Below are positions 1 to 64,000 of a stretch of DNA of 64,000 nucleotides, piece after piece. Within the stretch, counting starts at the first letter, position 1. Every line of letters begins with the position of its first letter. Where the stretch lies: assembly GCF_038396755.1 (NCBI RefSeq), contig NZ_CP149822.1, forward strand, positions 3,348,001-3,412,000. The letters run 5' to 3'. A program made the translations under genes and the position numbers. The stretch comes from Chitinophaga pollutisoli. GTDB taxonomy: Bacteria > Bacteroidota > Bacteroidia > Chitinophagales > Chitinophagaceae. The notes below the pieces were generated by a model that saw only the letters and a list, made by a program, of their open reading frames with translations, was not told the DNA's origin and searched no databases.

Positions 1-1872
1 CCATTTCCGGAAATTATACAGGAAGCGCAAGCTGGTTTCCTGCCCGAAATTATCGCTGATGCCGGCATCCATTACGTCCACGATGGGATTGCTCGGCAGG
101 AATACGTTCGGCAACACATATGGGAAAGTGGCGCTCATGCGGATGGCGCTCGTGACCCGCAACTCGTTCGCGTCCTGGTTGGCGAAGAATTGCCCGAAGT
201 CCACCCCGTCCACATCCCGCATGCTCCGCGTGGGGTAGCGGTACTCCGGCGCGCAGAGGTAGCTCACCGGCTGGGGCGACATATACAACCGGCGCCCGTC
301 GGCATTGATCGACGCGCACCAGATCAGCATGGGGATCCGCGCCTCCAGCTCCGGCTGGCGGTATTCGCCGAGTTTCTTATTGAGGATATGATCCGTGTTC
401 AGGTTCAGCTGCATTTCGAATGCATATCCACGGTCTTTGGCGTAGCTGTTTTTCCCGATGTCAAAATGCCGGAATGGCGTGATAAAATCGTTCACGGCAA
501 ACGAACTGAACACGGAGTTCAGCAGGTCTTTTGAAATTTTCTCGCAATACGAGCTGTCGTACAGGTTGCGCGCAGTTGGCATGCGTCCTTCCTGCTGGCG
601 GAGGTACAGCTCGCGGAAATAAGTGGCGCCCATCATCCCGCCGGAGGCGCCGGTGATGAGCATGGTGTGGTTGATCAACTGGCCTTTGAGCAGGCTGTCG
701 TACCGTTGCAATACGTTCATCGTCCACGCGGCGGAACGGCTGCCGCCGCCGCTGGTGTTGATAACGATGAGCGGGGGCTTGCTGCCGGCTGGGAATCGTT
801 TTTTCCAGTTTTCGAGTATCTGGCGGGTGTGTTTCCGGTCGGCTTCGGCGCGGGCGGCGGTAAAGAATTCCTGCAGGTGCGGAACGCTGTAGGCGGGGCG
901 GCTTATCTTATCGGTGTAATCGAGCCCGTAGGCTTTGTTGCGGTTATCAAGCCATTGGTTTTTGACCATCCAGTTGAGGCCGAGGATCATGGCGATCACG
1001 ACCGGGATGGCCCAGCTTTCGAGCAGGTAGGCGTAAGCGCCGGCCACGCCGATGAGGAAGGCGAAAAAGATAAGGACGCTCGCACCCGCGGGGATGCGGA
1101 ACGCGGGGAAATCCATCAGGTAAGCCATGATGACGAGGAACACCAGCGCCAGGCCTATCGTGATCATAGCCGCGAAATGGTGCTGGCGGAAGATGTTATC
1201 GAGGTAATGTTTGTTGTAGTGGCCTACGTTCCGGGCCCGGCGGATACGCCAGGGGCTGGAGAAGTAGCTGAGTACCGGGAGCGCGTTTTCGTCGTGTTCC
1301 TGGTTGGGGATGAGCACCGTGCGCAGGAAGTTCCGCGGGTTCCCGAATTTCCGCATCAGCCGGCGGCCGATATTTTTATCCGCGTTGAAGAAATAGAAAA
1401 ACGAAACGAACAGGATGGCGAGGTATCCGCAGATAAAACCCTCCGCCAGCAGCAGGATCTGCGGGATGGAATTGAGCTCCTGCCAGCGCTGGTACTGCCA
1501 TCCGCGCCACAGCAGCATCAGCAGGAACGCGACGGGGATGATGGAATTATTGAGGCAGTAACGCGAAAAAGGTTGCGAGGTGGTGGCCAGGAATTTGAAT
1601 CGGCCGCTGTGCAGGATGAACGTGGTGATGTTCCAGCTCATGGTGAAGATGGCCGCGGCCACACCCATCACGGTGGTGCTGTAGAAGTTTACTTTTCCCA
1701 TGTATTCGGGCGCGAGGTACAGCGCGTCGCCGCCGTAGGTTTTCGCGAAGCCGCCATTGATTGTGCTGAACAGGATCGCCCAGAAGATCAGGAGCACCTG
1801 GTACTTGCGGAAATGCAGCAACAGCAGCTGGATGGGAAAGGAATAGAAGAATCTTGACCAAAATCTTTTCAC
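1..1872 (-). CDS. Membrane-anchored patatin-like phospholipase (partial, 3' end off window)
   Basis: Reading is open from a GTG at 1872 to base 1, giving 624 residues with the C-terminus outside the window. An in-frame TAA lies only a few codons upstream, and the first ATG falls after the first hydrophobic segment, so GTG is the likely start. The N-terminal ~300 residues hold several membrane segments. The C-terminal half carries the patatin signature: an oxyanion-hole GGGSR (about 375-379), a nucleophile elbow GASGG with Ser410, and an Asp-Ala-Gly (Asp602) completing the Ser-Asp dyad. Members of this family hydrolyse acyl esters of lipids; the real substrate is unknown. It lies 46 bp downstream of ctaA on the same strand and may share its transcript. 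The fold call is confident; the lipase activity is inferred. Confidence 0.82.
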   Translation of the reverse strand, partial: MKRFWSRFFYSFPIQLLLLHFRKYQVLLIFWAILFSTINGGFAKTYGGDALYLAPEYMGKVNFYSTTVMGVAAAIFTMSWNITTFILHSGRFKFLATTSQPFSRYCLNNSIIPVAFLLMLLWRGWQYQRWQELNSIPQILLLAEGFICGYLAILFVSFFYFFNADKNIGRRLMRKFGNPRNFLRTVLIPNQEHDENALPVLSYFSSPWRIRRARNVGHYNKHYLDNIFRQHHFAAMITIGLALVFLVIMAYLMDFPAFRIPAGASVLIFFAFLIGVAGAYAYLLESWAIPVVIAMILGLNWMVKNQWLDNRNKAYGLDYTDKISRPAYSVPHLQEFFTAARAEADRKHTRQILENWKKRFPAGSKPPLIVINTSGGGSRSAAWTMNVLQRYDSLLKGQLINHTMLITGASGGMMGATYFRELYLRQQEGRMPTARNLYDSSYCEKISKDLLNSVFSSFAVNDFITPFRHFDIGKNSYAKDRGYAFEMQLNLNTDHILNKKLGEYRQPELEARIPMLIWCASINADGRRLYMSPQPVSYLCAPEYRYPTRSMRDVDGVDFGQFFANQDANELRVTSAIRMSATFPYVLPNVFLPSNPIVDVMDAGISDNFGQETSLRFLYNFRKW

Positions 1873-1918
1873 CTCAGTAAATTAAGGAGAAAATCGGCAA
1901 TGGAAAATTAATAATATG

Positions 1919-2956
1919 TCAACGGCGCAGCGGCAACGTCAGGAAGTGTGCCCATACCATCACCATCAGCAATCCCATGCCTACGAACTGGTGTGCCAGT
2001 GCAAAGGCCAGCGGGATTTTCACGTTGGCGTTGAGCACGGTGAGCACGCCGAGGAACACCTGCAGCAAAACGGTGAACAACGCGGCGGCGCGGGCTCCCT
2101 GCAGCTGCGGCACTTTATAGGAACGCAGGTACCACACGGCGATGAGTATAATTAATAAGTAAGCCAGTCCGCGGTGGATGAAATGAATGGTAATGGGATT
2201 GTGGGTGATATCCGCCCAGAATCCTCCCTGTGCAAACATCCCCGGCGGCACGGCGTACCCGTTGATCGACGGCCAGGTGCTGGCGGCCAGCGCGGCGTGG
2301 AGGCCGGCCATAAACGCGCCGTAGATCAATTGCACGACCAAAATACCCAGGACCCACCCCGAAAGCCTCCGCAACACCGGCGCTTCAACGCGGTGCGATG
2401 CCGGCAGGCTGAGCTTCAGCGCAAACCAGAGCACGTACCACAGCAATCCCAGCGCGGCGATAAAGTGCCCGGCCAAACGAATGTGGCTCACGTAAAGGTC
2501 TTCCTCGTTCAGCCCGCTTTGCACCATGATCCAGCCGATGCCGCCCTGCAGGCCGCCCAGGATGAAAAGGACCACCATGGGCCAGATCATGCTGCGGTCG
2601 ATGGTTTTTTTGACGATGAAGTAAATAAACGGAACGAAAAACACGACGCCGATCAGGCGCGCCCAGTTGCGGTGGAGCCATTCCCAGAAATAGATCCATT
2701 TGAAGTCCGTCAATGTAAAATGACTGTTGATATATTTACTCTGGCCGATTTCCTGGTATTTGGCGAAAGCCTCCTGCCAGGCGGCTTCGTTCATGGGCGG
2801 AAGGGCGCCCAGGATGGGCTTCCATTCCGTGATGCTCAGGCCGCTGCCCGTGAGCCGGGTGATGCCCCCCAGCAATACCTGCACGATGATCATAGCCACC
2901 CCGGTATATAACCAGATGACGATGGCACGGTTCCCTTTTGTTTGCTGCATGTCCAT
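1919..2956 (-). CDS. ctaA: Heme A synthase (COX15/CtaA family)
   Basis: The 345-residue polytopic protein converts heme O to heme A for the aa3-type terminal oxidase in the cytoplasmic membrane. The first periplasmic region carries the family motif GGITRLTGSGLSITEWKP, followed by a conserved NSHFTL-type stretch and a WEWLHR segment containing a candidate heme-ligand His. About eight membrane spans are visible and the length is normal for the family. It is divergent from rnhB with about 100 bp between them. No other cytochrome oxidase assembly gene is in the window. Identification is confident. Confidence 0.93.
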   Translation of the reverse strand: MDMQQTKGNRAIVIWLYTGVAMIIVQVLLGGITRLTGSGLSITEWKPILGALPPMNEAAWQEAFAKYQEIGQSKYINSHFTLTDFKWIYFWEWLHRNWARLIGVVFFVPFIYFIVKKTIDRSMIWPMVVLFILGGLQGGIGWIMVQSGLNEEDLYVSHIRLAGHFIAALGLLWYVLWFALKLSLPASHRVEAPVLRRLSGWVLGILVVQLIYGAFMAGLHAALAASTWPSINGYAVPPGMFAQGGFWADITHNPITIHFIHRGLAYLLIILIAVWYLRSYKVPQLQGARAAALFTVLLQVFLGVLTVLNANVKIPLAFALAHQFVGMGLLMVMVWAHFLTLPLRR

Positions 2957-3063
2957 AAATCTGCAATATTAGGCCGAAATTCGATCCGGGGAGGATGATT
3001 TTTATCAATTCGGGAATCATTCGGCCGGTTTTTGTAATTTTAGCGGCAACAAAACCAGTAACC

Positions 3064-3675
3064 TTGCTGCTGCCTTATTTTCAGGACGAACTCACGGAAG
3101 CCGGATGCGATGAAGCCGGAAGGGGTTGCCTTGCCGGGCCCGTGTTCGCCGCGGCGGTTATTTTGCCGAGGGATTTCAGCCATCCTTTCCTCAACGATTC
3201 CAAACAAATGACCGAAGCGGACAGATACGCGCTGAGAACTATCATCGAAACCCAGGCGGTAGCATTCGCCGTGGCCAGTGTCGATAACGAGGAAATTGAT
3301 AAGATCAATATCCTGAAAGCCTCATTCAAAGCGATGCACATCGCTTTGGCACGATTATCGCTACAGCCCCAGTTGTTACTCATCGATGGTAACCGGTTCA
3401 CCCCCTATGGCAATATCCCGCATACCTGCATTATCCAGGGCGACGGAAAATATGCATCCATAGCTGCAGCATCGGTGCTGGCAAAAACATATCGGGACGA
3501 ATACATGCAAAACCTGCATAATCAATTCCCGCATTATGGCTGGAAAGACAACAAAGGTTATCCGACCCGCCAGCACAGAGACGCTATCCGGTCCCACGGC
3601 GACACGATCTATCACAGACGATCCTTCCGCCTGTTGCCGGACCAGCTGAGTTTGGACGGGGAGGAAAAGTGGTAA
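3064..3675 (+). CDS. rnhB: Ribonuclease HII
   Basis: Cleaves the RNA strand of RNA-DNA hybrids, including single ribonucleotides in DNA. The protein shows EAGCDEAGRGCLAGPVF (two catalytic acidic residues in DEAGRG), NDSKQM, a later SVLAKTYRDEYM helix and HYGWKDNKGYPT, all typical of RNase HII. I prefer the TTG at 3064, giving 203 residues that begin LLLPYFQDELTEAG, the usual family length. An upstream ATG at 2995 would add 23 residues lacking family similarity and running through the promoter region. Only 13 bp separate its stop from rpoN, so the two are probably co-transcribed. Confidence 0.92.
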   Translation: MLLPYFQDELTEAGCDEAGRGCLAGPVFAAAVILPRDFSHPFLNDSKQMTEADRYALRTIIETQAVAFAVASVDNEEIDKINILKASFKAMHIALARLSLQPQLLLIDGNRFTPYGNIPHTCIIQGDGKYASIAAASVLAKTYRDEYMQNLHNQFPHYGWKDNKGYPTRQHRDAIRSHGDTIYHRRSFRLLPDQLSLDGEEKW

Positions 3676-3688
3676 AAAGGAACGAGCC

Positions 3689-5179
3689 ATGTTAAAGCAG
3701 ACGCAACAACAGAAATTATTACAGAAACTGTCGCCCCAGCAGATTCAGCTCATGAAACTGCTGCAGGTCCCGACTGCCAATCTGGAAGAGAGAATCAAGG
3801 AAGAACTGGAAGAAAATCCCGCGCTCGAATACAGCGAAGACGGCTCCACTCCCGACGATGAAATGGAAAAACCCGCCGAAGAGTTCGAATCCTCGTCCGA
3901 AGACGAGTTTGAACCCGATGGCAGCGAAAGCGAATACGATAATATCGATATCTCCGAATATGTTTCCGAAGGCGATGATGAAATTGCGGACTACAAACTG
4001 AGGGACGACAACTATCCCGATCCCGACGAGTCGCGCACCATGCCCATCCGCGTGGAAACGACCTTTCACGACCACCTGCTCGACCAGTTGGGGCTCCAGA
4101 CTTTGGACGAGCGCCAGCGCCGCATCGCCGAGCAGATTATCGGATCGATCGACGACGACGGGTACCTGCGCCGCGAAGCGTCCGCCATCGTGGACGACCT
4201 TTCTTTTTCCCAGAATGTGGAAACCGATGAGGAAGAAATCCGCCAGTTGATCAAACTGATCCAGACTTTCGATCCTCCCGGCGTGTGCTGCGCCGACCTG
4301 AAAGAATGCCTTTTGCTCCAGCTGCGGCGCAAACCGCAGGACGACGAAGGCGTGGTCAACGCCACCCGCATCCTCGACGATTACTTCGACGAGTTCACCA
4401 AGAAGCATTACGAAAAAATACAGCGTTCGCTGAACCTTTCGGACGACGACCTCCGCGAGGCCATCGGGCAGATCATCAAGCTGAACCCCAAACCGGGCGC
4501 CAACCACAGCGTGCTCAACAAGGCGGAAAGCTACGTGATCCCCGACTTCTTCATATTAAATAATAACGGCAAGCTGGAATTGTCGCTCAACAGCAAAAAC
4601 GCGCCCGACCTCCGGATTTCGGAGGGCTACCGCGAAATGCTGAAGGAATACGACCGGGGCGACAAGAAAGACAAGCGCCAGAAGGAGGCGGTTTTGTTTA
4701 TCAAGCAGAAGATCGATGCGGCCAAATGGTTCATCGACGCCATCAAGCAGCGGCAGCATACTTTGCTGAGCACGATGGAAGCGATCATGAATTACCAGCA
4801 CGATTTTTTCCTGACGGGCGACGAAACCACGATGAAGCCCATGATCCTCAAGGATATAGCGGACATTACCTTGCTCGATATCTCGACGGTGAGCCGCGTG
4901 GCCAATAGTAAATATGTACAAACGGAATTCGGCACATTCAAGCTGAAGTTCTTTTTCTCCGAATCGCTCAGCACAGACAGCGGTGAGGAAGTATCGACCC
5001 GCGAGGTGAAGAAGATCCTGGCCGACATGATCGGCGGGGAGAACAAGCGCAAGCCGCTGAGCGACGAGAATCTCACGAAGATGCTGCAGGACAAGGGTTA
5101 CAACATCGCGCGGCGCACCGTGGCCAAGTACCGGGAGCAGCTGAACATCCCGGTGGCGCGTTTACGCAAGGAATTATGA
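3689..5179 (+). CDS. rpoN: RNA polymerase sigma-54 factor
   Basis: 496-residue alternative sigma factor that needs AAA+ enhancer-binding activators. The N-terminus has the Gln-rich activator-interacting region I (QQQKLLQKLSPQQIQLMKL), followed by an acidic region II (about residues 45-110), the core-binding domain, and near the C-terminus the RpoN box ARRTVAKYRE followed by QLNIPVARLRKEL. The length is normal. The stop codon overlaps the ATG of the next gene (ATGA at 5176-5179), suggesting translational coupling. No sigma-54 activator gene is present in the window. Confidence 0.96.
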   Translation: MLKQTQQQKLLQKLSPQQIQLMKLLQVPTANLEERIKEELEENPALEYSEDGSTPDDEMEKPAEEFESSSEDEFEPDGSESEYDNIDISEYVSEGDDEIADYKLRDDNYPDPDESRTMPIRVETTFHDHLLDQLGLQTLDERQRRIAEQIIGSIDDDGYLRREASAIVDDLSFSQNVETDEEEIRQLIKLIQTFDPPGVCCADLKECLLLQLRRKPQDDEGVVNATRILDDYFDEFTKKHYEKIQRSLNLSDDDLREAIGQIIKLNPKPGANHSVLNKAESYVIPDFFILNNNGKLELSLNSKNAPDLRISEGYREMLKEYDRGDKKDKRQKEAVLFIKQKIDAAKWFIDAIKQRQHTLLSTMEAIMNYQHDFFLTGDETTMKPMILKDIADITLLDISTVSRVANSKYVQTEFGTFKLKFFFSESLSTDSGEEVSTREVKKILADMIGGENKRKPLSDENLTKMLQDKGYNIARRTVAKYREQLNIPVARLRKEL

Positions 5180-5846
5180 TGACATTCATGGAAGAGCAGA
5201 AAACGAATTTTTCGCCCGTGACGAGGGCAGTGGCGAACGTATTTTCCTACGTTTTGCATCCTTTATTTATCCCGCTGCTCGTGACTTTTTTATCGGTAAC
5301 GGCGTTGCCGGAGTTTTTCACGGCGTTCCGCAGCAATAGTTTCCGTTGGGATTACGACGTGTTGTTCATCCGGGTGACGGTGGCGAGCGTGTTGTTCCCG
5401 ATGCTGGTAGTGGCGTTGTCGAAGGCGCTGGGTTTTGTGGGGAGCATTACGATGCGCGACCAGAAAGACAGGATTATCCCTTATGTAGCTTCTATAATAT
5501 TTTACTTCTGGGCGTTTTACACGTTCAAGCGCGAGGGAGCTAGCCCTGATTTCTACAATGCTTTCTGGCTGGGGGTGTTTTTGGCGGTGGTGATTTCTTT
5601 TGTGGCGAACAGTTTCGTCAAGATCAGCATGCACACTGTAGGCTGGGGGGCGTTGTGGGTTATTTGCTTTGCCTGATGGGCGATATGGGCATGAATGTGT
5701 CTTTGCCGCTGGCGGGGGCGGTGTTGCTGGCCGGTATCGCGGGCACGTCGCGCCTGGTGCTGGATGCGCATACGCCGCGGGAGGTCTGGTCGGGCTTCAT
5801 CGTGGGTATCCTTGCGCAGGTTGGCGCTTACTGGATCGTAGGCTAG
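5176..5846 (+). pseudogene. PAP2-type membrane phosphatase homologue, split by a -1 frameshift
   Basis: As read, one frame gives 166 residues (5176-5676) and a second continues from about 5655 to 5846. The first part has four or so membrane spans (HPLFIPLLVTFL, IIFYFWAFYTF, FWLGVFLAVVISF) and ends in a non-homologous ICFA tail. The second has LLAGIAGTSRLVLDAHTPREVWSGF, the RxxxxxHtxxEv-like end of PAP2 proteins. Adding one G to the G6 run at 5645-5650 joins them as HTVGWGGVVGYLL and gives a normal ~223-residue protein. I therefore think the gene is intact in the organism. Substrate unknown; undecaprenyl-phosphate or lipid phosphate is typical. It overlaps the rpoN stop by four bases. Confidence 0.72.
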
Positions 5847-6147
5847 TGCGGGGGGGCGGCCGACGGGAGAGCCTTGATGGAGCCGCCGTTGCGTCGCACA
5901 CTTTTAATTTTCTCTTCTTTTTTCAGCATTTTGGAAATTTCTTTTCACTACGCAGATTCTGTGCGTAGCGGTGTTGCAATTTTGTATTGTCAACGCCGGG
6001 ATGCATACTATTAAAATTAGCATTAAAAACAAAATGCTAAATTTTTTAGGAAGATATCCGGAAATAGTTTTACCTTGCAGTACCAAGCTGAGAATGCGAA
6101 AACAAACACAAACAAACCTTAATACTGACTCATTAATTCAAACTGAT
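5847..6147 (+). other. recA leader region
   Basis: Non-coding stretch between the PAP2-like gene and recA. It is AT-rich in its right half. TAGTTTTA at 6065-6072 is one base away from the Bacteroidota -7 box TAnnTTTG, but no convincing -33 TTTG is seen. I find no hairpin terminator and no obvious LexA-type operator. Confidence 0.4.
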
Positions 6148-7158
6148 ATGTCAAACGCCAATACAGAAAAGCTGAAGGCCCTTCGCCTTACCATGGACAA
6201 AATCGAGAAGGATTTCGGAAAGGGATCCGTGATGATGATGGGAGAAAAAGCGGAGGCGCCAATGGAAGTTATTTCCACGGGTTCGCTGGGGCTGGATATT
6301 GCCCTGGGTATTGGCGGGTTCCCGAAAGGCCGTATCATAGAGATATACGGGCCTGAATCTTCGGGTAAGACGACGGTCGCAATTCATACGATTGCAGAGG
6401 CGCAGAAGAAAGGTGGCATTTGCGCCATTATTGACGCGGAGCATGCTTTCGATAGTTCATATGCCCGTAAGCTGGGCGTGGATGTGGATTCCTTGTTGAT
6501 TTCACAGCCTGACCATGGTGAGCAGGCCCTGGAAATCGCCGACCGGTTGATTCTTTCCGGCGCGGTGGATGTAGTGGTGATTGACTCGGTGGCGGCGCTG
6601 GTGCCGAAAGGCGAGCTGGAAGGCGAGATGGGCGAGAGCAAGATGGGTCTTCAGGCCCGCCTCATGTCCCAGGCGCTGCGTAAGCTGACGGCGACCATTT
6701 CTAAAACGAATTGCTGCTGCATTTTCATCAACCAGCTGCGTGAAAAGATCGGCGTGATGTTCGGCAATCCGGAAACCACGACCGGGGGTAACGCACTGAA
6801 ATTCTACGCTTCCGTCCGCCTGGACATTCGCCGGATGAGCCAGATCAAAGACGGCGACGAGGCGGTAGGTAACCGTGTGAAGGTGAAAGTGGTTAAAAAT
6901 AAAGTAGCACCTCCCTTCCGGATGGCAGAGTTCGATATCATCTTCGGCCTGGGCATCTCGAAAGCCGGTGAGCTGATCGATATGGGTGTGGAGTATGGTA
7001 TCATCCAGAAGAGCGGTAGCTGGTTCAGCTACGAGGGCAACAAGCTGGGGCAGGGCCGCGACGCGGTAAAACAGCTCCTGCTCGACAATCCTGAAGTGGC
7101 TACCGAAGTAGAAGCCAAGATCAAAGCGAAACTCGCCGAAGCCGCGGCTAGCGCTTAA
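6148..7158 (+). CDS. recA: Recombinase A
   Basis: 336-residue RecA: ATP-dependent strand exchange filament protein for homologous recombination and SOS co-protease activity. Walker A is GPESSGKTT, Walker B is VVIDSVAAL, the L1/L2 region includes [21 protein letters not shown] in two adjacent blocks, and the ATP-sensing [20 protein letters not shown] is intact. The ATG at 6148 ([12 protein letters not shown]) matches the usual family N-terminus; an ATG at 5971 in the same frame would add 59 non-conserved residues. A T-run hairpin at 7422 is the first good terminator downstream. Confidence 0.97.
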
Positions 7159-7182
7159 AACGGCGCGGCGGACCGCTGCATC

Positions 7183-7302
7183 TGTTCGGAAGTGATCACC
7201 ACAACTAACGTTGCTTAAGTATGGTCTCCTCAATTGTTCGGAAGTGATAACCATAGCCGCAGTCGCTCAAACGAGAGCCGCCGCTGACAGGGAGTAGTAA
7301 CC
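7183..7302 (+). repeat. Three ~50-bp-spaced copies of a GGAAGTGATAACC-like motif
   Basis: TGTTCGGAAGTGATCACCA at 7183-7201 and TGTTCGGAAGTGATAACCA at 7235-7253 differ at one base. A weaker third copy (GGGAGTAGTAACC) ends at 7302. Spacing is 52 and 50 bp. The block sits between recA and a strong terminator, so it would be in the recA 3' UTR or in an independent small transcript. Function unknown. Confidence 0.5.
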
Positions 7303-7421
7303 GACTTCCACAAAAACAATACGATGAAGCAGCTTTGCCCCGGCAATGATGCATCTAAATAAAACAGCAAAGATTTTACATACGTTTTTTAAACGTTTGT
7401 TTGGGTTAGTAAAGTAACAAG

Positions 7422-7448
7422 AGGTCCGTTTTCTAACGGACCTTTTTT
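7422..7448 (+). terminator. Rho-independent terminator downstream of recA
   Basis: Perfect hairpin: AGGTCCGTT (7422-7430), loop TTCT, AACGGACC(T) (7435-7443), then a run of T to 7448. Confidence 0.85.
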
Positions 7449-7522
7449 ATGCTTCCCTGCCCTGCCGTCATCGCAGACAATGATATCGCACCACCCGGCA
7501 GCACAAACAGTCATTCCTTTTA

Positions 7523-7536
7523 TTGATATATATCAA
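7523..7536. promoter_or_regulatory. 14-bp perfect palindrome upstream of the oxidoreductase gene
   Basis: TTGATATATATCAA is a perfect inverted repeat 35 bp before the ATG at 7571, with CACCTTTG (one mismatch to the TAnnTTTG -7 box) at 7559-7566 between them. The position suits an operator overlapping the -33 region. A low-complexity AT palindrome could also occur by chance. Confidence 0.4.
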
Positions 7537-7570
7537 AAGAATCACCCATTCCGTTTTTCACCTTTGTATC

Positions 7571-8155
7571 ATGAAAGCGAAGAACATCCTCGTCATCCTC
7601 GGGCACCCGAATTCCGAAAGCTTCTGCGGCGCGCTCGCCGGCGCCTATATAAAAGGAGCCTCCGCCGCAGGGCACGCCGTTCGCGTGCTGCGCCTCGGCG
7701 AAATGGTGTTTAACCCCGACCTCCATCAGGGCTACCGCGCCCGCACCCCCTGGGAACCCGCCCTCGAAGCAGCCTGGGCCGATATCCAGTGGAGCGAACA
7801 CATGGTCTGGATCTACCCCACCTGGTGGGGAACGATCCCCGCGCTGATGAAAGGATTTATCGACCGGGTATTCCTCCCCGGAAAAGCTTTCAAATACCGC
7901 GAAAATTCCCCGCTCTGGGATAAACTCCTGAAAGGAAAATCAGCCCGGCTCATCACTACCATGGATAGTCCCCTGTGGTACAACTGGCTCATATACCACA
8001 ACGCCGGCCATCGCGCGATGAAAAACGCCACCCTTAAATTTTGTGGCGTCAAACCCGTGAAAATCACCGCCTTCGGAAAACTCCGCTGGCAACAAACACC
8101 AGCGCGGGAGAAAATGCTGTCCAAAGTGGAAAATTTAGGCGGGTTTGGCAAGTAG
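7571..8155 (+). CDS. NAD(P)H-dependent flavodoxin-fold oxidoreductase (NQO1/KefF-like)
   Basis: 194 residues of the flavodoxin_2 family: two-electron reduction of quinones or other electrophiles with FMN/FAD and NAD(P)H, cytoplasmic. Visible family blocks are ILVILGHPNSESFCGAL (flavin phosphate site), WSEHMVWIYPTWWGTIPALMKGF and the GKSARLITTMDSP strand-loop. The start is ATG 7571 (MKAKNILV), immediately after CACCTTTGTATC. An in-frame ATA at 7523 would place the palindrome and the promoter-like box inside the gene. A Crp-type regulator lies convergent downstream. True substrate unknown. Confidence 0.85.
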   Translation: MKAKNILVILGHPNSESFCGALAGAYIKGASAAGHAVRVLRLGEMVFNPDLHQGYRARTPWEPALEAAWADIQWSEHMVWIYPTWWGTIPALMKGFIDRVFLPGKAFKYRENSPLWDKLLKGKSARLITTMDSPLWYNWLIYHNAGHRAMKNATLKFCGVKPVKITAFGKLRWQQTPAREKMLSKVENLGGFGK

Positions 8156-8339
8156 GGACTAAAACTATAAAGATGATTATTACGTTTATTATTCAGGACC
8201 GTGTAATAAGAAAAGTATATGCATACACGTGATTTGTTCCAGTTACCCCCCGTTCACCAGGTTAATACAGTGCTTTCGAGCGTCCAGAAAAGAGAAAACC
8301 CGATATAAGCTTTTGAGAGTCAATTAGACATGAAAAAAA

Positions 8340-8373
8340 TTGTGCAGGCATTCCGGAAGGAATGTTTGCACAA
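8340..8373 (-). terminator. Terminator of the Crp-family regulator
   Basis: Read on the minus strand: TTGTGCA...CATTCC / GGAATG...TGCACAA hairpin followed by a run of seven T. It ends the 8385-8978 gene. The rest of 8156-8339 shows no gene. Confidence 0.8.
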
Positions 8374-8384
8374 CCCCAAATCCT

Positions 8385-8978
8385 CTAACCACGGATACGG
8401 CTCAACGTTTCGGCAGACATACCCAGGAAAGAAGCCACATACTGCAAAGGTACACGCTGCAATAGTTCCGGCTGCTTTTCCAGTATCTCCAGGTAACGCT
8501 CCCGCGCCGACAAAAAACGCATCGAACGAAGCTCCTGGTCCTGTTGTAAATAATACTGGCTGATCATCAGCCGCCCCAATCGTTCGATCTCATGAAACTC
8601 GCTGTACAGGCGCTCCAGGTCTGCGTAGGATATGGAGATGATTTCACTTTCTTCCAGCGTTTCGATGTTGTAATACGCAGGCTTGCCGCTCAGCAGGCTG
8701 TCCATCGCGCAAATCACGCAACGCTCCATCCCCAGCAACAACGTAACTTCCCGGTTTGCCTGCTGGAAATAACTGCGCACCAATCCTTTCGATACGATAA
8801 AAAGATGCGTAGCCGGCCGGCGGGATTGCTGCAGCAGGTGTTTTTTGGGAAAGGCATCTAGCAACAGGCAGTGGCTGAGCGCTTCCCGCGCCGCAACAGA
8901 CAAGGGAGACACCGCCGCGAAATAATCCAGCGCACGTTCAATATCGGGAGAGCAGGAGAATGTGGATTCCATCAACAT
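8385..8978 (-). CDS. Crp/Fnr-family transcriptional regulator
   Basis: 197 residues. An N-terminal cyclic-nucleotide-binding-like beta barrel (about 15-130: PKKHLLQQSRRPATHLFIVSKGLVRSYF split over two strands) is followed by a dimer helix and a C-terminal winged helix with VASFLGMSAETLSRI as recognition region. This Bacteroidota subgroup rarely keeps the classical cAMP-binding residues, and I do not see them here, so the ligand is unknown. It is convergent with the flavodoxin-fold oxidoreductase; regulation of that gene is only a guess. Starts at 8978 and 8972 (MEST) are both possible. Confidence 0.85.
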   Translation of the reverse strand: MLMESTFSCSPDIERALDYFAAVSPLSVAAREALSHCLLLDAFPKKHLLQQSRRPATHLFIVSKGLVRSYFQQANREVTLLLGMERCVICAMDSLLSGKPAYYNIETLEESEIISISYADLERLYSEFHEIERLGRLMISQYYLQQDQELRSMRFLSARERYLEILEKQPELLQRVPLQYVASFLGMSAETLSRIRG

Positions 8979-9065
8979 GAAGGTAACATATTTGCCAATC
9001 AGCCGCCGATTCGTACATTTATTGCCGCTATTTATCGACCTTATACCAGCAACTTCATTCCCGGT

Positions 9066-10198
9066 ATGCCGACATTATACCAAATCCTGGGCGTCCCCGA
9101 AAATGCGACGCCCGCATTCATGAAAACCGCCTTCCGGAAGCTCTCGATGCAATATCATCCGGATCGCAATCCCGGCAATCCCGCCGCGGAGGCACGGTTT
9201 CGTGAAGTGCTGGAGGCATACCGCATCCTGTCCGATCCCGACGATCGGATGCGCTATGATCGTCAGCTCGCCTGGAGCCGCATGCCACCTCAACAGGCGA
9301 GTAATCAACAAACCCAGTCACAGCAACGCCATCATCATACCCAGCAACGGCAATCGGCCGCGAATCCGCCTCCGCCCGCCGCGCCTCCGCCGCGCCCGTT
9401 GCCCTGGAAATTTATGGCAGCCAGCCTCGCTGGCTTAATCCTTTTTTTGTTGGTCTATACCTGTTTGGCCCCAAACCGGATTTGCCGTTGCCGGACAACG
9501 AGCGGCCGACGTCTGCTTCCCGTGAGCTTCCGTTGAATGTTTCACCCGGCGACGAAATTCATTTTTCCACCGGCGACAAGCTTACCTATCAGGCCTGGCG
9601 AAGTTCTTTCGCGCACCTCCAATACAATGAATCGTGGCAGTCGTTCGGAACGAAGCCTGTGCCGGCACTGTTCGTTACTTTATACCAGGCTGCCGACCGC
9701 AGGCATTACAGGGATTACGTTTTTTTGCGGGAGCCGGATGGAAGCCTTCGGCAGGTTTTCCGCTACCAGGGTGGCAATTACCGCAGGGGCACCCTGAACC
9801 GGTTGTATTTCGGGACAGACGTAGAACCGGAGAGTTGCGGCACCTGCGAAATAGAGAATTTACCCCACCCGGGGATTGCCGGTATTTACCTGCGCGAAAC
9901 ACAGGACGGCTACCGGTTTGGTATGGCTACGCCAGAACATGATACGAGGATACGTGCCAACCTCGCATGGCTGGCGGCGAATCGTCATATCAACGGGGAG
10001 ACGCTTGCAAGGGAATTTCTCCGCCAGGTGCTGACCTGGCATTTCCTGCATCATGGCGATTTTTCGGCCGAAGCCGTTTTCCGGGAATACTACATGCAGC
10101 CGGATGTGGATCTGCGCTGGGAGGAAATTGCGCGATTTATCGCTATATATGAAAATAAAATAGCCTCCGACGTTGCAATACGCGCGGAGGCTATTTGA
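9066..10198 (+). pseudogene. Membrane-anchored J-domain protein, split by a -1 frameshift
   Basis: Frame one (9066-9536) begins MPTLYQILGVPENATPAF and contains the HPD of a J domain (YHPDRNPG), a Gln/His/Pro-rich linker (about 78-115) and the start of a membrane segment (FMAASLAGLILF). It then runs into a nonsense tail. A second frame, open to 10198, gives a ~240-residue domain of unknown function containing CGTCEIENLPHPGIAGIY. One extra T in the T7 run at 9442-9448 fuses them as LAGLILFFVGLYLFGPKPD, a natural membrane-span exit, giving about 377 residues. J domains stimulate DnaK; no dnaK is nearby. The stop overlaps the 3' end of the convergent tRNA. Confidence 0.75.
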
Positions 10199-10271
10199 GC
10201 CACCCATCGGAATCGAACCGACGACCTGTTATTTACGAAACAACCGCTCTAACCAGCTGAGCTAGGGTGGC
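10198..10271 (-). tRNA. tRNA-Thr (anticodon CGT)
   Basis: Cloverleaf on the minus strand: acceptor GCCACCC/GGGTGGC, D arm GCTC/GAGC, anticodon loop TTCGTAA with anticodon CGT (reads ACG), T arm GTCGG-TTCGATT-CCGAT, discriminator T. 74 nt; CCA is not encoded. The last base overlaps the stop of the convergent J-domain gene. Confidence 0.95.
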
Positions 10272-10333
10272 AGGTATGCAAAAATAATGTCCGGGACGAA
10301 ATAAACTGCATCCGTCCGAAAAAAAATCTTCGC

Positions 10334-11401
10334 CTACGCTTCGGTGAAATCTTCATCTGATGCTTCCTCATCGTCTTCTTCGCTGGTATCCATCGGGGCG
10401 CGGTTTTGCGCAGCCTCCACGGAGAGCGCATCCCAGAGGATGTCTTTCAATTCCTGCAGTCCTGTTTGTGTGACGGCGGAAATGAATACGTGGGGCACGT
10501 CTGCCGGGAGCTCAGCGGAAATGGCTTCCTTCAGTTCCTCGTCGAGCATGTCGCTTTTGGAAATGGCGATGAGGAACTGTTTATCGAGGAGCTCGGGGTT
10601 GAATTGTTCTAGCTCGTTGAGGAGGATGTCGAATTCTTTTTTATGATCGGTGCTGTCTGCCGGGATTACGAATAGCAGCACGGCGTTCCGTTCGATGTGC
10701 CGGAGGAACCGGTGGCCGAGGCCTTTCCCTTCGTGGGCGCCTTCGATGATGCCGGGGAGGTCGGCCATGCAGAACGAGCGGTCGTCGCGGTAGGGTACCA
10801 TGCCCAGTTGTGGCGTGAGGGTGGTAAAGGCGTAATTCGCGATTTTAGGCCTGGCGGCGGTGATGCTGGAGAGGAGGGTAGACTTTCCGGCATTGGGGAA
10901 TCCCACCAATCCAACGTCGGCCAAAACCTTGAGTTCCAGGACCTTCCACCCTTCCAGGCCGGGTTGGCCGGGTTGGGCGTATTCGGGCGCCTGGTTGGTG
11001 GGGCTTTTGAAATAAGCGTTCCCGCGGCCTCCCTGGCCGCCGGGCATGAAGATGATCTCTTCGCCATCGCGCAGCACTTCGGCTTCTACTTCCCCGGTTT
11101 CCTCGTCGCGGACGATGGTGCCGAGGGGCACTTCAATCACGATGTCTTTCCCATTGTGGCCGGTGCAGTTGTCGCCGCTGCCGTTTCCGCCGTTTTCGGC
11201 CAGTACGTTTTTATACCAGCGCAGGTGCAGCAAGGTCCACAGCTGGGCGTTGCCGCGCAGGATGAGGTGGCCGCCGCGCCCGCCGTCGCCGCCGTCGGGG
11301 CCCGCCAGCGCCTTGAATTTGGTGCGCATAAAATGCTTGCTGCCCGCGCCGCCGTGGCCGGATTTACAAAATACCCTGATATAGTCTACAAAATTCTCCA
11401 T
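10334..11401 (-). CDS. obg: Obg/CgtA family GTPase
   Basis: 355 residues. A glycine-rich Obg fold (1-158: [48 protein letters not shown]) is followed by a G domain with G1 [10 protein letters not shown]3 [16 protein letters not shown] and G4-like SKSD. The C-terminus is a short acidic tail ([13 protein letters not shown]) rather than an OCT domain. Obg is an essential ribosome-associated GTPase in large-subunit assembly and stress response. It lies downstream of adk but beyond a strong hairpin, so it may have its own promoter. Confidence 0.96.
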
Positions 11402-11444
11402 GTGTCAACATTTGCCGGTCCGGGAGGTCCGGCAGTAAAAAGCA

Positions 11445-11489
11445 AAACGCAAAGATCGTAAAGTTTGGCTTTACCTGATCTTTGCGTTT
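11445..11489 (-). terminator. Long hairpin terminator between adk and obg
   Basis: A 13-bp arm AAACGCAAAGATC (11445-11457) pairs with GATCTTTGCGTTT (11477-11489), with an inner 6-bp stem GTAAAG/CTTTAC. On the minus strand it is followed by TTGCTTTTT, giving a strong rho-independent terminator for adk. Confidence 0.82.
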
Positions 11490-11513
11490 AAATATGATGC
11501 AAAACGGGCAGTG

Positions 11514-12101
11514 CTATACGCGAACGCCCACCAGATCGTCGATTTCTTTGCTCAGCGAATCGAAAATATTCTCGATCGTGCCTTCGCCTTTGATTTTCTT
11601 CAGCTTGCCGTATTTGGCGTAATGATCGGCCACGGGAGCGGTTTTGTTATGATACTCCACGATGCGTTTTTTCACCACATCCTCGCTGGCATCGTCCGAC
11701 CGGCCGGAGGTCTGACCGCGCTCCAGGAGGCGGCGAACCAGCTCATCTTCAGGTACTTCGAGGCTCAACACGGCGGAAATAGCCGTTTTCTTGAGGGAGA
11801 GCAGCTTATCCAGCGCTTCCGCCTGGGCGGTAGTGCGCGGAAAACCGTCGAAAATGAAGCCGCGGGCTTCCGGATTGGCGTCCAGTTTGGAGGAAATCAT
11901 GCCGATTACCACCTCGTCAGGCACCAGTAGGCCCTGGTCCATCACTTTCTGCGCCTCGATCCCCAACGGCGTTTTCGCCGCGATCTCGGAGCGCAACAGG
12001 TCGCCGGTGGACAGGTGAAGCAATCCGTACTTTTCGATAATGTTGGCACTCTGCGTTCCTTTCCCGCTGCCGGGAGGGCCAAATAAAATTAAATTGACCA
12101 T
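11514..12101 (-). CDS. adk: Adenylate kinase
   Basis: 195 residues, AMP + ATP to 2 ADP. P-loop GPPGSGKGTQ at residues 8-17, AMP-binding STGDLLRSEI, and FDGFPRTTAQAE are intact. The lid is the short form seen in many Bacteroidota (RGQTSGRSDDASEDVVKKRI) with no zinc Cys. The start at 12101 (MVNLILFG) is preferred over an in-frame codon at 12131, which would add ten unconserved residues. A TATATTTG box lies about 120 bp upstream. Confidence 0.95.
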   Translation of the reverse strand: MVNLILFGPPGSGKGTQSANIIEKYGLLHLSTGDLLRSEIAAKTPLGIEAQKVMDQGLLVPDEVVIGMISSKLDANPEARGFIFDGFPRTTAQAEALDKLLSLKKTAISAVLSLEVPEDELVRRLLERGQTSGRSDDASEDVVKKRIVEYHNKTAPVADHYAKYGKLKKIKGEGTIENIFDSLSKEIDDLVGVRV

Positions 12102-12223
12102 GTGTTGCTGATAAAAATTCACCGCAAGCAATAGACTTGCGCTTGTTTACAGGTTCATTTAAAGACGTTTCTTCTTACAGACAGCGCCCTAAAAAGGTTC
12201 ATCTACCCACGAACCGTAAGGTG

Positions 12224-12231
12224 CAAATATA
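12224..12231 (-). promoter_or_regulatory. -7 box of the adk promoter
   Basis: Minus-strand TATATTTG matches the Bacteroidota -7 consensus TAnnTTTG exactly. The -33 element is not clear. It would give a ~120-nt leader for adk. Confidence 0.45.
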
Positions 12232-12384
12232 ATAAGAAATTGAATGAGTTGGTAATTAAAATTGTAATTACTGAATTCTCACAAAGGTATTAGTCAAATT
12301 AGTAAACGTAATTCAATAAAACAAGGAAAATCGTAGACGGCGTTTAAATCGCGCGAATGACCGGCGAACCACCTGTCCCAAAGA

Positions 12385-12392
12385 TATATTTG
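12385..12392 (+). promoter_or_regulatory. -7 box of the GH3/serine-hydrolase gene
   Basis: TATATTTG, an exact TAnnTTTG match, about 70 bp before the ATG. No clear -33 TTTG. Confidence 0.4.
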
Positions 12393-12463
12393 TTTAATGC
12401 AATGCGTTCGCCGTCAGTCAATTCCCGCTCGCGCATGCACACAATTTTTGTTATGTTTATGAC

Positions 12464-15457
12464 ATGATGAGATTAATAACGGTAGCAGGGCTAAGCGGAC
12501 TGCTTATGGCGGCTTCCGCCCGGCCGGAAAACATCCATGCGAAATCATTCCCCCATACGGAAATCACCCTGCAGGCCCGCCCGGGTCCCGGACCGGCGGA
12601 GCGATGGGCCGACAGCGTTTTCAACTCCCTCAGCCATGAGGAAAGGATCGCCCAGCTGATCATGATCCGCGTGCATTCCAATCTTGGCGCCGACCACGTG
12701 GCCGCCGTGCTCAACGATATCAGGAATGTGAAAGTGGGAGGGATCGTTACCTTCCAGGGCGGCCCCGGCCGGCAGGCTAATCTCGTCAACCGGCTGCAGG
12801 CCACCAGCAAAACGCCGCTCCTCGTGGCGGTAGACGGTGAATGGGGCCTGGGCATGCGGTTCGTCGACAGCGTCATCGCCTTCCCCCGCAACCTCATGCT
12901 GGGTGCCGTGCAAGACAGCGCCCTCATCTACGAAGTGGGCAAAGCCATCGGCGAACAATGCCGCCGCATGGGTATCCAATACAACTTCGCGCCGGTGCTC
13001 GACGTCAACAATAATCCCGAAAACCCCGTCATCAACGACCGCTCTTTCGGCGAAGACAAATACCAGGTGGCGCGCCTTGGCGTGGCCATGATCAAAGGCA
13101 TGCAGGACGCGGGCATCCTCGCCTGCGCCAAGCACTTCCCCGGCCATGGCGATACCGATGTAGATTCCCACCATGATCTCCCCGTGATCCGGAAATCGCT
13201 AGCCAGCCTCGATTCCCTGGAACTGTATCCCTTCCGCCGCGCCATCGAAGCCGGCGTTGCTTCGGTGATGATCGCACACCTGAACGTTCCAGCCATCGAT
13301 AACAAAGCCAATACGCCTACATCCATCTCCTACAAAACCGTTACCGACATGCTGAAGAAAGACATGGGTTTCGACGGCATTGTGGTGACCGACGCACTGG
13401 AGATGCAGGGCATCCGCAAATATTACAGCAACGGCCAGGAGTCGCTGCAAAGCCTGCTCGCTGGTAACGATCTCATGGAACTTCCTTCCACCGCAAAGGG
13501 CAGCGTGCAGGCCATCGCCGCCGCCATCCGGAAAGGTCAGATCTCCCGGGAAGAAGTCTATATGCGGGTGAAGAAAATCCTCCGCGCCAAGTACGAAACC
13601 GGCCTTGCCAATGTGCAAGCGATCGATCCCGTTAACATCGCGAAAGACCTGAACGCCGAAGTACTGCCGCTCCGCCGCCGGATCTCGGAAGCTGCTATCA
13701 CCGTTCTTCGGAACGATAATCACCTGTTGCCCATGTCGCCCGTTGCGGGCCGGCAGAAAATCGCCGTGGTGGCGGTTGGGGTTGACGGTGGAAATAATAC
13801 GTTCCTCAACGCCGTGCGCGCCCATCGCCCCGACGTAGCCGGCTATGTGTTCAGCCCCCGCCAAACCGAAGCGCAGATCGCCGGGATGGTGAAAGTGCTG
13901 AAACGCGACTACGACGCCGTGATCGTGGCGCTGCAGGATTACAGCCGCCGGCCCGCCAATAATTATGGCATCACCCGCGCGGAAAGGGCCGTCATCAAAC
14001 AGATACAGGAGGAAATGCCCGCCGTGACCGTGGCCTTCGGCAATCCTTACGCCATCCGTTATTTCTGCGAAGCGCCCACCATCATCGCGGCATATGAGGA
14101 CGACAGCATCACCCACCGCGCCGCGGCCGACGTGATTTTCGGCAAGTTACCACCCAAAGGAAAACTGCCCGTCACCGTTTGTGAAAATTTCCCATTCGGT
14201 ACCGGACTTAGCAGTCTCGTTCCTGAAACACCGGCCGTGTCTGTTTTGCAAACCGTTGAGCCGGAAAGTGTCGGGATGAGCAGCATCGTTCTGCAAAGGC
14301 TCGATTCGCTGGCCTACGACATGATCGCGCAAGGCGCCGCCCCCGGTTGCCAGATCCTGGCGCTGAAAAATGGCAAGCTCGTTTATCATAAAAACTTCGG
14401 ATTCTATGATTACAGCCAGCGGGAAAAAGTAACCGACAGCTCAGTATACGACCTTGCTTCCGTGACGAAAATCTGCGCTACCACTTTGTCTGTCATGAAG
14501 TTGTATGACGAAGGCAAGCTCCAGCTCGACGCCACGCTCGGCACTTACCTGCCCTGGGTGCGCGGTACCGACAAAGCGCGCCTTACCATCCGCGACATTC
14601 TCCTGCACCAGGCCGGGTTAGTATCATATATTCCTTTCTACAAAGAAACCCTCATGCCGAACGGCTGGCCTGACACGCTGCTGTTTGCCGCCCACCAGGA
14701 TTCGATGCACACGGTCCGCGTAGCGGAAAACCTCTACATGCAGGAGCGCTATATCGATACCATGTTCCGCCGGATCCTCGACAGCAAAGTGCTGCCTGCC
14801 GGCCGCCAATATATTTACAGCGACAATGATTTCATTTTCCTCGGCAAGATCGTAGAAGCGCTGACGGGTCAAACGCTGGACCACTATGTGCGCGAAACGT
14901 TCTATGAGCCCCTCGGGCTCGAAACCACCGGCTTCGAACCGCGGAGCCGCCTGGCGCTCACACGGCTGGTGCCTACAGAGTTTGAATCCAATTTCAGGGT
15001 GCAATGGATCCGCGGCGACGTACATGACCCCGGCGCCGCGATGTTCGGCGGGGTAGCCGGCCATGCAGGGTTATTTTCCAGCGCCGGCGATCTCGGCAAA
15101 CTCGTGCAGATGCTCATGAACGGCGGTGCTTACAACGGCGTGCAATACATCCGCCCCGCAACCATCCAGATGTTTACGGGATACCATTCCGGCATCAGCC
15201 GCCGGGGGCTGGGGTGGGATAAGCCGGAGAAGGACAATGCGAAAAGGAAAGACCCTTATCCCTGCAAGTCATGCTCGCCGCAAACGTACGGGCATACCGG
15301 GTTTACCGGCACCTGCGTGTGGATAGATCCGCAATCCAGCCTGGCATTCGTTTTCCTGAGCAACAGGGTTTGCCCGAACGGGGGATCGAACTACAAATTG
15401 TCGTCGCTGAAAGTGCGGGAGAACATGATGGAAACCCTTTACCAGGCGATGTTATAG
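12464..15457 (+). CDS. Secreted GH3 beta-N-acetylglucosaminidase fused to a beta-lactamase-like serine hydrolase
   Basis: 997 residues with a short N-terminal signal. The GH3 catalytic barrel (about 50-380) has the NagZ-type general acid/base loop KHFPGHGDTDVDSH starting at Lys223 and the nucleophile Asp310 in VVTDALEM. A GH3 C-terminal alpha/beta domain spans about 395-590. The last ~390 residues are a class C beta-lactamase/esterase-like domain with SVTK (Ser666, Lys669), a YSD triad variant and HTG at 944-946. NagZ-like domains cleave GlcNAc from anhydro-muropeptides; the second domain may act on peptide or ester bonds. Such fusions are known in Bacteroidota and suggest periplasmic or outer-membrane peptidoglycan turnover. 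A terminator follows. Confidence 0.9.
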   Translation: MMRLITVAGLSGLLMAASARPENIHAKSFPHTEITLQARPGPGPAERWADSVFNSLSHEERIAQLIMIRVHSNLGADHVAAVLNDIRNVKVGGIVTFQGGPGRQANLVNRLQATSKTPLLVAVDGEWGLGMRFVDSVIAFPRNLMLGAVQDSALIYEVGKAIGEQCRRMGIQYNFAPVLDVNNNPENPVINDRSFGEDKYQVARLGVAMIKGMQDAGILACAKHFPGHGDTDVDSHHDLPVIRKSLASLDSLELYPFRRAIEAGVASVMIAHLNVPAIDNKANTPTSISYKTVTDMLKKDMGFDGIVVTDALEMQGIRKYYSNGQESLQSLLAGNDLMELPSTAKGSVQAIAAAIRKGQISREEVYMRVKKILRAKYETGLANVQAIDPVNIAKDLNAEVLPLRRRISEAAITVLRNDNHLLPMSPVAGRQKIAVVAVGVDGGNNTFLNAVRAHRPDVAGYVFSPRQTEAQIAGMVKVLKRDYDAVIVALQDYSRRPANNYGITRAERAVIKQIQEEMPAVTVAFGNPYAIRYFCEAPTIIAAYEDDSITHRAAADVIFGKLPPKGKLPVTVCENFPFGTGLSSLVPETPAVSVLQTVEPESVGMSSIVLQRLDSLAYDMIAQGAAPGCQILALKNGKLVYHKNFGFYDYSQREKVTDSSVYDLASVTKICATTLSVMKLYDEGKLQLDATLGTYLPWVRGTDKARLTIRDILLHQAGLVSYIPFYKETLMPNGWPDTLLFAAHQDSMHTVRVAENLYMQERYIDTMFRRILDSKVLPAGRQYIYSDNDFIFLGKIVEALTGQTLDHYVRETFYEPLGLETTGFEPRSRLALTRLVPTEFESNFRVQWIRGDVHDPGAAMFGGVAGHAGLFSSAGDLGKLVQMLMNGGAYNGVQYIRPATIQMFTGYHSGISRRGLGWDKPEKDNAKRKDPYPCKSCSPQTYGHTGFTGTCVWIDPQSSLAFVFLSNRVCPNGGSNYKLSSLKVRENMMETLYQAML

Positions 15458-15482
15458 CATCATAAAGGAACTAAATTGACAG

Positions 15483-15507
15483 GGCCCGCCGGATGTGCGG
15501 GCCTTTT
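15483..15507 (+). terminator. Terminator of the GH3/serine-hydrolase gene
   Basis: GGCCCGC (15483-15489), 7-nt loop, GCGGGCC (15497-15503), then TTTT. Confidence 0.8.
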
Positions 15508-15527
15508 AGTTTTTCGTGTTAACAAAA

Positions 15528-15562
15528 ACAGGCAGCCGGAGAACAAGTCACGGGCTGCCTGT
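15528..15562 (-). terminator. Terminator of the small secreted protein gene
   Basis: ACAGGCAGCC (15528-15537) pairs with GGCTGCCTGT (15553-15562). On the minus strand it is followed by TTTTTGTT. It faces the plus-strand terminator of the convergent neighbour. Confidence 0.78.
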
Positions 15563-15591
15563 GAGGGATGACAGGGCTGGAAGGCCTGGGG

Positions 15592-16062
15592 TTATTCGAC
15601 AGACACGGCGCGGTTCACCATGTACTGCGTCTTGATAACAACGGATTTTTCCAGTTTATTTTTTCCATTTCTGATTTCAAAGGTATAATCGCCGTCTTCC
15701 AGCTTTTCGAGGTTGTAACGGCCAACAAACCTGGGTGAAGTCAGATCAAGCGCTTCTTTGTGGAGCGTGTTATTGTTGGTGTCTTTAATGTACAGGGTGA
15801 GTTTGTCCTGCATGGGATTGTCGATCTGTACGAGGAATCTGAGCCCGCGGGCGCCATCCTGGGAGATATCGATTTTGCATCCTCTTTGCGCCATGTAGCT
15901 GGCGCCTTCGGGTGCTTTTTCTCCACGGGTTTCACGTTTGGCGGGTTCTTCTGTCGCATAGGCGAAGGCGCGATCCTGTGCGAAAGCCTGCATCGAAATG
16001 CCGATTACCAGTAATGCTGCCGTAAAAAATCGTTTTGGAGCCGCAACAAATGTCTTTTTCAT
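15592..16062 (-). CDS. Small secreted protein with a beta-sandwich-like C-terminal half
   Basis: 156 residues. A Lys-rich start and hydrophobic stretch (AALLVIGISMQAFAQ) form a clear signal peptide cut near residue 29. The mature part has a charged Glu/Lys linker, then about 100 residues of alternating strands (LRFLVQIDNPMQDKLTLYI, VGRYNLEKLEDGDYTFEI) resembling small Bacteroidota periplasmic DUF3244-type sandwiches or type IX sorting-domain folds. I do not recognise a specific function. It stands alone, with its own terminator. Confidence 0.65.
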   Translation of the reverse strand: MKKTFVAAPKRFFTAALLVIGISMQAFAQDRAFAYATEEPAKRETRGEKAPEGASYMAQRGCKIDISQDGARGLRFLVQIDNPMQDKLTLYIKDTNNNTLHKEALDLTSPRFVGRYNLEKLEDGDYTFEIRNGKNKLEKSVVIKTQYMVNRAVSVE

Positions 16063-16448
16063 TGTCTTAAATGTTTAATAGTTAACTTCTCTGGATCAGT
16101 AAGTGCGTTTACATTGACGACACAAAGGTCCAGCAGTGTCATTAAGCCAACATTAAGTGGACATTAAGTAAATGTGAGCAGATCGTTGATTTATTGTTAT
16201 CGATAGTTAATTGCTCGAACGGAAATCACTGTGCCTGGGGTAGGTTCGGTCTGTCTGTAAGCTGCTGACGGGCTAAAATTGTTAATCATCTGTTAATCAG
16301 GAAGACGAATGTACAACTTAACATTATACAAAAATCAAAACGCCTGAAATATTTTTCGTATAAGATAGCGTATAGAATACACAAACGCCGCCAACCCGGG
16401 AAGGCGGCGGCGTTTTGTGGGCTATTGTCTTATTTTGATAATTGATTG
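16063..16448. other. Intergenic region upstream of the small secreted protein gene
   Basis: GACCTTTG, one base off TAnnTTTG, lies on the minus strand at about 16123-16130 with a TTG 17 bp upstream, a plausible promoter for the 15592-16062 gene. The hairpin ending susD lies at the right side. Nothing coding is visible. Confidence 0.4.
16382..16417 (-). terminator. Hairpin terminator downstream of the SusD-like gene
   Basis: CAAACGCCGCC (16382-16392) pairs with GGCGGCGTTTTG (16406-16417) around a 13-nt loop. The G/C-rich stem is flanked by A/T on both sides. Confidence 0.7.
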
Positions 16449-18227
16449 TTAATTATAACCCGGGTTTTGTTTGATTAAATCGTTCCGCCGGATCTCCGCC
16501 GCCATGATCGGCAGCAGGTAATGCTTGTTGGAGAAAACGCGGTCCTGCCCGCTGTTCACCACTTTGTAAGTCCAGGTGTAGGTGTTGTCGGGGTTCAGTT
16601 TGCCGAAGATGTCGATCGCATTGGCGGGGCCGGAAAACACTGTTTCGGCGATCATCCAGCGGCGGGCGTCATAATAACGGTGATCCTCGAAAGCCAGCTC
16701 GTAGCGGCGCTCGTAACGCAGCCCTTCGCGGAGCGCATCACCCGCCACCGTGTTGGCGAATGCGGGCATGCCGCCACGGGTGCGGATCTCGTTAATGTAA
16801 ACGCGCGCTTCATCATGCCGGTTCAGCTCGATCAATGCTTCCGCTGCGTTCAGCAGGATCTCGGAATAGCGATACCAGGGCCAGGCCTGGTCGCCGCGGA
16901 AAAACTGCGCGTCGAGTGTAATGTCCATGAACTTGCGGATATAATACCCCGTGTAGGTACCATTCCAGTTTTCGATAGCGCTGCTGCGCGTATCGAGGCC
17001 GGCTTGTACGGTGATGGCGCCTTGTGCGTTTTTCTTCTCGAAACGCGCGGTCTGGATCTCACCTACGGGATCGAGCGCGATCGCGTCGCTGGGGCGTTTC
17101 TTCCACTTGGCGCCGTTATACAAAATCGTTGCGTAGAAGCGCGGATCGCGGTTGGCGTAAGGGTTTGCGGCATGCGTGGCGTTGGCCCAGCTGAAAGGCG
17201 TACCGTCCGCCATCTGGTAGCCGCTCACGAAATTTTCCAACGGAACGTTCCCGCCCCAGTTGTGATAGCCGTTCGGACCATTGTACAAGTCGTGCGAGGT
17301 GCCCTGGAACTGGCGGTTGAAATACCGCGCGAAAATGATCTCCGAATTATCCTTGTCCAGAAACACACGGGTGTAGTTGTCGGTGGCGTTGGACGTGGGT
17401 TTGTAAAGGGAGAAAACGTGCTCGTCGATGATCGCCTTTGCGGCATCGTACGCTTTTTGGTAACGTTCCGCTTTCTGTGCGTCGGAGCTGTTCACATAAC
17501 CGCGATACGCTTCGGCGGCAGTAATGTTCTGCTGGCTGAAAAGGGGGCTGGCCGCAAACAGCAGCATGCGCGACTTCAGCGCCATGGCGGCGTATTTGGT
17601 GGCGCGACCGGGTTGTTCGTGTTTGGGAGGAAGGATGCCTGCGGCCTTGTCGCAATCTTCTACGATAAAATTCACGCACTCCTCGAAGGAACCGCGGGGG
17701 ATCATCATTTCATCGCGATTCTCAAGGGAAAAGGGTTTTTTCACGACGGGAACCCCACCCCAGAAGCGCACCAATGTGTGATAAAAATATGCGCGCAGAT
17801 AATGCACTTCCCCGATCAGCCGCTGCCGCAGCGCTTCGTCGGTAAACGGCGCCTGGCCTACCATCTCGAAGAAAATATTGCAGTTGCGGATCGCGCGGTA
17901 ATATTTCTGCCACTCGCCGTATCGGTCGTTGAACGCACCAAGGTCGTCGGCCGAAAGCGCTTCAGTTACCGCCGTCTGCGTCCCGTAATTATGGATGAAA
18001 CGGCTTTCATCTGAAACGGAACTGAGCATTACCTCCGTAAAGCCATGCCGCTTCTGGAGATACAGGTTGTTAACGTAAGCCACCACCAACGCGGGGTCTT
18101 TCCAGACGTCCTCGTCTCGGTAATCGTTCAGCGGCTTCTTATTCAGTATGTCTTTGTTGCACGCGCCGGATACCAGGAGCATCGCCGCGAGGAACATATA
18201 TGTAAAGTGTTGGATTAATCTTTTCAT
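16449..18227 (-). CDS. RagB/SusD-family nutrient-binding outer-membrane lipoprotein
   Basis: 592 residues. The lipobox LLVSGAC with Cys at about residue 23 is followed by the family N-terminus NKDILNKKPLNDY. TPR-type helices and the C-terminal SusD_RagB domain follow (LRYERRYELAFEDHRYYDARRW, then LLPIMAAEIRRNDLIKQNPGYN near the end, each in separate blocks). It forms the lid of the TonB-dependent transporter encoded 12 bp upstream. The substrate cannot be read from the sequence, and no carbohydrate-active enzyme is in the same operon. Confidence 0.95.
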   Translation of the reverse strand: MKRLIQHFTYMFLAAMLLVSGACNKDILNKKPLNDYRDEDVWKDPALVVAYVNNLYLQKRHGFTEVMLSSVSDESRFIHNYGTQTAVTEALSADDLGAFNDRYGEWQKYYRAIRNCNIFFEMVGQAPFTDEALRQRLIGEVHYLRAYFYHTLVRFWGGVPVVKKPFSLENRDEMMIPRGSFEECVNFIVEDCDKAAGILPPKHEQPGRATKYAAMALKSRMLLFAASPLFSQQNITAAEAYRGYVNSSDAQKAERYQKAYDAAKAIIDEHVFSLYKPTSNATDNYTRVFLDKDNSEIIFARYFNRQFQGTSHDLYNGPNGYHNWGGNVPLENFVSGYQMADGTPFSWANATHAANPYANRDPRFYATILYNGAKWKKRPSDAIALDPVGEIQTARFEKKNAQGAITVQAGLDTRSSAIENWNGTYTGYYIRKFMDITLDAQFFRGDQAWPWYRYSEILLNAAEALIELNRHDEARVYINEIRTRGGMPAFANTVAGDALREGLRYERRYELAFEDHRYYDARRWMIAETVFSGPANAIDIFGKLNPDNTYTWTYKVVNSGQDRVFSNKHYLLPIMAAEIRRNDLIKQNPGYN

Positions 18228-18239
18228 GACGCTAGTTTT

Positions 18240-21200
18240 TTATAAAGTGAGGTTCAGGCCAACGTTGAAGATGCGCGTTTGCGGATAGAATTGTCCGCTG
18301 CCGGAGGGAGACTCCGGGTCAAAGATCTTCACCTTGTCAAACGTAACCAGATTCTGCCCGCTCACGTAAATACGCAGGTCTTCGATGTTTACGCGCTTGC
18401 GGAGGCTTTCAGGAATGGTGTACCCGATCTCCACCGTTTTCAAACGCAGATAATCGGTGTTCCAGAACCAGAATGTATTGGGCCGGCTCACCCAGTATTC
18501 TTTATCGCGGTCATATGGCCGCGGCATGCTGCCGTCGGGATTTTCAGGCGTCCAGCGGTCGGAGGCGATCTTCATCGGGAAGTTACCGATCAGGCCGGAT
18601 TCCGTGCGGATGTACTGGCTGGAACCGGTGGCGCCCTGCCATAACATGGTAATGTCGAAATTCCGGTAATTCGCAGCCAGGGTCAGCCCATAGTTCCAGG
18701 TTGGGTATTCCGAACGGTCGATGCGGATACGGTCGAGGTCGTTGATCACACCGTCGCCTTTCCCGTCTTTGGTCGGAAGGTCTTCGAAAATGATGTCGCC
18801 CGGCCGTGCGCCACCCACACGCGGGTAGCTTTGCACATGCGCGTCATCCCGGAAAATGCCGATAGCTTTGTAATACAGCGGTGCGCCAATCTGCTTACCG
18901 GTCACCTTTTGCCATTCGGGGGTGTTCGGCGCTTCGTCCCAGTTTACGATTTTGTTTTTCGCGTGGGAAATGTTGGCGATGATCTCGTAAGTGAATTTGC
19001 GCACGGTGCGCTTGTGCGAAAGGTGGATGTCCACGCCTTTGTTCTTCACTTCGCCGATGTTTTCGTCGGGCAGCGTCATGCCGGTATACAGCGGGATGGA
19101 AGCCTGGCGGGGCGCGAGGATGTCTTTACGGTGCGTGTAGAAAAATTCCGCTTCCAATCCGATCAGTCCGTTGAACAGCTTCGTTTCCAGCGCGATGTCG
19201 GTGTTGTTGGAGCGCTCCCAGGTGATGTAACGGTTGGGAATGGTAGATGGGTTCACCGCGCCGTTGGGCGTTCCGCCGAATACGGGCCCGTTGGAGATGA
19301 GGTTGTACGTTTGGAGGTACTGGAACGGGTTGATCAGGTCGTTACCCATCTGCCCGTACGATGCCCGGATCTTGAAATAATCCATCGTGGTACCGAAAGT
19401 GGATTTCCAGAAAGGCTCACTGCTCATCACCCATCCGGCAGACACGCCGGGGAAGAAGCCGAACCTGCGCCCTTCAGGGAAGTTCTGCGATCCGTCGTAC
19501 CGCCAGTTGAAATCAAACAGGTATTTCTCGGAGAAGTTGTAGGAAAAACGGCCGAAGTAGTTAAGGCGCGCGTATTCGAACCCGCTTCCGCTGTTGTCTT
19601 TCTCATCGTTGGACCCTGCATTGATCTGGTCTACGATGCCGGAAAGAAAGTATTTCCTTCTCAGCCAGGCCGCATCGCCTTTCTGCTCACTGCGCTCAAT
19701 CGCGAAAATCGCGCCCACGTTGTGTTTGCCGAAAGCGCGGAGATAGTTGATCTTACCGTTGAGCGTGATATTCTGTCCCTGGTTGAACCACTCATCGAGC
19801 TCGGGCGCGGATACGCCGCGGCTGGACCCGGAAACCTGGGGTTGTCCGTTACCGTCGAAACCATTAAAGGAATACAGCGTCCAGGGTTTGATGAAGCGTT
19901 TGTTGAAGTTGAAGCTCTGGTCGAGCGCGAAGTTGGCGTCGAGGAAGAGCCCTTCCACTTGCGGGATGTACAGGATCGCGCCGAGGTTTGAATTGATGAC
20001 GTAGGTTTTATCGCGCTGGTAGCCGATGGCGTTGGTGCTGGTTACCACCGGATTGTCGCCGTACTCTATATCCGGTCCTGGGAGCCCGTTGGGCCAGATG
20101 GCGGCTTCTGTCGGGCGCCCGCGGAGCAGCGCGCGGAAGATGGAACCGGCGCTCCTGGGCGGGAAATTCCTGTCTTCGAGCCGGCCCGCCACGTCGAGGC
20201 GAACGGTGAAGTACTTGTTGACGTTGGCGTCCAGGTTGATGCGGACGTTATGCTGCCGGTATTTGGTGGCGCTTTCCTTGAAAATCCCGTCCTGGAAAAG
20301 CGTGCCCAGCGACATGAAATAAATGAACTTGTCGGACCCGCCGCGTAGCGAGAGGTCGTGACGGTTCTGGCTGCTGAGGGGTTTCACCACCGCGTCCACC
20401 CAATTGGTGTTGGGGTGCGTCCAGGGGTCGGAGCCGGAAGCGAACTTCTGGATGTCTTCGTCCTTGAAGGGCGCCGCCGCGCCGGAATTGACGTTGATTT
20501 CGTTCACGATCTTCGCGTAAGTTGGCGCATCGGCCATTTCAGGGATACGCGTGGGCTGGGTGAAAGCCTGATTGAAGCTGTAACTCAGCGAAGGCTTGCC
20601 CGATTTACCGCGTTTGGTGGTAATGAGGATAACCCCGTTGGCCGCGCGCGACCCGAAAATCGCCGCCGAAGCGTCTTTCAACACCGAGATATTCTCGATG
20701 TCGTTCGGGTTCAGCCGCTGGAACCCGTCGCGGGGGATACCGTCGATCACCACGAGCGGATCAGAGTTGTTGAAGGTAGAGCGGCCGCGGATGAGGATGC
20801 GGGAGCCATCGTACCCGGGCTCACCGCTGTTATTGAGGGCCATCAGCCCGGAAACGCGTCCCACCAGCGCGTTGGAAACGTTCACGGTGGGGGCCTGCTT
20901 GATTTCGTCGCCTTTCACGGTGCTCACCGATCCGGTTTTGGTGACTTTCTTGGTCGTGCCGTACCCTGTTACCACGTACTCGTCGAGCTGGCTCTCGGTC
21001 TCTTTGAGCGTGATGGTGACCGTGGTGGCGCCCTGGATAGGGAACTCCTGCGTTTCGTACCCGATGAATTGCACTACCAGTACGGCATTGGGCTCCACGC
21101 CGGGCAGCGAGAAAATCCCTTTTTCATCCGTAACCGTGCCTTTGGTCGTTCCCTTCACGACAACCGTCACGCCGGGCAGCGAAACGTTCTTGGCGTCCCT

Positions 21201-21332
21201 GATTTTACCTCTGACCGTGAGTTGCTGGGTGGATTGGGAAGTGGATTGAGCGTGGGAGACGGGCATGTCTCCTGAAAAGACGGCGAGCACAGCCATGAGC
21301 ATGGCTCCGCCATAACGTGGAATTCTTCGCAT
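18240..21332 (-). CDS. SusC/RagA-family TonB-linked outer-membrane transporter
   Basis: 1030 residues. A signal peptide is followed by a CarboxypepD_reg-like domain (about 38-115: GKIRDAKNVSLPGVTVVVKG, GIFSLPGVEPNAVLVV), the TonB-box region, a plug with the SusC signature (LIRGRSTFNNSDPLVVIDG, NDIENISVLKDASAAIFGSR) and a 22-strand barrel ending in the aromatic-poor FNVGLNLTL. There is no STN domain, so it probably does not signal to an anti-sigma factor directly. It makes one transcription unit with the downstream SusD-like gene. Iteron-like 13-bp repeats lie upstream. Confidence 0.96.
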   Translation of the reverse strand: MRRIPRYGGAMLMAVLAVFSGDMPVSHAQSTSQSTQQLTVRGKIRDAKNVSLPGVTVVVKGTTKGTVTDEKGIFSLPGVEPNAVLVVQFIGYETQEFPIQGATTVTITLKETESQLDEYVVTGYGTTKKVTKTGSVSTVKGDEIKQAPTVNVSNALVGRVSGLMALNNSGEPGYDGSRILIRGRSTFNNSDPLVVIDGIPRDGFQRLNPNDIENISVLKDASAAIFGSRAANGVILITTKRGKSGKPSLSYSFNQAFTQPTRIPEMADAPTYAKIVNEINVNSGAAAPFKDEDIQKFASGSDPWTHPNTNWVDAVVKPLSSQNRHDLSLRGGSDKFIYFMSLGTLFQDGIFKESATKYRQHNVRINLDANVNKYFTVRLDVAGRLEDRNFPPRSAGSIFRALLRGRPTEAAIWPNGLPGPDIEYGDNPVVTSTNAIGYQRDKTYVINSNLGAILYIPQVEGLFLDANFALDQSFNFNKRFIKPWTLYSFNGFDGNGQPQVSGSSRGVSAPELDEWFNQGQNITLNGKINYLRAFGKHNVGAIFAIERSEQKGDAAWLRRKYFLSGIVDQINAGSNDEKDNSGSGFEYARLNYFGRFSYNFSEKYLFDFNWRYDGSQNFPEGRRFGFFPGVSAGWVMSSEPFWKSTFGTTMDYFKIRASYGQMGNDLINPFQYLQTYNLISNGPVFGGTPNGAVNPSTIPNRYITWERSNNTDIALETKLFNGLIGLEAEFFYTHRKDILAPRQASIPLYTGMTLPDENIGEVKNKGVDIHLSHKRTVRKFTYEIIANISHAKNKIVNWDEAPNTPEWQKVTGKQIGAPLYYKAIGIFRDDAHVQSYPRVGGARPGDIIFEDLPTKDGKGDGVINDLDRIRIDRSEYPTWNYGLTLAANYRNFDITMLWQGATGSSQYIRTESGLIGNFPMKIASDRWTPENPDGSMPRPYDRDKEYWVSRPNTFWFWNTDYLRLKTVEIGYTIPESLRKRVNIEDLRIYVSGQNLVTFDKVKIFDPESPSGSGQFYPQTRIFNVGLNLTL

Positions 21333-21383
21333 AACTGTAACGTGTTAGGTTTGGGTCAAAAAAATAGTAACTGGTCTGGTGAC

Positions 21384-21520
21384 GATTCAGACACTCGATT
21401 CAGATGTTTGATTCAGATTTTCGATTCAGATTTTTAATTAAACAATAAAGGTTTTCAATTACACGGATTTTCAAACAACACAGGTTTTTCCAAAGATTCA
21501 GATATATAGCTCGATTCAGA
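21384..21520 (-). repeat. GATTCAGA iterons upstream of the susC-like gene
   Basis: GATTCAGA starts at 21384, 21397, 21410 and 21423, exactly 13 bp apart. Two more copies lie at 21495 and 21513. The flanking positions are mostly T (GATTCAGATTTTC). The block starts 52 bp from the susC start and could be a regulator-binding array or a simple tandem expansion. The rest of 21333-21630 is AT-rich and empty. Confidence 0.7.
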
Positions 21521-21630
21521 TCGATCGTTAAGTTATCAAGTTTTTCTTTAAATATTTTCTAAATAAGTGTAAATAGTACATAATGAACTTTAGAAAATAT
21601 CCGGTAACTTAGTACTGTTACTGCATATTC

Positions 21631-22266
21631 ATGAAAGTGAGACTATTATTGGCCGCGGCAGCATTGGCCATCGTTTCCTGCAAAAAGGATAAGAGCGCGG
21701 AAGATCCGTTTAAAGGTCATACCTGCGATTATGCGCCGTACTCCGACGGTGCGCTGTTTTCTTACAACACCGTCGACGGAACCGACGATACGCTCCGCTT
21801 TTCCCTCAAAGCCACCGGCGACTCCACCCTGAATGGCGAAGTTTGGCGGGTGATGGAAAATCTCGATGACGGGAAGGAAGGGCTGTTCCGCTGCGGAAAC
21901 GGTATTTATGAGCAATTCGCCGACTTCTCCAACGTCGCCGGCGGCACCGCTGATCCCATCCGCAGCGTTTACCTGCGCGATAATATAAGCCTCGGCGGCT
22001 CCTGGACCGAAACGGTACTGGTGGATATCTCGTTCGTGGGGCCGGTCAACGCCACGCTCACCCACACCATAATGCAGAAAGGAACGATGAAAGTGGTAGC
22101 CGGACAACGTTTCGAGAATGTGATCGGTGTGCGCACCGAAGTATCGATCCCGCCGCTTGTTCCCGCGCAAACGATCCTTACCAGCTTTTACGCGAAAGGC
22201 GTGGGGCTGATCGAAGCCGATACGCAGCTGGATACGACGTACATCGTTACCTATAATATTCCCTGA
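21631..22266 (+). CDS. Predicted lipoprotein of unknown function
   Basis: 211 residues with a lipobox ALAIVSC (Cys17) followed by KKDKSAEDPF. The mature part is a predicted all-beta domain (YAPYSDGALFSYNTVDGTDD; later GVGLIEADTQLDTTYIVTY), similar in style to lipoproteins of Bacteroidota that start with a 'total/large beta' fold. No catalytic motif is seen. It is divergent from the SusC-like gene and convergent with the AlkA-like gene only 7 bp away. Confidence 0.75.
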   Translation: MKVRLLLAAAALAIVSCKKDKSAEDPFKGHTCDYAPYSDGALFSYNTVDGTDDTLRFSLKATGDSTLNGEVWRVMENLDDGKEGLFRCGNGIYEQFADFSNVAGGTADPIRSVYLRDNISLGGSWTETVLVDISFVGPVNATLTHTIMQKGTMKVVAGQRFENVIGVRTEVSIPPLVPAQTILTSFYAKGVGLIEADTQLDTTYIVTYNIP

Positions 22267-22273
22267 TTTTAAG

Positions 22274-22885
22274 TCATATTTCACCATCCTTCCAGGCCCA
22301 GAGGTAACGGCACGCGTGTGTGCGGTAGGGCGCCCATTTGGCGGACAGTTCCAGCAACCGGATGCGGTGCTGTTTCTTGTCGGCGGGGTCCAGCTTGTAA
22401 AGCAGCGTCATCGCCTGCTGGATGCCGAGATCGTCAGGGGAGAAAATATCTTCGCGGCCGAGGTAAAACATCAGCAGCATTTCGACCGTCCACCGGCCCA
22501 CGCCTTTGATGCGGGTGAGGTAGGCGATCACTTCTTCGTCTGTCATTTTGCGCAGGCGTGCATCGGTGAGTTTTTCTTCGATCACGAAGCGGGCCACGTT
22601 ATGTACATAGGAAACTTTCGCGTTGGAAAGGCCGATGGCGCGGAGGGTTTCGGGCGGTGTGTCGAGAATTTGTTGGGGTTTGGGTTCCTTGCCGCCGTAC
22701 AGCGCCAGGAATCTGCCGTGGATCACCTCCGCCACGCGGGTGGAAAGCTGCTGGCTCATGATGGAACCGATTAGCTTCAGCGCGACGTTTTTCCGCACCG
22801 GCAGCACGGCCAGCGGGGCGGAGACGATCTTTTGCAGTTTTTTATCCTTACGAAGATGCTGAATATAAACTTCGTGCGGTGTCAT
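22274..22885 (-). CDS. HhH-GPD DNA glycosylase (AlkA-like 3-methyladenine glycosylase)
   Basis: 203 residues. A helix-hairpin-helix IKGVGRWTVEMLL is followed by the catalytic Asp in FSPDDLGIQQAM. The N-terminal KLIGSIMSQQLSTRVAEVI helix is typical for the family, and there is no C-terminal FeS-cluster Cys set, which separates it from Nth/MutY. It removes alkylated bases in base excision repair. It starts 9 bp downstream of cysS and is likely co-transcribed. Confidence 0.9.
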   Translation of the reverse strand: MTPHEVYIQHLRKDKKLQKIVSAPLAVLPVRKNVALKLIGSIMSQQLSTRVAEVIHGRFLALYGGKEPKPQQILDTPPETLRAIGLSNAKVSYVHNVARFVIEEKLTDARLRKMTDEEVIAYLTRIKGVGRWTVEMLLMFYLGREDIFSPDDLGIQQAMTLLYKLDPADKKQHRIRLLELSAKWAPYRTHACRYLWAWKDGEI

Positions 22886-22894
22886 ATTTTGTCA

Positions 22895-24391
22895 TTAATC
22901 GATAGCGTAAGACACGGTTCCGTCTTTCTCGTCTTTCAGCTGGATGCCGATCGCCTGCAGCTGGTTGCGGATTTTGTCGGAAGTCGCGTAATCTTTCCGG
23001 CCTTTGGCTTCTTTCCGGATATCGATCAGGAGCTGCAGCACGCCGTCGAGTTTGCCGGTGTCGGCGGTTTCTTCGGAGCGCATCCCCAGGATATCGACGA
23101 GGAACGTGTGCCAGGTGGCTTTGAGCAGGGCGAAAGTGGTTTCGGCGATCTCGTGCATCTTCACTTGTCCGCCGCGGAGCGAATTGATCACAGGGGCCAG
23201 TTCGAAGAGGTTAGCGAGCACGCGCGCGGTGCTGATATCGTCGTTCATGGCGGTGGTGCAATCCTCGCAGAAGGCGCGTACCTGTTTGTCGAGTTCTTCA
23301 TTGATGGCGGCTCCGTTGCCGGCGTATTCCAGTTTCTGGAGCGTTTCGAAAGCGGCCCAGAGGCGTGCGAGCCCTTTTTCCGCGGCCTGCAGCGCTTCGT
23401 TGGAGAAGTCGAGCGTGGAGCGGTAATGGGTTTGCAGGATGAAGAAACGGATCGTCATGGGGCTATAGGCCTTTTCCAGGATCGGGTGCGTGCCGGCGAA
23501 GAGGTCCGTCAGCTTGATCACGTTGCCATAGCTTTTTCCCATCTTCCTTCCGTTGATAGTGATCATGTTGTTATGCACCCAGTACCGGGCCATCATATCG
23601 CCGTGCGCCACAGTGCTCTGGGCGATTTCGCATTCGTGGTGGGGGAACTGGAGATCCATGCCGCCGCCGTGAATATCGAACTGCTTGCCGAGGTACTTGC
23701 CGCTCATGGCGGAACACTCGATGTGCCAGCCGGGGAAGCCGTCGCCCCAGGGGCTGGGCCAGCGCATGAGGTGCTCGGCCGGGGCTTTCTTCCATAACGC
23801 GAAGTCGACTTTGTTCCGCTTTTCGTCCTGGTTGTCGAGCTCACGGGTGGTTTCCAGCTGGTCTTCGATGACGCGGCCGCTGAGGATGCCGTAATGGTGC
23901 TGTTCGGAGTATTTTTTCACGTCGAAATACACCGATCCGTTGGCTTCGTAAGCATAGCCGTCGGCGATGATCTTTTTGATCATTTCGATTTGCTCAACGA
24001 TGTGGCCGGTGGCGGTAGGCTCGATGCTGGGCGGGAGGTTGTTGAATTGTTCCATGGCCCAGTGGTAGAGATTGGTATATTTCTGCACCAGTTCCATGGG
24101 CTCCAGCTTCTCCAGCAGGGCGCCTTTGGCGATTTTATCTTCCGCATCCCTTCCTTCTTCCTCAAAATGCCCTGCATCGGTGATGTTGCGGACGTATCTC
24201 ACTTTGTAGCCCAGGTGCAAGAGGTACCGGTACAGCACGTCGAACGTGATGAAGGGGCGCGCATGACCCAGGTGCGACTCACCCGAAACAGTGGGCCCGC
24301 ACACATACATGCCCACGTGACCGGGGTACAAGGGTGTGAAAATTTCTTTTTGTCGGCTTAGGGTATTGTGTAGTTTAAGCTGTTCTGACAT
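22895..24391 (-). CDS. cysS: Cysteinyl-tRNA synthetase
   Basis: 498 residues, class I. The HIGH-like motif is HLGHARPF, preceded by the zinc Cys in MYVCGPTV. Further zinc ligands are in WHIECSAMS and HHECEIAQ, and the KMSKS loop is KMGKSYGN. The C-terminal DALR helix bundle is complete. Length normal. Confidence 0.97.
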
Positions 24392-24477
24392 ATCAAAAGG
24401 TTCGAGGGGCGAATTTCGTATTTTATCACCCTAATTTCGAATTTTTTAGCCAAAAGGCGCCCACAAACTTATGAAGC

Positions 24478-25599
24478 CTATTCGTCCTCCCCGAGCCGCA
24501 GGTTGGTGATCACGGGGTAGTGATCGCTGAGATCGGTCTGGATGGTGCGGAAGCCGTGAATGGAAAATGCGGGGTCTGCGAAGATGTAATCGATGCGGAG
24601 CGTGGGCGAGATGCCGGAGAATGTTCGGCCGATACCGCTGCCTTTTTGCAGGAACGCGTCGTTCAGGTTGCCGCGGATGGTATAATAGGTGTAGCTGGCC
24701 GGCGTGTCGTTGAAATCACCGCAAACCACCACCGGGTGCGGACTGTTGCGGATGAAACCGGCTACGATATTTGCCTGGCGGCTCCGGCGGATATAAGCGT
24801 CGCGCATCTTGTTCATAATACCGCGCGTGGCCACAAGCCCCGTATCTTTCTGGGCTTTCACTTTGTTGATCGACTGGTAATCTTCCTTGTTGAATCGGAA
24901 GGATTCGAGGTGCATGTTCACGATGCGGATGGTATCGTCTCCCTTCAGGATATCGGCGTAAATGAGGCTTTCGCCCAGCGGGCCGCTGGACAATTTCACT
25001 TTATCGGATTTGATGATGGGGAATTTCGAGAAGATGATGGACCCCCAGTGCTGGGTGCCATTACGGTTAAAATCGCTCGAAAAAAAACGGTGCGGCATGT
25101 TCAGCTCCCGCGAAATATCCTCCCGGTTATTGAAATCGTTCTTCTTTTCTGAAGTGTAAAAATCCTGCAGGCACAGCACATCCGGCTCATGCCGCTCTAT
25201 CAGTCTGAAAATGGAATCCCGCACGGGCTTGCTGTTCTTTTGACTATATAACCCGAATAAAGCCACGTTGAAACTCATGACGTTGAAGCTCCCGTCCGGC
25301 CGGTCGGCCGTATCCCAGTTCTGCGGCCAGCGCAATGCCACGAACGACGAAACCGACTTCCAGCCCAGCAGCATGGCTACCAGCGGGATGAGCGCGTATC
25401 GAGCGTGGAAAATCAGCCAGAAAACGAGAAACAATACGAGGATACCCAGCAGGAAAGGGAAACCCAGCGTGAGGAAACTGATCGGCCAAAACCTTTCCGG
25501 GGAAATAAAAGGGACCAGGCAGGCAAGCAGAAAAAACACCACAACAAGGATATTTACCGTCAGGAAAAATCCTTTTGTAAAAAGTCGTAAAAATTTCAA
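24478..25599 (-). CDS. Membrane-anchored endonuclease/exonuclease/phosphatase-family protein (copy A)
   Basis: 373 residues. Three N-terminal membrane segments (about 10-90) are followed by an EEP-fold hydrolase: SFNVALFG (first Asn), EPDVLCLQDF, CGDFNDTP (Asp/Asn), RIDYIF and SDHYPVI (final Asp-His). The acidic metal residue usually written QE is QD here. The fold includes DNases and sphingomyelinase-like phosphodiesterases, and the substrate is unknown. The catalytic domain should face the periplasm. A paralogue lies immediately upstream. Confidence 0.85.
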   Translation of the reverse strand: MKFLRLFTKGFFLTVNILVVVFFLLACLVPFISPERFWPISFLTLGFPFLLGILVLFLVFWLIFHARYALIPLVAMLLGWKSVSSFVALRWPQNWDTADRPDGSFNVMSFNVALFGLYSQKNSKPVRDSIFRLIERHEPDVLCLQDFYTSEKKNDFNNREDISRELNMPHRFFSSDFNRNGTQHWGSIIFSKFPIIKSDKVKLSSGPLGESLIYADILKGDDTIRIVNMHLESFRFNKEDYQSINKVKAQKDTGLVATRGIMNKMRDAYIRRSRQANIVAGFIRNSPHPVVVCGDFNDTPASYTYYTIRGNLNDAFLQKGSGIGRTFSGISPTLRIDYIFADPAFSIHGFRTIQTDLSDHYPVITNLRLGEDE

Positions 25600-25723
25600 C
25601 AGGTCAAATGTTTGGCTGCTATAAATTTAAGTCATTAATTGACAATACGTTAATAATTGTAAAGTCGGGTTGTGGAACAGTCGGTTTCGTATGTGAAAAC
25701 TCTTTATTGTGTGACAAACGCAG

Positions 25724-26794
25724 TTACGGGCGAAGCGATAGACGCGTCATAACGGGGAAATGTTGCAATTCTTTCGCGGGGTAAACTTTCACCGATTCCA
25801 CCTGGAAGCGTTGGTCGGGCAGGATATAATCGATGCGCAGGGTGGGAGAGATGGCGGCGAAGGTTCTGCCGATGCCGAAGCCGCGTTGCAGCCAGGCGTC
25901 TTGCAGGCGGTTGCCGCGGACGGTGCGGTAGGTATAAGACAGGGGCACGTCGTTGAAATCGCCGGCCACGATCACGGGGTGTTTTGCATAGTCGATTTCG
26001 TTATTCAGGATATCCGCCTGCCGGGCGATAAGTTGTTTGGTTTGCCCGCGCCCGCCGAAGGGAAGCAGCGCCCGGCCAATGTTGTATTGGTCGCTGTCGA
26101 GCTGGTACGACGCGAAGTGTGCGACCAGCAGTGTCGTAGTATCTTCATGGATGCGGAGGTGCACCCGCACGAGGTCCTCTTTCCGGCTGAATCCGCCGTG
26201 GAATTCGATGCGGGCCGTATCTATGATGGGAAAGCGGGAGAAAACGACAGTGCCGTAAAACCAGGTTTTCCAGTTGATATAATGCGGCGCGAAGTAGTGG
26301 TAAGGATATTTCCCTTTTTCGGCGATCTTTTCGAGGTGATGACTGAGGTCGGGACGGGTATTGGTGTAAAATTCCTGGATGCAGAGGATGTCAGGGGAAG
26401 CTTCGGCGAGTGAGGCGTAGATGCGATTTACGACGAGCGAATCGCTTTTGTAATTGACGAGCCCCATGCTGCTGGAGTTGAACGTCATGACAGTGAATGA
26501 CTTATCTCCGGGTTCCACCTCGCCGCGGAGGCCGCCTACGGCGAAGTACGGGAGCACGCCACGGAGCGAAATAAGCACCGCCACGAGGAGAATTCTCCAT
26601 TCTTTCCGTTTCATCACCAGCCAGATGGCCAATATGAGGATGGAAATAACGAAGAAAACGGGGAACATGGTGCCGGCGAGGCCGATGGGAGGAAAGCCGA
26701 CGGGTCTGAACATGGGCAACCAGGCGGAGGCGACCAGCAAAAATGCCAAAATAAAAGTTCCGATGCGGGGAAGGCGAAGCAGCAATGATTTCAT
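25724..26794 (-). CDS. Membrane-anchored endonuclease/exonuclease/phosphatase-family protein (copy B)
   Basis: 356 residues, paralogue of the adjacent gene with the same plan: three hydrophobic N-terminal segments, then TFNSSSMG, SPDILCIQEFYTNT (canonical QE), VIVAGDFNDVPLSYTY, LRIDYILPD and a terminal HFPVMTRL in which the usual SDH is replaced by L-Q-H. The two copies share 'P-x-S-Y-T-Y/YTYxTxRGN' and 'GIGRTFxxISPTLRIDYI', so they arose by tandem duplication. Substrate unknown. Confidence 0.85.
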   Translation of the reverse strand: MKSLLLRLPRIGTFILAFLLVASAWLPMFRPVGFPPIGLAGTMFPVFFVISILILAIWLVMKRKEWRILLVAVLISLRGVLPYFAVGGLRGEVEPGDKSFTVMTFNSSSMGLVNYKSDSLVVNRIYASLAEASPDILCIQEFYTNTRPDLSHHLEKIAEKGKYPYHYFAPHYINWKTWFYGTVVFSRFPIIDTARIEFHGGFSRKEDLVRVHLRIHEDTTTLLVAHFASYQLDSDQYNIGRALLPFGGRGQTKQLIARQADILNNEIDYAKHPVIVAGDFNDVPLSYTYRTVRGNRLQDAWLQRGFGIGRTFAAISPTLRIDYILPDQRFQVESVKVYPAKELQHFPVMTRLSLRP

Positions 26795-26868
26795 GACGGG
26801 TAACGGGGTATGGGATTGTTTCCATACTAAGATACATCAGCCGTCGTGGATTTTCCGTAAAATCTCTG

Positions 26869-27810
26869 TTATTCGTCTTCGCGGCTGGCGCGGATGAGAA
26901 TTTCACGGTCTTCCGGGGAGAGGCTTTCCATGCCCTGATCGTTGATTTTGTCGAGGATTTCGTTGACGCGATGCTCCGGCACATGGCCCACTTTTACGAA
27001 GGGAACGGGGTTGCGGGAGGGTGGCTCGGGGAAGGTGGCGGCTTCCGTGCTAGCTTTGCCGCTCAACTTTTTTGGATCGAAGAAATGGGTGATGTGATAG
27101 AATACATCAAAAGCTTTATCGCCGAAGCGGCTGCCGTTTTTAAACGCGATCGCCAGCAAAGCGCCTGCGATGGCCCCTCCAGTCATGAAAGCGAGGTGGC
27201 TGATGCTGCCGTCGCCCACAGAAACGGACGCCAGGTGCAATAGGAGGAAAATACCGAAGAATATCCACACTGGTACCCCGCCGCGCCATAGCTGCGGAAA
27301 CACCCGGAGCCCCGGCGAAAGGAATGTAACGCCCGCCGCCATGGCCATCACGCCGGCGTGCGCGCCCATGATCCCGGTGCCCGCCGTCACCGCCGGAAAT
27401 ACCCCCGGCAACAGGTTTACCGCGGCCATATAAGTGGCGTAACCGGCGAAGCTGCCAAGCACATATACGACGGGGATCTGCTTGTAACCCGCGCGCTGCT
27501 GGAGAATGGTGCCGAACACGAACAGCCAGACCATATTGCTGAAAATATCCCAGAAATCCATGTGCGCGAACATCGCGGTGAGCAAGGTCCACGGTTTGGA
27601 TAACAGGGTGGAAGGCGTGGCCGAAACGATCGTGTTGGACAGGATGTCGCGCACGAAGGCGGGCTCGCCGTACTCTTCCATGAGATAAATGATCTTGATG
27701 AAGTACAGGAGAATGAAAACGGTAATGTTCACTAGCAGAAGCTGGGTTACCATGTTTTTTTCTTCGCCCAGGGACAGTCCCGGGGTCCGCTCTTTTTCTG
27801 CTACTTCCAT
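26869..27810 (-). CDS. Rhomboid-fold protein lacking the catalytic dyad (predicted pseudoprotease)
   Basis: 313 residues from ATG 27810 (MEVAEKERTPG); a TTG at 27831 would overlap a TATTTTTG promoter box. It has six or so membrane spans of the rhomboid fold, with the WTLLTAMFAHMDFWDIFSNM block of L1/TM2. The catalytic Ser motif GxSG reads GAHAG (His151), and the TM6 His position reads SHLAFMTGG with Phe208. The Ser-His dyad is therefore absent, as in iRhoms. The C-terminus has a charged cytosolic tail. It lies directly downstream of a rhomboid with an intact dyad. Confidence 0.82.
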   Translation of the reverse strand: MEVAEKERTPGLSLGEEKNMVTQLLLVNITVFILLYFIKIIYLMEEYGEPAFVRDILSNTIVSATPSTLLSKPWTLLTAMFAHMDFWDIFSNMVWLFVFGTILQQRAGYKQIPVVYVLGSFAGYATYMAAVNLLPGVFPAVTAGTGIMGAHAGVMAMAAGVTFLSPGLRVFPQLWRGGVPVWIFFGIFLLLHLASVSVGDGSISHLAFMTGGAIAGALLAIAFKNGSRFGDKAFDVFYHITHFFDPKKLSGKASTEAATFPEPPSRNPVPFVKVGHVPEHRVNEILDKINDQGMESLSPEDREILIRASREDE

Positions 27811-27849
27811 GGCGCTGGTGTTTGTATGCAAAAATACGATTTTAAAAGG

Positions 27850-28677
27850 TCAATAACTGCGCGGGCTGCTTCTTTCCCGCCATATTTTCAACAGGATATA
27901 CGCGAAAAGCGCCCCGCCCAGATGCGCAAAATGCGCTACGTTGTCGCCTGCCTGATTCTTGAATCCGACATACAATTCCCATAATATGTACCCGCCGATG
28001 AAATATTTTACTTTGATCGGGAAGGGGATGGGGATGATGAACAGATATTGGTTGGGGTATAAATACCCGAAAGCGAGCAACACCCCAAAAACCGCACCGG
28101 AAGCGCCTACCGTGGGAACATTTCTGTATTGTTCCACAAAAACGGAGACGAAATGCCGGGCCTGCCACACCATTTGGTCGGAATCCGGCGGCAGTTGCGA
28201 CCAGGCTTCCACATAGCTTTGCATCTGGTCGAGGTTGTATTTGCTGACGATCACCCGGAAATTATCGAGCGTGGGTTGATCGTAAAACTGCTGGGCCAGG
28301 CTGGTCAGCTGCATGTTTTCATACGTGAGCACGGCTTCGTGGCAAAGAGCCGCGCCGAGGCCGCAGATCAGGTAGAAATTGAGGAAACGCTTCGGTCCCC
28401 AGCGGTTTTCGAGCGTGGAGCCGAACATCCAAAGGGCGAACATGTTCGAGAAAACATGCAGGAAATTGCTCTCGTCGTGCAGGAACAGGTGGGTGATGAA
28501 CTGGTGTGGCCGGAAGTGCTCGGAACCCCAGTACCGCAGCCCGAGAAAATCGCTCAGGCTGAAACCGTACATGCTTTGCAATGCCACCTGGGCCAGCCAG
28601 ACAACAACGTTAATGATTAACAAATACTTGATGACCAGGGGTAATACCTGGAATCTTCCGGGTCTAAACTCGCTCAT
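27850..28677 (-). CDS. Rhomboid-family intramembrane serine protease
   Basis: 275 residues. The active Ser is Ser193 in VGASGAVFG and the active His is His252 in HFAHLGG. HVFSNMFALWMFG is the conserved TM2 block. A ~70-residue soluble insertion (about 120-185) lies before the Ser-bearing span. Such enzymes cleave membrane proteins within the bilayer. It ends 39 bp before the ATG of the pseudo-rhomboid and the two are probably co-expressed. Confidence 0.92.
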   Translation of the reverse strand: MSEFRPGRFQVLPLVIKYLLIINVVVWLAQVALQSMYGFSLSDFLGLRYWGSEHFRPHQFITHLFLHDESNFLHVFSNMFALWMFGSTLENRWGPKRFLNFYLICGLGAALCHEAVLTYENMQLTSLAQQFYDQPTLDNFRVIVSKYNLDQMQSYVEAWSQLPPDSDQMVWQARHFVSVFVEQYRNVPTVGASGAVFGVLLAFGYLYPNQYLFIIPIPFPIKVKYFIGGYILWELYVGFKNQAGDNVAHFAHLGGALFAYILLKIWRERSSPRSY

Positions 28678-28738
28678 GACCGATACTTGTTCTTGATGAT
28701 TATTGTCAATCTCATTTCCACGCTTCTTTCTGCAATGA

Positions 28739-30144
28739 TTAATATTTACGCTGCAGCAGCACTACGTTCTCGATATGGTGGGTGTGGGGGAACATGTCCA
28801 CCGGCCGCACCCTTTCGATGGTGTATTTTTCGCTCAGCAATGCGAGGTCGCGCGCCTGTGTGGCGGGGTTGCAGGACACGTACACGATCCGGGGCGCCGC
28901 CACTTCCAGCAGTTTGGCCGTCAGTTTTTCGTGCATGCCCGCGCGCGGAGGGTCGGTAATGATGACGTCCGGCGCGCCGTGGGCGGCGAAAAACGCATCA
29001 TCCGCAATGTCGATCACGTCTCCCGCGAAAAATTCCGCATTGGCCACGCCGTTGGCAGCCGCGTTTTCCTTCGCGTCGTCAATCGCTTCCTTAATCAGCT
29101 CGATGCCCACCACTTTCTTCGCCTGCCGCGACACAAAAATCCCGATGCTGCCCGTTCCGCAATACAAATCGTACACCGTTTCCTTACCGGTAAGCCCGGC
29201 AAACTCACGGGTCACTTTATATAAGGCCTCGCCCTGGTAGGTATTGGTCTGGAAAAAGGACTTGGGACCGATTTTGAACGTGAAATCCTCCAGTTTTTCC
29301 TCTACATATCCCTTGCCAAACCAGATTTTCGGTTCCAGGTCAAAGATCGTGTCGTTCTTTTTCGGATTGATGGTGTAAAGCAGGGTGGTGATGGCAGGAA
29401 CCTGCTCCAGCAGATGGTCCAGCAGGCCTTTCAGCGCTTCGTCTTCGTGATGGACAACGAGATTGGCCATTACTTCACCGGTGGAGCAGACGCGCAGCAC
29501 GAGGTTGCGCAGCCAGCCCTGCTGCTGGCGGATATCGTAATAAGAAAGGTCATGCTTTTCGGCATAAGCCCGGATGGTATTCTTGATGAGATTGGCCGGC
29601 TCCTCCATGAGGTGGCAGGTATTTATATCCAGCACTTTGTCGAAAAGGCGCGGGATGTGGAAACCGAGAGCGTTGCGGCGGGGAATTTCTTCCCCTTTGG
29701 CCGGCATTTCCGCGTCTGTCAGGTAGGCTTTGTTGGAAAAAGTAAACTCCAGTTTGTTGCGGTAACGGCGGGTATGCTCCGCGCCGAGAATGGGTTCCAG
29801 GGGCGGGAAGCTGAGGTGGCCGATCCGGCGGAGATGATCTTCTACCTGCTGTTGCTTGTATGCCATTTGTTGTTCGTAAGGCAGCATCTGCCATTTACAA
29901 CCTCCGCAAAGGCCGAAATGTTCGCAGAAAGGCTCCGTCCGCTGCGGAGAATAGCTGCGGATGTGCGTGGCCTTGCCTTCGGCCCAGTCTTTTTTATTCT
30001 TCGACAGGCGGACATCCACCACATCGCCGGGTACCACGCCGCCTTCAAGGAATACGACCTTACCGTCGACCCGCGCAAGCGCTTTGCCTTCCGCGGCATA
30101 GCCGGTTACGGGTACATTTTCAAGTACTACATTTTTTTCCTCAC
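28739..30144 (-). CDS. rlmD: 23S rRNA (uracil-C5)-methyltransferase, RlmD/TrmA family (N-terminus frameshifted)
   Basis: The continuous frame (28739-30037) holds the FeS-cluster Cys set (CEHFGLCGGCKWQ), SAM motif YDLYCGTGSIGIF, ITDPPRAGMHEKL and the catalytic Cys in YVSCNPATQARDL. It makes m5U in 23S rRNA. It would start inside the TRAM domain at an internal GTG. The missing 36 residues (NVVLENVPVTGYAAEGKAL...) are readable upstream in the same frame back to an A7 run (30132-30138). One more base there connects to GTG at 30144 (VRKKNVVLEN). A TACCTTTG -7 box ends five bases before that GTG, implying a leaderless or near-leaderless mRNA. Confidence 0.9.
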
Positions 30145-30149
30145 GGGTG

Positions 30150-30157
30150 CAAAGGTA
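30150..30157 (-). promoter_or_regulatory. -7 box of the rlmD promoter
   Basis: Minus-strand TACCTTTG is an exact TAnnTTTG match just upstream of the proposed GTG start at 30144. Confidence 0.5.
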
Positions 30158-30186
30158 GGACGGTTTTATTTACTTTTATTGTTCCT

Positions 30187-31587
30187 ATGCAAAAACTGCT
30201 ATCTCTCCTGCTTGGCTGCCTTTGCAGCGTTTCGTCCCTATCCGCGCAGGGTTACCAGATCTCTGTTACGCTCCGGAACATGCAGTCCGGCACGCTTTAC
30301 CTCGGTCATTACATGGGTAAAACCACGTATGTGATGGATTCCGCGCAGATCAACGCCCAGGGAACCGCGGTGCTGAAAGGCACGGAAACACTTCCCGGCG
30401 GCATTTACCTGATCGTGCTGCCCGGCAAGCAGCAATATTTTGAGATGCTGCTGGACAAGCAGCAGCGTTTCGCCATACAGGCGGATCCGGCAGACCTGTC
30501 GGGGGCCACTTTCACGGGGAGCCCTGATAACACGCTCTTCAGCGACTACAACACCTTTATCCGCGACAATACCCGCGACCTCCAGGCGAAATCCGCCGCG
30601 GCCCGCACCCCGCAGGACTCCGCCGCTATCCGGCCCCTGTCCGAAGCGTTCGGCAAGAAACTGAACGAATACCGGGCGGATGTGATCACGCGAAACCCGA
30701 CATCCCTCCTCGCCAGCCTCTTCAAAGCCATGAAGGAACCGAAAGTACAGCCCATCCCCATAGGGCCCGACGGCAAACCCGATTCCACCTATCCCTACAG
30801 ATATTATAAAGCACATTACTGGGACGAGTTCAACCTGGCCGACGGCCGCCTGGTGCGCACGCCCATCCTCGAAGCGCGGCTCGAGCGCTATTTCAAGCAA
30901 CTGGTAGCGCCGCTGCCGGATTCCATCATCGTGGAAGCGGACCAGATTCTCGCCAAAACGAAGAAGGACAAGGAATCATTCAAGTTTACGCTCTGGTGGC
31001 TCACGCATACTTACGAAACGTCGCCGGTCATGGGAATGGACGCGGTGTTTGTGCACCTGGTGGAGAAATATTACGTGACCGGTGAGGCGTTCTGGATCAC
31101 GCCGGATTATAAAGAAAAGATCATCAGCCGCGCTTATACGATCGCCCCGAATCTGATCGGGCAGCAGGCCGCGCCCCTGGAACTGAAAGATACCGCCGCC
31201 CGCAATATTTCGCTGTACGGCATCAAATCCAAATATACCGTCGTCGTTTTCTGGGACCCTACCTGCGGCCATTGCATCACCGAAGTGCCGAAGCTCGACT
31301 CCGCCTGGAAGGCCAGCTGGAAAAACAAAGGGGTCACCATGCTGGGGGTACGCACCGACGGAACGCAGGAAGAATGGATCAAGTTCATCCGCGACCACAA
31401 CATGTCAGGCTGGATCCATGCCTGGGACCCGGGCTATACCACCAACTACCGTAAAACCTACGACGTGTACGCAACGCCCGTTGTGTACCTCCTCGATGAG
31501 CGGAAAAAAATCCTGGCCAAACGCCTTGGCGTAACCCAATTAGATGAATTCCTGCAACGGGAAGAATCGGGCCTTAACCGAAAATGA
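30187..31587 (+). CDS. Periplasmic TlpA-like thioredoxin-fold protein with DUF4369-type N-terminal domain
   Basis: 466 residues from ATG 30187; longer in-frame readings upstream cross the divergent promoter. A signal peptide (LLSLLLGCLCSVSSLSAQG) is followed by a beta-rich domain (about 22-120), a helical middle and a C-terminal thioredoxin fold with CGHC (Cys360, Cys363) in FWDPTCGHCITEVP and the cis-Pro region YATPVVYLLD. It is likely a disulfide reductase of the cell envelope. Partners are unknown. It is divergent from rlmD. Confidence 0.88.
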   Translation: MQKLLSLLLGCLCSVSSLSAQGYQISVTLRNMQSGTLYLGHYMGKTTYVMDSAQINAQGTAVLKGTETLPGGIYLIVLPGKQQYFEMLLDKQQRFAIQADPADLSGATFTGSPDNTLFSDYNTFIRDNTRDLQAKSAAARTPQDSAAIRPLSEAFGKKLNEYRADVITRNPTSLLASLFKAMKEPKVQPIPIGPDGKPDSTYPYRYYKAHYWDEFNLADGRLVRTPILEARLERYFKQLVAPLPDSIIVEADQILAKTKKDKESFKFTLWWLTHTYETSPVMGMDAVFVHLVEKYYVTGEAFWITPDYKEKIISRAYTIAPNLIGQQAAPLELKDTAARNISLYGIKSKYTVVVFWDPTCGHCITEVPKLDSAWKASWKNKGVTMLGVRTDGTQEEWIKFIRDHNMSGWIHAWDPGYTTNYRKTYDVYATPVVYLLDERKKILAKRLGVTQLDEFLQREESGLNRK

Positions 31588-31684
31588 CCGCGTATAATAG
31601 CCTGTGCATCAGGTCTTTAAAACGACTTTGATATGCTTTGGCACGTTCTTTGGAATTCACCAGTCATCACCAAAACTTTAGGTT

Positions 31685-32383
31685 ATGACGAAAAAGATGA
31701 TGTTAACTTGTGTGGCGATCGGCATGTCGGTTGCTGCAATGGCCCAGGTCAGAGTAGGTGTAAAGGGCGGTTGGAACGTGGCCAACATTTCCGACGCCAA
31801 CAGCGGCTCTGTTGATAAAGGCCGCTCATATAATTCTTTCCACATCGGCGCCATCGCGGACATTCCGCTTTCTCCCATCCTCGCTTTGCAACCCGGCGTT
31901 TTTTATTCTGGTAAAGGTACCAAGATCGAAAGGGGAGAAGAGGGCAGCCTGGCCTACTTCAAAACGACCACTAATCCCAGCTACATAGAAATCCCCGTCA
32001 ACTTTGTGGGTAAAATTCCTGTAGGTACGGATACCCGCATCTTCCTCGGCGCCGGTCCTTACGCGGCATTCGGCGTGGGAGGCAAGAACAAGTATGAGTC
32101 TACCGTGGCGGGCGTGAAAACCACCGGCGAAAGCAATATCAAGTGGGACGACGATACCCCGTTCAACGACGGCGACCCTAATCAGGGTTATGACAAGTAC
32201 AAAAGGTTTGATTACGGCGGCAACCTGCTGGCGGGTGTAGAATTCGGAAACTTCCTGGTGTCCGCCCAATATGGGCTTGGATTCGGTAAAATCCTTTCAG
32301 GGACCGACAACAGTTCCGACGATAAAGGCAAGAACCGTGTCTGGAGCTTTTCAGTAGGCTATCTGCTGGGCCGGAGCAAATAA
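31685..32383 (+). CDS. Outer-membrane beta-barrel protein (PorT-like), copy 1
   Basis: 232 residues. A signal peptide (MTKKMMLTCVAIGMSVAAMA) ends at AQ, followed by VRVGVKGGWNVANISD, the typical first strand of the OMP_b-brl_2 family, and alternating strands such as LALQPGVFYSGKGTKIE and YIEIPVNFVGKIPVG, ending VWSFSVGYLLG. It is the first of three related barrels in tandem on the same strand. The role is structural or porin-like; no ligand can be inferred. Confidence 0.88.
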   Translation: MTKKMMLTCVAIGMSVAAMAQVRVGVKGGWNVANISDANSGSVDKGRSYNSFHIGAIADIPLSPILALQPGVFYSGKGTKIERGEEGSLAYFKTTTNPSYIEIPVNFVGKIPVGTDTRIFLGAGPYAAFGVGGKNKYESTVAGVKTTGESNIKWDDDTPFNDGDPNQGYDKYKRFDYGGNLLAGVEFGNFLVSAQYGLGFGKILSGTDNSSDDKGKNRVWSFSVGYLLGRSK

Positions 32384-32464
32384 ACAATTTGAGCCATACA
32401 GCAGTTTATAGTTAATGCTTTTCATCCGTAACGCAACATTTTCCTAAAACAACAAAAACATAAC

Positions 32465-33079
32465 ATGAAAAAAGTTCTCTTGTCCGTTGCTGCCATGTTG
32501 ATGGCAGGCGCCACATTCGCCCAGGTACAATTTGGGGTGGTGGCGGGACCGCAATTCTCCAGCCAGACGTATAAAATTAACGGCAACAAGGAGACCAGCG
32601 ATTTATTAACGGGCCTGCGTGCAGGTGTTACCGTGGATCTTCCGCTGGCAGACGAGTTCTTTATCCAGCCGAGCCTGTTATATTCAGGCAAAGGCGGCAA
32701 GGAAACAAACGGCAATCTTGAAGGAAAGATGCGTATCCACTACCTGGAGCTTCCGGTGAACTTCATGTTCAAACCTGAAGTTGGGGCGGGTAACCTTTAC
32801 CTCGGCGCAGGGCCATACCTGGCCATGGGCCTGGGTGGCAAGATCGAAGGGCAGGCCTGGGGCATCACGGGCAGCCGCGATATCGACTGGGACAATGACA
32901 TCAAGCGTTTCGACGCCGGCGCCAATCTCCAGTTTGGCTACGAGTTGCCGCAGGGCCTGAACTTCGGGCTTTATGCCGACCTTGGCCTCGTGAACATCAG
33001 TCAAAATGGCAACAGCGACAACTCCCGCCGCAACACTTCTTTCGGTGTAACGCTGGGTTATAAGTTCGCTGGCCGTTAA
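32465..33079 (+). CDS. Outer-membrane beta-barrel protein (PorT-like), copy 2
   Basis: 204 residues. A signal peptide (VLLSVAAMLMAGATFAQ) is followed by VQFGVVAGPQFSSQTYK, IQPSLLYSGKGGKE, YLELPVNFMFKPEVGAGNLYLGAGPYLAMG and a final GVTLGYKFAGR. It shares the 'QP-x-LxYSGKG' and 'LGAGPY-x-AxG' blocks with its neighbours. It lies 81 bp after copy 1 with no terminator between, and a terminator follows it. Confidence 0.88.
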   Translation: MKKVLLSVAAMLMAGATFAQVQFGVVAGPQFSSQTYKINGNKETSDLLTGLRAGVTVDLPLADEFFIQPSLLYSGKGGKETNGNLEGKMRIHYLELPVNFMFKPEVGAGNLYLGAGPYLAMGLGGKIEGQAWGITGSRDIDWDNDIKRFDAGANLQFGYELPQGLNFGLYADLGLVNISQNGNSDNSRRNTSFGVTLGYKFAGR

Positions 33080-33387
33080 CGGCCGTATCATCGCACCCCG
33101 GATATACAATAAAGGGTCAGTTGCGGACGCATATCCCATCTGACCCTTTCTTTTGATTATCAATTGATAAGCTGTTTTATACCGTTGACCCACAAAAAAT
33201 GCCGATTTAAGTTAACAATTGGTTATTGTAGCTGTTTATACAATGTGACTCAATCTTCTTTGCCTTATTTTCGCGCCTCAATACAGAGGACAGAGAGAGA
33301 CGAATTAGGACCCCTAACCGAATAGACCTCCAATATATTTCGATTATGCCAGCCCGAACGATTCGTCGCCCCTAAAAACCATTGACT
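33080..33387 (+). other. Intergenic region before the third barrel gene
   Basis: A terminator occupies 33111-33149. The remaining ~240 bp is AT-rich and non-coding. TATTTTCG near 33268 is one base from the -7 consensus. Nothing else is seen. Confidence 0.4.
33111..33149 (+). terminator. Terminator after the second barrel gene
   Basis: AAAGGGTCAG (33111-33120) pairs with CTGACCCTTT (33140-33149) across a 19-nt loop, followed by CTTTTG. Confidence 0.72.
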
Positions 33388-34089
33388 ATGAAAAAAGCTT
33401 TACTCGTGTGTATGCTATTGTACGCGGCCCCGGGAGTATTTGGACAGGTGAGTATAGGAGTACGGGGAGGTTTTAACGCATCTAATATTGAATTCGGCGG
33501 AGGCGCCGGAGAAACGATCGGAACAGGTTACATGAAACCGTTATATGGTTGGCATGCAGACCTGATGTTCAACATTCCGGTGGCCGGCAGGTTCTATTTA
33601 CAGCCGTATTTACGTTATATCCGCAAGGGCGCAACCATCCGGGACCAGCCCTGGCTGAAGCCGGACATTCCCGGTCTGACGGTAACCTGGGGCAGCAGCA
33701 TGGAACTGGATTACCTCGAATTACCGGTTAACATGGTGTATAAATTGCCGGTGGGCCGCGGCCACCTCGTGGGTGGCGTTGGACCGTACGTAGGATATGG
33801 TCTGAAAGGAAAATATAATTACAGGTTGATGCGCAACGGTGTGGAAGAAGCGCGCGAAGTGCGGAAGGTCCGGTTTTCGGATAGCGGGGGCGACGCCTCC
33901 ACGATCCGGATGCAACCCTGGGAAGCCGGGGCGCATTTGTCCATCGGGTATGAATTCTTCAGCACGTTCACGATCGCTGCCAATTGCAATATTGGTCTTA
34001 CCGATATCGACCGGGGTAACGACGGGCGCAGCCGTAACCAGTACCTCGGCCTGAGCATGGGATTCCTGCTCAACCGGGAAGATTACTGA
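33388..34089 (+). CDS. Outer-membrane beta-barrel protein (PorT-like), copy 3
   Basis: 233 residues from ATG 33388; a TTG two codons earlier is less likely. Signal peptide MKKALLVCMLLYAAPGVFGQ, then VSIGVRGGFNASNIE, LQPYLRYIRKGATI, YLELPVNMVYKLPVGRGHLVGGVGPYVGYG and terminal QYLGLSMGFLLNRED. It has the same architecture as the two preceding barrels but is more diverged and has its own terminator. Confidence 0.87.
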   Translation: MKKALLVCMLLYAAPGVFGQVSIGVRGGFNASNIEFGGGAGETIGTGYMKPLYGWHADLMFNIPVAGRFYLQPYLRYIRKGATIRDQPWLKPDIPGLTVTWGSSMELDYLELPVNMVYKLPVGRGHLVGGVGPYVGYGLKGKYNYRLMRNGVEEAREVRKVRFSDSGGDASTIRMQPWEAGAHLSIGYEFFSTFTIAANCNIGLTDIDRGNDGRSRNQYLGLSMGFLLNREDY

Positions 34090-34110
34090 TACATCATTTG
34101 GGCTTAGGCC

Positions 34111-34149
34111 AAAAAAGAGGGATCTCCGCGCGGAGGTCCCTCTTTTTTA
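34111..34149 (+). terminator. Strong terminator after the third barrel gene
   Basis: AAAAAAGAGGGATCTCCG pairs with CGGAGGTCCCTCTTTTTT, with only one internal mismatch, followed by more T. Confidence 0.85.
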
Positions 34150-34257
34150 TTTTTTATCCCCGGGTAGGGGTAAGGTGAATGGCAGGCGTCATAATACCAG
34201 CAATACATCACCAATAAGTTTTCTAAACAAAGGTGTGACAGTTATAGGGAAACACAG

Positions 34258-34284
34258 CCATTGCGTATCCACGCAATGGTTTTT
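34258..34284. terminator. Hairpin near the 3' end of metF
   Basis: CCATTGCGT (34258-34266), ATCC loop, ACGCAATGG (34271-34279), TTTTT on the plus strand. It lies just outside the metF stop. The T run is on the plus side, so on the minus strand it is only a hairpin followed by CTGTGTTT. Confidence 0.6.
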
Positions 34285-34290
34285 CCGTTT

Positions 34291-35244
34291 TTAGAGGATG
34301 GAAGATACCACCTGCTGCACCACTTTGGGTTTGCCCAGCGTATAATAATGAAGCACGGGTATGCCGGCGGCCTTCAGCTCTTTCGACTGCTGGATGAGCC
34401 ATTCGGTGCCTACCAGTTCCACATCCTTGTCGGTTTTGCATTTGAGCACCTCGTTGGCGAACTCGTCGGGCATGTCTACATGGAAAATGCGCGGCAGAAC
34501 GGTCAGTTGCTTTTTGGAAGTGAGGGGTTTGAGGCCGGGGATGATGGGGACGGTGATCCCGTTTTCGCGGCATTTGGCTACGAAATCGAAGAATTTTTTA
34601 TTGTCGAAGAACATCTGGGTCACGATGTAATCGGCACCTCCGTCTACTTTTTTCTTCAGGTAATTCATGTCGGTCTGCAGGTTGGGGGCTTCGAAATGCT
34701 TTTCGGGATAGCCGGCCACGCCGATGCAGAATTTGGTTTTGATGCCGCCCTGGAGGTCTTCTTCCAGATACATGCCGTTGTTCATGTTCACCACCTGCTG
34801 GAGCAGCTCGGTGGCGTAGCGGTGGCCGTTGGGATGGGCTTCGAAGAAGGTTTCGTTCTTCGGCGCGTCGCCGCGGAGTACCAGCACATTGTCGATCCCG
34901 AGAAAGTTCAGGTCGATGAGGGCGTTTTCGGTTTCTTCTTTGGAGAAGCCGCCGCAGATGAGGTGGGGAACGGCGTCTACCTTGTAATGGTTCATGATGG
35001 CGGCGCAGATGCCCACGGTGCCGGGGCGCTTGCGGATCTCCACCTTGTCGAACGAACCGTCGGCCCGCTTCTTGAACATATGCTCGCTGCGATGGTAGGT
35101 CACATTGATATATGCCGGGTTGAACTCCATCAGCGGGTCCAGATGTTCCCAGATGGAATCAATGCTTTTCCCTTTGAGCGGCGGCAGGATTTCGAAAGAG
35201 ATCAGGGTATCTTTCGCCTGGGCGATATGTTCGGTGACTTTCAT
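34291..35244 (-). CDS. metF: Methylenetetrahydrofolate reductase
   Basis: 317 residues, FAD-dependent reduction of 5,10-methylene-THF to 5-methyl-THF for methionine synthesis. Family blocks: SFEILPPLKGKSID (catalytic Glu), AYINVTYHRSEHM, NVLVLRGDAP, FCIGVAGYPEKH, GGADYIVTQMFFDN and PIIPGLKPLTSKKQL. Length is as usual for Bacteroidota. A TATTTTTG box precedes it. I see no SAM or cobalamin riboswitch in the short leader. Confidence 0.96.
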   Translation of the reverse strand: MKVTEHIAQAKDTLISFEILPPLKGKSIDSIWEHLDPLMEFNPAYINVTYHRSEHMFKKRADGSFDKVEIRKRPGTVGICAAIMNHYKVDAVPHLICGGFSKEETENALIDLNFLGIDNVLVLRGDAPKNETFFEAHPNGHRYATELLQQVVNMNNGMYLEEDLQGGIKTKFCIGVAGYPEKHFEAPNLQTDMNYLKKKVDGGADYIVTQMFFDNKKFFDFVAKCRENGITVPIIPGLKPLTSKKQLTVLPRIFHVDMPDEFANEVLKCKTDKDVELVGTEWLIQQSKELKAAGIPVLHYYTLGKPKVVQQVVSSIL

Positions 35245-35273
35245 GTTAGATAGCGCTTTCTGTAAAAGCCCCG

Positions 35274-35281
35274 CAAAAATA
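35274..35281 (-). promoter_or_regulatory. -7 box of the metF promoter
   Basis: Minus-strand TATTTTTG, an exact TAnnTTTG match, 30 bp before the metF ATG. The -33 element is weak. Confidence 0.45.
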
Positions 35282-35349
35282 ATATATCCCCCAATAATTA
35301 ACTAATAGCCAATAAATGGTTAAAATACTTCATCTATTGCCTAAAACCG

Positions 35350-35378
35350 TTGTCCATTCGCCGATTTTATTATTTTTG
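35350..35378 (+). promoter_or_regulatory. lptB promoter
   Basis: TTG (35350-35352), 18 bp, TATTTTTG (35371-35378). This fits the Bacteroidota -33/-7 layout, 14 bp before the ATG. Confidence 0.55.
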
Positions 35379-35392
35379 CCGAGATTCTAACT

Positions 35393-36160
35393 ATGGCATT
35401 AAGGATACATACGCAGCAATTGGTGAAGCGCTACCGGACCAGAACGGTGGTGAACCACGTTTCGGTGGAGGTGACGCAGGGCGAGATCGTAGGGCTGCTG
35501 GGCCCCAACGGCGCGGGTAAGACCACTACTTTTTACATGGTAGTGGGGCTGATCAAGCCGGATGAGGGAGAAGTGTTCCTCAACGACATTAATATTACCA
35601 AACTACCCATGTACAAACGGGCGCAGATGGGTATTGGCTACCTTCCCCAGGAAGCCAGCGTATTCCGCAAACTCAGCGTGGAAGACAATATCTCCGCCGT
35701 GCTGGAAATGACGAAGCTGACCAAAGCGGAGCAAAAAGACAAGCTCGAAAGCCTCCTCAGCGAATTCCGTTTGCAACACGTGAGGAAAAGTCCGGGCGAC
35801 GTACTTTCCGGCGGAGAGCGCCGGCGTACCGAGATTGCGCGCGCCCTGGCGGTGGACCCCAAGTTCATCTTGCTCGACGAGCCCTTTGCCGGCATCGATC
35901 CCATCGCCGTGGAAGACATCCAGGGCATCGTAGCTAAACTCAAATACCGCAATATCGGCATCCTGATTACCGACCACAACGTACAGGAGACACTTTCCAT
36001 CACCGACCGCGCCTATCTGCTCTTTGAAGGCAAAATCCTCAAAGCCGGGTCCGCCGAAGAACTCGCGGAAGATGAACAGGTGAGAAAAGTGTATCTTGGC
36101 CAGAATTTCGTGCTCCGAAGGAAAGACTACCTCGACGAAGCCGCAAAACAAGTAGAATAA
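35393..36160 (+). CDS. lptB: LPS export ABC transporter ATP-binding protein LptB
   Basis: 255 residues. Walker [12 protein letters not shown]-loop [12 protein letters not shown] (the LptB-typical [13 protein letters not shown]), signature LSGGERRR, Walker [14 protein letters not shown] and switch His in [10 protein letters not shown]. It powers extraction of lipopolysaccharide from the inner membrane with LptF/G, whose genes are not in the window. Followed by an adenylating enzyme gene 29 bp downstream. Confidence 0.96.
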
Positions 36161-36189
36161 CCTATCACAAAACCCTGCTATAAACCGGT

Positions 36190-37713
36190 ATGAAGATATT
36201 AAGTCCAGCGCTGTCGCAATTGGCCAGACTACGGATGGGGCGCATAGAGCACTTTATGCAATACCCCCTGCAGGTGCAGCAGCAGGTTTTCCAGAACCTC
36301 CTGAGCGCCGCGCAGTACACCGAGTTCGGCAAGCAGTTCGGATTCTCCAAAATATATAAGGTCGACGAATTCAAGCAAAGGGTGCCCGTGCACACTTACG
36401 AAACCATGAAGCCTTATATCCAGCGCGTCATGGAAGGCGAGCAAAACGTTATCTGGAACACACCTATCAAATGGTTCGCGAAATCTTCCGGAACCACGGC
36501 CGACAAAAGCAAGTTCATCCCCGTATCCGTTGAAAGCCTCGACGAATGCCACTACCGCGCCGGCCGCGACGTGTTTTCCCTGTACTATAATAACTTCCCC
36601 GACGCCGACGTGCTTACCGGCAAATCGCTCGTCATCGGCGGAAGCCACCAGGTCAACAAACTCTCCCCCGATTCCGACAGCTATTACGGCGACCTGAGCG
36701 CTGTGATGCTCCAGAATATGCCGTTTTACGGCAACCTCCTCCGTACGCCCGACCTCTCCATCGCGCTGATGGACGAGTGGGAAGAAAAAATCGAGCGGAT
36801 GGCCAAAGCCGTGATCCACGAAAATGTGACCTCCATCGCCGGTGTCCCCACCTGGACGATCGTGCTCATCAAGCGCATCTTCGAGCTCACCGGTACCGAC
36901 AACCTGGCCGACGTGTGGCCGAACCTGGAGGTGTACATGCACGGCGGCGTGAGCTTCACGCCATACCGCGAACAGTTCAAAAAGCTGATCCGCAAGCCCG
37001 ACATGAATTACCTCGAATCCTACAACGCTTCCGAAGGCTTCTTCGCCGCGCAGGACGTGATCGGGGAAGAAGGGTTGCTGCTGTTCCTCCAGCATGGCAT
37101 TTTCTATGAATTCATGCCGATGGAAGAGCTGGGGAAAGAGTTCCCGCGGACGTTGCAGCTGCACGAAGTGGAGCTGGGCAAGAATTACGCGCTGATCATC
37201 AGTACCAACGGCGGCTTGTGGCGCTACCTGCTGGGCGATACGGTGCAGTTTGTTTCGCTTGCGCCCTATCGCATCCGGGTGAGCGGGCGCACGAAGTCTT
37301 TCATCAATGCCTTCGGGGAAGAACTGATCGTCGACAATTCCGATAAAGCCATCGCTGAAGCCTGTGCGGCCACAGGAGCCGTGGTGAACGATTATACCGC
37401 CGCGCCCATCTATTTCAGCGAAGGCGAAGCCGGCGGGCACGAGTGGCTCGTAGAGTTCGAGCAGCAGCCTTCCAGCATCGACGCGTTTATCGACGTGCTC
37501 GACCGCTCCCTTAAAACCATCAATTCCGATTACGAAGCCAAGCGCCATAAAGATATGGCCCTGCGACGCCCCACCTTGCACCCGCTGCAGCCGGGCACGT
37601 TTACGGAATGGCTTAAAAGCAAGGGAAAGCTGGGCGGCCAGCATAAAGTACCCCGCCTGAACAATGAAAGAAACGTGCTGGAAGAAATCCTCCGGTTTAT
37701 TGAAAAACAATAG
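36190..37713 (+). CDS. GH3 auxin-responsive-promoter-family protein (acyl-adenylating enzyme)
   Basis: 507 residues of the ANL-superfamily GH3 type. ATP-binding motif FAKSSGTTADKSKFIP (about 96-111), LESYNASEGFFAAQD (motif with the adenylate-contacting Glu) and YLLGDTVQFV with the IRVSGRTKSFINAFGEEL C-terminal hinge. Plant GH3 enzymes conjugate amino acids to hormones; bacterial members have unknown acyl substrates. It is widespread in Bacteroidota next to housekeeping genes, as here between lptB and fabG. Confidence 0.9.
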   Translation: MKILSPALSQLARLRMGRIEHFMQYPLQVQQQVFQNLLSAAQYTEFGKQFGFSKIYKVDEFKQRVPVHTYETMKPYIQRVMEGEQNVIWNTPIKWFAKSSGTTADKSKFIPVSVESLDECHYRAGRDVFSLYYNNFPDADVLTGKSLVIGGSHQVNKLSPDSDSYYGDLSAVMLQNMPFYGNLLRTPDLSIALMDEWEEKIERMAKAVIHENVTSIAGVPTWTIVLIKRIFELTGTDNLADVWPNLEVYMHGGVSFTPYREQFKKLIRKPDMNYLESYNASEGFFAAQDVIGEEGLLLFLQHGIFYEFMPMEELGKEFPRTLQLHEVELGKNYALIISTNGGLWRYLLGDTVQFVSLAPYRIRVSGRTKSFINAFGEELIVDNSDKAIAEACAATGAVVNDYTAAPIYFSEGEAGGHEWLVEFEQQPSSIDAFIDVLDRSLKTINSDYEAKRHKDMALRRPTLHPLQPGTFTEWLKSKGKLGGQHKVPRLNNERNVLEEILRFIEKQ

Positions 37714-37773
37714 GGAAAGGCGTAATTTAGATACCTTCGCCCATCAGACTAAAGTTAAAACTACACAGTTACA

Positions 37774-38523
37774 ATGAAATTACTCGACAACAAAGTAGCC
37801 ATCGTTACAGGTGCCAGCCGCGGAATCGGTGAAGCGATTGCCCTGAAATTTGCAGAACATGGCGCAAATGTTGCTTTTACGTACGTAAGCTCAGACGAAA
37901 AAGCAAAAGCGCTCGAAGCCAGGTTACAGGCCCTGGGCGTGAAGGCAAAAGCATATAAGAGCAATGCAGGCGTATTCGAAGAGTGCGAAGCGTTGGTGAA
38001 TGATGTGGTGAAAGAGTTTGGCACTGTTGATATTTGTGTGAACAACGCCGGGATTTCAAAAGACAACCTCATCCTCCGCATGAGCCCCGAACAGTGGGAC
38101 GATGTGATGGACGTCAACCTGAAAAGCGTTTTCAATATGACGAAACTGGTGGTGCGCCCGATGATGAAAGCCAAAAGCGGCAGCATCATCAACATGAGCT
38201 CCATCATCGGAATGAAAGGTAATGCGGGCCAGAGCAGCTACGCGGCATCCAAAGCAGGTATAATCGGATTCTCGAAATCGATCGCGCAGGAGCTGGGCAG
38301 CCGTAATGTGCGCGTGAACTCCGTGGCGCCGGGATTCGTTGAAACCGATATGACGCACTACCTGAAAGATGGTGAAGGCGCGAAAAACTACCTCGATAAA
38401 ATTCCCCTGGGCAAATTCGGTTCGCCGGAAGATATCGCCAACGTGTGCCTCTTCCTCGCTTCCGACATGAGCGCCTATGTAACCGGGCAAACACTGAGCG
38501 TTTGCGGCGGTCTGAATACCTGA
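37774..38523 (+). CDS. fabG: 3-oxoacyl-ACP reductase
   Basis: 249-residue short-chain dehydrogenase of fatty acid synthesis. Cofactor loop TGASRGIGEAIA, NNAGISKDNLILRM, catalytic Ser in NMSSIIGMKGNAGQ, the YAASKAG Tyr-Lys and the NSVAPGFVETDMT block, all typical of FabG. The spacing from the upstream gene is 60 bp, so it may be co-transcribed. A terminator follows directly. Confidence 0.93.
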   Translation: MKLLDNKVAIVTGASRGIGEAIALKFAEHGANVAFTYVSSDEKAKALEARLQALGVKAKAYKSNAGVFEECEALVNDVVKEFGTVDICVNNAGISKDNLILRMSPEQWDDVMDVNLKSVFNMTKLVVRPMMKAKSGSIINMSSIIGMKGNAGQSSYAASKAGIIGFSKSIAQELGSRNVRVNSVAPGFVETDMTHYLKDGEGAKNYLDKIPLGKFGSPEDIANVCLFLASDMSAYVTGQTLSVCGGLNT

Positions 38524-38545
38524 TAAATTCACATCTGAATAGCGG

Positions 38546-38573
38546 AAAAGCTGGCCTTTGGGTCAGCTTTTTT
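38546..38573 (+). terminator. Terminator after fabG
   Basis: AAAGCTGGCC, TTTG loop, GGTCAGCTTT with one bulge, continuing into a T run. Confidence 0.8.
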
Positions 38574-38652
38574 TGTGCGGGATGATAGAGGCGTCAGGAT
38601 ATGTCAGACATATTCTTGGAATAAACTAAATCCCGTATTAAATTGGCGGTGT

Positions 38653-40182
38653 ATGATAAAGATTATCCGCATCGCCGTTGCCTGCGCCTTGCTGGCAAGC
38701 GCCCTTCCGCTGAAAGCCCAGCGCAAGCCCAATATTGTGCTCATCATTTCCGACGATCATGCCTACCAGGCCATCGGTGCCTATGGCGGCAAGAACGCCC
38801 GAACGCCCAACATCGACCGGCTCGCGCGGGAAGGCGTGAAATTCAACCGAGCCTACGTTACGAATTCCATCTGCGGCCCCAGCCGTGCCGTGATCCTCAC
38901 CGGGAAACACAGTCACCGCAACGGATTCAAGGATAATGAACACTCCCGCTTCGACGGCAGCCAGAACACTTTTATCAAAGAACTCGGCAAAGCCGGCTAC
39001 AATACCGCATGGGTCGGGAAATGGCACCTGGAAACCCGGCCACAAGGGTTTTCCTATTGGCAGATCCTCCCCGGCCAGGGCGCATATTATAACCCCGACT
39101 TCCTCATGATGGACGGCTCCCGCAAACAATTCGACGGGTACGTGTCCAACGTCATCGAAGATGAAGCCGAAAAATGGCTCAACGCCCGTGACACCACCCA
39201 GCCCTTCTGCCTCGTCATCGGCCACAAAGCCACTCACCGCACCTGGATACCCGACACAACCGACATGGGCGCCTTCGAAAACACGAACTTCGAACTGCCG
39301 GATAACTTCTTCGACAAATACGTCGGCCGAGAAGCCGCCAAAGTCCAGGAAATGAGCATCTCCGAATCCATGCGGATGGGATATGACCTGAAAATGTTCG
39401 GCGACAGTGCCGAAGCTAACCGCGAAGGTAGCATCAAACGCATGAACCCCGCCCAGCGCGCCAAATTCGACGCTTTCTACGGCCCCATCGCAGAAGGCCT
39501 CAAAACCGTCCGGTTTACCGCCGAAGGCTTCGCCCAATGGAAGTTCCAGCGCTACATGCGCGACTACATGAGCACCGCCCTCTCCCTCGACCGCAACATC
39601 GGCCGTACCCTCGATTACCTCGACCAGCACGGCCTTTCCGAAAATACCATCGTGATCTATATGTCCGACCAGGGCTTCTACCTCGGCGAGCACGGCTGGT
39701 TCGACAAACGTTTCATGTACGAAGAATCCTTCCGGACGCCCATGGTCATGCGCTACCCCGGCAAAGTGAAGCCCAATTCGGCCAACAATGATTTTGTCAT
39801 GAACCTCGACATCGCGCCCACTTTACTCGACGCCGCCGGCGTAAAAGCCCCGGAAGACATACAAGGCAAATCCTTCCTGCCGGTACTCGCCCGAAAGGAA
39901 AAAGCGCGCAAAACCATGTATTACCACTACTACGAAAACGGGGAACACGCAGTTTCTCCGCACTTCGGTGTGCGTAACGAACGTTATAAACTCATCCGGT
40001 TCTACACGCGGGTAAACGGCTGGGAGCTGTATGACCTGAAAAAAGACCCTTCCGAGATGACGAACCTCATCAACAGCAAAAAACACGAGAAAATAAAGAA
40101 TAAAATGATGGCCGAACTGCAAGCCGAAATCGGCAAATATGGCGACACCGACGCCATGGCCATCATGCCGAAAGATTTATAA
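38653..40182 (+). CDS. Secreted sulfatase (alkaline-phosphatase superfamily)
   Basis: 509 residues from ATG 38653; a signal peptide ends near ALPLKAQ. The metal site IISDDHAYQAIGAYG and the sulfatase signature with Cys74 in SICGPSRAVILTGKH (C-x-P-S-R, the formylglycine-forming motif) are intact. Later conserved blocks are GKWHLETRPQGF and SDQGFYLGEHGWFDKR. Hydrolyses sulfate esters, probably of polysaccharides or glycans, in the periplasm after Cys-to-formylglycine maturation; no maturase is in the window. Its last bases overlap the repaired end of the convergent SMP-30-like gene. Confidence 0.93.
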   Translation: MIKIIRIAVACALLASALPLKAQRKPNIVLIISDDHAYQAIGAYGGKNARTPNIDRLAREGVKFNRAYVTNSICGPSRAVILTGKHSHRNGFKDNEHSRFDGSQNTFIKELGKAGYNTAWVGKWHLETRPQGFSYWQILPGQGAYYNPDFLMMDGSRKQFDGYVSNVIEDEAEKWLNARDTTQPFCLVIGHKATHRTWIPDTTDMGAFENTNFELPDNFFDKYVGREAAKVQEMSISESMRMGYDLKMFGDSAEANREGSIKRMNPAQRAKFDAFYGPIAEGLKTVRFTAEGFAQWKFQRYMRDYMSTALSLDRNIGRTLDYLDQHGLSENTIVIYMSDQGFYLGEHGWFDKRFMYEESFRTPMVMRYPGKVKPNSANNDFVMNLDIAPTLLDAAGVKAPEDIQGKSFLPVLARKEKARKTMYYHYYENGEHAVSPHFGVRNERYKLIRFYTRVNGWELYDLKKDPSEMTNLINSKKHEKIKNKMMAELQAEIGKYGDTDAMAIMPKDL

Positions 40183-41054
40183 ACCCTTACCGGGAATCTC
40201 CGCACGGAAAACTTCCATGCATTTGCGATCCTGCAGCGTAACGTAAACCGTCCGGCCGTCGTGCCCGCCGAATACGAGATTGCTGCAGGATTTCCCTTTA
40301 ACGGAATCTCCCGGAACACTTCGCCGTCGGGCCGAAGCATGGCGATGGTCCCTTTGCCGTAACGTGTTACGTACAGATTGCCTTCGCGGTCGGTTTTCAT
40401 ACCGTCGAAGCCGAAATCGGGGAACTCGGCGAAGAGGCGTTTGTTGGAGATATTGCCGGAGTCATCCACATCGAATTTCCAGATTTTGCGCTGTACGCTT
40501 TCATTCACGTACAGGATCTTTTCATCGGGGCTCAGGCAGATGCCGTTGGTGGTACCCATGTTGCCGTCGAGGAGGGTTGGCGTGCCGTCGGGGTCGATCC
40601 GCCAGATCTGGCCGGTACCGTTCTTCCAGCTGGGATCGGATGCGAAAAGCTGACCTTGGGCGTTGATGCAGAAATCGTTGGGCTGGTTGAATTGATCGGA
40701 ATGACAGAAAACGCTGATATTTCTGGTTTTCATGTTCACTTTCAATATGTTATGCCCCACGAAGTCGGCCAGCAACATATTTCCTTTCCGGTCGAAAACG
40801 ATGCTGTTGGCGATGCTGCTGTCTGGCAGCTCTACGAACACGGTGCCGCGGCCCGTATGCGGACTGATGAGGCCCACGGTGCCGTCGTGCTTGAAATTCA
40901 CCACGAAAAGCCGGCCCCGGCTATCGAAATTCGGCCCCTCGATATTGGTGGAAAACATGTTTTCCTTTGTGAGGTCGTGGGCAATGTAGGGTACGTTCTG
41001 CGCGAAAACGGGAATCGTGAATAGTGACAGGAGGACAGTTGCAAGGCGTTTCAT
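40177..41054 (-). CDS. SMP-30/gluconolactonase-like secreted beta-propeller (C-terminus frameshifted)
   Basis: A signal peptide (LATVLLSLFTIPVFAQ) is followed by SMP-30/strictosidine-synthase repeats: IEGPNFDSRGRLFVV, VGLISPHTGRG, QPNDFCINAQGQLFASDP, TNGICLSPDEKILYVNES, FDGMKTDREGNLYV. As read, the frame leaves homology after EIPLKGN and runs on to 40002 in a nonsense tail antisense to the sulfatase. One extra base in the GGGAAA at 40291-40299 restores KGKSCSNLVFGGHDGRTVYV... to a stop at 40177. The repaired protein is about 292 residues. Probable lactonase; true substrate unknown. Confidence 0.85.
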
Positions 41055-41111
41055 TCCGGTAAATTAATTTTTTTGCCGTAAAATGGGAAATGCCCCTAAT
41101 TTGCAGCCCGT

Positions 41112-42164
41112 ATGATTCATGTATCGGATATCAAAGACCTGGAACTGCTCACCATCCACAAGGTTGGCAACGGTAATAACGACGAGCCCCTTGTGCTTTC
41201 CCAGCAACCGCTCGAACTGCAGGACGAAACCATCGGCACCCTGCTCCTCAGCTATTTCATCCAGCCGTTCGCCAACGCGGCGGAATATTTCCGCTTCACC
41301 CACGAAGCGGATATCCAGCTTAATGAAGTCTATAAATATTGCAGCCTCATCTTCGAAAACAAGGAAAATTTCCAGGATCAGTCCGTCAACATCGCCAAGC
41401 ATCTCTATAAACATTCCACCCACCCCAAAATCAAGGGCGGGGAATTATACATCACCCATTTCAGCAAATGCCAGGTGGACGGGGAGGAAGTGGAAGCCAT
41501 CGGCATCTTCAAATCCGAAAACCGCGACACGTACCTGAAAGTGTTCCTCAACGATGATAACTACCAGCTCAATTACGACGACGGTATCAACATCAACAAA
41601 CTCGACAAAGGCTGTCTGATCTTCAATGTGGAACAGGAAGAAGGATTCAAGGTGAGCATCGTGGACAGCATCAGCAAACAGAACGAAGCCGTGTATTGGA
41701 AAGACGCCTTCCTGCAGGTGCAGCGCCGGGAAGACAGCTACCATCAAACCGAAACGATGGTGGACCTCTGCCAGCAATTCATCCAGAAAAAGCTGCCCGA
41801 AGAGTTCGAAATGTCGCGCATCGACCAAATCGAATTGCTGAAAAAATCGGCCACTTACTTCAAGGAAAAGGAAGAATTCAAAATGGACGAATTCGCTGAA
41901 GAAGTGCTGGGCCACCCCGATGCCGTGGACGCTTTCCGCGACTACCGCGAACATTACAAAAATGAATACAAACTCGACGTGCCCGACGAGTTTGAAATCA
42001 GCAATCCCGCATTCAAAAAGGGGCAGAAATTCTTCAAAAGCATCCTCAAACTCGACCGTAATTTCCATGTGTATGTACACGGCAACCGCGAGCTGATCGA
42101 GCGCGGATACGACGAGGAGCGCCAGATGCAGTATTACAAATTGTATTTCGAGGAAGAGAAGTAG
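41112..42164 (+). CDS. Nucleoid-associated protein, NdpA/YejK (NA37) family
   Basis: 350 residues, soluble and acidic-basic mixed. Family blocks include IQPFANAAEYFRF near residues 55-70, GGELYITHFSKCQVDGEEVEAIGIFKS in two parts, and FKVSIVDSISKQNEAVYWKDAFL. YejK homologues bind the nucleoid; the exact role is unclear. Convergent with the rhomboid gene, the stop codons being three bases apart. Confidence 0.85.
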   Translation: MIHVSDIKDLELLTIHKVGNGNNDEPLVLSQQPLELQDETIGTLLLSYFIQPFANAAEYFRFTHEADIQLNEVYKYCSLIFENKENFQDQSVNIAKHLYKHSTHPKIKGGELYITHFSKCQVDGEEVEAIGIFKSENRDTYLKVFLNDDNYQLNYDDGININKLDKGCLIFNVEQEEGFKVSIVDSISKQNEAVYWKDAFLQVQRREDSYHQTETMVDLCQQFIQKKLPEEFEMSRIDQIELLKKSATYFKEKEEFKMDEFAEEVLGHPDAVDAFRDYREHYKNEYKLDVPDEFEISNPAFKKGQKFFKSILKLDRNFHVYVHGNRELIERGYDEERQMQYYKLYFEEEK

Positions 42165-42167
42165 CGG

Positions 42168-43628
42168 CTATTCATCGAGCTGCCGCTGCAGTTTATCCAG
42201 CTCGTGCAGGGCGCGGATGATTTGTTCATCGTAGGGATTTTTCCCTTCGGCCAGCGTTTTGTAGTTCCAGTCGAAAAGCTGCCGCTGTGTGGTATAGATT
42301 TTACGGAGGATGCGGTTCTGCCGCTTCGAATCGGGCGCCAGCCGCATGCTGTCGACCTGGTCCATGATGCGGAGATTTTCGTCCATGTAGTAAATGGCGT
42401 AATTCTGGAGCCATTTCATGCGTTCTTCGTTGGTGCGCGCAGTGTAGGCGCCGGAAGCCAAAAGGTAATTCTGGTCCATCTGGTCGCGTTTGGCGAGATA
42501 AGCCTTCACATCCCTTGGCGCAAGGAAGAAGGCAGCGGTGAAGATCCCGGTGCTCACGATCAGGCCCAGTGCGATCGACCCGGTTTTTTGTTGTGGAGTA
42601 GCACTGGGGCGGAGGGAAGGGAGCCAGAGCAATCCCAACAACAATCCGCTGAACAGGCCGCCGAAGTGGGCGGCGTGGTCATAATTCGTGGAAAAGAAGA
42701 TGGACGTGAGGTTCATGACGAGGTAAATCCCGATGCTGACCAGCAGCGCTTTGCGTTCGCGCGGCTCGATGAATTGATGGAACAGCAGGGCGAGAATAAA
42801 CCCGAATAACCCGAAAACAGACGCTGAAGCGCCCAGCGACGGCGTAATATCGTACCACCAGAGACTGGCCAACGCGCCGCCGATACCGCAGAAGAGGTAC
42901 ACGATGGCGAACCGGGCCCTTCCGAGCAGGGGTTCCAGGTAAATGCCGCACATCATCACCGCATACATATTGAAGAATAAATGGAACAGGTTCGCATGCA
43001 TGAACCCCGAGGTAATCAGCCGCCAGGGTTCCCCGAAAAGGGTGAGGGGCTTATAATTCGCTCCCACTGTTTCCAGTGCGTCGCCTGCGGGCGTCCAGCC
43101 GCTGCTGGCGGGAAACAGCCATTTGTTGGTCATGATGAGGAACACCAGCGCATTGAGGACGATAAGAATAGGCGTCACGAAATAGCCTTTCACGGGTTTG
43201 AAAACCTGCGTGAATCCGTTTACCACGCGGCGGCTCCTCGTGAGGTGGACTGTTTCCCCTTCCGGCCGGATAAACTGGCGGCGATCTTCGGTGGCAGACT
43301 GTAGTTCTTCCGGGGAAATCGCCGCGTCGATGGTATGGAGGGCGCGCAGCAGGCGGATAATATTCTGGCGGTTGCGCCCGAAATCCAGGATCTGCACGCC
43401 GGTGGATACGCTGAACAGCTCGATTTCGTCGCCGGAGAAGTCGATGCTGACTTGTTCGTTCCAGGAGCGGAGGCTGAAGGGGGTGAATGCGGTGAGGCTG
43501 TCGGGTGTGGCGGTGCCTACTTCCCATTCGAGGCTTTCGGCGGCGAGCCAGAAAAGGATGAGCCGTTCCTCCGTGTTGCGGTGGGAGAGGGTAGTGTAGG
43601 TGCTATATCGGGGCGGAAAGCCGATCAT
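42168..43628 (-). CDS. Rhomboid-family intramembrane protease with N- and C-terminal extensions
   Basis: 486 residues from ATG 43628; the GTG at 43655 lies inside the ricT terminator hairpin and is less likely. A ~140-residue cytosolic N-terminal domain precedes the rhomboid core: SGFMHANLFHLFFNMYAV, active Ser268 in LGASASVFG (GxSA instead of GxSG) and His321 in HAAHFGGLFSG. A C-terminal extension after the last span is helical and charged. It has the catalytic dyad, so it is probably active. Confidence 0.88.
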   Translation of the reverse strand: MIGFPPRYSTYTTLSHRNTEERLILFWLAAESLEWEVGTATPDSLTAFTPFSLRSWNEQVSIDFSGDEIELFSVSTGVQILDFGRNRQNIIRLLRALHTIDAAISPEELQSATEDRRQFIRPEGETVHLTRSRRVVNGFTQVFKPVKGYFVTPILIVLNALVFLIMTNKWLFPASSGWTPAGDALETVGANYKPLTLFGEPWRLITSGFMHANLFHLFFNMYAVMMCGIYLEPLLGRARFAIVYLFCGIGGALASLWWYDITPSLGASASVFGLFGFILALLFHQFIEPRERKALLVSIGIYLVMNLTSIFFSTNYDHAAHFGGLFSGLLLGLLWLPSLRPSATPQQKTGSIALGLIVSTGIFTAAFFLAPRDVKAYLAKRDQMDQNYLLASGAYTARTNEERMKWLQNYAIYYMDENLRIMDQVDSMRLAPDSKRQNRILRKIYTTQRQLFDWNYKTLAEGKNPYDEQIIRALHELDKLQRQLDE

Positions 43629-43642
43629 GATACCATAAAAAG

Positions 43643-43666
43643 AGAGACGCACCACTGTGCGTCTCT
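43643..43666 (-). terminator. Terminator of ricT
   Basis: AGAGACGCAC, four-base loop, GTGCGTCTCT. On the minus strand it is followed by CTTTTTATGG. It supports the ATG at 43628 as start of the downstream rhomboid. Confidence 0.78.
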
Positions 43667-43689
43667 GCTATATTACGAAAGTACTTGAA

Positions 43690-44190
43690 AATTATTGTTT
43701 GTTTTCCGGTTTGGGATCGCGCGGTTCGCGGGGCTCACGCGGTTCCCTGGGCTTTTGGTCGGCGCGGGGTTCGCGGGGTGGACGGGGCTCGCCACGGTTT
43801 TCGCGTGGTTTTTGCTCGCCGCCGCGGTTATCCGGGCGCGGTTCGCGGGGTTCCCTGGGCGGGCGGGGCTCGCCACGGTTCTCGCGCGGTTTTTGTTCGC
43901 CGCCACGGTTATCCGGACGTGGCTCGCGGGGAGGGCGGTTTTCGCGTGGCTTCTGTTCGCCGCCACGGTTGTCCGGCCTGGGTTCGCGGGGTTCCCTGGG
44001 CGGACGGGGCTCGCCACGGTTTTCGCGTGGTTTCTGTTCGCCGCCACGATTATCGGGACGGGGCTCGCGCGGCTTTTGGTCGCCGCGGTTTTCCCTGGGT
44101 TTTTGTTCTCCGCCGCGGTTGTCGGGACGGGGTTCGCGGGGCTTTTGATCGCCACGCTCACGGCCTTTCTGCTCGGGGCGTCCGCTTTGC
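43690..44190 (-). repeat. Intragenic repeats encoding the RicT tail
   Basis: In-frame DNA repeats of 60-81 bp spacing encode five copies of a 16-residue RGG-containing block separated by variable PPREPRE linkers. The near-identity of the copies at DNA level suggests recent expansion or slippage. Confidence 0.75.
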
Positions 44191-45404
44191 CTGGGCTGTT
44201 GCTGACCGCCCGGGCGCGCTTGTTGTTCGCCACCTTTGCCTTTCTCCCGTTGTTGCTGCTGGTCCTTCTGCTGCTTTTCGCGGTTTTTTGCCTTGCGCTT
44301 CTGGGATGCTTTTTCAAGGGAGCGGAGGCTGATCTGGCCAACTACGTCGGCAAATCCGAGATCGGCTTCCTTATTCGGTTTGGAGGTCACCACTTCCACC
44401 GCTTTCAGCTCATCGGGGCGGATGCCCTGCATGTTAAGCTGACGGATTTCCTTCACGCGGGAGATGGTGAGCGGGTATTGTTTATTGCTGTTGTCGTAGG
44501 AGTACCACATCAGGTTCTTGAAGATATCCCTTTTCTGCAGCGAGGCTTTACCGGTAGAGGTTTCGATCACATCGCAGTCGTCGGGGAAATCCTTCAGGGC
44601 GTCAAGATAGGTATCCAGTTCATAGTTCAGGCAGCATTTCAGACGGCCGCACTGGCCGGAAAGCTTCGCCTGGTTGATGGAGAGGTTTTGGTAACGGGCG
44701 GCAGTCGTGTTCACCGATTTGAAATCGGTCAGCCAGGTGGAGCAGCACAATTCGCGGCCGCAGGAGCCGATACCGCCAACTTTTCCGGCTTCCTGGCGGG
44801 CGCCGATCTGGCGCATTTCCACCTTCACCCGGAATTCCGAAGCGTAAACTTTGATCAGCTCACGGAAGTCGACACGGTCATCCGCCGTGTAGAAGAAAGT
44901 CGCCTTACGGCCGTCTGCCTGGATTTCCACTTCTGCGAGTTTCATTTCCAGACCCAGGTTACGGGCGATGGCGCGGGCTTTAATGAGGGCGTCGCGTTCG
45001 CGGTTTTTGTTCTCCGACATGCGGTGCATGTCGTCGTTCGATGCGCGGCGTAGCACTTTCTTCACTTCGGGCGTATCTTCCACCCGTCTTTTCTTCATCT
45101 GCAACTTCACCAGCTCGCCGGTGAGGTTGACCATGCCAACGTCGAAACCGCTGATTCCTTCCACGGCCACCATTTCGCCTTTTTCAAATTGCTGTTTGGT
45201 GGAATTCCTGAAAAAATCTTTGCGACTACCGTTATTAAAACTTACTTCTAAAATATCGAATGGTGCTAAACTATCACTCAAGGGAATATTGGAAAGCCAG
45301 TCGAAGACATTAAGGCGGTTACATCCGCCACTGCTGCAGCCTCCATTGCTTTTGCATCCCGACGGCTTCCCCTCTGCACCCGTACCACATCCGGCACAAG
45401 CCAT
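43692..45404 (-). CDS. ricT: PSP1-domain protein RicT (YaaT) with long repetitive RGG/PR-rich tail
   Basis: 570 residues. The N-terminus is Cys-rich (CAGCG, CSSGGC). The PSP1 core (about 60-300) shows FYTADDRVDFRELI, GSCGRELCCSTWL and SGQCGRLKCCLNYE, the paired Cys blocks of the RicT family that bind FeS in B. subtilis. From about residue 368 the tail is Lys/Gln/Arg/Pro-rich and contains five copies of PRPDNRGGEQKPRENR. The gene follows holB, as yaaT does in B. subtilis. RicT there promotes RNA maturation and biofilm phosphorelay functions; the tail suggests RNA binding (inference). Confidence 0.9.
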   Translation of the reverse strand: MACAGCGTGAEGKPSGCKSNGGCSSGGCNRLNVFDWLSNIPLSDSLAPFDILEVSFNNGSRKDFFRNSTKQQFEKGEMVAVEGISGFDVGMVNLTGELVKLQMKKRRVEDTPEVKKVLRRASNDDMHRMSENKNRERDALIKARAIARNLGLEMKLAEVEIQADGRKATFFYTADDRVDFRELIKVYASEFRVKVEMRQIGARQEAGKVGGIGSCGRELCCSTWLTDFKSVNTTAARYQNLSINQAKLSGQCGRLKCCLNYELDTYLDALKDFPDDCDVIETSTGKASLQKRDIFKNLMWYSYDNSNKQYPLTISRVKEIRQLNMQGIRPDELKAVEVVTSKPNKEADLGFADVVGQISLRSLEKASQKRKAKNREKQQKDQQQQREKGKGGEQQARPGGQQQPRQSGRPEQKGRERGDQKPREPRPDNRGGEQKPRENRGDQKPREPRPDNRGGEQKPRENRGEPRPPREPREPRPDNRGGEQKPRENRPPREPRPDNRGGEQKPRENRGEPRPPREPREPRPDNRGGEQKPRENRGEPRPPREPRADQKPREPREPREPRDPKPENKQ

Positions 45405-45510
45405 ATTATTCTGTTTATTAATTTAAAAAATGTTGATCCCTGGGACCCAGGTGACTAAAAGTACGCATTTACTTTCAATATCAAAAGGGCTGTATAGGGA
45501 AATAGCCGGT

Positions 45511-45518
45511 CAAAGGTA
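45511..45518 (-). promoter_or_regulatory. -7 box of the ricT promoter
   Basis: Minus-strand TACCTTTG, an exact TAnnTTTG match, with TTTA 18 bp upstream as a near -33 element. It lies in the 131-bp gap after holB, giving a ~100-nt leader that contains a CCTGGG-A-CCCAGG palindrome at 45435-45447. Confidence 0.5.
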
Positions 45519-45535
45519 CGTTAATTTGTTGACAG

Positions 45536-46672
45536 CTAAACAGGCAGCGGCCGCCCCTTAAAGATGTACTGCAGCCTGATGGAGAGTGCGTGGAACAGGA
45601 TTTTTCCGTTAGCATTCCGCTCAATATGGTAAAATGCGTTGTCGAGCGCTTCCATGATCAGGCTCATCTGTCCCAGGTTGGCCAGCTTTTTCAGTTTTTC
45701 GGCGAAATCGATCTCTTCCTGCGAGAAAGCCAGTTGCGCGGGGTCCATGTACTGAACGCGGAGGCTGTGTTCCAGCACGTTGATAAAGTACCGGAGGAAC
45801 TGCTTCTGGTTCTCACGGCCCATTTTAGCGCTGGCGATATGATCCACCCATTCCTGCAACCCCGCCCTGTTGTTCATGAATATGGCATTCAGCCAGTTAC
45901 GCAACAGTTCGTGGTAATCGTTGTCGGAATGGTTGAGCAGGTGCAGCGCTTCGCGGTAGTTGCCCGACGCGATGGTGGCGATCTGGCGGGCGCGCGTTTC
46001 GGGAACGGCGTTCCTTTGCGCGAGGGCCTTTACGATATCGTCTTTCGACAACGGGTTGATCTTAATGAGCTGCGTCCGGGAAAGGATCGTGGCCAGGATC
46101 TGCTCCTGGTTTTCCGCTACGAGGATAAAAACCGTATTGGGCGGTGGTTCCTCGATGAGCTTCAGCAACCTGTTGCCCTCGTTCCCGAGGTATTCCGGCA
46201 TCCACATGAGCAGGATTTTATACTGGCTTTCGAAGCTTTTCAGGTTCAGCTTCCGGATGATATCCTGGCACTCGTGGGCCGTGATATTACCCTGCTTGTT
46301 TTCCGCGCCGATGAACTGCAGCCAGTCGTAAGCGTTCCCGTACGGCTGCTGGCCGATAAACTCCCGCCACTCGGCGATGTAATCGGTGCTCACCGGTTTG
46401 TCACCCGATTTGCGGGGGATAACGGGGTACGAGAAATGAATATCGGGATGGATGTACTTGCTCGATTTGACGCAAGCCTGGCATTTGCCGCAGGCATCAT
46501 TCTCCTGGCGGTCTTCACAGGTGAGATATTGTGCGAAAGCCAGTCCCATAGGCAACCCGCCGGCGCCTTCGGGGGCCAGCATGATCATGGCGTGGCTGAG
46601 CCGGTTATGCTCTACCGCATGTAAAATCTGAGCGCGCGTCGCTTCCTGTCCGATGATATCCGCAAAAAACAT
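45536..46672 (-). CDS. holB: DNA polymerase III delta' subunit
   Basis: 378 residues, clamp-loader AAA+ fold. It begins MFFADIIGQEATRAQILHAV with LSHAMIMLAPEGAGGLPMGLAFA: the P-loop is degenerate, as usual for delta'. The zinc module Cys set (CEDRQENDACGKCQAC) and SRTQLIKINPL (SRC-like sensor with Thr) follow. Works with the tau/gamma and delta subunits to load the sliding clamp. Confidence 0.93.
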   Translation of the reverse strand: MFFADIIGQEATRAQILHAVEHNRLSHAMIMLAPEGAGGLPMGLAFAQYLTCEDRQENDACGKCQACVKSSKYIHPDIHFSYPVIPRKSGDKPVSTDYIAEWREFIGQQPYGNAYDWLQFIGAENKQGNITAHECQDIIRKLNLKSFESQYKILLMWMPEYLGNEGNRLLKLIEEPPPNTVFILVAENQEQILATILSRTQLIKINPLSKDDIVKALAQRNAVPETRARQIATIASGNYREALHLLNHSDNDYHELLRNWLNAIFMNNRAGLQEWVDHIASAKMGRENQKQFLRYFINVLEHSLRVQYMDPAQLAFSQEEIDFAEKLKKLANLGQMSLIMEALDNAFYHIERNANGKILFHALSIRLQYIFKGRPLPV

Positions 46673-46697
46673 GGCCGTAAAAGTAAGGGATAATTGC

Positions 46698-47228
46698 CTA
46701 TTTCCCTTCGATGGCGGCGATCACTTCAGGCGCGTTGGGCGCAGTGCGCGGTTTGAAAACGGCGATGAGCTCGCCTTTCTCGTTCAGCAGGAATTTCTGG
46801 AAGTTCCAGGTCACTTCCCCGCCGTCGAGCTGTTTGGCTTTGGCTTCATCCCCCAGCCATTTATAAATCGGGTGGATGTCCGCCCCTTTCACGGAGATTT
46901 TCGCGGCCATGGGGAATGTCACCGCGTATTCCTTGGAGCAGAAAGCCTTGATGTCGGCGTTGGAACCGGGCTCCTGTCCGCCGAAGTTATTGGCGGGGAA
47001 ACCTACGATCACCAGTTTGCCCTGGTATTTCTTATACAGCTTTTCCAGTTCCGCGTACTGCGGGGTGTTGCCGCACTGCGATGCGGTATTGACGATCAAT
47101 ATCTTCTTCCCCTTATATTTCGAGAAGTCGATCTTCCCGCCTTCGATGGCGTCTACCTTGAAATCGTACACATTACCGAAAAGGAACGGGAAAAAAGCGG
47201 AAAGCAGCAATATTTTAAGCATGTTCAA
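46698..47228 (-). CDS. Glutathione peroxidase-family thiol peroxidase
   Basis: 176 residues with a hydrophobic N-terminus (LKILLLSAFFPFLFG), so probably exported or membrane-tethered. Peroxidatic Cys in NTASQCGNTPQY, the Gln/Asn of FPANNFGGQEPGSN, and the Trp-Asn of TWNFQKFLL complete the catalytic tetrad. Cys in place of Sec suggests thioredoxin-dependent peroxide reduction. A second Cys lies in IKAFCSKEYAV. Confidence 0.92.
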   Translation of the reverse strand: MNMLKILLLSAFFPFLFGNVYDFKVDAIEGGKIDFSKYKGKKILIVNTASQCGNTPQYAELEKLYKKYQGKLVIVGFPANNFGGQEPGSNADIKAFCSKEYAVTFPMAAKISVKGADIHPIYKWLGDEAKAKQLDGGEVTWNFQKFLLNEKGELIAVFKPRTAPNAPEVIAAIEGK

Positions 47229-47298
47229 TCAGTTTTGAGAATTGTTTAAATCTGAGACGTGTATATAAATATACGGAGCAACACCCAAAAATCAAGCC

Positions 47299-47922
47299 CT
47301 ATTTGCCTTGCTGGAGGTAGTTGTCGAGCGGCAGGCGGTTGGTGAGCGAGCGGGCGAGCGTCATTTCATCGGCATATTCCAGTTCCCCGCCGAAAGCGAT
47401 CCCCCGCGCGATGGTGGTCACTTTCACAGGGTAATCCTTCAGCTTTTTGGACAGGTAATAAATGGTCGTATCTCCTTCGATAGTGGGGCTCAGTGCCATA
47501 ATCACCTCCTCCACGCCCAGCTGCTGCACCCGCTCCACGAGCGAATGGATCTGCAGCTGGTCGGGGCCGATCCCGTCGATGGGAGAAATAATCCCCCCCA
47601 GCACATGATACACCCCGTTGAACTGCTGGGTATTTTCGATGGCGATCACATCGCGGATCGATTCCACCACGCACACCACTTTATGGTTGCGCGAACCGCT
47701 GGCGCAAATGGTACACGTATCTTCGTCGGAAACGTTATGGCAGGTTTTACAAAATTTGATCTGCCGCCGCATTTTGGCGATGGCCTCCGCGAACAGTTCG
47801 ACCTGGGCCGTATCCTGCTTCAGCAGGTGCAGCACCAGCCGTAAAGCCGTTTTCTTGCCCACGCCCGGCAGCCGCGCAAACTCGCTGACGGCATTTTCTA
47901 TCAATGCGGAAGAGAAGATCAT
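47299..47922 (-). CDS. recR: Recombination mediator protein RecR
   Basis: 207 residues. An N-terminal helix-hairpin-helix (FARLPGVGKKTALRLVLHL), a zinc finger CKTCHNVSDEDTCTIC and a Toprim domain (VVCVVESIRDVIAIENTQ; DGIGPDQL; VIMALSPTIEGDTT) are all intact. RecR with RecO loads RecA at gaps. Confidence 0.96.
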   Translation of the reverse strand: MIFSSALIENAVSEFARLPGVGKKTALRLVLHLLKQDTAQVELFAEAIAKMRRQIKFCKTCHNVSDEDTCTICASGSRNHKVVCVVESIRDVIAIENTQQFNGVYHVLGGIISPIDGIGPDQLQIHSLVERVQQLGVEEVIMALSPTIEGDTTIYYLSKKLKDYPVKVTTIARGIAFGGELEYADEMTLARSLTNRLPLDNYLQQGK

Positions 47923-47944
47923 ACAGCAAAATTACGGATAATGG

Positions 47945-49420
47945 CTATAGTTTGACGTTAGTGGGAACCGTCCAGTTCTTTTTGACGTTGATGGGATCTT
48001 TGAACGTAAACACCGTCTCCGGCTGCTTTTTCGGGTTGCGGTAGTATATCCCTGTGTCCCATACGCCGTTGAAGTTCCGGTCAACGATAATCCGGATCTC
48101 GTACTCCCCGGGCTGGATGAGCCCGCGTTGCCATTTCCCGTTTTTAGCCGGACCGGAATACTTCACCTCTTTTCCGCCGCTAACGAGCTGTACCACAAAC
48201 TGGTAGCTGGTGTCGCTTTCGGGGAGGATGAGGCGGGCGCTGTCGCCGATGCTCACGTCAACCGTAACGGTACCGTAGTCGTCGAGCTGTTTGGCTTCGA
48301 AGCGGACCGTATCCGCCTTGGCGGTTTGCAGGCCGGTAGTATCGGTGGCGAAGCCCGCCGGCAGAATAAGCTCATACGGCTTGCCGGGCTTCCAGTCATA
48401 GGCGAGTTTATAGCGCTTGGCGGTCGTGTCCGCCGGGGAAATGCCGAAGGTAACGGACCGGCGGGTCGTGTCTTCCAACAGTAATACCACGGAAGAATCG
48501 AGGCTGCGGAGGGGGAAATTGAAGGAAAGCGTCAGGCTGTCGCCCAGTTCCTGGCGGCCGCCACTCAGTTCGGCGCTGGCCAGCAGTTTGGGTTTCTTTT
48601 TGTCGTCTTTCTTTTTGTCTTCCTGCGGCTGCGGCTCTTCCGGCACGTCCAGCTCTTCGTATTTTGGCCGCAACGAGTCCGGCTCCTTGAACAGCGACAT
48701 ATTTATGTCGGTCATGGCTTCGGTAAGGTCCAGCGGTTCTTCGCGGAAGGCGATCAACTCAGTCGCTTCGGTGTATTGAAAATCGCGGTTTTCTTCTTTC
48801 AGCGCAAATATCTTGTAAGTGCCGGGTTTCAGATTCTTGAAGCGGTAACTGCCGTTGCCGCGGGTTTTAGCCAGGTAAAGCGGTTTTTCCTTCGACACCA
48901 CGGAATCTTCCGTGATATTCGAATACAGCATCACGGCCACGTTACTGTCCGGTTTGCCGGTTTCGGCGATGAGGATGGTGCCCGTCAGCGTGAGGGAATC
49001 CAGGTAATCGCCTGTGGATACTACATATTGGAAATCTTCGATCGGGTTGCGCTCGTTCACGTCCTTCACCGCGTCGCCGAGATTGAAGGTATAGGTGGTA
49101 TTCGGTTGCAGGGAATCCTTGATTTCCATGGTGATGGTGCGCAGCTTCGCCAAAATCACGGGCGTACGCTTCAGCGTGGGCGAAACGATCAGTTTCTCCA
49201 AAACGTTATCCAGCTCCACGTACTCATCGAACCGGAAAGTCACCTTCTGGGCCTTGAAATGGAGGGTGGAGTCGGGCGGGGAGATGGAAAGAACCCTCGG
49301 CGCCAGGGTGTCCCGCGGACCGCCCCCGGGCGGCACGATGTTGGCGCAACTGGTAAAAAAGATACCGTACACCGCCACAGCGATCCAAAAGCCGATCCAG
49401 CCACGCATGATATGATTCAT
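47945..49420 (-). CDS. Ig-like-domain lipoprotein
   Basis: 491 residues. An N-terminal membrane segment ends in a lipobox FFTSC followed by ANIVPPGGGPRDTLAPRVL, the standard opening of a Bacteroidota SbsA_Ig-like lipoprotein. An SbsA-type Ig domain (30-130), a carboxypeptidase-regulatory-like sandwich (about 140-220, TRGNGSYRFKNLKPGTYKIFAL), a Lys/Asp-rich linker (KKKDDKKKPK) and a C-terminal beta domain follow. Probable outer-membrane surface or periplasmic structural protein. Confidence 0.85.
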   Translation of the reverse strand: MNHIMRGWIGFWIAVAVYGIFFTSCANIVPPGGGPRDTLAPRVLSISPPDSTLHFKAQKVTFRFDEYVELDNVLEKLIVSPTLKRTPVILAKLRTITMEIKDSLQPNTTYTFNLGDAVKDVNERNPIEDFQYVVSTGDYLDSLTLTGTILIAETGKPDSNVAVMLYSNITEDSVVSKEKPLYLAKTRGNGSYRFKNLKPGTYKIFALKEENRDFQYTEATELIAFREEPLDLTEAMTDINMSLFKEPDSLRPKYEELDVPEEPQPQEDKKKDDKKKPKLLASAELSGGRQELGDSLTLSFNFPLRSLDSSVVLLLEDTTRRSVTFGISPADTTAKRYKLAYDWKPGKPYELILPAGFATDTTGLQTAKADTVRFEAKQLDDYGTVTVDVSIGDSARLILPESDTSYQFVVQLVSGGKEVKYSGPAKNGKWQRGLIQPGEYEIRIIVDRNFNGVWDTGIYYRNPKKQPETVFTFKDPINVKKNWTVPTNVKL

Positions 49421-49475
49421 AATTCCTATTCGCTGAATTTTATGATTTGCAAACTTACAGTTTGTTGGCCATTAT

Positions 49476-52400
49476 TTATTCTTCCTCCTCCACCAGGGTG
49501 TGCAGGGCCACCTCCAGCTTGTTGTCTTTCACGAAGTTGCACCAACGGCAATCGTCTTTCCCGCAGCCGGTGTAAAACTCCTTGTTCTGGATGCGGACCC
49601 AGGTATCCCGGATCTGCTGGCTCACCGTGGTAATATCTTCCGGAAGGATGTCGATCTTCTCCTTAAAATATTCCTTCTGCTTGTTCGGTTCCACGAAATC
49701 GAATTCCGTGCTCACTACGTGCCAGTTCTTCTGCTTGTAGTTGTCGAGCAGGATCTTATAGAAAACGGCCTGGCGCCAATAGTCGCCCCCGTTAGGATTG
49801 CGATCGTTGGGCCGGTCGAATTTCTTGTAGTCTTTCTTCGTTTTCTCGTAATCCCCGGTCTTGTAATCCACCACGTTCACGTCGCTGCCGTTGAATTCGA
49901 GTTTGTCGATCTTCCCTTTCAGCGGCACGCCGTTCACCACCACGTTGCGGACGTTCCGCTCGATGCTCACGATGCGGTTCCAGACCGGCAGGTATTTGTC
50001 GTAATAATTGGTCAGGATGTCTTCTCCGTATTCCATTCTCCGGTTGAAAGCCTCTTTGGTAAAGGCTTCCCTGCTGCGGAGCATGCTGTATCGGAAATCT
50101 TTGATAAACTCATCCTTCTGCGGAAACTCGTTTTTCTCCTGCATTTTCTGGAACAGCTTCTCCAGCGCAAAGTGCACCGCCGACCCGAATTCCGTATTCT
50201 CCGAGCGGCCGGAAGGCACGCGCAAAAGATTTTGATAGAAGAAGGAAAGCGGGCAGTGCAGGTAGTTGTTGAGCGCCGTCACGTTCATGGTGAAGCCGCT
50301 CAGTAGGTTGTCGATGAAAAGCTGATCCACTTTCTCGATCTCCGGCGCCTGTTCCTTGCCGTACTGCAGGATCTCGAATTCGAACATCGTTTCGTCTGGC
50401 ATGGTCACCGTTTCCACGGGCAACTGGTGCACCTGCTGAATCTCCGCCACGAACACGCTGGGAACCAACGGTTTGCCATCCTGTTTGAAGTCAGGGTAGC
50501 TGATGTAGAGATGTTTTTCGGCGCGGGTGATGGCTACGTAAAAAAGCCGCCGCAATTCCTGCTGGTCGGTGGAAATGGCTTCGGTGGAAAAAACGGTGTC
50601 TGGGAAAGAGAACCCGCCGCTCATCTTTTTCTTGCCTTCCCAGATGCTGGAGGTAACGCCAGCCAGGAACACGTATTCGAATTCCAGTCCTTTGGAACCA
50701 TGCGCCGTGAGCAGGTTCACGCCTTTTTCGTTCCCGGAAACCTGTATCAGCGGGATGGACAGACCGTTTGTTTCCATGAGGTCGATGGTTTCGAGAAGTT
50801 TGACGATGCCCATTTCCGGGTGGCGCCGCGTTTCTTCCTTCACGAAATCGAACAGTGCCTGTAGTACTTTCATGAGCCAGATTTTTTCCGGGCTGGCCAT
50901 GATGTAATTGAGGATGCCGCCTTCGCTGATGACGTTGGAAAACAACTGCTGCAGGGTGATGTTATGGGCGTCGCCGATCCATTTTTCGAGGAGTCGCGCC
51001 AGCCGCAGGGCTTCGTCGTGCGGTGCGAGCGAGAACAGCGTGGGGTTGCGCGTGCCCACCCATTCCTGGAGGTATTTGCGGATGGAGGATTTTTCGGCAT
51101 AGCCTTTTTCCGCCACTTCTATGCTGATGCGAGCCGTTTCGATGGGTGGCACTTTATAAAAATCGTAGTGCAGCAGCTCGAAAAGGATATCGTCGCCGCT
51201 GTAAGGCGTTTCCAGCTCCCGCGCGATGTACCGCAGGATCTGCAAAACCTTTTTGGCAAAGGGGATCTCGAACAGGTTCTGGTTACGTTTCGAGAAGAAA
51301 GGCACGCCCTTCAGCCGGAAATACTGCGCCAACTCTTCACCATACCGGTTTTCTTTATAAATAATGGCGATCTTCCCCGGCATCACGCCTTTCGCCAGAA
51401 TACGCTCCACTTCGAGGGTGATATGCGCCATTTCGTCGCGCGGGGTGTTGTACCGGCGGATCACCGGCGGTAGGTTCAGCGGTGTGAGCTTGTCGTTGGA
51501 AGCTTGCAGCTGCTTGCTCAGCCCCGGCAACTTATCTACCAGCCGCGACCCTTCGTTATGCGCGATCACCGACATCGACACGTCCAGGATATTCTGCACC
51601 GACCGGTAATTCTGCGTCAGCACCACCGTCCGTAGGTCATGCGCGAGATGGTCGTTGGCGAATTGCTCCATGTTTTCCACATTGGCGCCCTGGAAACGGT
51701 AAATCGACTGGTCATCATCCCCCACAACGAACACGTTCGGTTTTTCCTCGCCGGAAGTGAGCAATCCAATGAGCATGTTCTGGGTACCGCTGGTGTCCTG
51801 GTATTCGTCCACCAGTATATATTGAAATCTTTCCTTGTAATCGAGCAGCAGGTTGGGATGTTCTTTGAAGGCGCGGATCACCCAGTTGATCATGTCGTCG
51901 AAATCATAGCGGTTGGCTTTGTGCATGAGCTGCTGGAAGATGTCGAACTGCTCAACTGCCGCCAGCAATCTGGTCATTTTCTCCCTTTCGCCGTTGATTT
52001 TTTCCTGCTTGAGATCTCCTTTTTTGAACCGGCCCTGGTTGCGTTTATAAATATATTCTTCCCGCTCAGGCAGGCTTTCTACGTATGCTTCCACGCGTTC
52101 GCGGATGAACGGGACCGTCCAGCCCTCGCGCTTCATGGTGGAAAACAGGTTGGCGAGATTGCGCATGTCGAAGTACACATCGCCCCGGTAACGCTTCAGC
52201 GGGTTTTCTTTAGAGAAACCGTCGATCAGCGTTTTGAGTAACTGGATCTTCTCCAGGTCGGAGATCGGGTCCAGTACATTTTTTTCGAACAACGACAAAT
52301 TATCCTGGATCACTTCGTTGCAAAACGAGTGGAATGTATGGATGTTGACGCGGTACGCATCGGGCCCGATAAAATCGGTGAGCCTTTTGCGCATGGCCAC

Positions 52401-52631
52401 CGTACCGGCGTCCGTGTAGGTGAGGCAGAGGATGTTGTGGGGAAGAAAGTCGGTGTCGCGGAGGATTTTGCCGATGCGCGACGCCAGGATCTGCGTCTTT
52501 CCCGTACCCGGACCGGCGATTACCATCACCGGACCTTCGGTATTGTCTACGGCTTCCCTTTGCGCGCTGTTAAGGCGGGCATACACTTCTTCGTACCGTT
52601 GGTTATATTGTTCCTGTTGCGGATTGCTCAT
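49476..52631 (-). CDS. UvrD/AddA-type superfamily I helicase with C-terminal PD-(D/E)XK nuclease
   Basis: 1051 residues. Walker A is AGPGTGKTQ, the DExx box LVDEYQDTSGTQ, motif III GDDDQSIYRFQGAN, motif IV-V LLTAHGSKGLEFEYVFLAG and motif VI YVAITRAEKHLY. The C-terminal nuclease has GKIDKLEF...DVNVVDYKTG and four Cys suited to an AddB-like FeS staple (one in YLHCPLSF, three in CGKDDCRWC). It likely processes DNA ends for recombination. The ATG overlaps the repaired stop of the upstream DUF3298 gene by four bases (ATGA). Confidence 0.93.
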   Translation of the reverse strand: MSNPQQEQYNQRYEEVYARLNSAQREAVDNTEGPVMVIAGPGTGKTQILASRIGKILRDTDFLPHNILCLTYTDAGTVAMRKRLTDFIGPDAYRVNIHTFHSFCNEVIQDNLSLFEKNVLDPISDLEKIQLLKTLIDGFSKENPLKRYRGDVYFDMRNLANLFSTMKREGWTVPFIRERVEAYVESLPEREEYIYKRNQGRFKKGDLKQEKINGEREKMTRLLAAVEQFDIFQQLMHKANRYDFDDMINWVIRAFKEHPNLLLDYKERFQYILVDEYQDTSGTQNMLIGLLTSGEEKPNVFVVGDDDQSIYRFQGANVENMEQFANDHLAHDLRTVVLTQNYRSVQNILDVSMSVIAHNEGSRLVDKLPGLSKQLQASNDKLTPLNLPPVIRRYNTPRDEMAHITLEVERILAKGVMPGKIAIIYKENRYGEELAQYFRLKGVPFFSKRNQNLFEIPFAKKVLQILRYIARELETPYSGDDILFELLHYDFYKVPPIETARISIEVAEKGYAEKSSIRKYLQEWVGTRNPTLFSLAPHDEALRLARLLEKWIGDAHNITLQQLFSNVISEGGILNYIMASPEKIWLMKVLQALFDFVKEETRRHPEMGIVKLLETIDLMETNGLSIPLIQVSGNEKGVNLLTAHGSKGLEFEYVFLAGVTSSIWEGKKKMSGGFSFPDTVFSTEAISTDQQELRRLFYVAITRAEKHLYISYPDFKQDGKPLVPSVFVAEIQQVHQLPVETVTMPDETMFEFEILQYGKEQAPEIEKVDQLFIDNLLSGFTMNVTALNNYLHCPLSFFYQNLLRVPSGRSENTEFGSAVHFALEKLFQKMQEKNEFPQKDEFIKDFRYSMLRSREAFTKEAFNRRMEYGEDILTNYYDKYLPVWNRIVSIERNVRNVVVNGVPLKGKIDKLEFNGSDVNVVDYKTGDYEKTKKDYKKFDRPNDRNPNGGDYWRQAVFYKILLDNYKQKNWHVVSTEFDFVEPNKQKEYFKEKIDILPEDITTVSQQIRDTWVRIQNKEFYTGCGKDDCRWCNFVKDNKLEVALHTLVEEEE

Positions 52632-53775
52632 GGCTTAGTTGGTAAATATGCCGGCTGCACGACGGACCGGATCTCGTTCCAGGGAACGAATAAAGTGATC
52701 TGTCCGGCTGCGTATGCGGCGATTTCATAGGGAACGAAACTGAAAACGGCCCCTTTGTTTGTCAGATAAAAATTGTCGTTCGGCACGATGTTTTTGTTGA
52801 AGAGCCCCCCTTGTCCAGCGATTCCCCCGCCGGCACATTGTACTGCCTGCGATAGGATTTTTCCAGCGCGGCGCCCAGCACCGATTTATATCCCGGTTTG
52901 AACACGTCCGTCACTTTCAGCTTCTTTTTGGCGGCGAGGTCGTATGCTTCAAAAGTAGTGCCGTAGTTCCCGTGCGCGCCGCCGCTGTAATCATATTCCA
53001 TTTTCCCGATGGTGAGGTAAGGGTATTTATTCCATACCACGCTTTCCGTCGCATGCGACTCCCAGTTCCAGGCGGCGCCCGGACCAAATTCGAGATCCGA
53101 CGAATCGGAGATCTTCGCATTTTCCTGGTAAGCGGAAAGATAACCCAATACCGAAGATTTCAGCTGTTGCATGGGCATGTCGCCAGGTTTCATTTCCGGC
53201 TGCATTGATTTTCGGAGGAATTCGATCACGTCCTGGTCTGCCCCGCCCAACGGCCAAACCATCGCCGCGCTCGAGCGGGCAACGGGAGACGCCGGATCGT
53301 TCGGGTGCAGTTTCGCCGAATCCTCGAACATAAACGCAACGAACGTGATGATGCTATCCATATCTTTCACCAGGTCGAAGCCGAAAGTATCTTCATTACC
53401 CGTCCACACGCCATGGTATTGCCCGCCGTTGAACACGCCGCTGAACATGTTCTCATTGTTCACGCCGGCATATTCCGCGAAAAACAAGCTGTCGGCCGTT
53501 TCGCGGGAAAGTGTGATGCCAATGGGTTCGCCTATTTTATCATATACATACCAGCCTTCGTATTTACCAGGGGCATATTTCACGAGTTGCATCGTAGCCG
53601 GCTGGCCGGCCAGTTTTCCGGTGTATTGAATGTAAAATGACGGGGCGACGGGCACGGGTACCGCTGCAATGGAGGCAACGGTGTTACTATCGCCGGTGGC
53701 GGCGGATTTATTTTGCCCGGACTGGCAGGCACAGAAAAAGGCCAGCGCCGTAAGCTTGCAGATCAACATTCTCAT
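52628..53775 (-). CDS. DUF3298/RsiV-like lipoprotein, copy A (C-terminus frameshifted)
   Basis: A lipobox-like FFCAC precedes QSGQNKSAATGD. The DUF3298 domain is recognised by KYPYLTIGKMEYDYSGGAHGNYG split at the GGAHG and by VFKPGYKSVLGAALEKSYRRQYNVPAGES. As read, the frame ends at 52762 with a nonsense tail. One extra base in the run at 52805-52810 gives LFNKNIVPNDNFYLTNKG, then VPYEIAAYAAGQITLFVPW, which matches copy B, and a stop at 52628. The repaired protein is about 382 residues and overlaps the helicase start (ATGA). Function unknown; RsiV relatives bind lysozyme. Confidence 0.85.
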
Positions 53776-53827
53776 GATGGCCGTAGATTACGGGCGTAAA
53801 TTACCACAAAACCGCGAAACTGCGGGG

Positions 53828-54964
53828 CTACCGGAAGTACTCCTCGCGCACTACGGTTTTGATGTCGGCCCAGGGTACGAACAGGGTGATCTGTCCGGCT
53901 GCATAGGCGGCGATTTCGTAGGGCGTGTAGCTGAAACCAACGCCGTGGGAAGTGAGGAAGAAGTTGTCTCCCGGCTCGATTTTCTTCACTTGCAGGCCGG
54001 CGTCGGTGAGGGATTGATTGGCCGGGACTTTATACTTTTTCCGGTAGGATTTTTCCAGGGCGGCGGTTACGGTGGGTTTGTAACCGGGTTTGAAGACGTC
54101 CGCGGGTGTAAGTTTTTTGGATTGGGAAAGATCGTACACGGAGAAGAGCGATCCTCCGTTCCCGTGTGCCCCGCCGGTGAAATCATACACCCAGTCTTCG
54201 ATGACGAGATAGGGCCATTTGTTCCAGGCTACCACCGAGCCGGATTCGGCGCTCCATTGCCAGGAGGGGCCGTCGTTCATGCTGGCGGAGTCTATGGAAG
54301 CAGCGTTGCTTTTGTAGCTGGCAAAGAAGGAATCCGCCCCGTTTTTGAGGAGGGAGGCCGGTGTTTCGCCGGCTTTGAGGCCTGGGGCGAGGGCTTGCCG
54401 GAGGAAGGTGATCACCGGCTCGGCGGCTCCGCCTGTGGGCCAAATCGTGTAAGCGGAGGCGGTGGCGACGGGAGATCGGGCGTTGTCGGGCAATAATTTG
54501 GCGGAATCGGAGAATGCCACCACGGAGAAGGTGACCGCGCTGTCGTTGTTTTCCTTCAGGTCGAAATCAAAATTATGCGTAGCGTTGATCCATTTTCCCT
54601 TGAAATGCCCGTCGGGGCTCACGATCCCGCGAATCACGCCATCCTCGTCGGTGTAGCCTTCATTCACGATGATGCTGTCGTCCGTCCGGTTTTCGCCATA
54701 AAACGGGCGGAGGGAAATCGGTTCGCCGTGATGATCGTAGGCATACCAGCCACGAAGGTCGGTGGTGGCCGGACCGTTTTTCTGCAGGAGCAGTGTTATG
54801 GGTTGGTCTGCGATCGTGCCGGTGAAACGTTTGGCCCAGGTGGGCGTGAGCGCCCCGTCGTCGGCGGGCGCAACGGTACTGTCGGCCGATCCGGCGGATT
54901 TCGGGCTTTGCTGGCAGGCGGCCAGGGTGAGGAGCGCGGCGGGAACAATCAGGTGTTTATGCAT
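53828..54964 (-). CDS. DUF3298/RsiV-like lipoprotein, copy B
   Basis: 378 residues, lipobox ALLTLAAC then QQSPKSAGSAD. The N-terminal ~130 residues are a beta-rich domain (FTGTIADQPITLLLQ, WYAYDHHGEPISL). The C-terminal DUF3298 part has DFTGGAHGNGGS and TPYEIAAYAAGQITLFVPW. Paralogue of the next gene on the strand. Both likely sit on the periplasmic face of the membrane. There is no adjacent ECF sigma factor, so an anti-sigma role as in B. subtilis RsiV is not supported. Confidence 0.85.
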   Translation of the reverse strand: MHKHLIVPAALLTLAACQQSPKSAGSADSTVAPADDGALTPTWAKRFTGTIADQPITLLLQKNGPATTDLRGWYAYDHHGEPISLRPFYGENRTDDSIIVNEGYTDEDGVIRGIVSPDGHFKGKWINATHNFDFDLKENNDSAVTFSVVAFSDSAKLLPDNARSPVATASAYTIWPTGGAAEPVITFLRQALAPGLKAGETPASLLKNGADSFFASYKSNAASIDSASMNDGPSWQWSAESGSVVAWNKWPYLVIEDWVYDFTGGAHGNGGSLFSVYDLSQSKKLTPADVFKPGYKPTVTAALEKSYRKKYKVPANQSLTDAGLQVKKIEPGDNFFLTSHGVGFSYTPYEIAAYAAGQITLFVPWADIKTVVREEYFR

Positions 54965-55039
54965 GGTGGTGTTTTGTCGGGTTGATGGAAATTACCAGTA
55001 ATAGAGACACTCGTCAACCTAAGAAGGTTCAATAACCCG

Positions 55040-55047
55040 TAATTTTG
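55040..55047 (+). promoter_or_regulatory. -7 box of the pdxH promoter
   Basis: TAATTTTG, an exact TAnnTTTG match, 18 bp before the ATG at 55066. No clear -33 element. Confidence 0.45.
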
Positions 55048-55065
55048 TAAAAAATTAGCCGGAAG

Positions 55066-55710
55066 ATGATCAATCAGAAGATAGCGGACCTGCGGCAGGA
55101 TTACCGCCGCGCCACGCTGAACGAGCGGGAAGTAGCTGCAAATCCCATGCAGCAATTTGAACATTGGTGGCAGGAGGTGTTGGCGGGCGAGATCGACGAG
55201 CCCAATGCCATGACGTTGGCAACAGCTACGGCCAACGGTATGCCATCCGCGCGGATCGTACTGCTGAAGAGCTTTGACGTACAGGGTTTCATGTTCTTCA
55301 CGAACTACGAAAGCCGCAAGGGGCAGGAGTTGGCGGAGAATCCCCGGGCCACGTTGCTTTTTTTCTGGAAGGAGCTGGAACGGCAGGTGAGGGTGGAAGG
55401 AAAAGTGGTGAAAGTGGCGCCCGCGGTGAGCGACGAATACTTCAATTCACGCCCTGCAGGCAGCCGTATCGGCGCTATCGCGAGCCCGCAAAGCCGGGTG
55501 ATCGCCGGGCGGGAGGTGCTGGAAGACGCGGTGAAGCGGCTCGAAGCGCAATATCTGCAGCATGCGCCGCAGCGCCCGGAACATTGGGGCGGTTACCTGG
55601 TGGTGCCTGAAAAAGTGGAGTTTTGGCAGGGGCGGAGCAGTCGCCTGCACGACAGGCTACGGTATACACTGGAGGCCGGAAACTGGAAAATCGAACGCCT
55701 GGCGCCCTGA
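55066..55710 (+). CDS. pdxH: Pyridoxamine 5'-phosphate oxidase
   Basis: 214 residues, FMN-dependent oxidation of PNP/PMP to pyridoxal phosphate. Blocks: NAMTLATATANGMPSARIVLLK, FFTNYESRKGQELAENP, LFFWKELERQVRVEGKV, YFNSRPAGSRIGA, WGGYLVVPEKVEFWQGR and LHDRLRY near the end, each recognised separately. Length normal. Confidence 0.96.
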   Translation: MINQKIADLRQDYRRATLNEREVAANPMQQFEHWWQEVLAGEIDEPNAMTLATATANGMPSARIVLLKSFDVQGFMFFTNYESRKGQELAENPRATLLFFWKELERQVRVEGKVVKVAPAVSDEYFNSRPAGSRIGAIASPQSRVIAGREVLEDAVKRLEAQYLQHAPQRPEHWGGYLVVPEKVEFWQGRSSRLHDRLRYTLEAGNWKIERLAP

Positions 55711-55733
55711 CGCCGGGGAGGAATAAAAATAAC

Positions 55734-55783
55734 AAGGGGGATTCCGGTCATTTGCCGTAATGGCATATGCCCGGGATCCCCCT
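55734..55783. terminator. Bidirectional hairpin between pdxH and bTHX
   Basis: AAGGGGGAT (55734-55742) pairs with ATCCCCCTT (55775-55783); inner CCGG/CCGG pairing extends the stem. It lies between convergent genes and can end both. Confidence 0.72.
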
Positions 55784-55800
55784 TTATTGGCTGCGGCAGA

Positions 55801-55920
55801 TTAAGCTTGCTTTGCAGCGGCTTTTGCAGCGGCGGCTTTCTTGGTTTTAGCCGGACGGCTTTTACCAAAAGATCCGTTGGAGATCTTGCCTTTTTTGGTT
55901 TTGATATCACCTCTACCCAT
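55801..55920 (-). CDS. 30S ribosomal protein bTHX
   Basis: 39-residue very basic protein: MGRGDIKTKKGKISNGSFGK, then SRPAKTKKAAAAKAAAKQA. The N-terminal GRGDIKTKKGKI and SxGxSRP motif identify bTHX (Thx), which sits in the head of the small ribosomal subunit, on Bacteroidota-type ribosomes often with an Ala/Lys tail. It has its own TATTTTTG box (55987-55994) overlapping the HU terminator and a 9-bp hairpin (55960-55980) in the leader. Confidence 0.9.
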   Translation of the reverse strand: MGRGDIKTKKGKISNGSFGKSRPAKTKKAAAAKAAAKQA

Positions 55921-55959
55921 GGTCGAATGATTTTTTTAATTGATGAATGATAATCGAAA

Positions 55960-55980
55960 GCAGCCTCCGGAGGAGGCTGC
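55960..55980 (-). promoter_or_regulatory. Hairpin in the bTHX leader
   Basis: GCAGCCTCC, GGA, GGAGGCTGC: a perfect 9-bp stem 40 bp before the bTHX start, followed on the minus strand by TTTCG. It may be an autoregulatory or attenuating element, or a second terminator for HU. Confidence 0.5.
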
Positions 55981-56000
55981 CGGCTGCAAAAATAAAAAAA

Positions 56001-56026
56001 GCAAGAAACATTTTGGTGTTCCTTGC
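56001..56026 (-). terminator. Terminator of the HU gene
   Basis: GCAAG...CTTGC hairpin with AAAC/GTT extension. On the minus strand it is followed by a run of T (TTTTTTTATTTTT). Confidence 0.8.
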
Positions 56027-56050
56027 TTAATAAAGTTGGGTGGGCAAGCC

Positions 56051-56320
56051 TTAGATCTTGTCGGACAGCGCTTTGCCAGCTTTGAATTTAGCTACTTTTT
56101 TAGCTTTGATCTTGATGATCTGGCCGGTCTGGGGGTTTCTGCCATTACGAGCTGCACGCTTGGAAACGGAGAAAGTGCCGAAGCCTACCAGGGTCACTTT
56201 ACCGCCTTTTTTCAGGCTATCGGTAACGGCTTTGGTGAATGCGTCCAGCGCGTCGTTAGCCTGGGTTTTGGTGATTTCGGCATCTTTGGCAATTCTTTCG
56301 ATCAGTTCGCCTTTGTTCAT
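56051..56320 (-). CDS. HU-family DNA-binding protein
   Basis: 89 residues: [57 protein letters not shown], then [20 protein letters not shown]. The conserved GFGTF-x-V and RNP-QTG arm are intact. Nucleoid architecture protein bending DNA. It has the best promoter in the window. Confidence 0.95.
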
Positions 56321-56361
56321 AGTTAGTAAGATTTAACTAGTGAGAAAATGTTTGATGTGAG

Positions 56362-56392
56362 CAAATATAAAGCCTTTTAGAAGATTACCAAA
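56362..56392 (-). promoter_or_regulatory. HU gene promoter (full Bacteroidota consensus)
   Basis: On the minus strand: TTTG (56392-56389), exactly 19 bp, TATATTTG (56369-56362). Both elements match the phylum consensus TTTG-N19-TAnnTTTG. It lies 42 bp before the ATG. The rest of 56393-56615 shows no gene. Confidence 0.75.
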
Positions 56393-56615
56393 TTTCACAA
56401 AACTTTTTTCGCGGGCTGAAAAACCCTACAGGTAACGTTTACAGCAGATTGAGGTATGCAAAAACGATGAGCGGGCTTGTTCATGATTCCGCTGAAAAAC
56501 GCTACTGCATTGAATTTGAATGCTATCTGCCCTGAAACGCCCGCCAGGACCAAGTTTTGTGCCAGTCCTGCATCTCCTTGAAAACAGTGGATTTCCTGTG
56601 GATAAGTTATGTGGA

Positions 56616-56918
56616 TTATACCACCTGCATCACCGTGCGGAAGGCTACAAACTGGTCCCCGAACAGGTCGAAAGCCAGCTGGCGCAGGCGTGGCGCGTGC
56701 TCCTGGAGGTAGGTGTAATAGTTTTCTAGAGTGTCGGTAAAGTACTGCACGGTGTAGGTAGGTCCGTCGGAATCATCTTGCTCCAGCAGGCGGCACATGC
56801 GGTAATCGTGAAAAAAACCGGTTCCGATGATTTCGGGGATATGCTCTTCCTTCATCCACTGGAGCCAGTGGCTATGGATGGCGGGCGTTACCTTGGTGGT
56901 GACGTTATATATAATCAT
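56616..56918 (-). CDS. DUF4286-family protein
   Basis: 100 residues, ferredoxin-like (dimeric alpha-beta barrel) fold typical of DUF4286: MIIYNVTTKVTPAIHSHWLQ, WMKEEHIPEIIGTGFF, TYTVQYFTDTLENYYTYLQ, ending FGDQFVAFRTVM. Function unknown. Its ATG overlaps the stop of the exonuclease gene (ATGA at 56918-56915), so the two are translationally coupled. Confidence 0.85.
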   Translation of the reverse strand: MIIYNVTTKVTPAIHSHWLQWMKEEHIPEIIGTGFFHDYRMCRLLEQDDSDGPTYTVQYFTDTLENYYTYLQEHAPRLRQLAFDLFGDQFVAFRTVMQVV

Positions 56919-57685
56919 GCATTGTTGAGTTTGAGGTATACGGGGCAGTGGTCGCTGTGTTTGACGTCGGGCCAGATGGCGCCTTCAGCGAGCCGCGGGC
57001 GGAGGGGCTCGGTAACGGTGATGTAGTCTATGCGCCAACCTTTGTTATTGCCACGCGCGTTGGCCCGGAAGCTCCACCAGGAGTATTGGTCGGCCAGCGT
57101 GGGGTGAAAGTTGCGGAACGAGTCCACGAACCCGTTGCTGAGGAGCTTGGTCATCCAGGCGCGTTCTTGGGGCAGGAAGCCGGAGGAATCTTTATTAGCG
57201 ACGGGGTTATGGATATCGATGGGCGTGTGGGCGATGTTGTAATCGCCAACAACTACGAGGTTAGGCCTTTCCTGCCGGAGGCGTTGGAGGTAGTCGTAAA
57301 ACTCGTCGAGCCATTGGTATTTATAAGTCTGTCTTTCTTCGCCGGTGGTACCAGAGGGGAAGTAGGCGTTGATGAGGGTGATATCGCCGTAATCGGCGCG
57401 GATGACCCTGCCTTCGGCGTCGCTCTGCATGTATCCGTTGCCGTATTGGACATTATCGGGTTTGAATTTGGAGAGGATGGCCACGCCGCTGTATCCTTTT
57501 TTCTGTGCTGGGTGCCAGTAATCGTGGTAGCCGAGTTGTTCAAATTGCTGGAAGTCGACGTTTTCGCGGTGGGCTTTGACTTCCTGGAGACATATGATAT
57601 CTGCGGGGTCTGATTTGAGCCATTCGGTGAATCCTTTGGTCATAGCGGAGCGCAGGCCGTTGACGTTGTAAGTGACGATCCTCAT
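56915..57685 (-). CDS. xth: Exodeoxyribonuclease III
   Basis: 256 residues from ATG 57685 (MRIVTYNVNGLRSAM); in-frame codons further up would pass through the promoter. AP endonuclease/3'-exonuclease of the EEP fold: DIICLQEVKAH (metal Glu), GYSGVAILSK, VVGDYNIAHTPIDIHNP (Asp/Asn), WRIDYITVT and KHSDHCPVYL (Asp-His). Base excision repair. TATTTTTG lies 17 bp upstream. Confidence 0.95.
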   Translation of the reverse strand: MRIVTYNVNGLRSAMTKGFTEWLKSDPADIICLQEVKAHRENVDFQQFEQLGYHDYWHPAQKKGYSGVAILSKFKPDNVQYGNGYMQSDAEGRVIRADYGDITLINAYFPSGTTGEERQTYKYQWLDEFYDYLQRLRQERPNLVVVGDYNIAHTPIDIHNPVANKDSSGFLPQERAWMTKLLSNGFVDSFRNFHPTLADQYSWWSFRANARGNNKGWRIDYITVTEPLRPRLAEGAIWPDVKHSDHCPVYLKLNNA

Positions 57686-57701
57686 ATAATATTGTTTGCG
57701 G

Positions 57702-57709
57702 CAAAAATA
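57702..57709 (-). promoter_or_regulatory. -7 box of the exonuclease III promoter
   Basis: Minus-strand TATTTTTG, an exact TAnnTTTG match, with a TTTT about 20 bp further upstream. Confidence 0.5.
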
Positions 57710-57763
57710 CAGGATTCGGGGAAAAGGGTAGCGGGGAAGGTGGGAAGGTGGGAGGAAAGAAGA

Positions 57764-57791
57764 GCGGCTGCGCGTGTGTGGCGGCAGCCGC
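57764..57791 (-). terminator. Hairpin after the second peptide gene
   Basis: GCGGCTGC pairs with GCAGCCGC around a 12-nt loop. On the minus strand it is followed by TCTTCTTTCC, a pyrimidine run rather than pure T. Confidence 0.55.
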
Positions 57792-57834
57792 TTGCGATGC
57801 ATTTAGTGTTGGGATGTGCTGAAGAGCTCCCGGG

Positions 57835-58059
57835 TTACAGCGGTCTTACGATGCCGCCGAGGCCGCCGAGGAGGCTGTTGAGCAGGTTGGTCACGGTGGA
57901 AAGGAGGCCGCCGACGGGGTTACCTTCGCCGCCGCCGAGGATTCCGCCGAGGAGACCATTGAGGAGGCCGCCGATATCGAGGAGGCCGCCCTGGGTGTCT
58001 GTGGCTTCGAGCTGGGTCAGTTCTTCGCAGCCCAGTTCTTCGAGTTTGAAGTTTTCCAT
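57835..58059 (-). CDS. Double-glycine-leader Gly/Leu-rich peptide, copy B
   Basis: 74 residues. The leader starts MENFKLEELGCEEL and ends in TDTQGG (Gly24-Gly25), like GG leaders cut by peptidase-containing ABC transporters. The predicted 49-residue core is almost only Gly, Leu, Ile and Asn (GGLLNGLLGGILGGGEG), with STVTNLLNSLLGGLGG near the end, shared with copy A. The GxxxG-rich hydrophobic helix suggests a membrane-active bacteriocin or a secreted signal. No transporter or immunity gene is recognisable nearby. Leader Cys11 is unusual. Confidence 0.72.
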   Translation of the reverse strand: MENFKLEELGCEELTQLEATDTQGGLLDIGGLLNGLLGGILGGGEGNPVGGLLSTVTNLLNSLLGGLGGIVRPL

Positions 58060-58084
58060 GGATAAGTGATTTATGTTAAAAAAG

Positions 58085-58112
58085 TGGTGGCGCCCAGTAC
58101 CGGGGGCGCCAC
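58085..58112 (-). terminator. Hairpin with T-run between the two peptide genes
   Basis: GGTGGCGCC (58085-58093) pairs with GGCGCCACC (58104-58112). On the minus strand it is followed by ACTTTTTTAA. It would end or attenuate transcription of copy A before copy B, whose ATG is only 25 bp further. Confidence 0.7.
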
Positions 58113-58129
58113 CTGGGTTTCAGGTACGA

Positions 58130-58402
58130 CTAGCGCAGGAGGCCACCGCCCAAACCGCCGAGGAGGCTGTTGAGCAGGTTGGTCACCGGGGACAAAAGTC
58201 CGCCGAGATCGAGGCCGCCGCCGCCAGTGCCGGGTAAGCCGGGAAGGCTGCCCAGTAATGCGTTGGTGTCAAGTTGTGCTCCAATAGTGATTTTGCCATT
58301 TACATTGTTAAGGGCGAGGGAAAGGAAGCCCCCGTTCACTTCCTGGGCAGCAGTTGCGTCGAGTTCCTGGCAACCGAAATTTTGAACTTGCAAGTTTTCC
58401 AT
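58130..58402 (-). CDS. Double-glycine-leader Gly/Leu-rich peptide, copy A
   Basis: 90 residues from ATG 58402; a codon at 58480 in the same frame would add 26 residues with no leader character. The leader begins MENLQVQNFGCQEL and ends in QEVNGG (Gly24-Gly25), aligned residue by residue with copy B including Cys11. The core has a FLSLALNNVNGKITIGAQ strand-like part, then a GTGGGGLDLGG linker and SPVTNLLNSLLGGLGG. It probably represents a secreted peptide family duplicated in tandem. Confidence 0.72.
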   Translation of the reverse strand: MENLQVQNFGCQELDATAAQEVNGGFLSLALNNVNGKITIGAQLDTNALLGSLPGLPGTGGGGLDLGGLLSPVTNLLNSLLGGLGGGLLR

Positions 58403-58765
58403 GATTATAGGAGGTTTGGTTAAAAAGCGCGTTAAGTCTTGTACCGGCAATACTTCTCCCGGATGAATCAATTTTCTCACTTCTCCTGCGCCGGTAGCGG
58501 CTGGTAAACATCGGGCGGGGAAACGCTTGGTCCGTTAACGGCCGTAAATTACACTACTGCAATCGATCGACGATCGTTCATTTCTGTTCATTTTCAGGCA
58601 AGTATGGCTGAATTCTGTTCATTTTTTGAACAGATGGATATTAGCAAACAATTAACACGTAGTCTGCCGGTCTTACCACATATTGAAATTGCCGGATTTT
58701 GCGTAAATTATAGTGAAGCAGCGCCATATTACCGGCCGGGCCCCAGTCCGGAAACACACAGCAAT
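58403..58765. other. Divergent region between peptide genes and histidine kinase
   Basis: Non-coding, AT-rich on the right. It contains repeated TCTGTTCA motifs (58583, 58614) and the palindrome listed separately. No perfect TAnnTTTG box is seen on either strand. Confidence 0.45.
58614..58634. promoter_or_regulatory. TCTGTTCA-N5-TGAACAGA palindrome
   Basis: A perfect 8-bp inverted repeat with a T5 spacer. A direct copy of the left arm lies at 58583-58590 and a partial CGTTCATTT just before. It lies between divergent genes, a typical operator position. Confidence 0.55.
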
Positions 58766-60741
58766 ATGACCAGCCACGCCCCATTCCCTCCATCAACCCC
58801 CAACCGTCCCTCCGCCAAGGGCCTGTGCCTCCTTTTCTGCCTCCTCACCCCGCTCTTCGCAGCCGCCCAGCAATCCCTCATCCTGCAACAAAAAAAGAAC
58901 TCGCACACGCGGCAGACAGCAACGGGTATGCAGACCGGCTCAATAACATCAGCTCCCTTTACCTCGTTACACATCTCGACAGCTGCATGCGCTACGCCGA
59001 GCGCGCCCGCGACCTCTCACGCCGCATACATTACGCCAAAGGCCTGGCAGACGCCAGCGTGAACCTGGGCGCCTGTTTCACCTTCCAGAACAATTCCGCC
59101 GTCGCCCACCGCCTTTATCTGGAAGCCCTCAGCCTCTACGGTACCCTCGGCGACTCAGCCGGCATCTGCACGGCCTTCTATTGCATCGGCGGATACTATC
59201 ACTACGAAGGCAACGCGGCACAGGCGAAGGAATACATGGAATCGGCCATGGGCGTAGGTAGCAGGCTCCTGAAAGATTCCGTCTGGTCCACCATGCTCGC
59301 CAATTATTACATCGTATTCAACGACGATTCCGCCAAAGCCGACTCTGCCCGCTGGGCCCTGCACAAAGCCCGCGATATCGCTATTCGTTATCACGACGAC
59401 CGCATGATCACCTACACAGGGCTGTTCCTCGCACACGAGAAAGTCGGTGAAAACAGAATGGACCTCGCCATGGAACAACTCCGCATGCTGACAGCCCACG
59501 CCGCCGCCGAAAAAATGCACTACCTGGATCTCTACGGAAACGCCCAAATGGTGATCTATACCGCATACCTCAGGGATCCCGACTCCATCAAATACCGGCA
59601 ACGCATGCTGGATGCCGCTTCCGCCGGCGGGTATAGGAAACTTATGATCAAACCGGTTGTGGACCTGTATGAATTCCACAAGAAAAACGACCCTGCTGAG
59701 GCGTTACGCTATGCTGATATGCTCCAGGAAATCGCCATGCACCAGGAAAAACTCCGCTCCCGGCAGGAACAGAATTACATGGAATCCTTCCTGCGCGACC
59801 AGGAACTGAACAATTACCGGCTCGACCGCCAGCTGCGCGAGCAAACAGAATCGTTCGACAGGATGGAGAGCCGCAACCGCGCAACCATCATCTTTTTCCT
59901 GCTCGTTTGTGTGGCGCTGACGGCTTTGCTGCTCTACGTCTGGTACCGCGGAAAGGCAGAAAACAGGAAGATCCGCAATCGCGTCATCGGCGTTAACCGG
60001 CTGGTGACAGAAAAGAACCAGTTGCTGCACCGGCACGATGATTTCAAGAATAAACTGCTGGCCATACTGGCACACGATTTTCGTTTGCCGTTAAGCCATA
60101 TCATCAATGTCGCGGAGCTTTTCCGGCAAAAGGATTTGTCGCCCGCGCAATACGAGGAAATCGCCAATACGATTGCGGCGATGGCCAAAGACACGCTGAA
60201 GCTTTTTGAAACCGTTTTAAGCTGGATACGATCGCAATTGTCGGGCTTCGATTACAAGCCGGTGCCTTATTCGCTTGCGGGTTTGTGGGAGGAGGTGCTG
60301 GAGCTGTATGATGCGGATATACAGGCCAAGGGTTTGCAGCTGGAAGTGTTGATCCCGGAAGGTTTGAAGATTAGGGGCGACAAGGAGATGTTGCAGTTCG
60401 TGCATCGCAATCTCATGCACAATGCCATCAAGTTTTCACTGAAGGCAAGCGCTGTGAGTATCCGGGCCACCCGGGATAAGGAACGTGCCGTCATTTCCAT
60501 TACCAATGGCGGTTCCGGGATTTCAGAAGTGGAAATATATCACATATTCGAGTATAAAGTGCCCGGCAAATATGTACGGGAAGGTGTAAGGGGAGCGGGT
60601 TTGGCGTTGATAATATGTAAAGATTTCATCGAGAAAATGGAAGGATCCATTACCGTTCACAGCGATGGAAGATCTTATACCACCTTCGAATACACATTGA
60701 TGTTGGAGAATGATGGTATTAATACCATCACCACAAATTGA
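58766..60741 (+). CDS. TPR-containing membrane sensor histidine kinase (N-terminus frameshifted)
   Basis: The repaired reading starts at ATG 58766 with signal-peptide-like MTSHAPF...LCLLFCLLTPLFAAAQQ. The A7 run at 58890-58896 then breaks the frame; one more A joins QQKKELAHAADSNGYAD to the long frame ending at 60741. TPR-like helices (about 45-320), a coiled segment, one membrane span (IIFFLLVCVALTALLLYVW), then HisKA with AHDFRLPLSHIIN and HATPase with HRNLMHNAIKFS and RGAGLALIICKDFIEKM. It autophosphorylates the H-box His. Orphan kinase: no response regulator lies in the window. Confidence 0.85.
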
Positions 60742-61253
60742 ATAAAATGAACGGAGTTTTTATCAAGTAAGCCCCCTAAATTGCACTCATTGTTTGATAC
60801 GCCAGGTATCAAGGTGAGTGTTGGGAAATCAAATTGAGGGTGCAGTCATGAGGATGTTGGTGTGTTAGCCCCTGGGAGAATTATTCCGGCAAACAAGTCG
60901 GTCCCGATCAAACAACAAAGCTTTTCAAATCAGACAGTGGCCTGTAACGGGCTGCCAACACGTAGTGCGCCCACGAGTTACCGGACGTCTGCGTATGTGG
61001 CACAGGATCGATATGCAGCTGCATGATGCAAACACGTTTGTTATTCTTGAATATTTAAATATAGAAGTCATGATTATTATACAAACAAGAAAGACCCGCC
61101 TTTCACCAGTTGATTTGTTATCCCGATGAGGTGCACGGGAACTGTGTGGCAGAGGCAAATGTCTTTGCCGCACAGCCGGCGCCTGCTGCATGGCAGTAGC
61201 AGGATAGCGGCGTGGATTACAGATTTTCCTAATCATTAAAACCCCATAATCAA
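60742..61253. other. Non-coding region between kinase and RAYT-like gene
   Basis: It holds an imperfect hairpin at 60784-60820 (CACTCA...TTTGATAC / GTATCAA...TGAGTG) just after the kinase and a REP-like core at 60868-60890. Otherwise I see no gene. Confidence 0.5.
60868..60890. repeat. REP-like hairpin core upstream of the RAYT-like gene
   Basis: GCCCCTGGGAGAATTATTCCGGC resembles the array core GCCTGGGGAATCTTCCCCGGC, with several changes. It places a core copy on the other flank of the RAYT-like gene. Confidence 0.5.
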
Positions 61254-61903
61254 ATGGAATTACAAAACCCTGTGGTAGCAGGCAAGGTGACATTGATCTC
61301 CGCCTGTTGCCTCAAAAAAACTTACTGAGTGATGATCACTACAAGCAATTTGTATTGGAAGGCTTGTCCTTCATGGTTGCCCGGGAACGTATCTGGTTGT
61401 TTGGTTACTTGTTGTTGGATGGGGAATTTCACCTCATGTGCCAGCAGCGGCCGGCATGGGAGGGCAGGAATGTCCGCCAGCCCATATTGCGGCATGTTTC
61501 AAAATTGATCAAGTACGATATTCGGACGCGGGATGCGAAACAGCTGGAGTTACATCGGAGCAAGCTGAAGGACAGGATTTACCAGTTCTGGGCCAAGGAG
61601 AAGATTCGTATCGAGGTCAAGAATCGGGAAACGGCAATCAAAATGTTGAAGGCCATGCATGAAACGCCGTACCGATCGGGGATCTGTAGCAGGCATGATG
61701 CTTATTCGTATTCCAGTGCCTGGTTTTATGGGGGTGGCGAACCGCCGGAAAACTTGCCGGCGCCTGGTCTTACCAACATCGGGGAGGCATTTCCCAATGG
61801 GTACATAGAACCGGATGAGAAGGAAGGGAAATTACCCCGGATAATCATTAAAGGCCCAACCTGGTTCCGGCGTCGGTTTCCCTGGGAAGATGATCCCAAA
61901 TAA
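61254..61903 (+). CDS. REP-associated tyrosine transposase-like (RAYT/Y1_Tnp) protein, HUH motif altered, N-terminus frameshifted
   Basis: The open frame 61307-61903 gives 198 residues. Adding one A to the A7 run at 61314-61320 connects it to ATG 61254 (MELQNPVVAGKVTLISACCL) and restores the first strand of the Y1 fold (217 residues). RAYT blocks: IWLFGYLLLDGEFHLM (HUH site, with Glu58-Phe-His60 in place of His-x-His), DRIYQFW (Tyr110 near the nucleophile position, ~50 residues after the HUH), MHETPYRSGI (equivalent of IHNNPVxAG) and YSYSSAWFY. RAYTs act on REP hairpins. Loss of the first HUH His suggests a non-catalytic or domesticated copy. Confidence 0.72.
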
Positions 61904-62963
61904 TTTTCCAAAAGGCAAGGAGGAAGTCCTGCGCGCTAATTCGTTTGCGAATACAAACGACAACGGGTAAGCATTGTGCAAATAAGACAGTAGAAAGGAT
62001 TTCCTCCTTACCAGTTGCTCCGGCGCGTTTTGAATTTAGTGCGAATGGGAGAGTTATCCCCGTAAGCCCACGCATTTAAATTACTTCATGCAGTGTCGGA
62101 TGTAATCCAGCCATCATTGTGCATACTCGTTTGAGGTATTTCAACGGGAATGGGAATGGATTGTCAGCATTTTAGCGGCAGAGCCATGTAACAATGGTAG
62201 CAACGCCAGGGATTGTCTGGTCAGTGTCGCAAAGCATCACGGCAGCATAGCACTAACTCGTCTGTATTTTCGGCGGGATCGGGATTGTCATGCAGGAATG
62301 GATGCCTGGGGGATGTACAGATAGATCGTCAGGGCTGTGGTCTGGTCTGTTTTAGTAAATGTCCGAATAGAATTGCGCCAACACCATTGAGCTTATCAAC
62401 GGGAAGGAAACCCATTGTCCGTAAGTGCGTAATATTTACCGGGTAATCCATATGACATGGCGGGTTGGCATCAGAGAAGTGGAGCCGGAAAATTGAGAAG
62501 CTGCAAAAAGCAGGCGGTGATATGCATGTACAATCCGTTGAATGACACTTTCCGGCAAGTAAATGACTGTAACAAACTACCGCATTACGGATGCGACCAT
62601 TTGAAAGGCTAGAAACGAGGTGAGGACTCTTCCTCAGGCCTCAGGTTTTATGGTTTGTTCCGGGACGAGTTAACGGGTTGAGGAGCATGAACATGCGATG
62701 GCAGCAAGTGATCGAAACATCATTATGCTTTCCTGCGGGTGCTAGCGCCGGTAAGGGGAAGGTAGGTGGATGATAAACTGGGTTTTACATGTGGGTATTA
62801 GTAACCCATGCGAATGGGTAATGATATGGCCTGGAGATTCCTCTCCGGGCAGTTATCCTTCGTGCCCGAAAAGTTCTTTGAAAGTTGGTAACCGGCGAAG
62901 GTTAGGAAGTTATTTATATGGTGTACGTCTGATGAATGCAGTTTTACTGTAACAGAAATGCTT
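61904..62963. other. Gene-free tract with decayed REP-like cores
   Basis: No supported gene. Short readings at 62213-62446 and 62770-62952 have no family signs. Core-like hairpins are seen at 62621-62636 (TGAGGACTCTTCCTCA) and 62829-62850 (GGCCTGGAGATTCCTCTCCGGG). Weaker ones occur near 61996, 62043 and 62205. It looks like an older, diverged extension of the array to the right. Confidence 0.5.
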
Positions 62964-63753
62964 GCCAGGGGATTCTTCCCCAGGCAATTTTAAAACCAGG
63001 CATGCATACGGATTTGAAAGCAGTCAGGATCAGTAAATGCAATCATTTTCGTGTTGCTTGTTGAGATGATTCGTCAGGCAGTTTGATAGACAGCCATGCA
63101 AATGAATTTGAACGCAGTTTGGATAAGTGAATCCAATCATTTTGATGTTGACGGGCGACAATTCTTTTTGAGGATGTTTAAAATCAGGTATGCAGACGAA
63201 ATTGAAATTCAGTTAGGAAAGGTTAATGCAATCATTTTTCGTGTTGCCTGTTGAGATGATTCTTCAGGCAGTTTGATAGACAGCCATGCAAATGAATTTG
63301 AACGCAATTAGGATAAGTGAATACAATCATTTTACATGTTGACGGTCGGCAATTCTTTTTGAGGATGTTTAAAATCAGGTATGCAGACGAATTTGAAATT
63401 CAGTTAGGAAAGGTTAGTGCAATCCTTTTTCATGTCGCCGGTCTGGGGATCCTTTTTCAGGCTGATCAAGGCCAGGCATGCAAACGAATTTGAAACGCAG
63501 TTGAGATAGGTTAATTACATTCATTTTTCATGTTGCCGGCCTGGGGACTCTTCTTTGGGCATTTTAAATCAGGCATACGAACGAATTTGAAGCATAGTTA
63601 GGATAGGTCAAATACATACATTTTCCATATTACCGGTCTGGGGACTCCTCCCCGGGCTCTATTTCACAAGCAAATCAACCGAGGGTAGATTTTTACGGGG
63701 TTGTAGAATCTCATCGGTTAACGCAAAACAACGCCTGGGGAATCTTCCCCGGC
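62964..63753 (+). repeat. ~97-bp tandem array with REP-like hairpin in each unit
   Basis: Cores begin at about 62966, 63057, 63153, 63247, 63346, 63443, 63541, 63638 and 63735: intervals 91-99 bp. Best cores are GCCAGGGGATTCTTCCCCAG, CTGGGGACTCCTCCCCGGG and GCCTGGGGAATCTTCCCCGGC, stem-loops GGGGA/TCCCC. Between cores a conserved ~75-bp spacer contains CAGGCATGCAAACGAATTTG, then AGTTAGGATAGGT and CAATCATTTTTCATGTTG. Spacers are conserved, so it is not CRISPR. Confidence 0.82.
63057..63437 (+). repeat. Higher-order 190-bp duplication inside the array
   Basis: 63057-63246 and 63247-63437 are near copies of each other, each made of two ~95-bp units whose cores have lost the GGGGA/TCCCC stem. The shared text (TTTGATAGACAGCCATGCAA and TTCTTTTTGAGGATGTTTAA) is absent from other units. 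This shows that a dimer was amplified as one block. Confidence 0.8.
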
Positions 63754-63839
63754 AATTCTATCGTAAAAAATGCATCCCGGGAAATTGGGCGAAGACACGA
63801 TACTTTGCAATCCAAAAGGCGAATGCCGGACAATGGAAA

Positions 63840-63861
63840 GCCGGGGGATTCTTCCTCGGGC
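63840..63861 (+). repeat. Isolated REP-like core right of the array
   Basis: GCCGGGGGATTCTTCCTCGG then GC: same hairpin, but its flanks no longer match the spacer. A further partial core (CCTGGG) begins at 63993 at the window edge. 63862-64000 shows no gene. Confidence 0.6.
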
Positions 63862-64000
63862 CGTTTAAGCTCCGGGCCCAAAACGTTACGATGTGCACAG
63901 CGAAAACTATTTGAAGCGCTGAATATTGTGGCCTTGTTTCTACCGGAGATTACCGGTAAAGTTCCTGAGGTCGACAAATCGGGAGCATTACGCCTGGGCT

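Follow-up and report, generated by a model that had tools for sequence, protein, structure and literature searches.

At the 3' end of the window, i.e. the whole stretch of 64,000 nucleotides from Chitinophaga pollutisoli that was analysed, lies a gene derived from the TnpAREP/RAYT transposases, followed by an array of hairpins that all run in the direction of the gene (Table 1). Our best explanation, in which we have about even confidence, is that a domesticated, non-cutting TnpAREP binds its own array of hairpins, most probably in the form of RNA, whereby we infer both the binding and the transcription of the array. This suggests that a DNA-spreading enzyme has been turned into a dedicated hairpin-binding partner. 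Computation has shown the homology of the gene, its loss of catalytic residues, the purifying selection on it, its conserved location, the concentration of the hairpins at the locus, their orientation, their covariation and wobble pairs and the conservation 5' of them.

RAYTs have been called domesticated transposases, and their role for their hosts is, to our knowledge, largely open. In this case a sequence that lacks the catalytic motifs shows both conservation and synteny and has a conserved hairpin array as its partner, so that a role for the host that needs no cutting can be tested directly in a bacterium amenable to culture. Sequences without the core motifs were put aside as probably non-functional by Quentin et al. 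2018, according to sections of that paper (PMC6006769).

The 3' end of the window comprises a histidine-kinase gene, the 198-aa frame and non-coding DNA with the hairpins and a tandem repeat. The earlier note had followed the array to the end of the window; it is real but longer than described, as it runs about 1.5 kb further, to about genome position 3413481 of the single 6.08-Mb contig, and six further hairpins of at least 12 bits lie beyond the window end. Past the array follow pyrH on the opposite strand and then tsf and rpsB (names from sequence reading).

Table 1. Features of the gene and the array in the window. The hairpins of units A to E and of the tandem unit C copy score 23.6–30.4 bits.
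Feature	Position	Strand	Remarks
Probable actual gene start: ATG 61255 with the N-terminal strand, read in a different frame	61255..61318	+	
TnpAREP/RAYT-derived gene, long open frame of 198 aa	61307..61903	+	Homology, motif and structure comparison
Weak first hairpin GGTGAGGACTCTTCCTCAGG	62619..62638	+	6.1 bits; five other species have hairpins aligned with it
Unit A conserved 5' segment	62785..62829	+	
Unit A hairpin	62830..62849	+	
Unit B conserved 5' segment	62920..62964	+	
Unit B hairpin	62965..62984	+	Start of the array in the earlier note
Tandem array, local amplification of unit C	62989..63649	+	Several copies with decayed hairpins
Decayed hairpin within the tandem array	63442..63461	+	11.6 bits
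Hairpin of tandem unit C copy	63540..63559	+	
Unit C conserved 5' segment	63592..63636	+	Strong conservation in 7 species
Unit C hairpin	63637..63656	+	
Unit D conserved 5' segment	63689..63733	+	
Unit D hairpin	63734..63753	+	
Unit E conserved 5' segment	63796..63840	+	
Unit E hairpin	63841..63860	+	

The protein shows no significant match to Pfam, and nine scanned proteins other than the window's own frame scored 24–53 bits against NCBIfam NF047646 (REP_Tyr_transpos), which is below the curated cut-off of 80 bits; protein P0001 reached 25 bits (E 1.4e-5). In a PDB sequence search with alignment A3, TnpAREP ranked first (E 0.0012), and with A1 it ranked fourth (E 0.14) behind three spurious rows. 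Foldseek placed 4er8 third (E 0.32, probability 0.82), and a VIA-align run over the Foldseek candidates gave a clear structural match to 4er8. The Y1 HUH fold with the conserved W and the C-terminal SS is present. In the own genome the A1 profile found only the gene itself and PF01797 matched nothing within the limit of E 0.001, so that another Y1 transposase acting in trans was dismissed.

By sequence, the protein appears to be catalytically dead. Its HUH motif reads E-F-H and the equivalent of Y115 is an alanine (KAMHETP). Across the 20 locus proteins the first histidine is always replaced (by E, Q, Y, S or A), whereas the second is retained in 17; the catalytic tyrosine, whose column aligns with Y115 of 4er8, is substituted in every one of them (A, T, N, Q, I, L, F or M). 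Neither NH[LIV]H, the HuH motif given for subclass 2.6 in PMC6006769, nor YIH[QN]NP, the catalytic Y motif of that subclass, was found, and the HuH-Y spacing of the own protein is 74–76 residues versus a median of 82 aa in that subclass. Among the outgroup proteins both histidines are intact in 63 of 66 that could be judged (one is missing in L086, L095 and L103) and the tyrosine in 66 of 66; over all 69, 63 are intact, three have one histidine changed and three are too short. The gene is under purifying selection, with a dN/dS of 0.067–0.166. With its fold and conserved residues retained but without the tyrosine needed for the 5'-phosphotyrosine intermediate, the former transposase probably binds hairpins without cutting them. 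A second, non-syntenic RAYT-like family occurs in three genomes (L031, L032 and L033 in G071, G022 and G046); it keeps HxH, has M, N or L in the tyrosine column and is possibly another branch without the tyrosine.

The N-terminal frame of the own copy is interrupted by an A7 run near 61312–61318, where the frames of L012 and P0001 are intact; the relatives can be read without interruption from the ATG equivalent to 61255. A recent frameshift, an assembly error and slippage cannot be told apart as the cause. In another genome, G064 (locus L047), which is rated 65% complete, the gene is split in two and several neighbours match partially, which may be due to sequencing error.

With a single query sequence the gene was detected in 19 of the 79 genus genomes and with a profile in 22, the three additional ones being weak (E 2e-12 to 1e-6). 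All 19 loci have several common neighbours within about 10 kb of the gene, with the block rearranged in four (L048–L051). The kinase, pyrH, tsf and rpsB were matched at E 1e-20 in none of the 69 outgroup loci, two of which have one other window gene each in common with the locus. Carriage by phages or plasmids was rejected, as no relative was found in viral contigs, plasmids or phages. In the tree, the locus clade is nested among motif-retaining outgroup rows, nearly all from Bacteroidota; its sister branch is L062/L063/L076, with a support of 93/63 only. The loci with hairpins are not monophyletic there, as L029 is placed among them; this locus lacks hairpins, has a very long branch (3.53) and is unsure in its position. 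By motif and phylum, the locus gene would be a Bacteroidota-type TnpAREP of subclass 2.6 or RAYT group 5 (group numbers of Bertels 2017, as quoted in PMC6006769); the outgroup rows were likewise called subclass 2.6 by motif and phylum and not by the original authors' profile. One genome per species was sampled, and many of the proportions given here rest on few related species.

The weight matrix found 100 hairpins of at least 12 bits 3' of the gene in 15 of the 19 loci, 1–18 per locus and all in gene sense, with a single hairpin in five of the 15. Ten antisense matches all overlap sense hairpins, and the background maximum was 8.6 bits (251,600 positions from those parts of the 19 loci that precede the gene by over 3 kb). 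The earlier note's RAYT-like gene with GGGGA/TCCCC hairpins downstream was thus found again, as was its regular array of about 97 bp, here with a period of 95–97 bp. Its upstream hairpin at 60868 scores -0.3 bits, and no hairpin of at least 12 bits lies upstream in any of the 15 orthologous hairpin loci. Absence of the array where relatives keep the gene in place, which the earlier note had named as a refutation of its reading, holds for four of 19 loci: in L048–L051, the most divergent ones, the matrix found no such hairpin of at least 12 bits. One of these, the divergent syntenic orthologue L049 (G071), in which HUH is fully lost, carries three units with another type of hairpin, GCTGGCCCGTAAGCCGGC plus an outer stem, 3' of the gene (+661, +936 and +1205 from the gene match).

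In the own genome, the hairpin pattern with up to three mismatches gave 16 forward and 5 reverse matches versus 1 and 2 with the reversed control. Fourteen of the 21 lie, all forward, in one 2.9-kb stretch (genome positions 3410619–3413481), whereas the remaining seven are scattered with 2–3 mismatches each, where the control gives three. Together with the background counts this places the hairpin far above chance and concentrated at one locus, and dispersed REPs in the own genome were ruled out. With up to one mismatch, 26 of 79 genus genomes had matches and only seven had three or more copies; the gene is present in each of these seven, and of their 47 matches all but one fall at the locus. 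The interpretation in the earlier note is supported in part, but its cutting and spreading RAYT finds no support in a protein without the catalytic residues and in hairpins that hardly occur outside the locus and stand in one direction on one side. A lone hairpin-like match of 15.2 bits lies far from the array at window positions 7863–7882.

Among 76 distinct hairpins there is no variation at five positions (G7, A8, T10, T13 and C14), of which one belongs to the loop. Changes on both sides of a pair amount to 43 cells versus 15.1 in shuffles (none of 500 as high), and the covariation score is 0.329 versus 0.203, slid structures being worse; the number of pairs changed on both sides is four, not above the shuffles (mean 3.5). 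These counts are not independent events because the copies are related by descent. Imperfect pairs are G.T in 67 and A.C in 6 cases overall, 48 and 3 without pair 3, and 19 and 0 at pairs 2 and 6, for which the search pattern accepted both. The excess of G.T over A.C suggests that the gene-sense strand is the one that folds, either as RNA or as single-stranded DNA, whereby strand-biased mutation could mimic part of it. At the four positions before the hairpin (75 copies) the only enrichment is of G at -1 (1.07 bits) and, weakly, at -2 (0.46), and no GT[AG]G tetranucleotide as in REP, BIME and REPIN elements is seen at the 5' foot. T makes up 73% and 72% at +5 and +6 after the 20-mer (89 copies). 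In L010:13500-20000 nothing exceeded the gathering score of Rfam 15, so a known RNA family was ruled out there; two microRNA matches remained below threshold (E 0.14 and 0.16).

Each unit consists of about 45 nt of unit-specific sequence, the GC-rich hairpin with its invariant core and a T-rich tail. The hairpins stand in orthologous order across species, each with its own preceding sequence common to the species, and the 27 nt AGGATAGGTCAAATACATACATTTTCC ahead of unit C are found in each of the seven species with big arrays, differing there at no more than one position. In three close pairs of species, identity is 93–96% at -40 to -11, 87% at -10 to -1 and 93–95% in the hairpin versus 58–78% at -160 to -51 and 66–73% at +30 to +79. 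Of 35 hairpins, 32 have a higher conservation in the 40 nt on the 5' side than in the 40 nt on the 3' side, one has a lower and two have an equal one (Wilcoxon p 1e-6, for units that are not independent). The trend recurs in weaker form in a second clade (G028, G056, G026), with 56–83% on the 5' and 45–69% on the 3' side. Conserved pairing within the 5' segments was rejected, as most of them are unpaired in the consensus fold predicted by RNAalifold, whose column-shuffle z-scores were set aside because they mirror the hairpin; a common sequence motif at fixed positions was not found in them either. The satellite arrangement of the earlier note applies to the 97-bp repeat, a local amplification of unit C, and not to the array as a whole, as most units differ and are individually conserved.

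In its homology, fold, W and SS motifs and gene-adjoining hairpins, the locus agrees with TnpAREP subclass 2.6. It differs from it in the lost HuH and Y motifs, in the hairpin (GGGGA-NTCT-TCCCC), which is confined to one side, one orientation and one locus, and in the unit-specific conserved 5' flanks; the subclass 2.6 REPs of Bacteroidetes are described in sections of PMC6006769 as having 'atypical secondary structures' and copies elsewhere in the genome, and they also lack GT[AG]G. Compared with the E. coli REPtron (subclass 2.2 or group 2), the locus is without GTAG, inverted BIME pairs, dispersed REPs and the catalytic tyrosine. Nor is there the high-copy dispersal between genes or the inverted pairing of REP, BIME and REPIN elements (100 of 100 copies share one orientation), and in contrast to IS200/IS605 TnpA with its end hairpins, element ends or signs of transposition are not visible, the active site is by sequence dead and inheritance is vertical. 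Large bacterial ribonucleoproteins of the OLE RNA type likewise combine an extended stretch of conserved non-coding sequence with a neighbouring gene for a candidate nucleic-acid-binding protein, but the Chitinophaga array is made of modular hairpin units and has no Rfam family at gathering score. In the titles and abstract starts of the papers found on RAYTs and REPs, TnpAREP, tandem hairpins, domesticated transposases and Chitinophaga, no description of this system was found.

Hairpins of the type T[TC]GG[TC]GNNNNC[AG]CC[AG]A lie within 1.5 kb of the RAYT-like gene in 28 of 69 outgroup loci (L060–L131, including Mucilaginibacter and Dyadobacter), in 23 of them on both sides, and are missing in 41; their density is 0.575 per kb near the gene versus 0.012 far from it. 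The exact TTGGTGNNNNCACCAA had matches in 130 of 244 family genomes, with up to 31 copies in one, where the reversed control gave 0–3 per genome save for one with 7. These palindromes fit what PMC6006769 says of subclass 2.6 and are a possible signature of subclass 2.6-type REPtrons; as a candidate REP of the own genome they were rejected, with 0 copies. From the two-sided outgroup hairpins, a two-sided REPtron looks ancestral and the Chitinophaga locus derived.

We propose that a Bacteroidota-type TnpAREP would have been domesticated in a Chitinophaga lineage and fixed near pyrH-tsf-rpsB, where it would have lost cleavage with the first HUH histidine and the catalytic tyrosine and been retained as a hairpin binder. 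Being confined beside the gene, the hairpins would be the natural candidates for its target, a private array 3' of its own gene, which may be transcribed from the gene's strand and act as RNA in a ribonucleoprotein, either as one long transcript or as several small RNAs sharing a 3' hairpin handle. RNA is favoured over DNA by the sense-strand wobbles, the T-rich tail and the 5' segments, which are conserved and for the most part unpaired. If the array does act as RNA, this would show a way in which a transposase of single-stranded DNA can become a partner that binds RNA. It is possible, though we hold this only tentatively, that the array represents vertically inherited small RNAs with their own 5' recognition segments and the common handle, bound by the inactivated HUH transposase as a multi-guide ribonucleoprotein that regulates host genes.

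Several results speak against RNA binding by a domesticated TnpAREP: the gene is kept without this hairpin in four of 19 loci and five of 15 have just one, the own copy's frame is broken, the pairs changed on both sides do not exceed the shuffles, and a search for targets with 1.2 kb of the array, some two fifths of its length, gave no better match elsewhere in the genome than E 0.28. The conserved 5' segments would, moreover, also suit DNA binding. A dead TnpAREP that binds the hairpins as single-stranded DNA, forming a fixed nucleoprotein site between converging genes with no role for RNA, is somewhat unlikely. G.T pairs are a weaker asset in DNA, and the unit-specific 5' conservation and T-rich tails resemble RNA 3' ends; the strand specificity suits single-stranded DNA too, and the neighbourhood is fixed in 19 loci. 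E. coli TnpAREP itself processes single-stranded REP DNA, as described in sections of PMC8266576.

Rather improbable is that the hairpins act in cis on RNA without the protein, either as a series of weak intrinsic terminators or by stabilising the 3' ends of small RNAs or of the mRNA of the gene. The GC-rich stem with its T-rich tail fits this, and a terminator scan of L011:600-3700 gave 7 versus 3.5 (sd 1.7) in shuffles, five of the seven on the gene strand and two of these overlapping; terminators, however, do not require five positions to be invariant, up to 18 hairpins stand in series, and every genus genome with three or more matches has the gene. A decaying REPtron, i.e. a drifting RAYT remnant with leftover REPs, we regard as improbable to a still higher degree: the lost catalytic residues, the frameshift of the own copy and the decayed hairpins in the 97-bp repeats would suit it, but not the low dN/dS, the covariation, the units orthologous across species and the contrast between the 5' segments and the 3' flanks in the close pairs. 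That an active RAYT with unusual catalytic residues still mobilises the hairpins is very improbable, as the retention of the second histidine in most proteins is set against the replaced tyrosine, the near lack of hairpin copies elsewhere in own or genus genomes and a unit order that is orthologous between species.

The hairpin weight matrix was seeded with 83 sites and used with a threshold of 12 bits. In detail, the 15 hairpin loci are the own locus and those of G072, G042, G006, G036, G011, G009, G002, G028, G056, G026, G055, G027, G025 and G064, with 10 hairpins in G011 and 15 in G042. Alignment A3, for which 29 outgroup rows were selected from the 69, and the motif tally of 20 proteins comprise neither the broken gene of G064 nor L031–L033. 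The tree was drawn from 80 loci minus 11 locus duplicates and minus three short rows. Beyond the conserved blocks, the alignment of the seven species is noisy.

The tandem array in the window comprises 6.5–6.8 copies with 69% matches. Just past the window, at L011:2754-3275, six tandem 87-bp copies without hairpin lie between two hairpin units and resemble, by eye, the sequence upstream of the next hairpin. GC-rich overlapping tandem repeats of 60–141 bp are also found at window positions 43763–44156.
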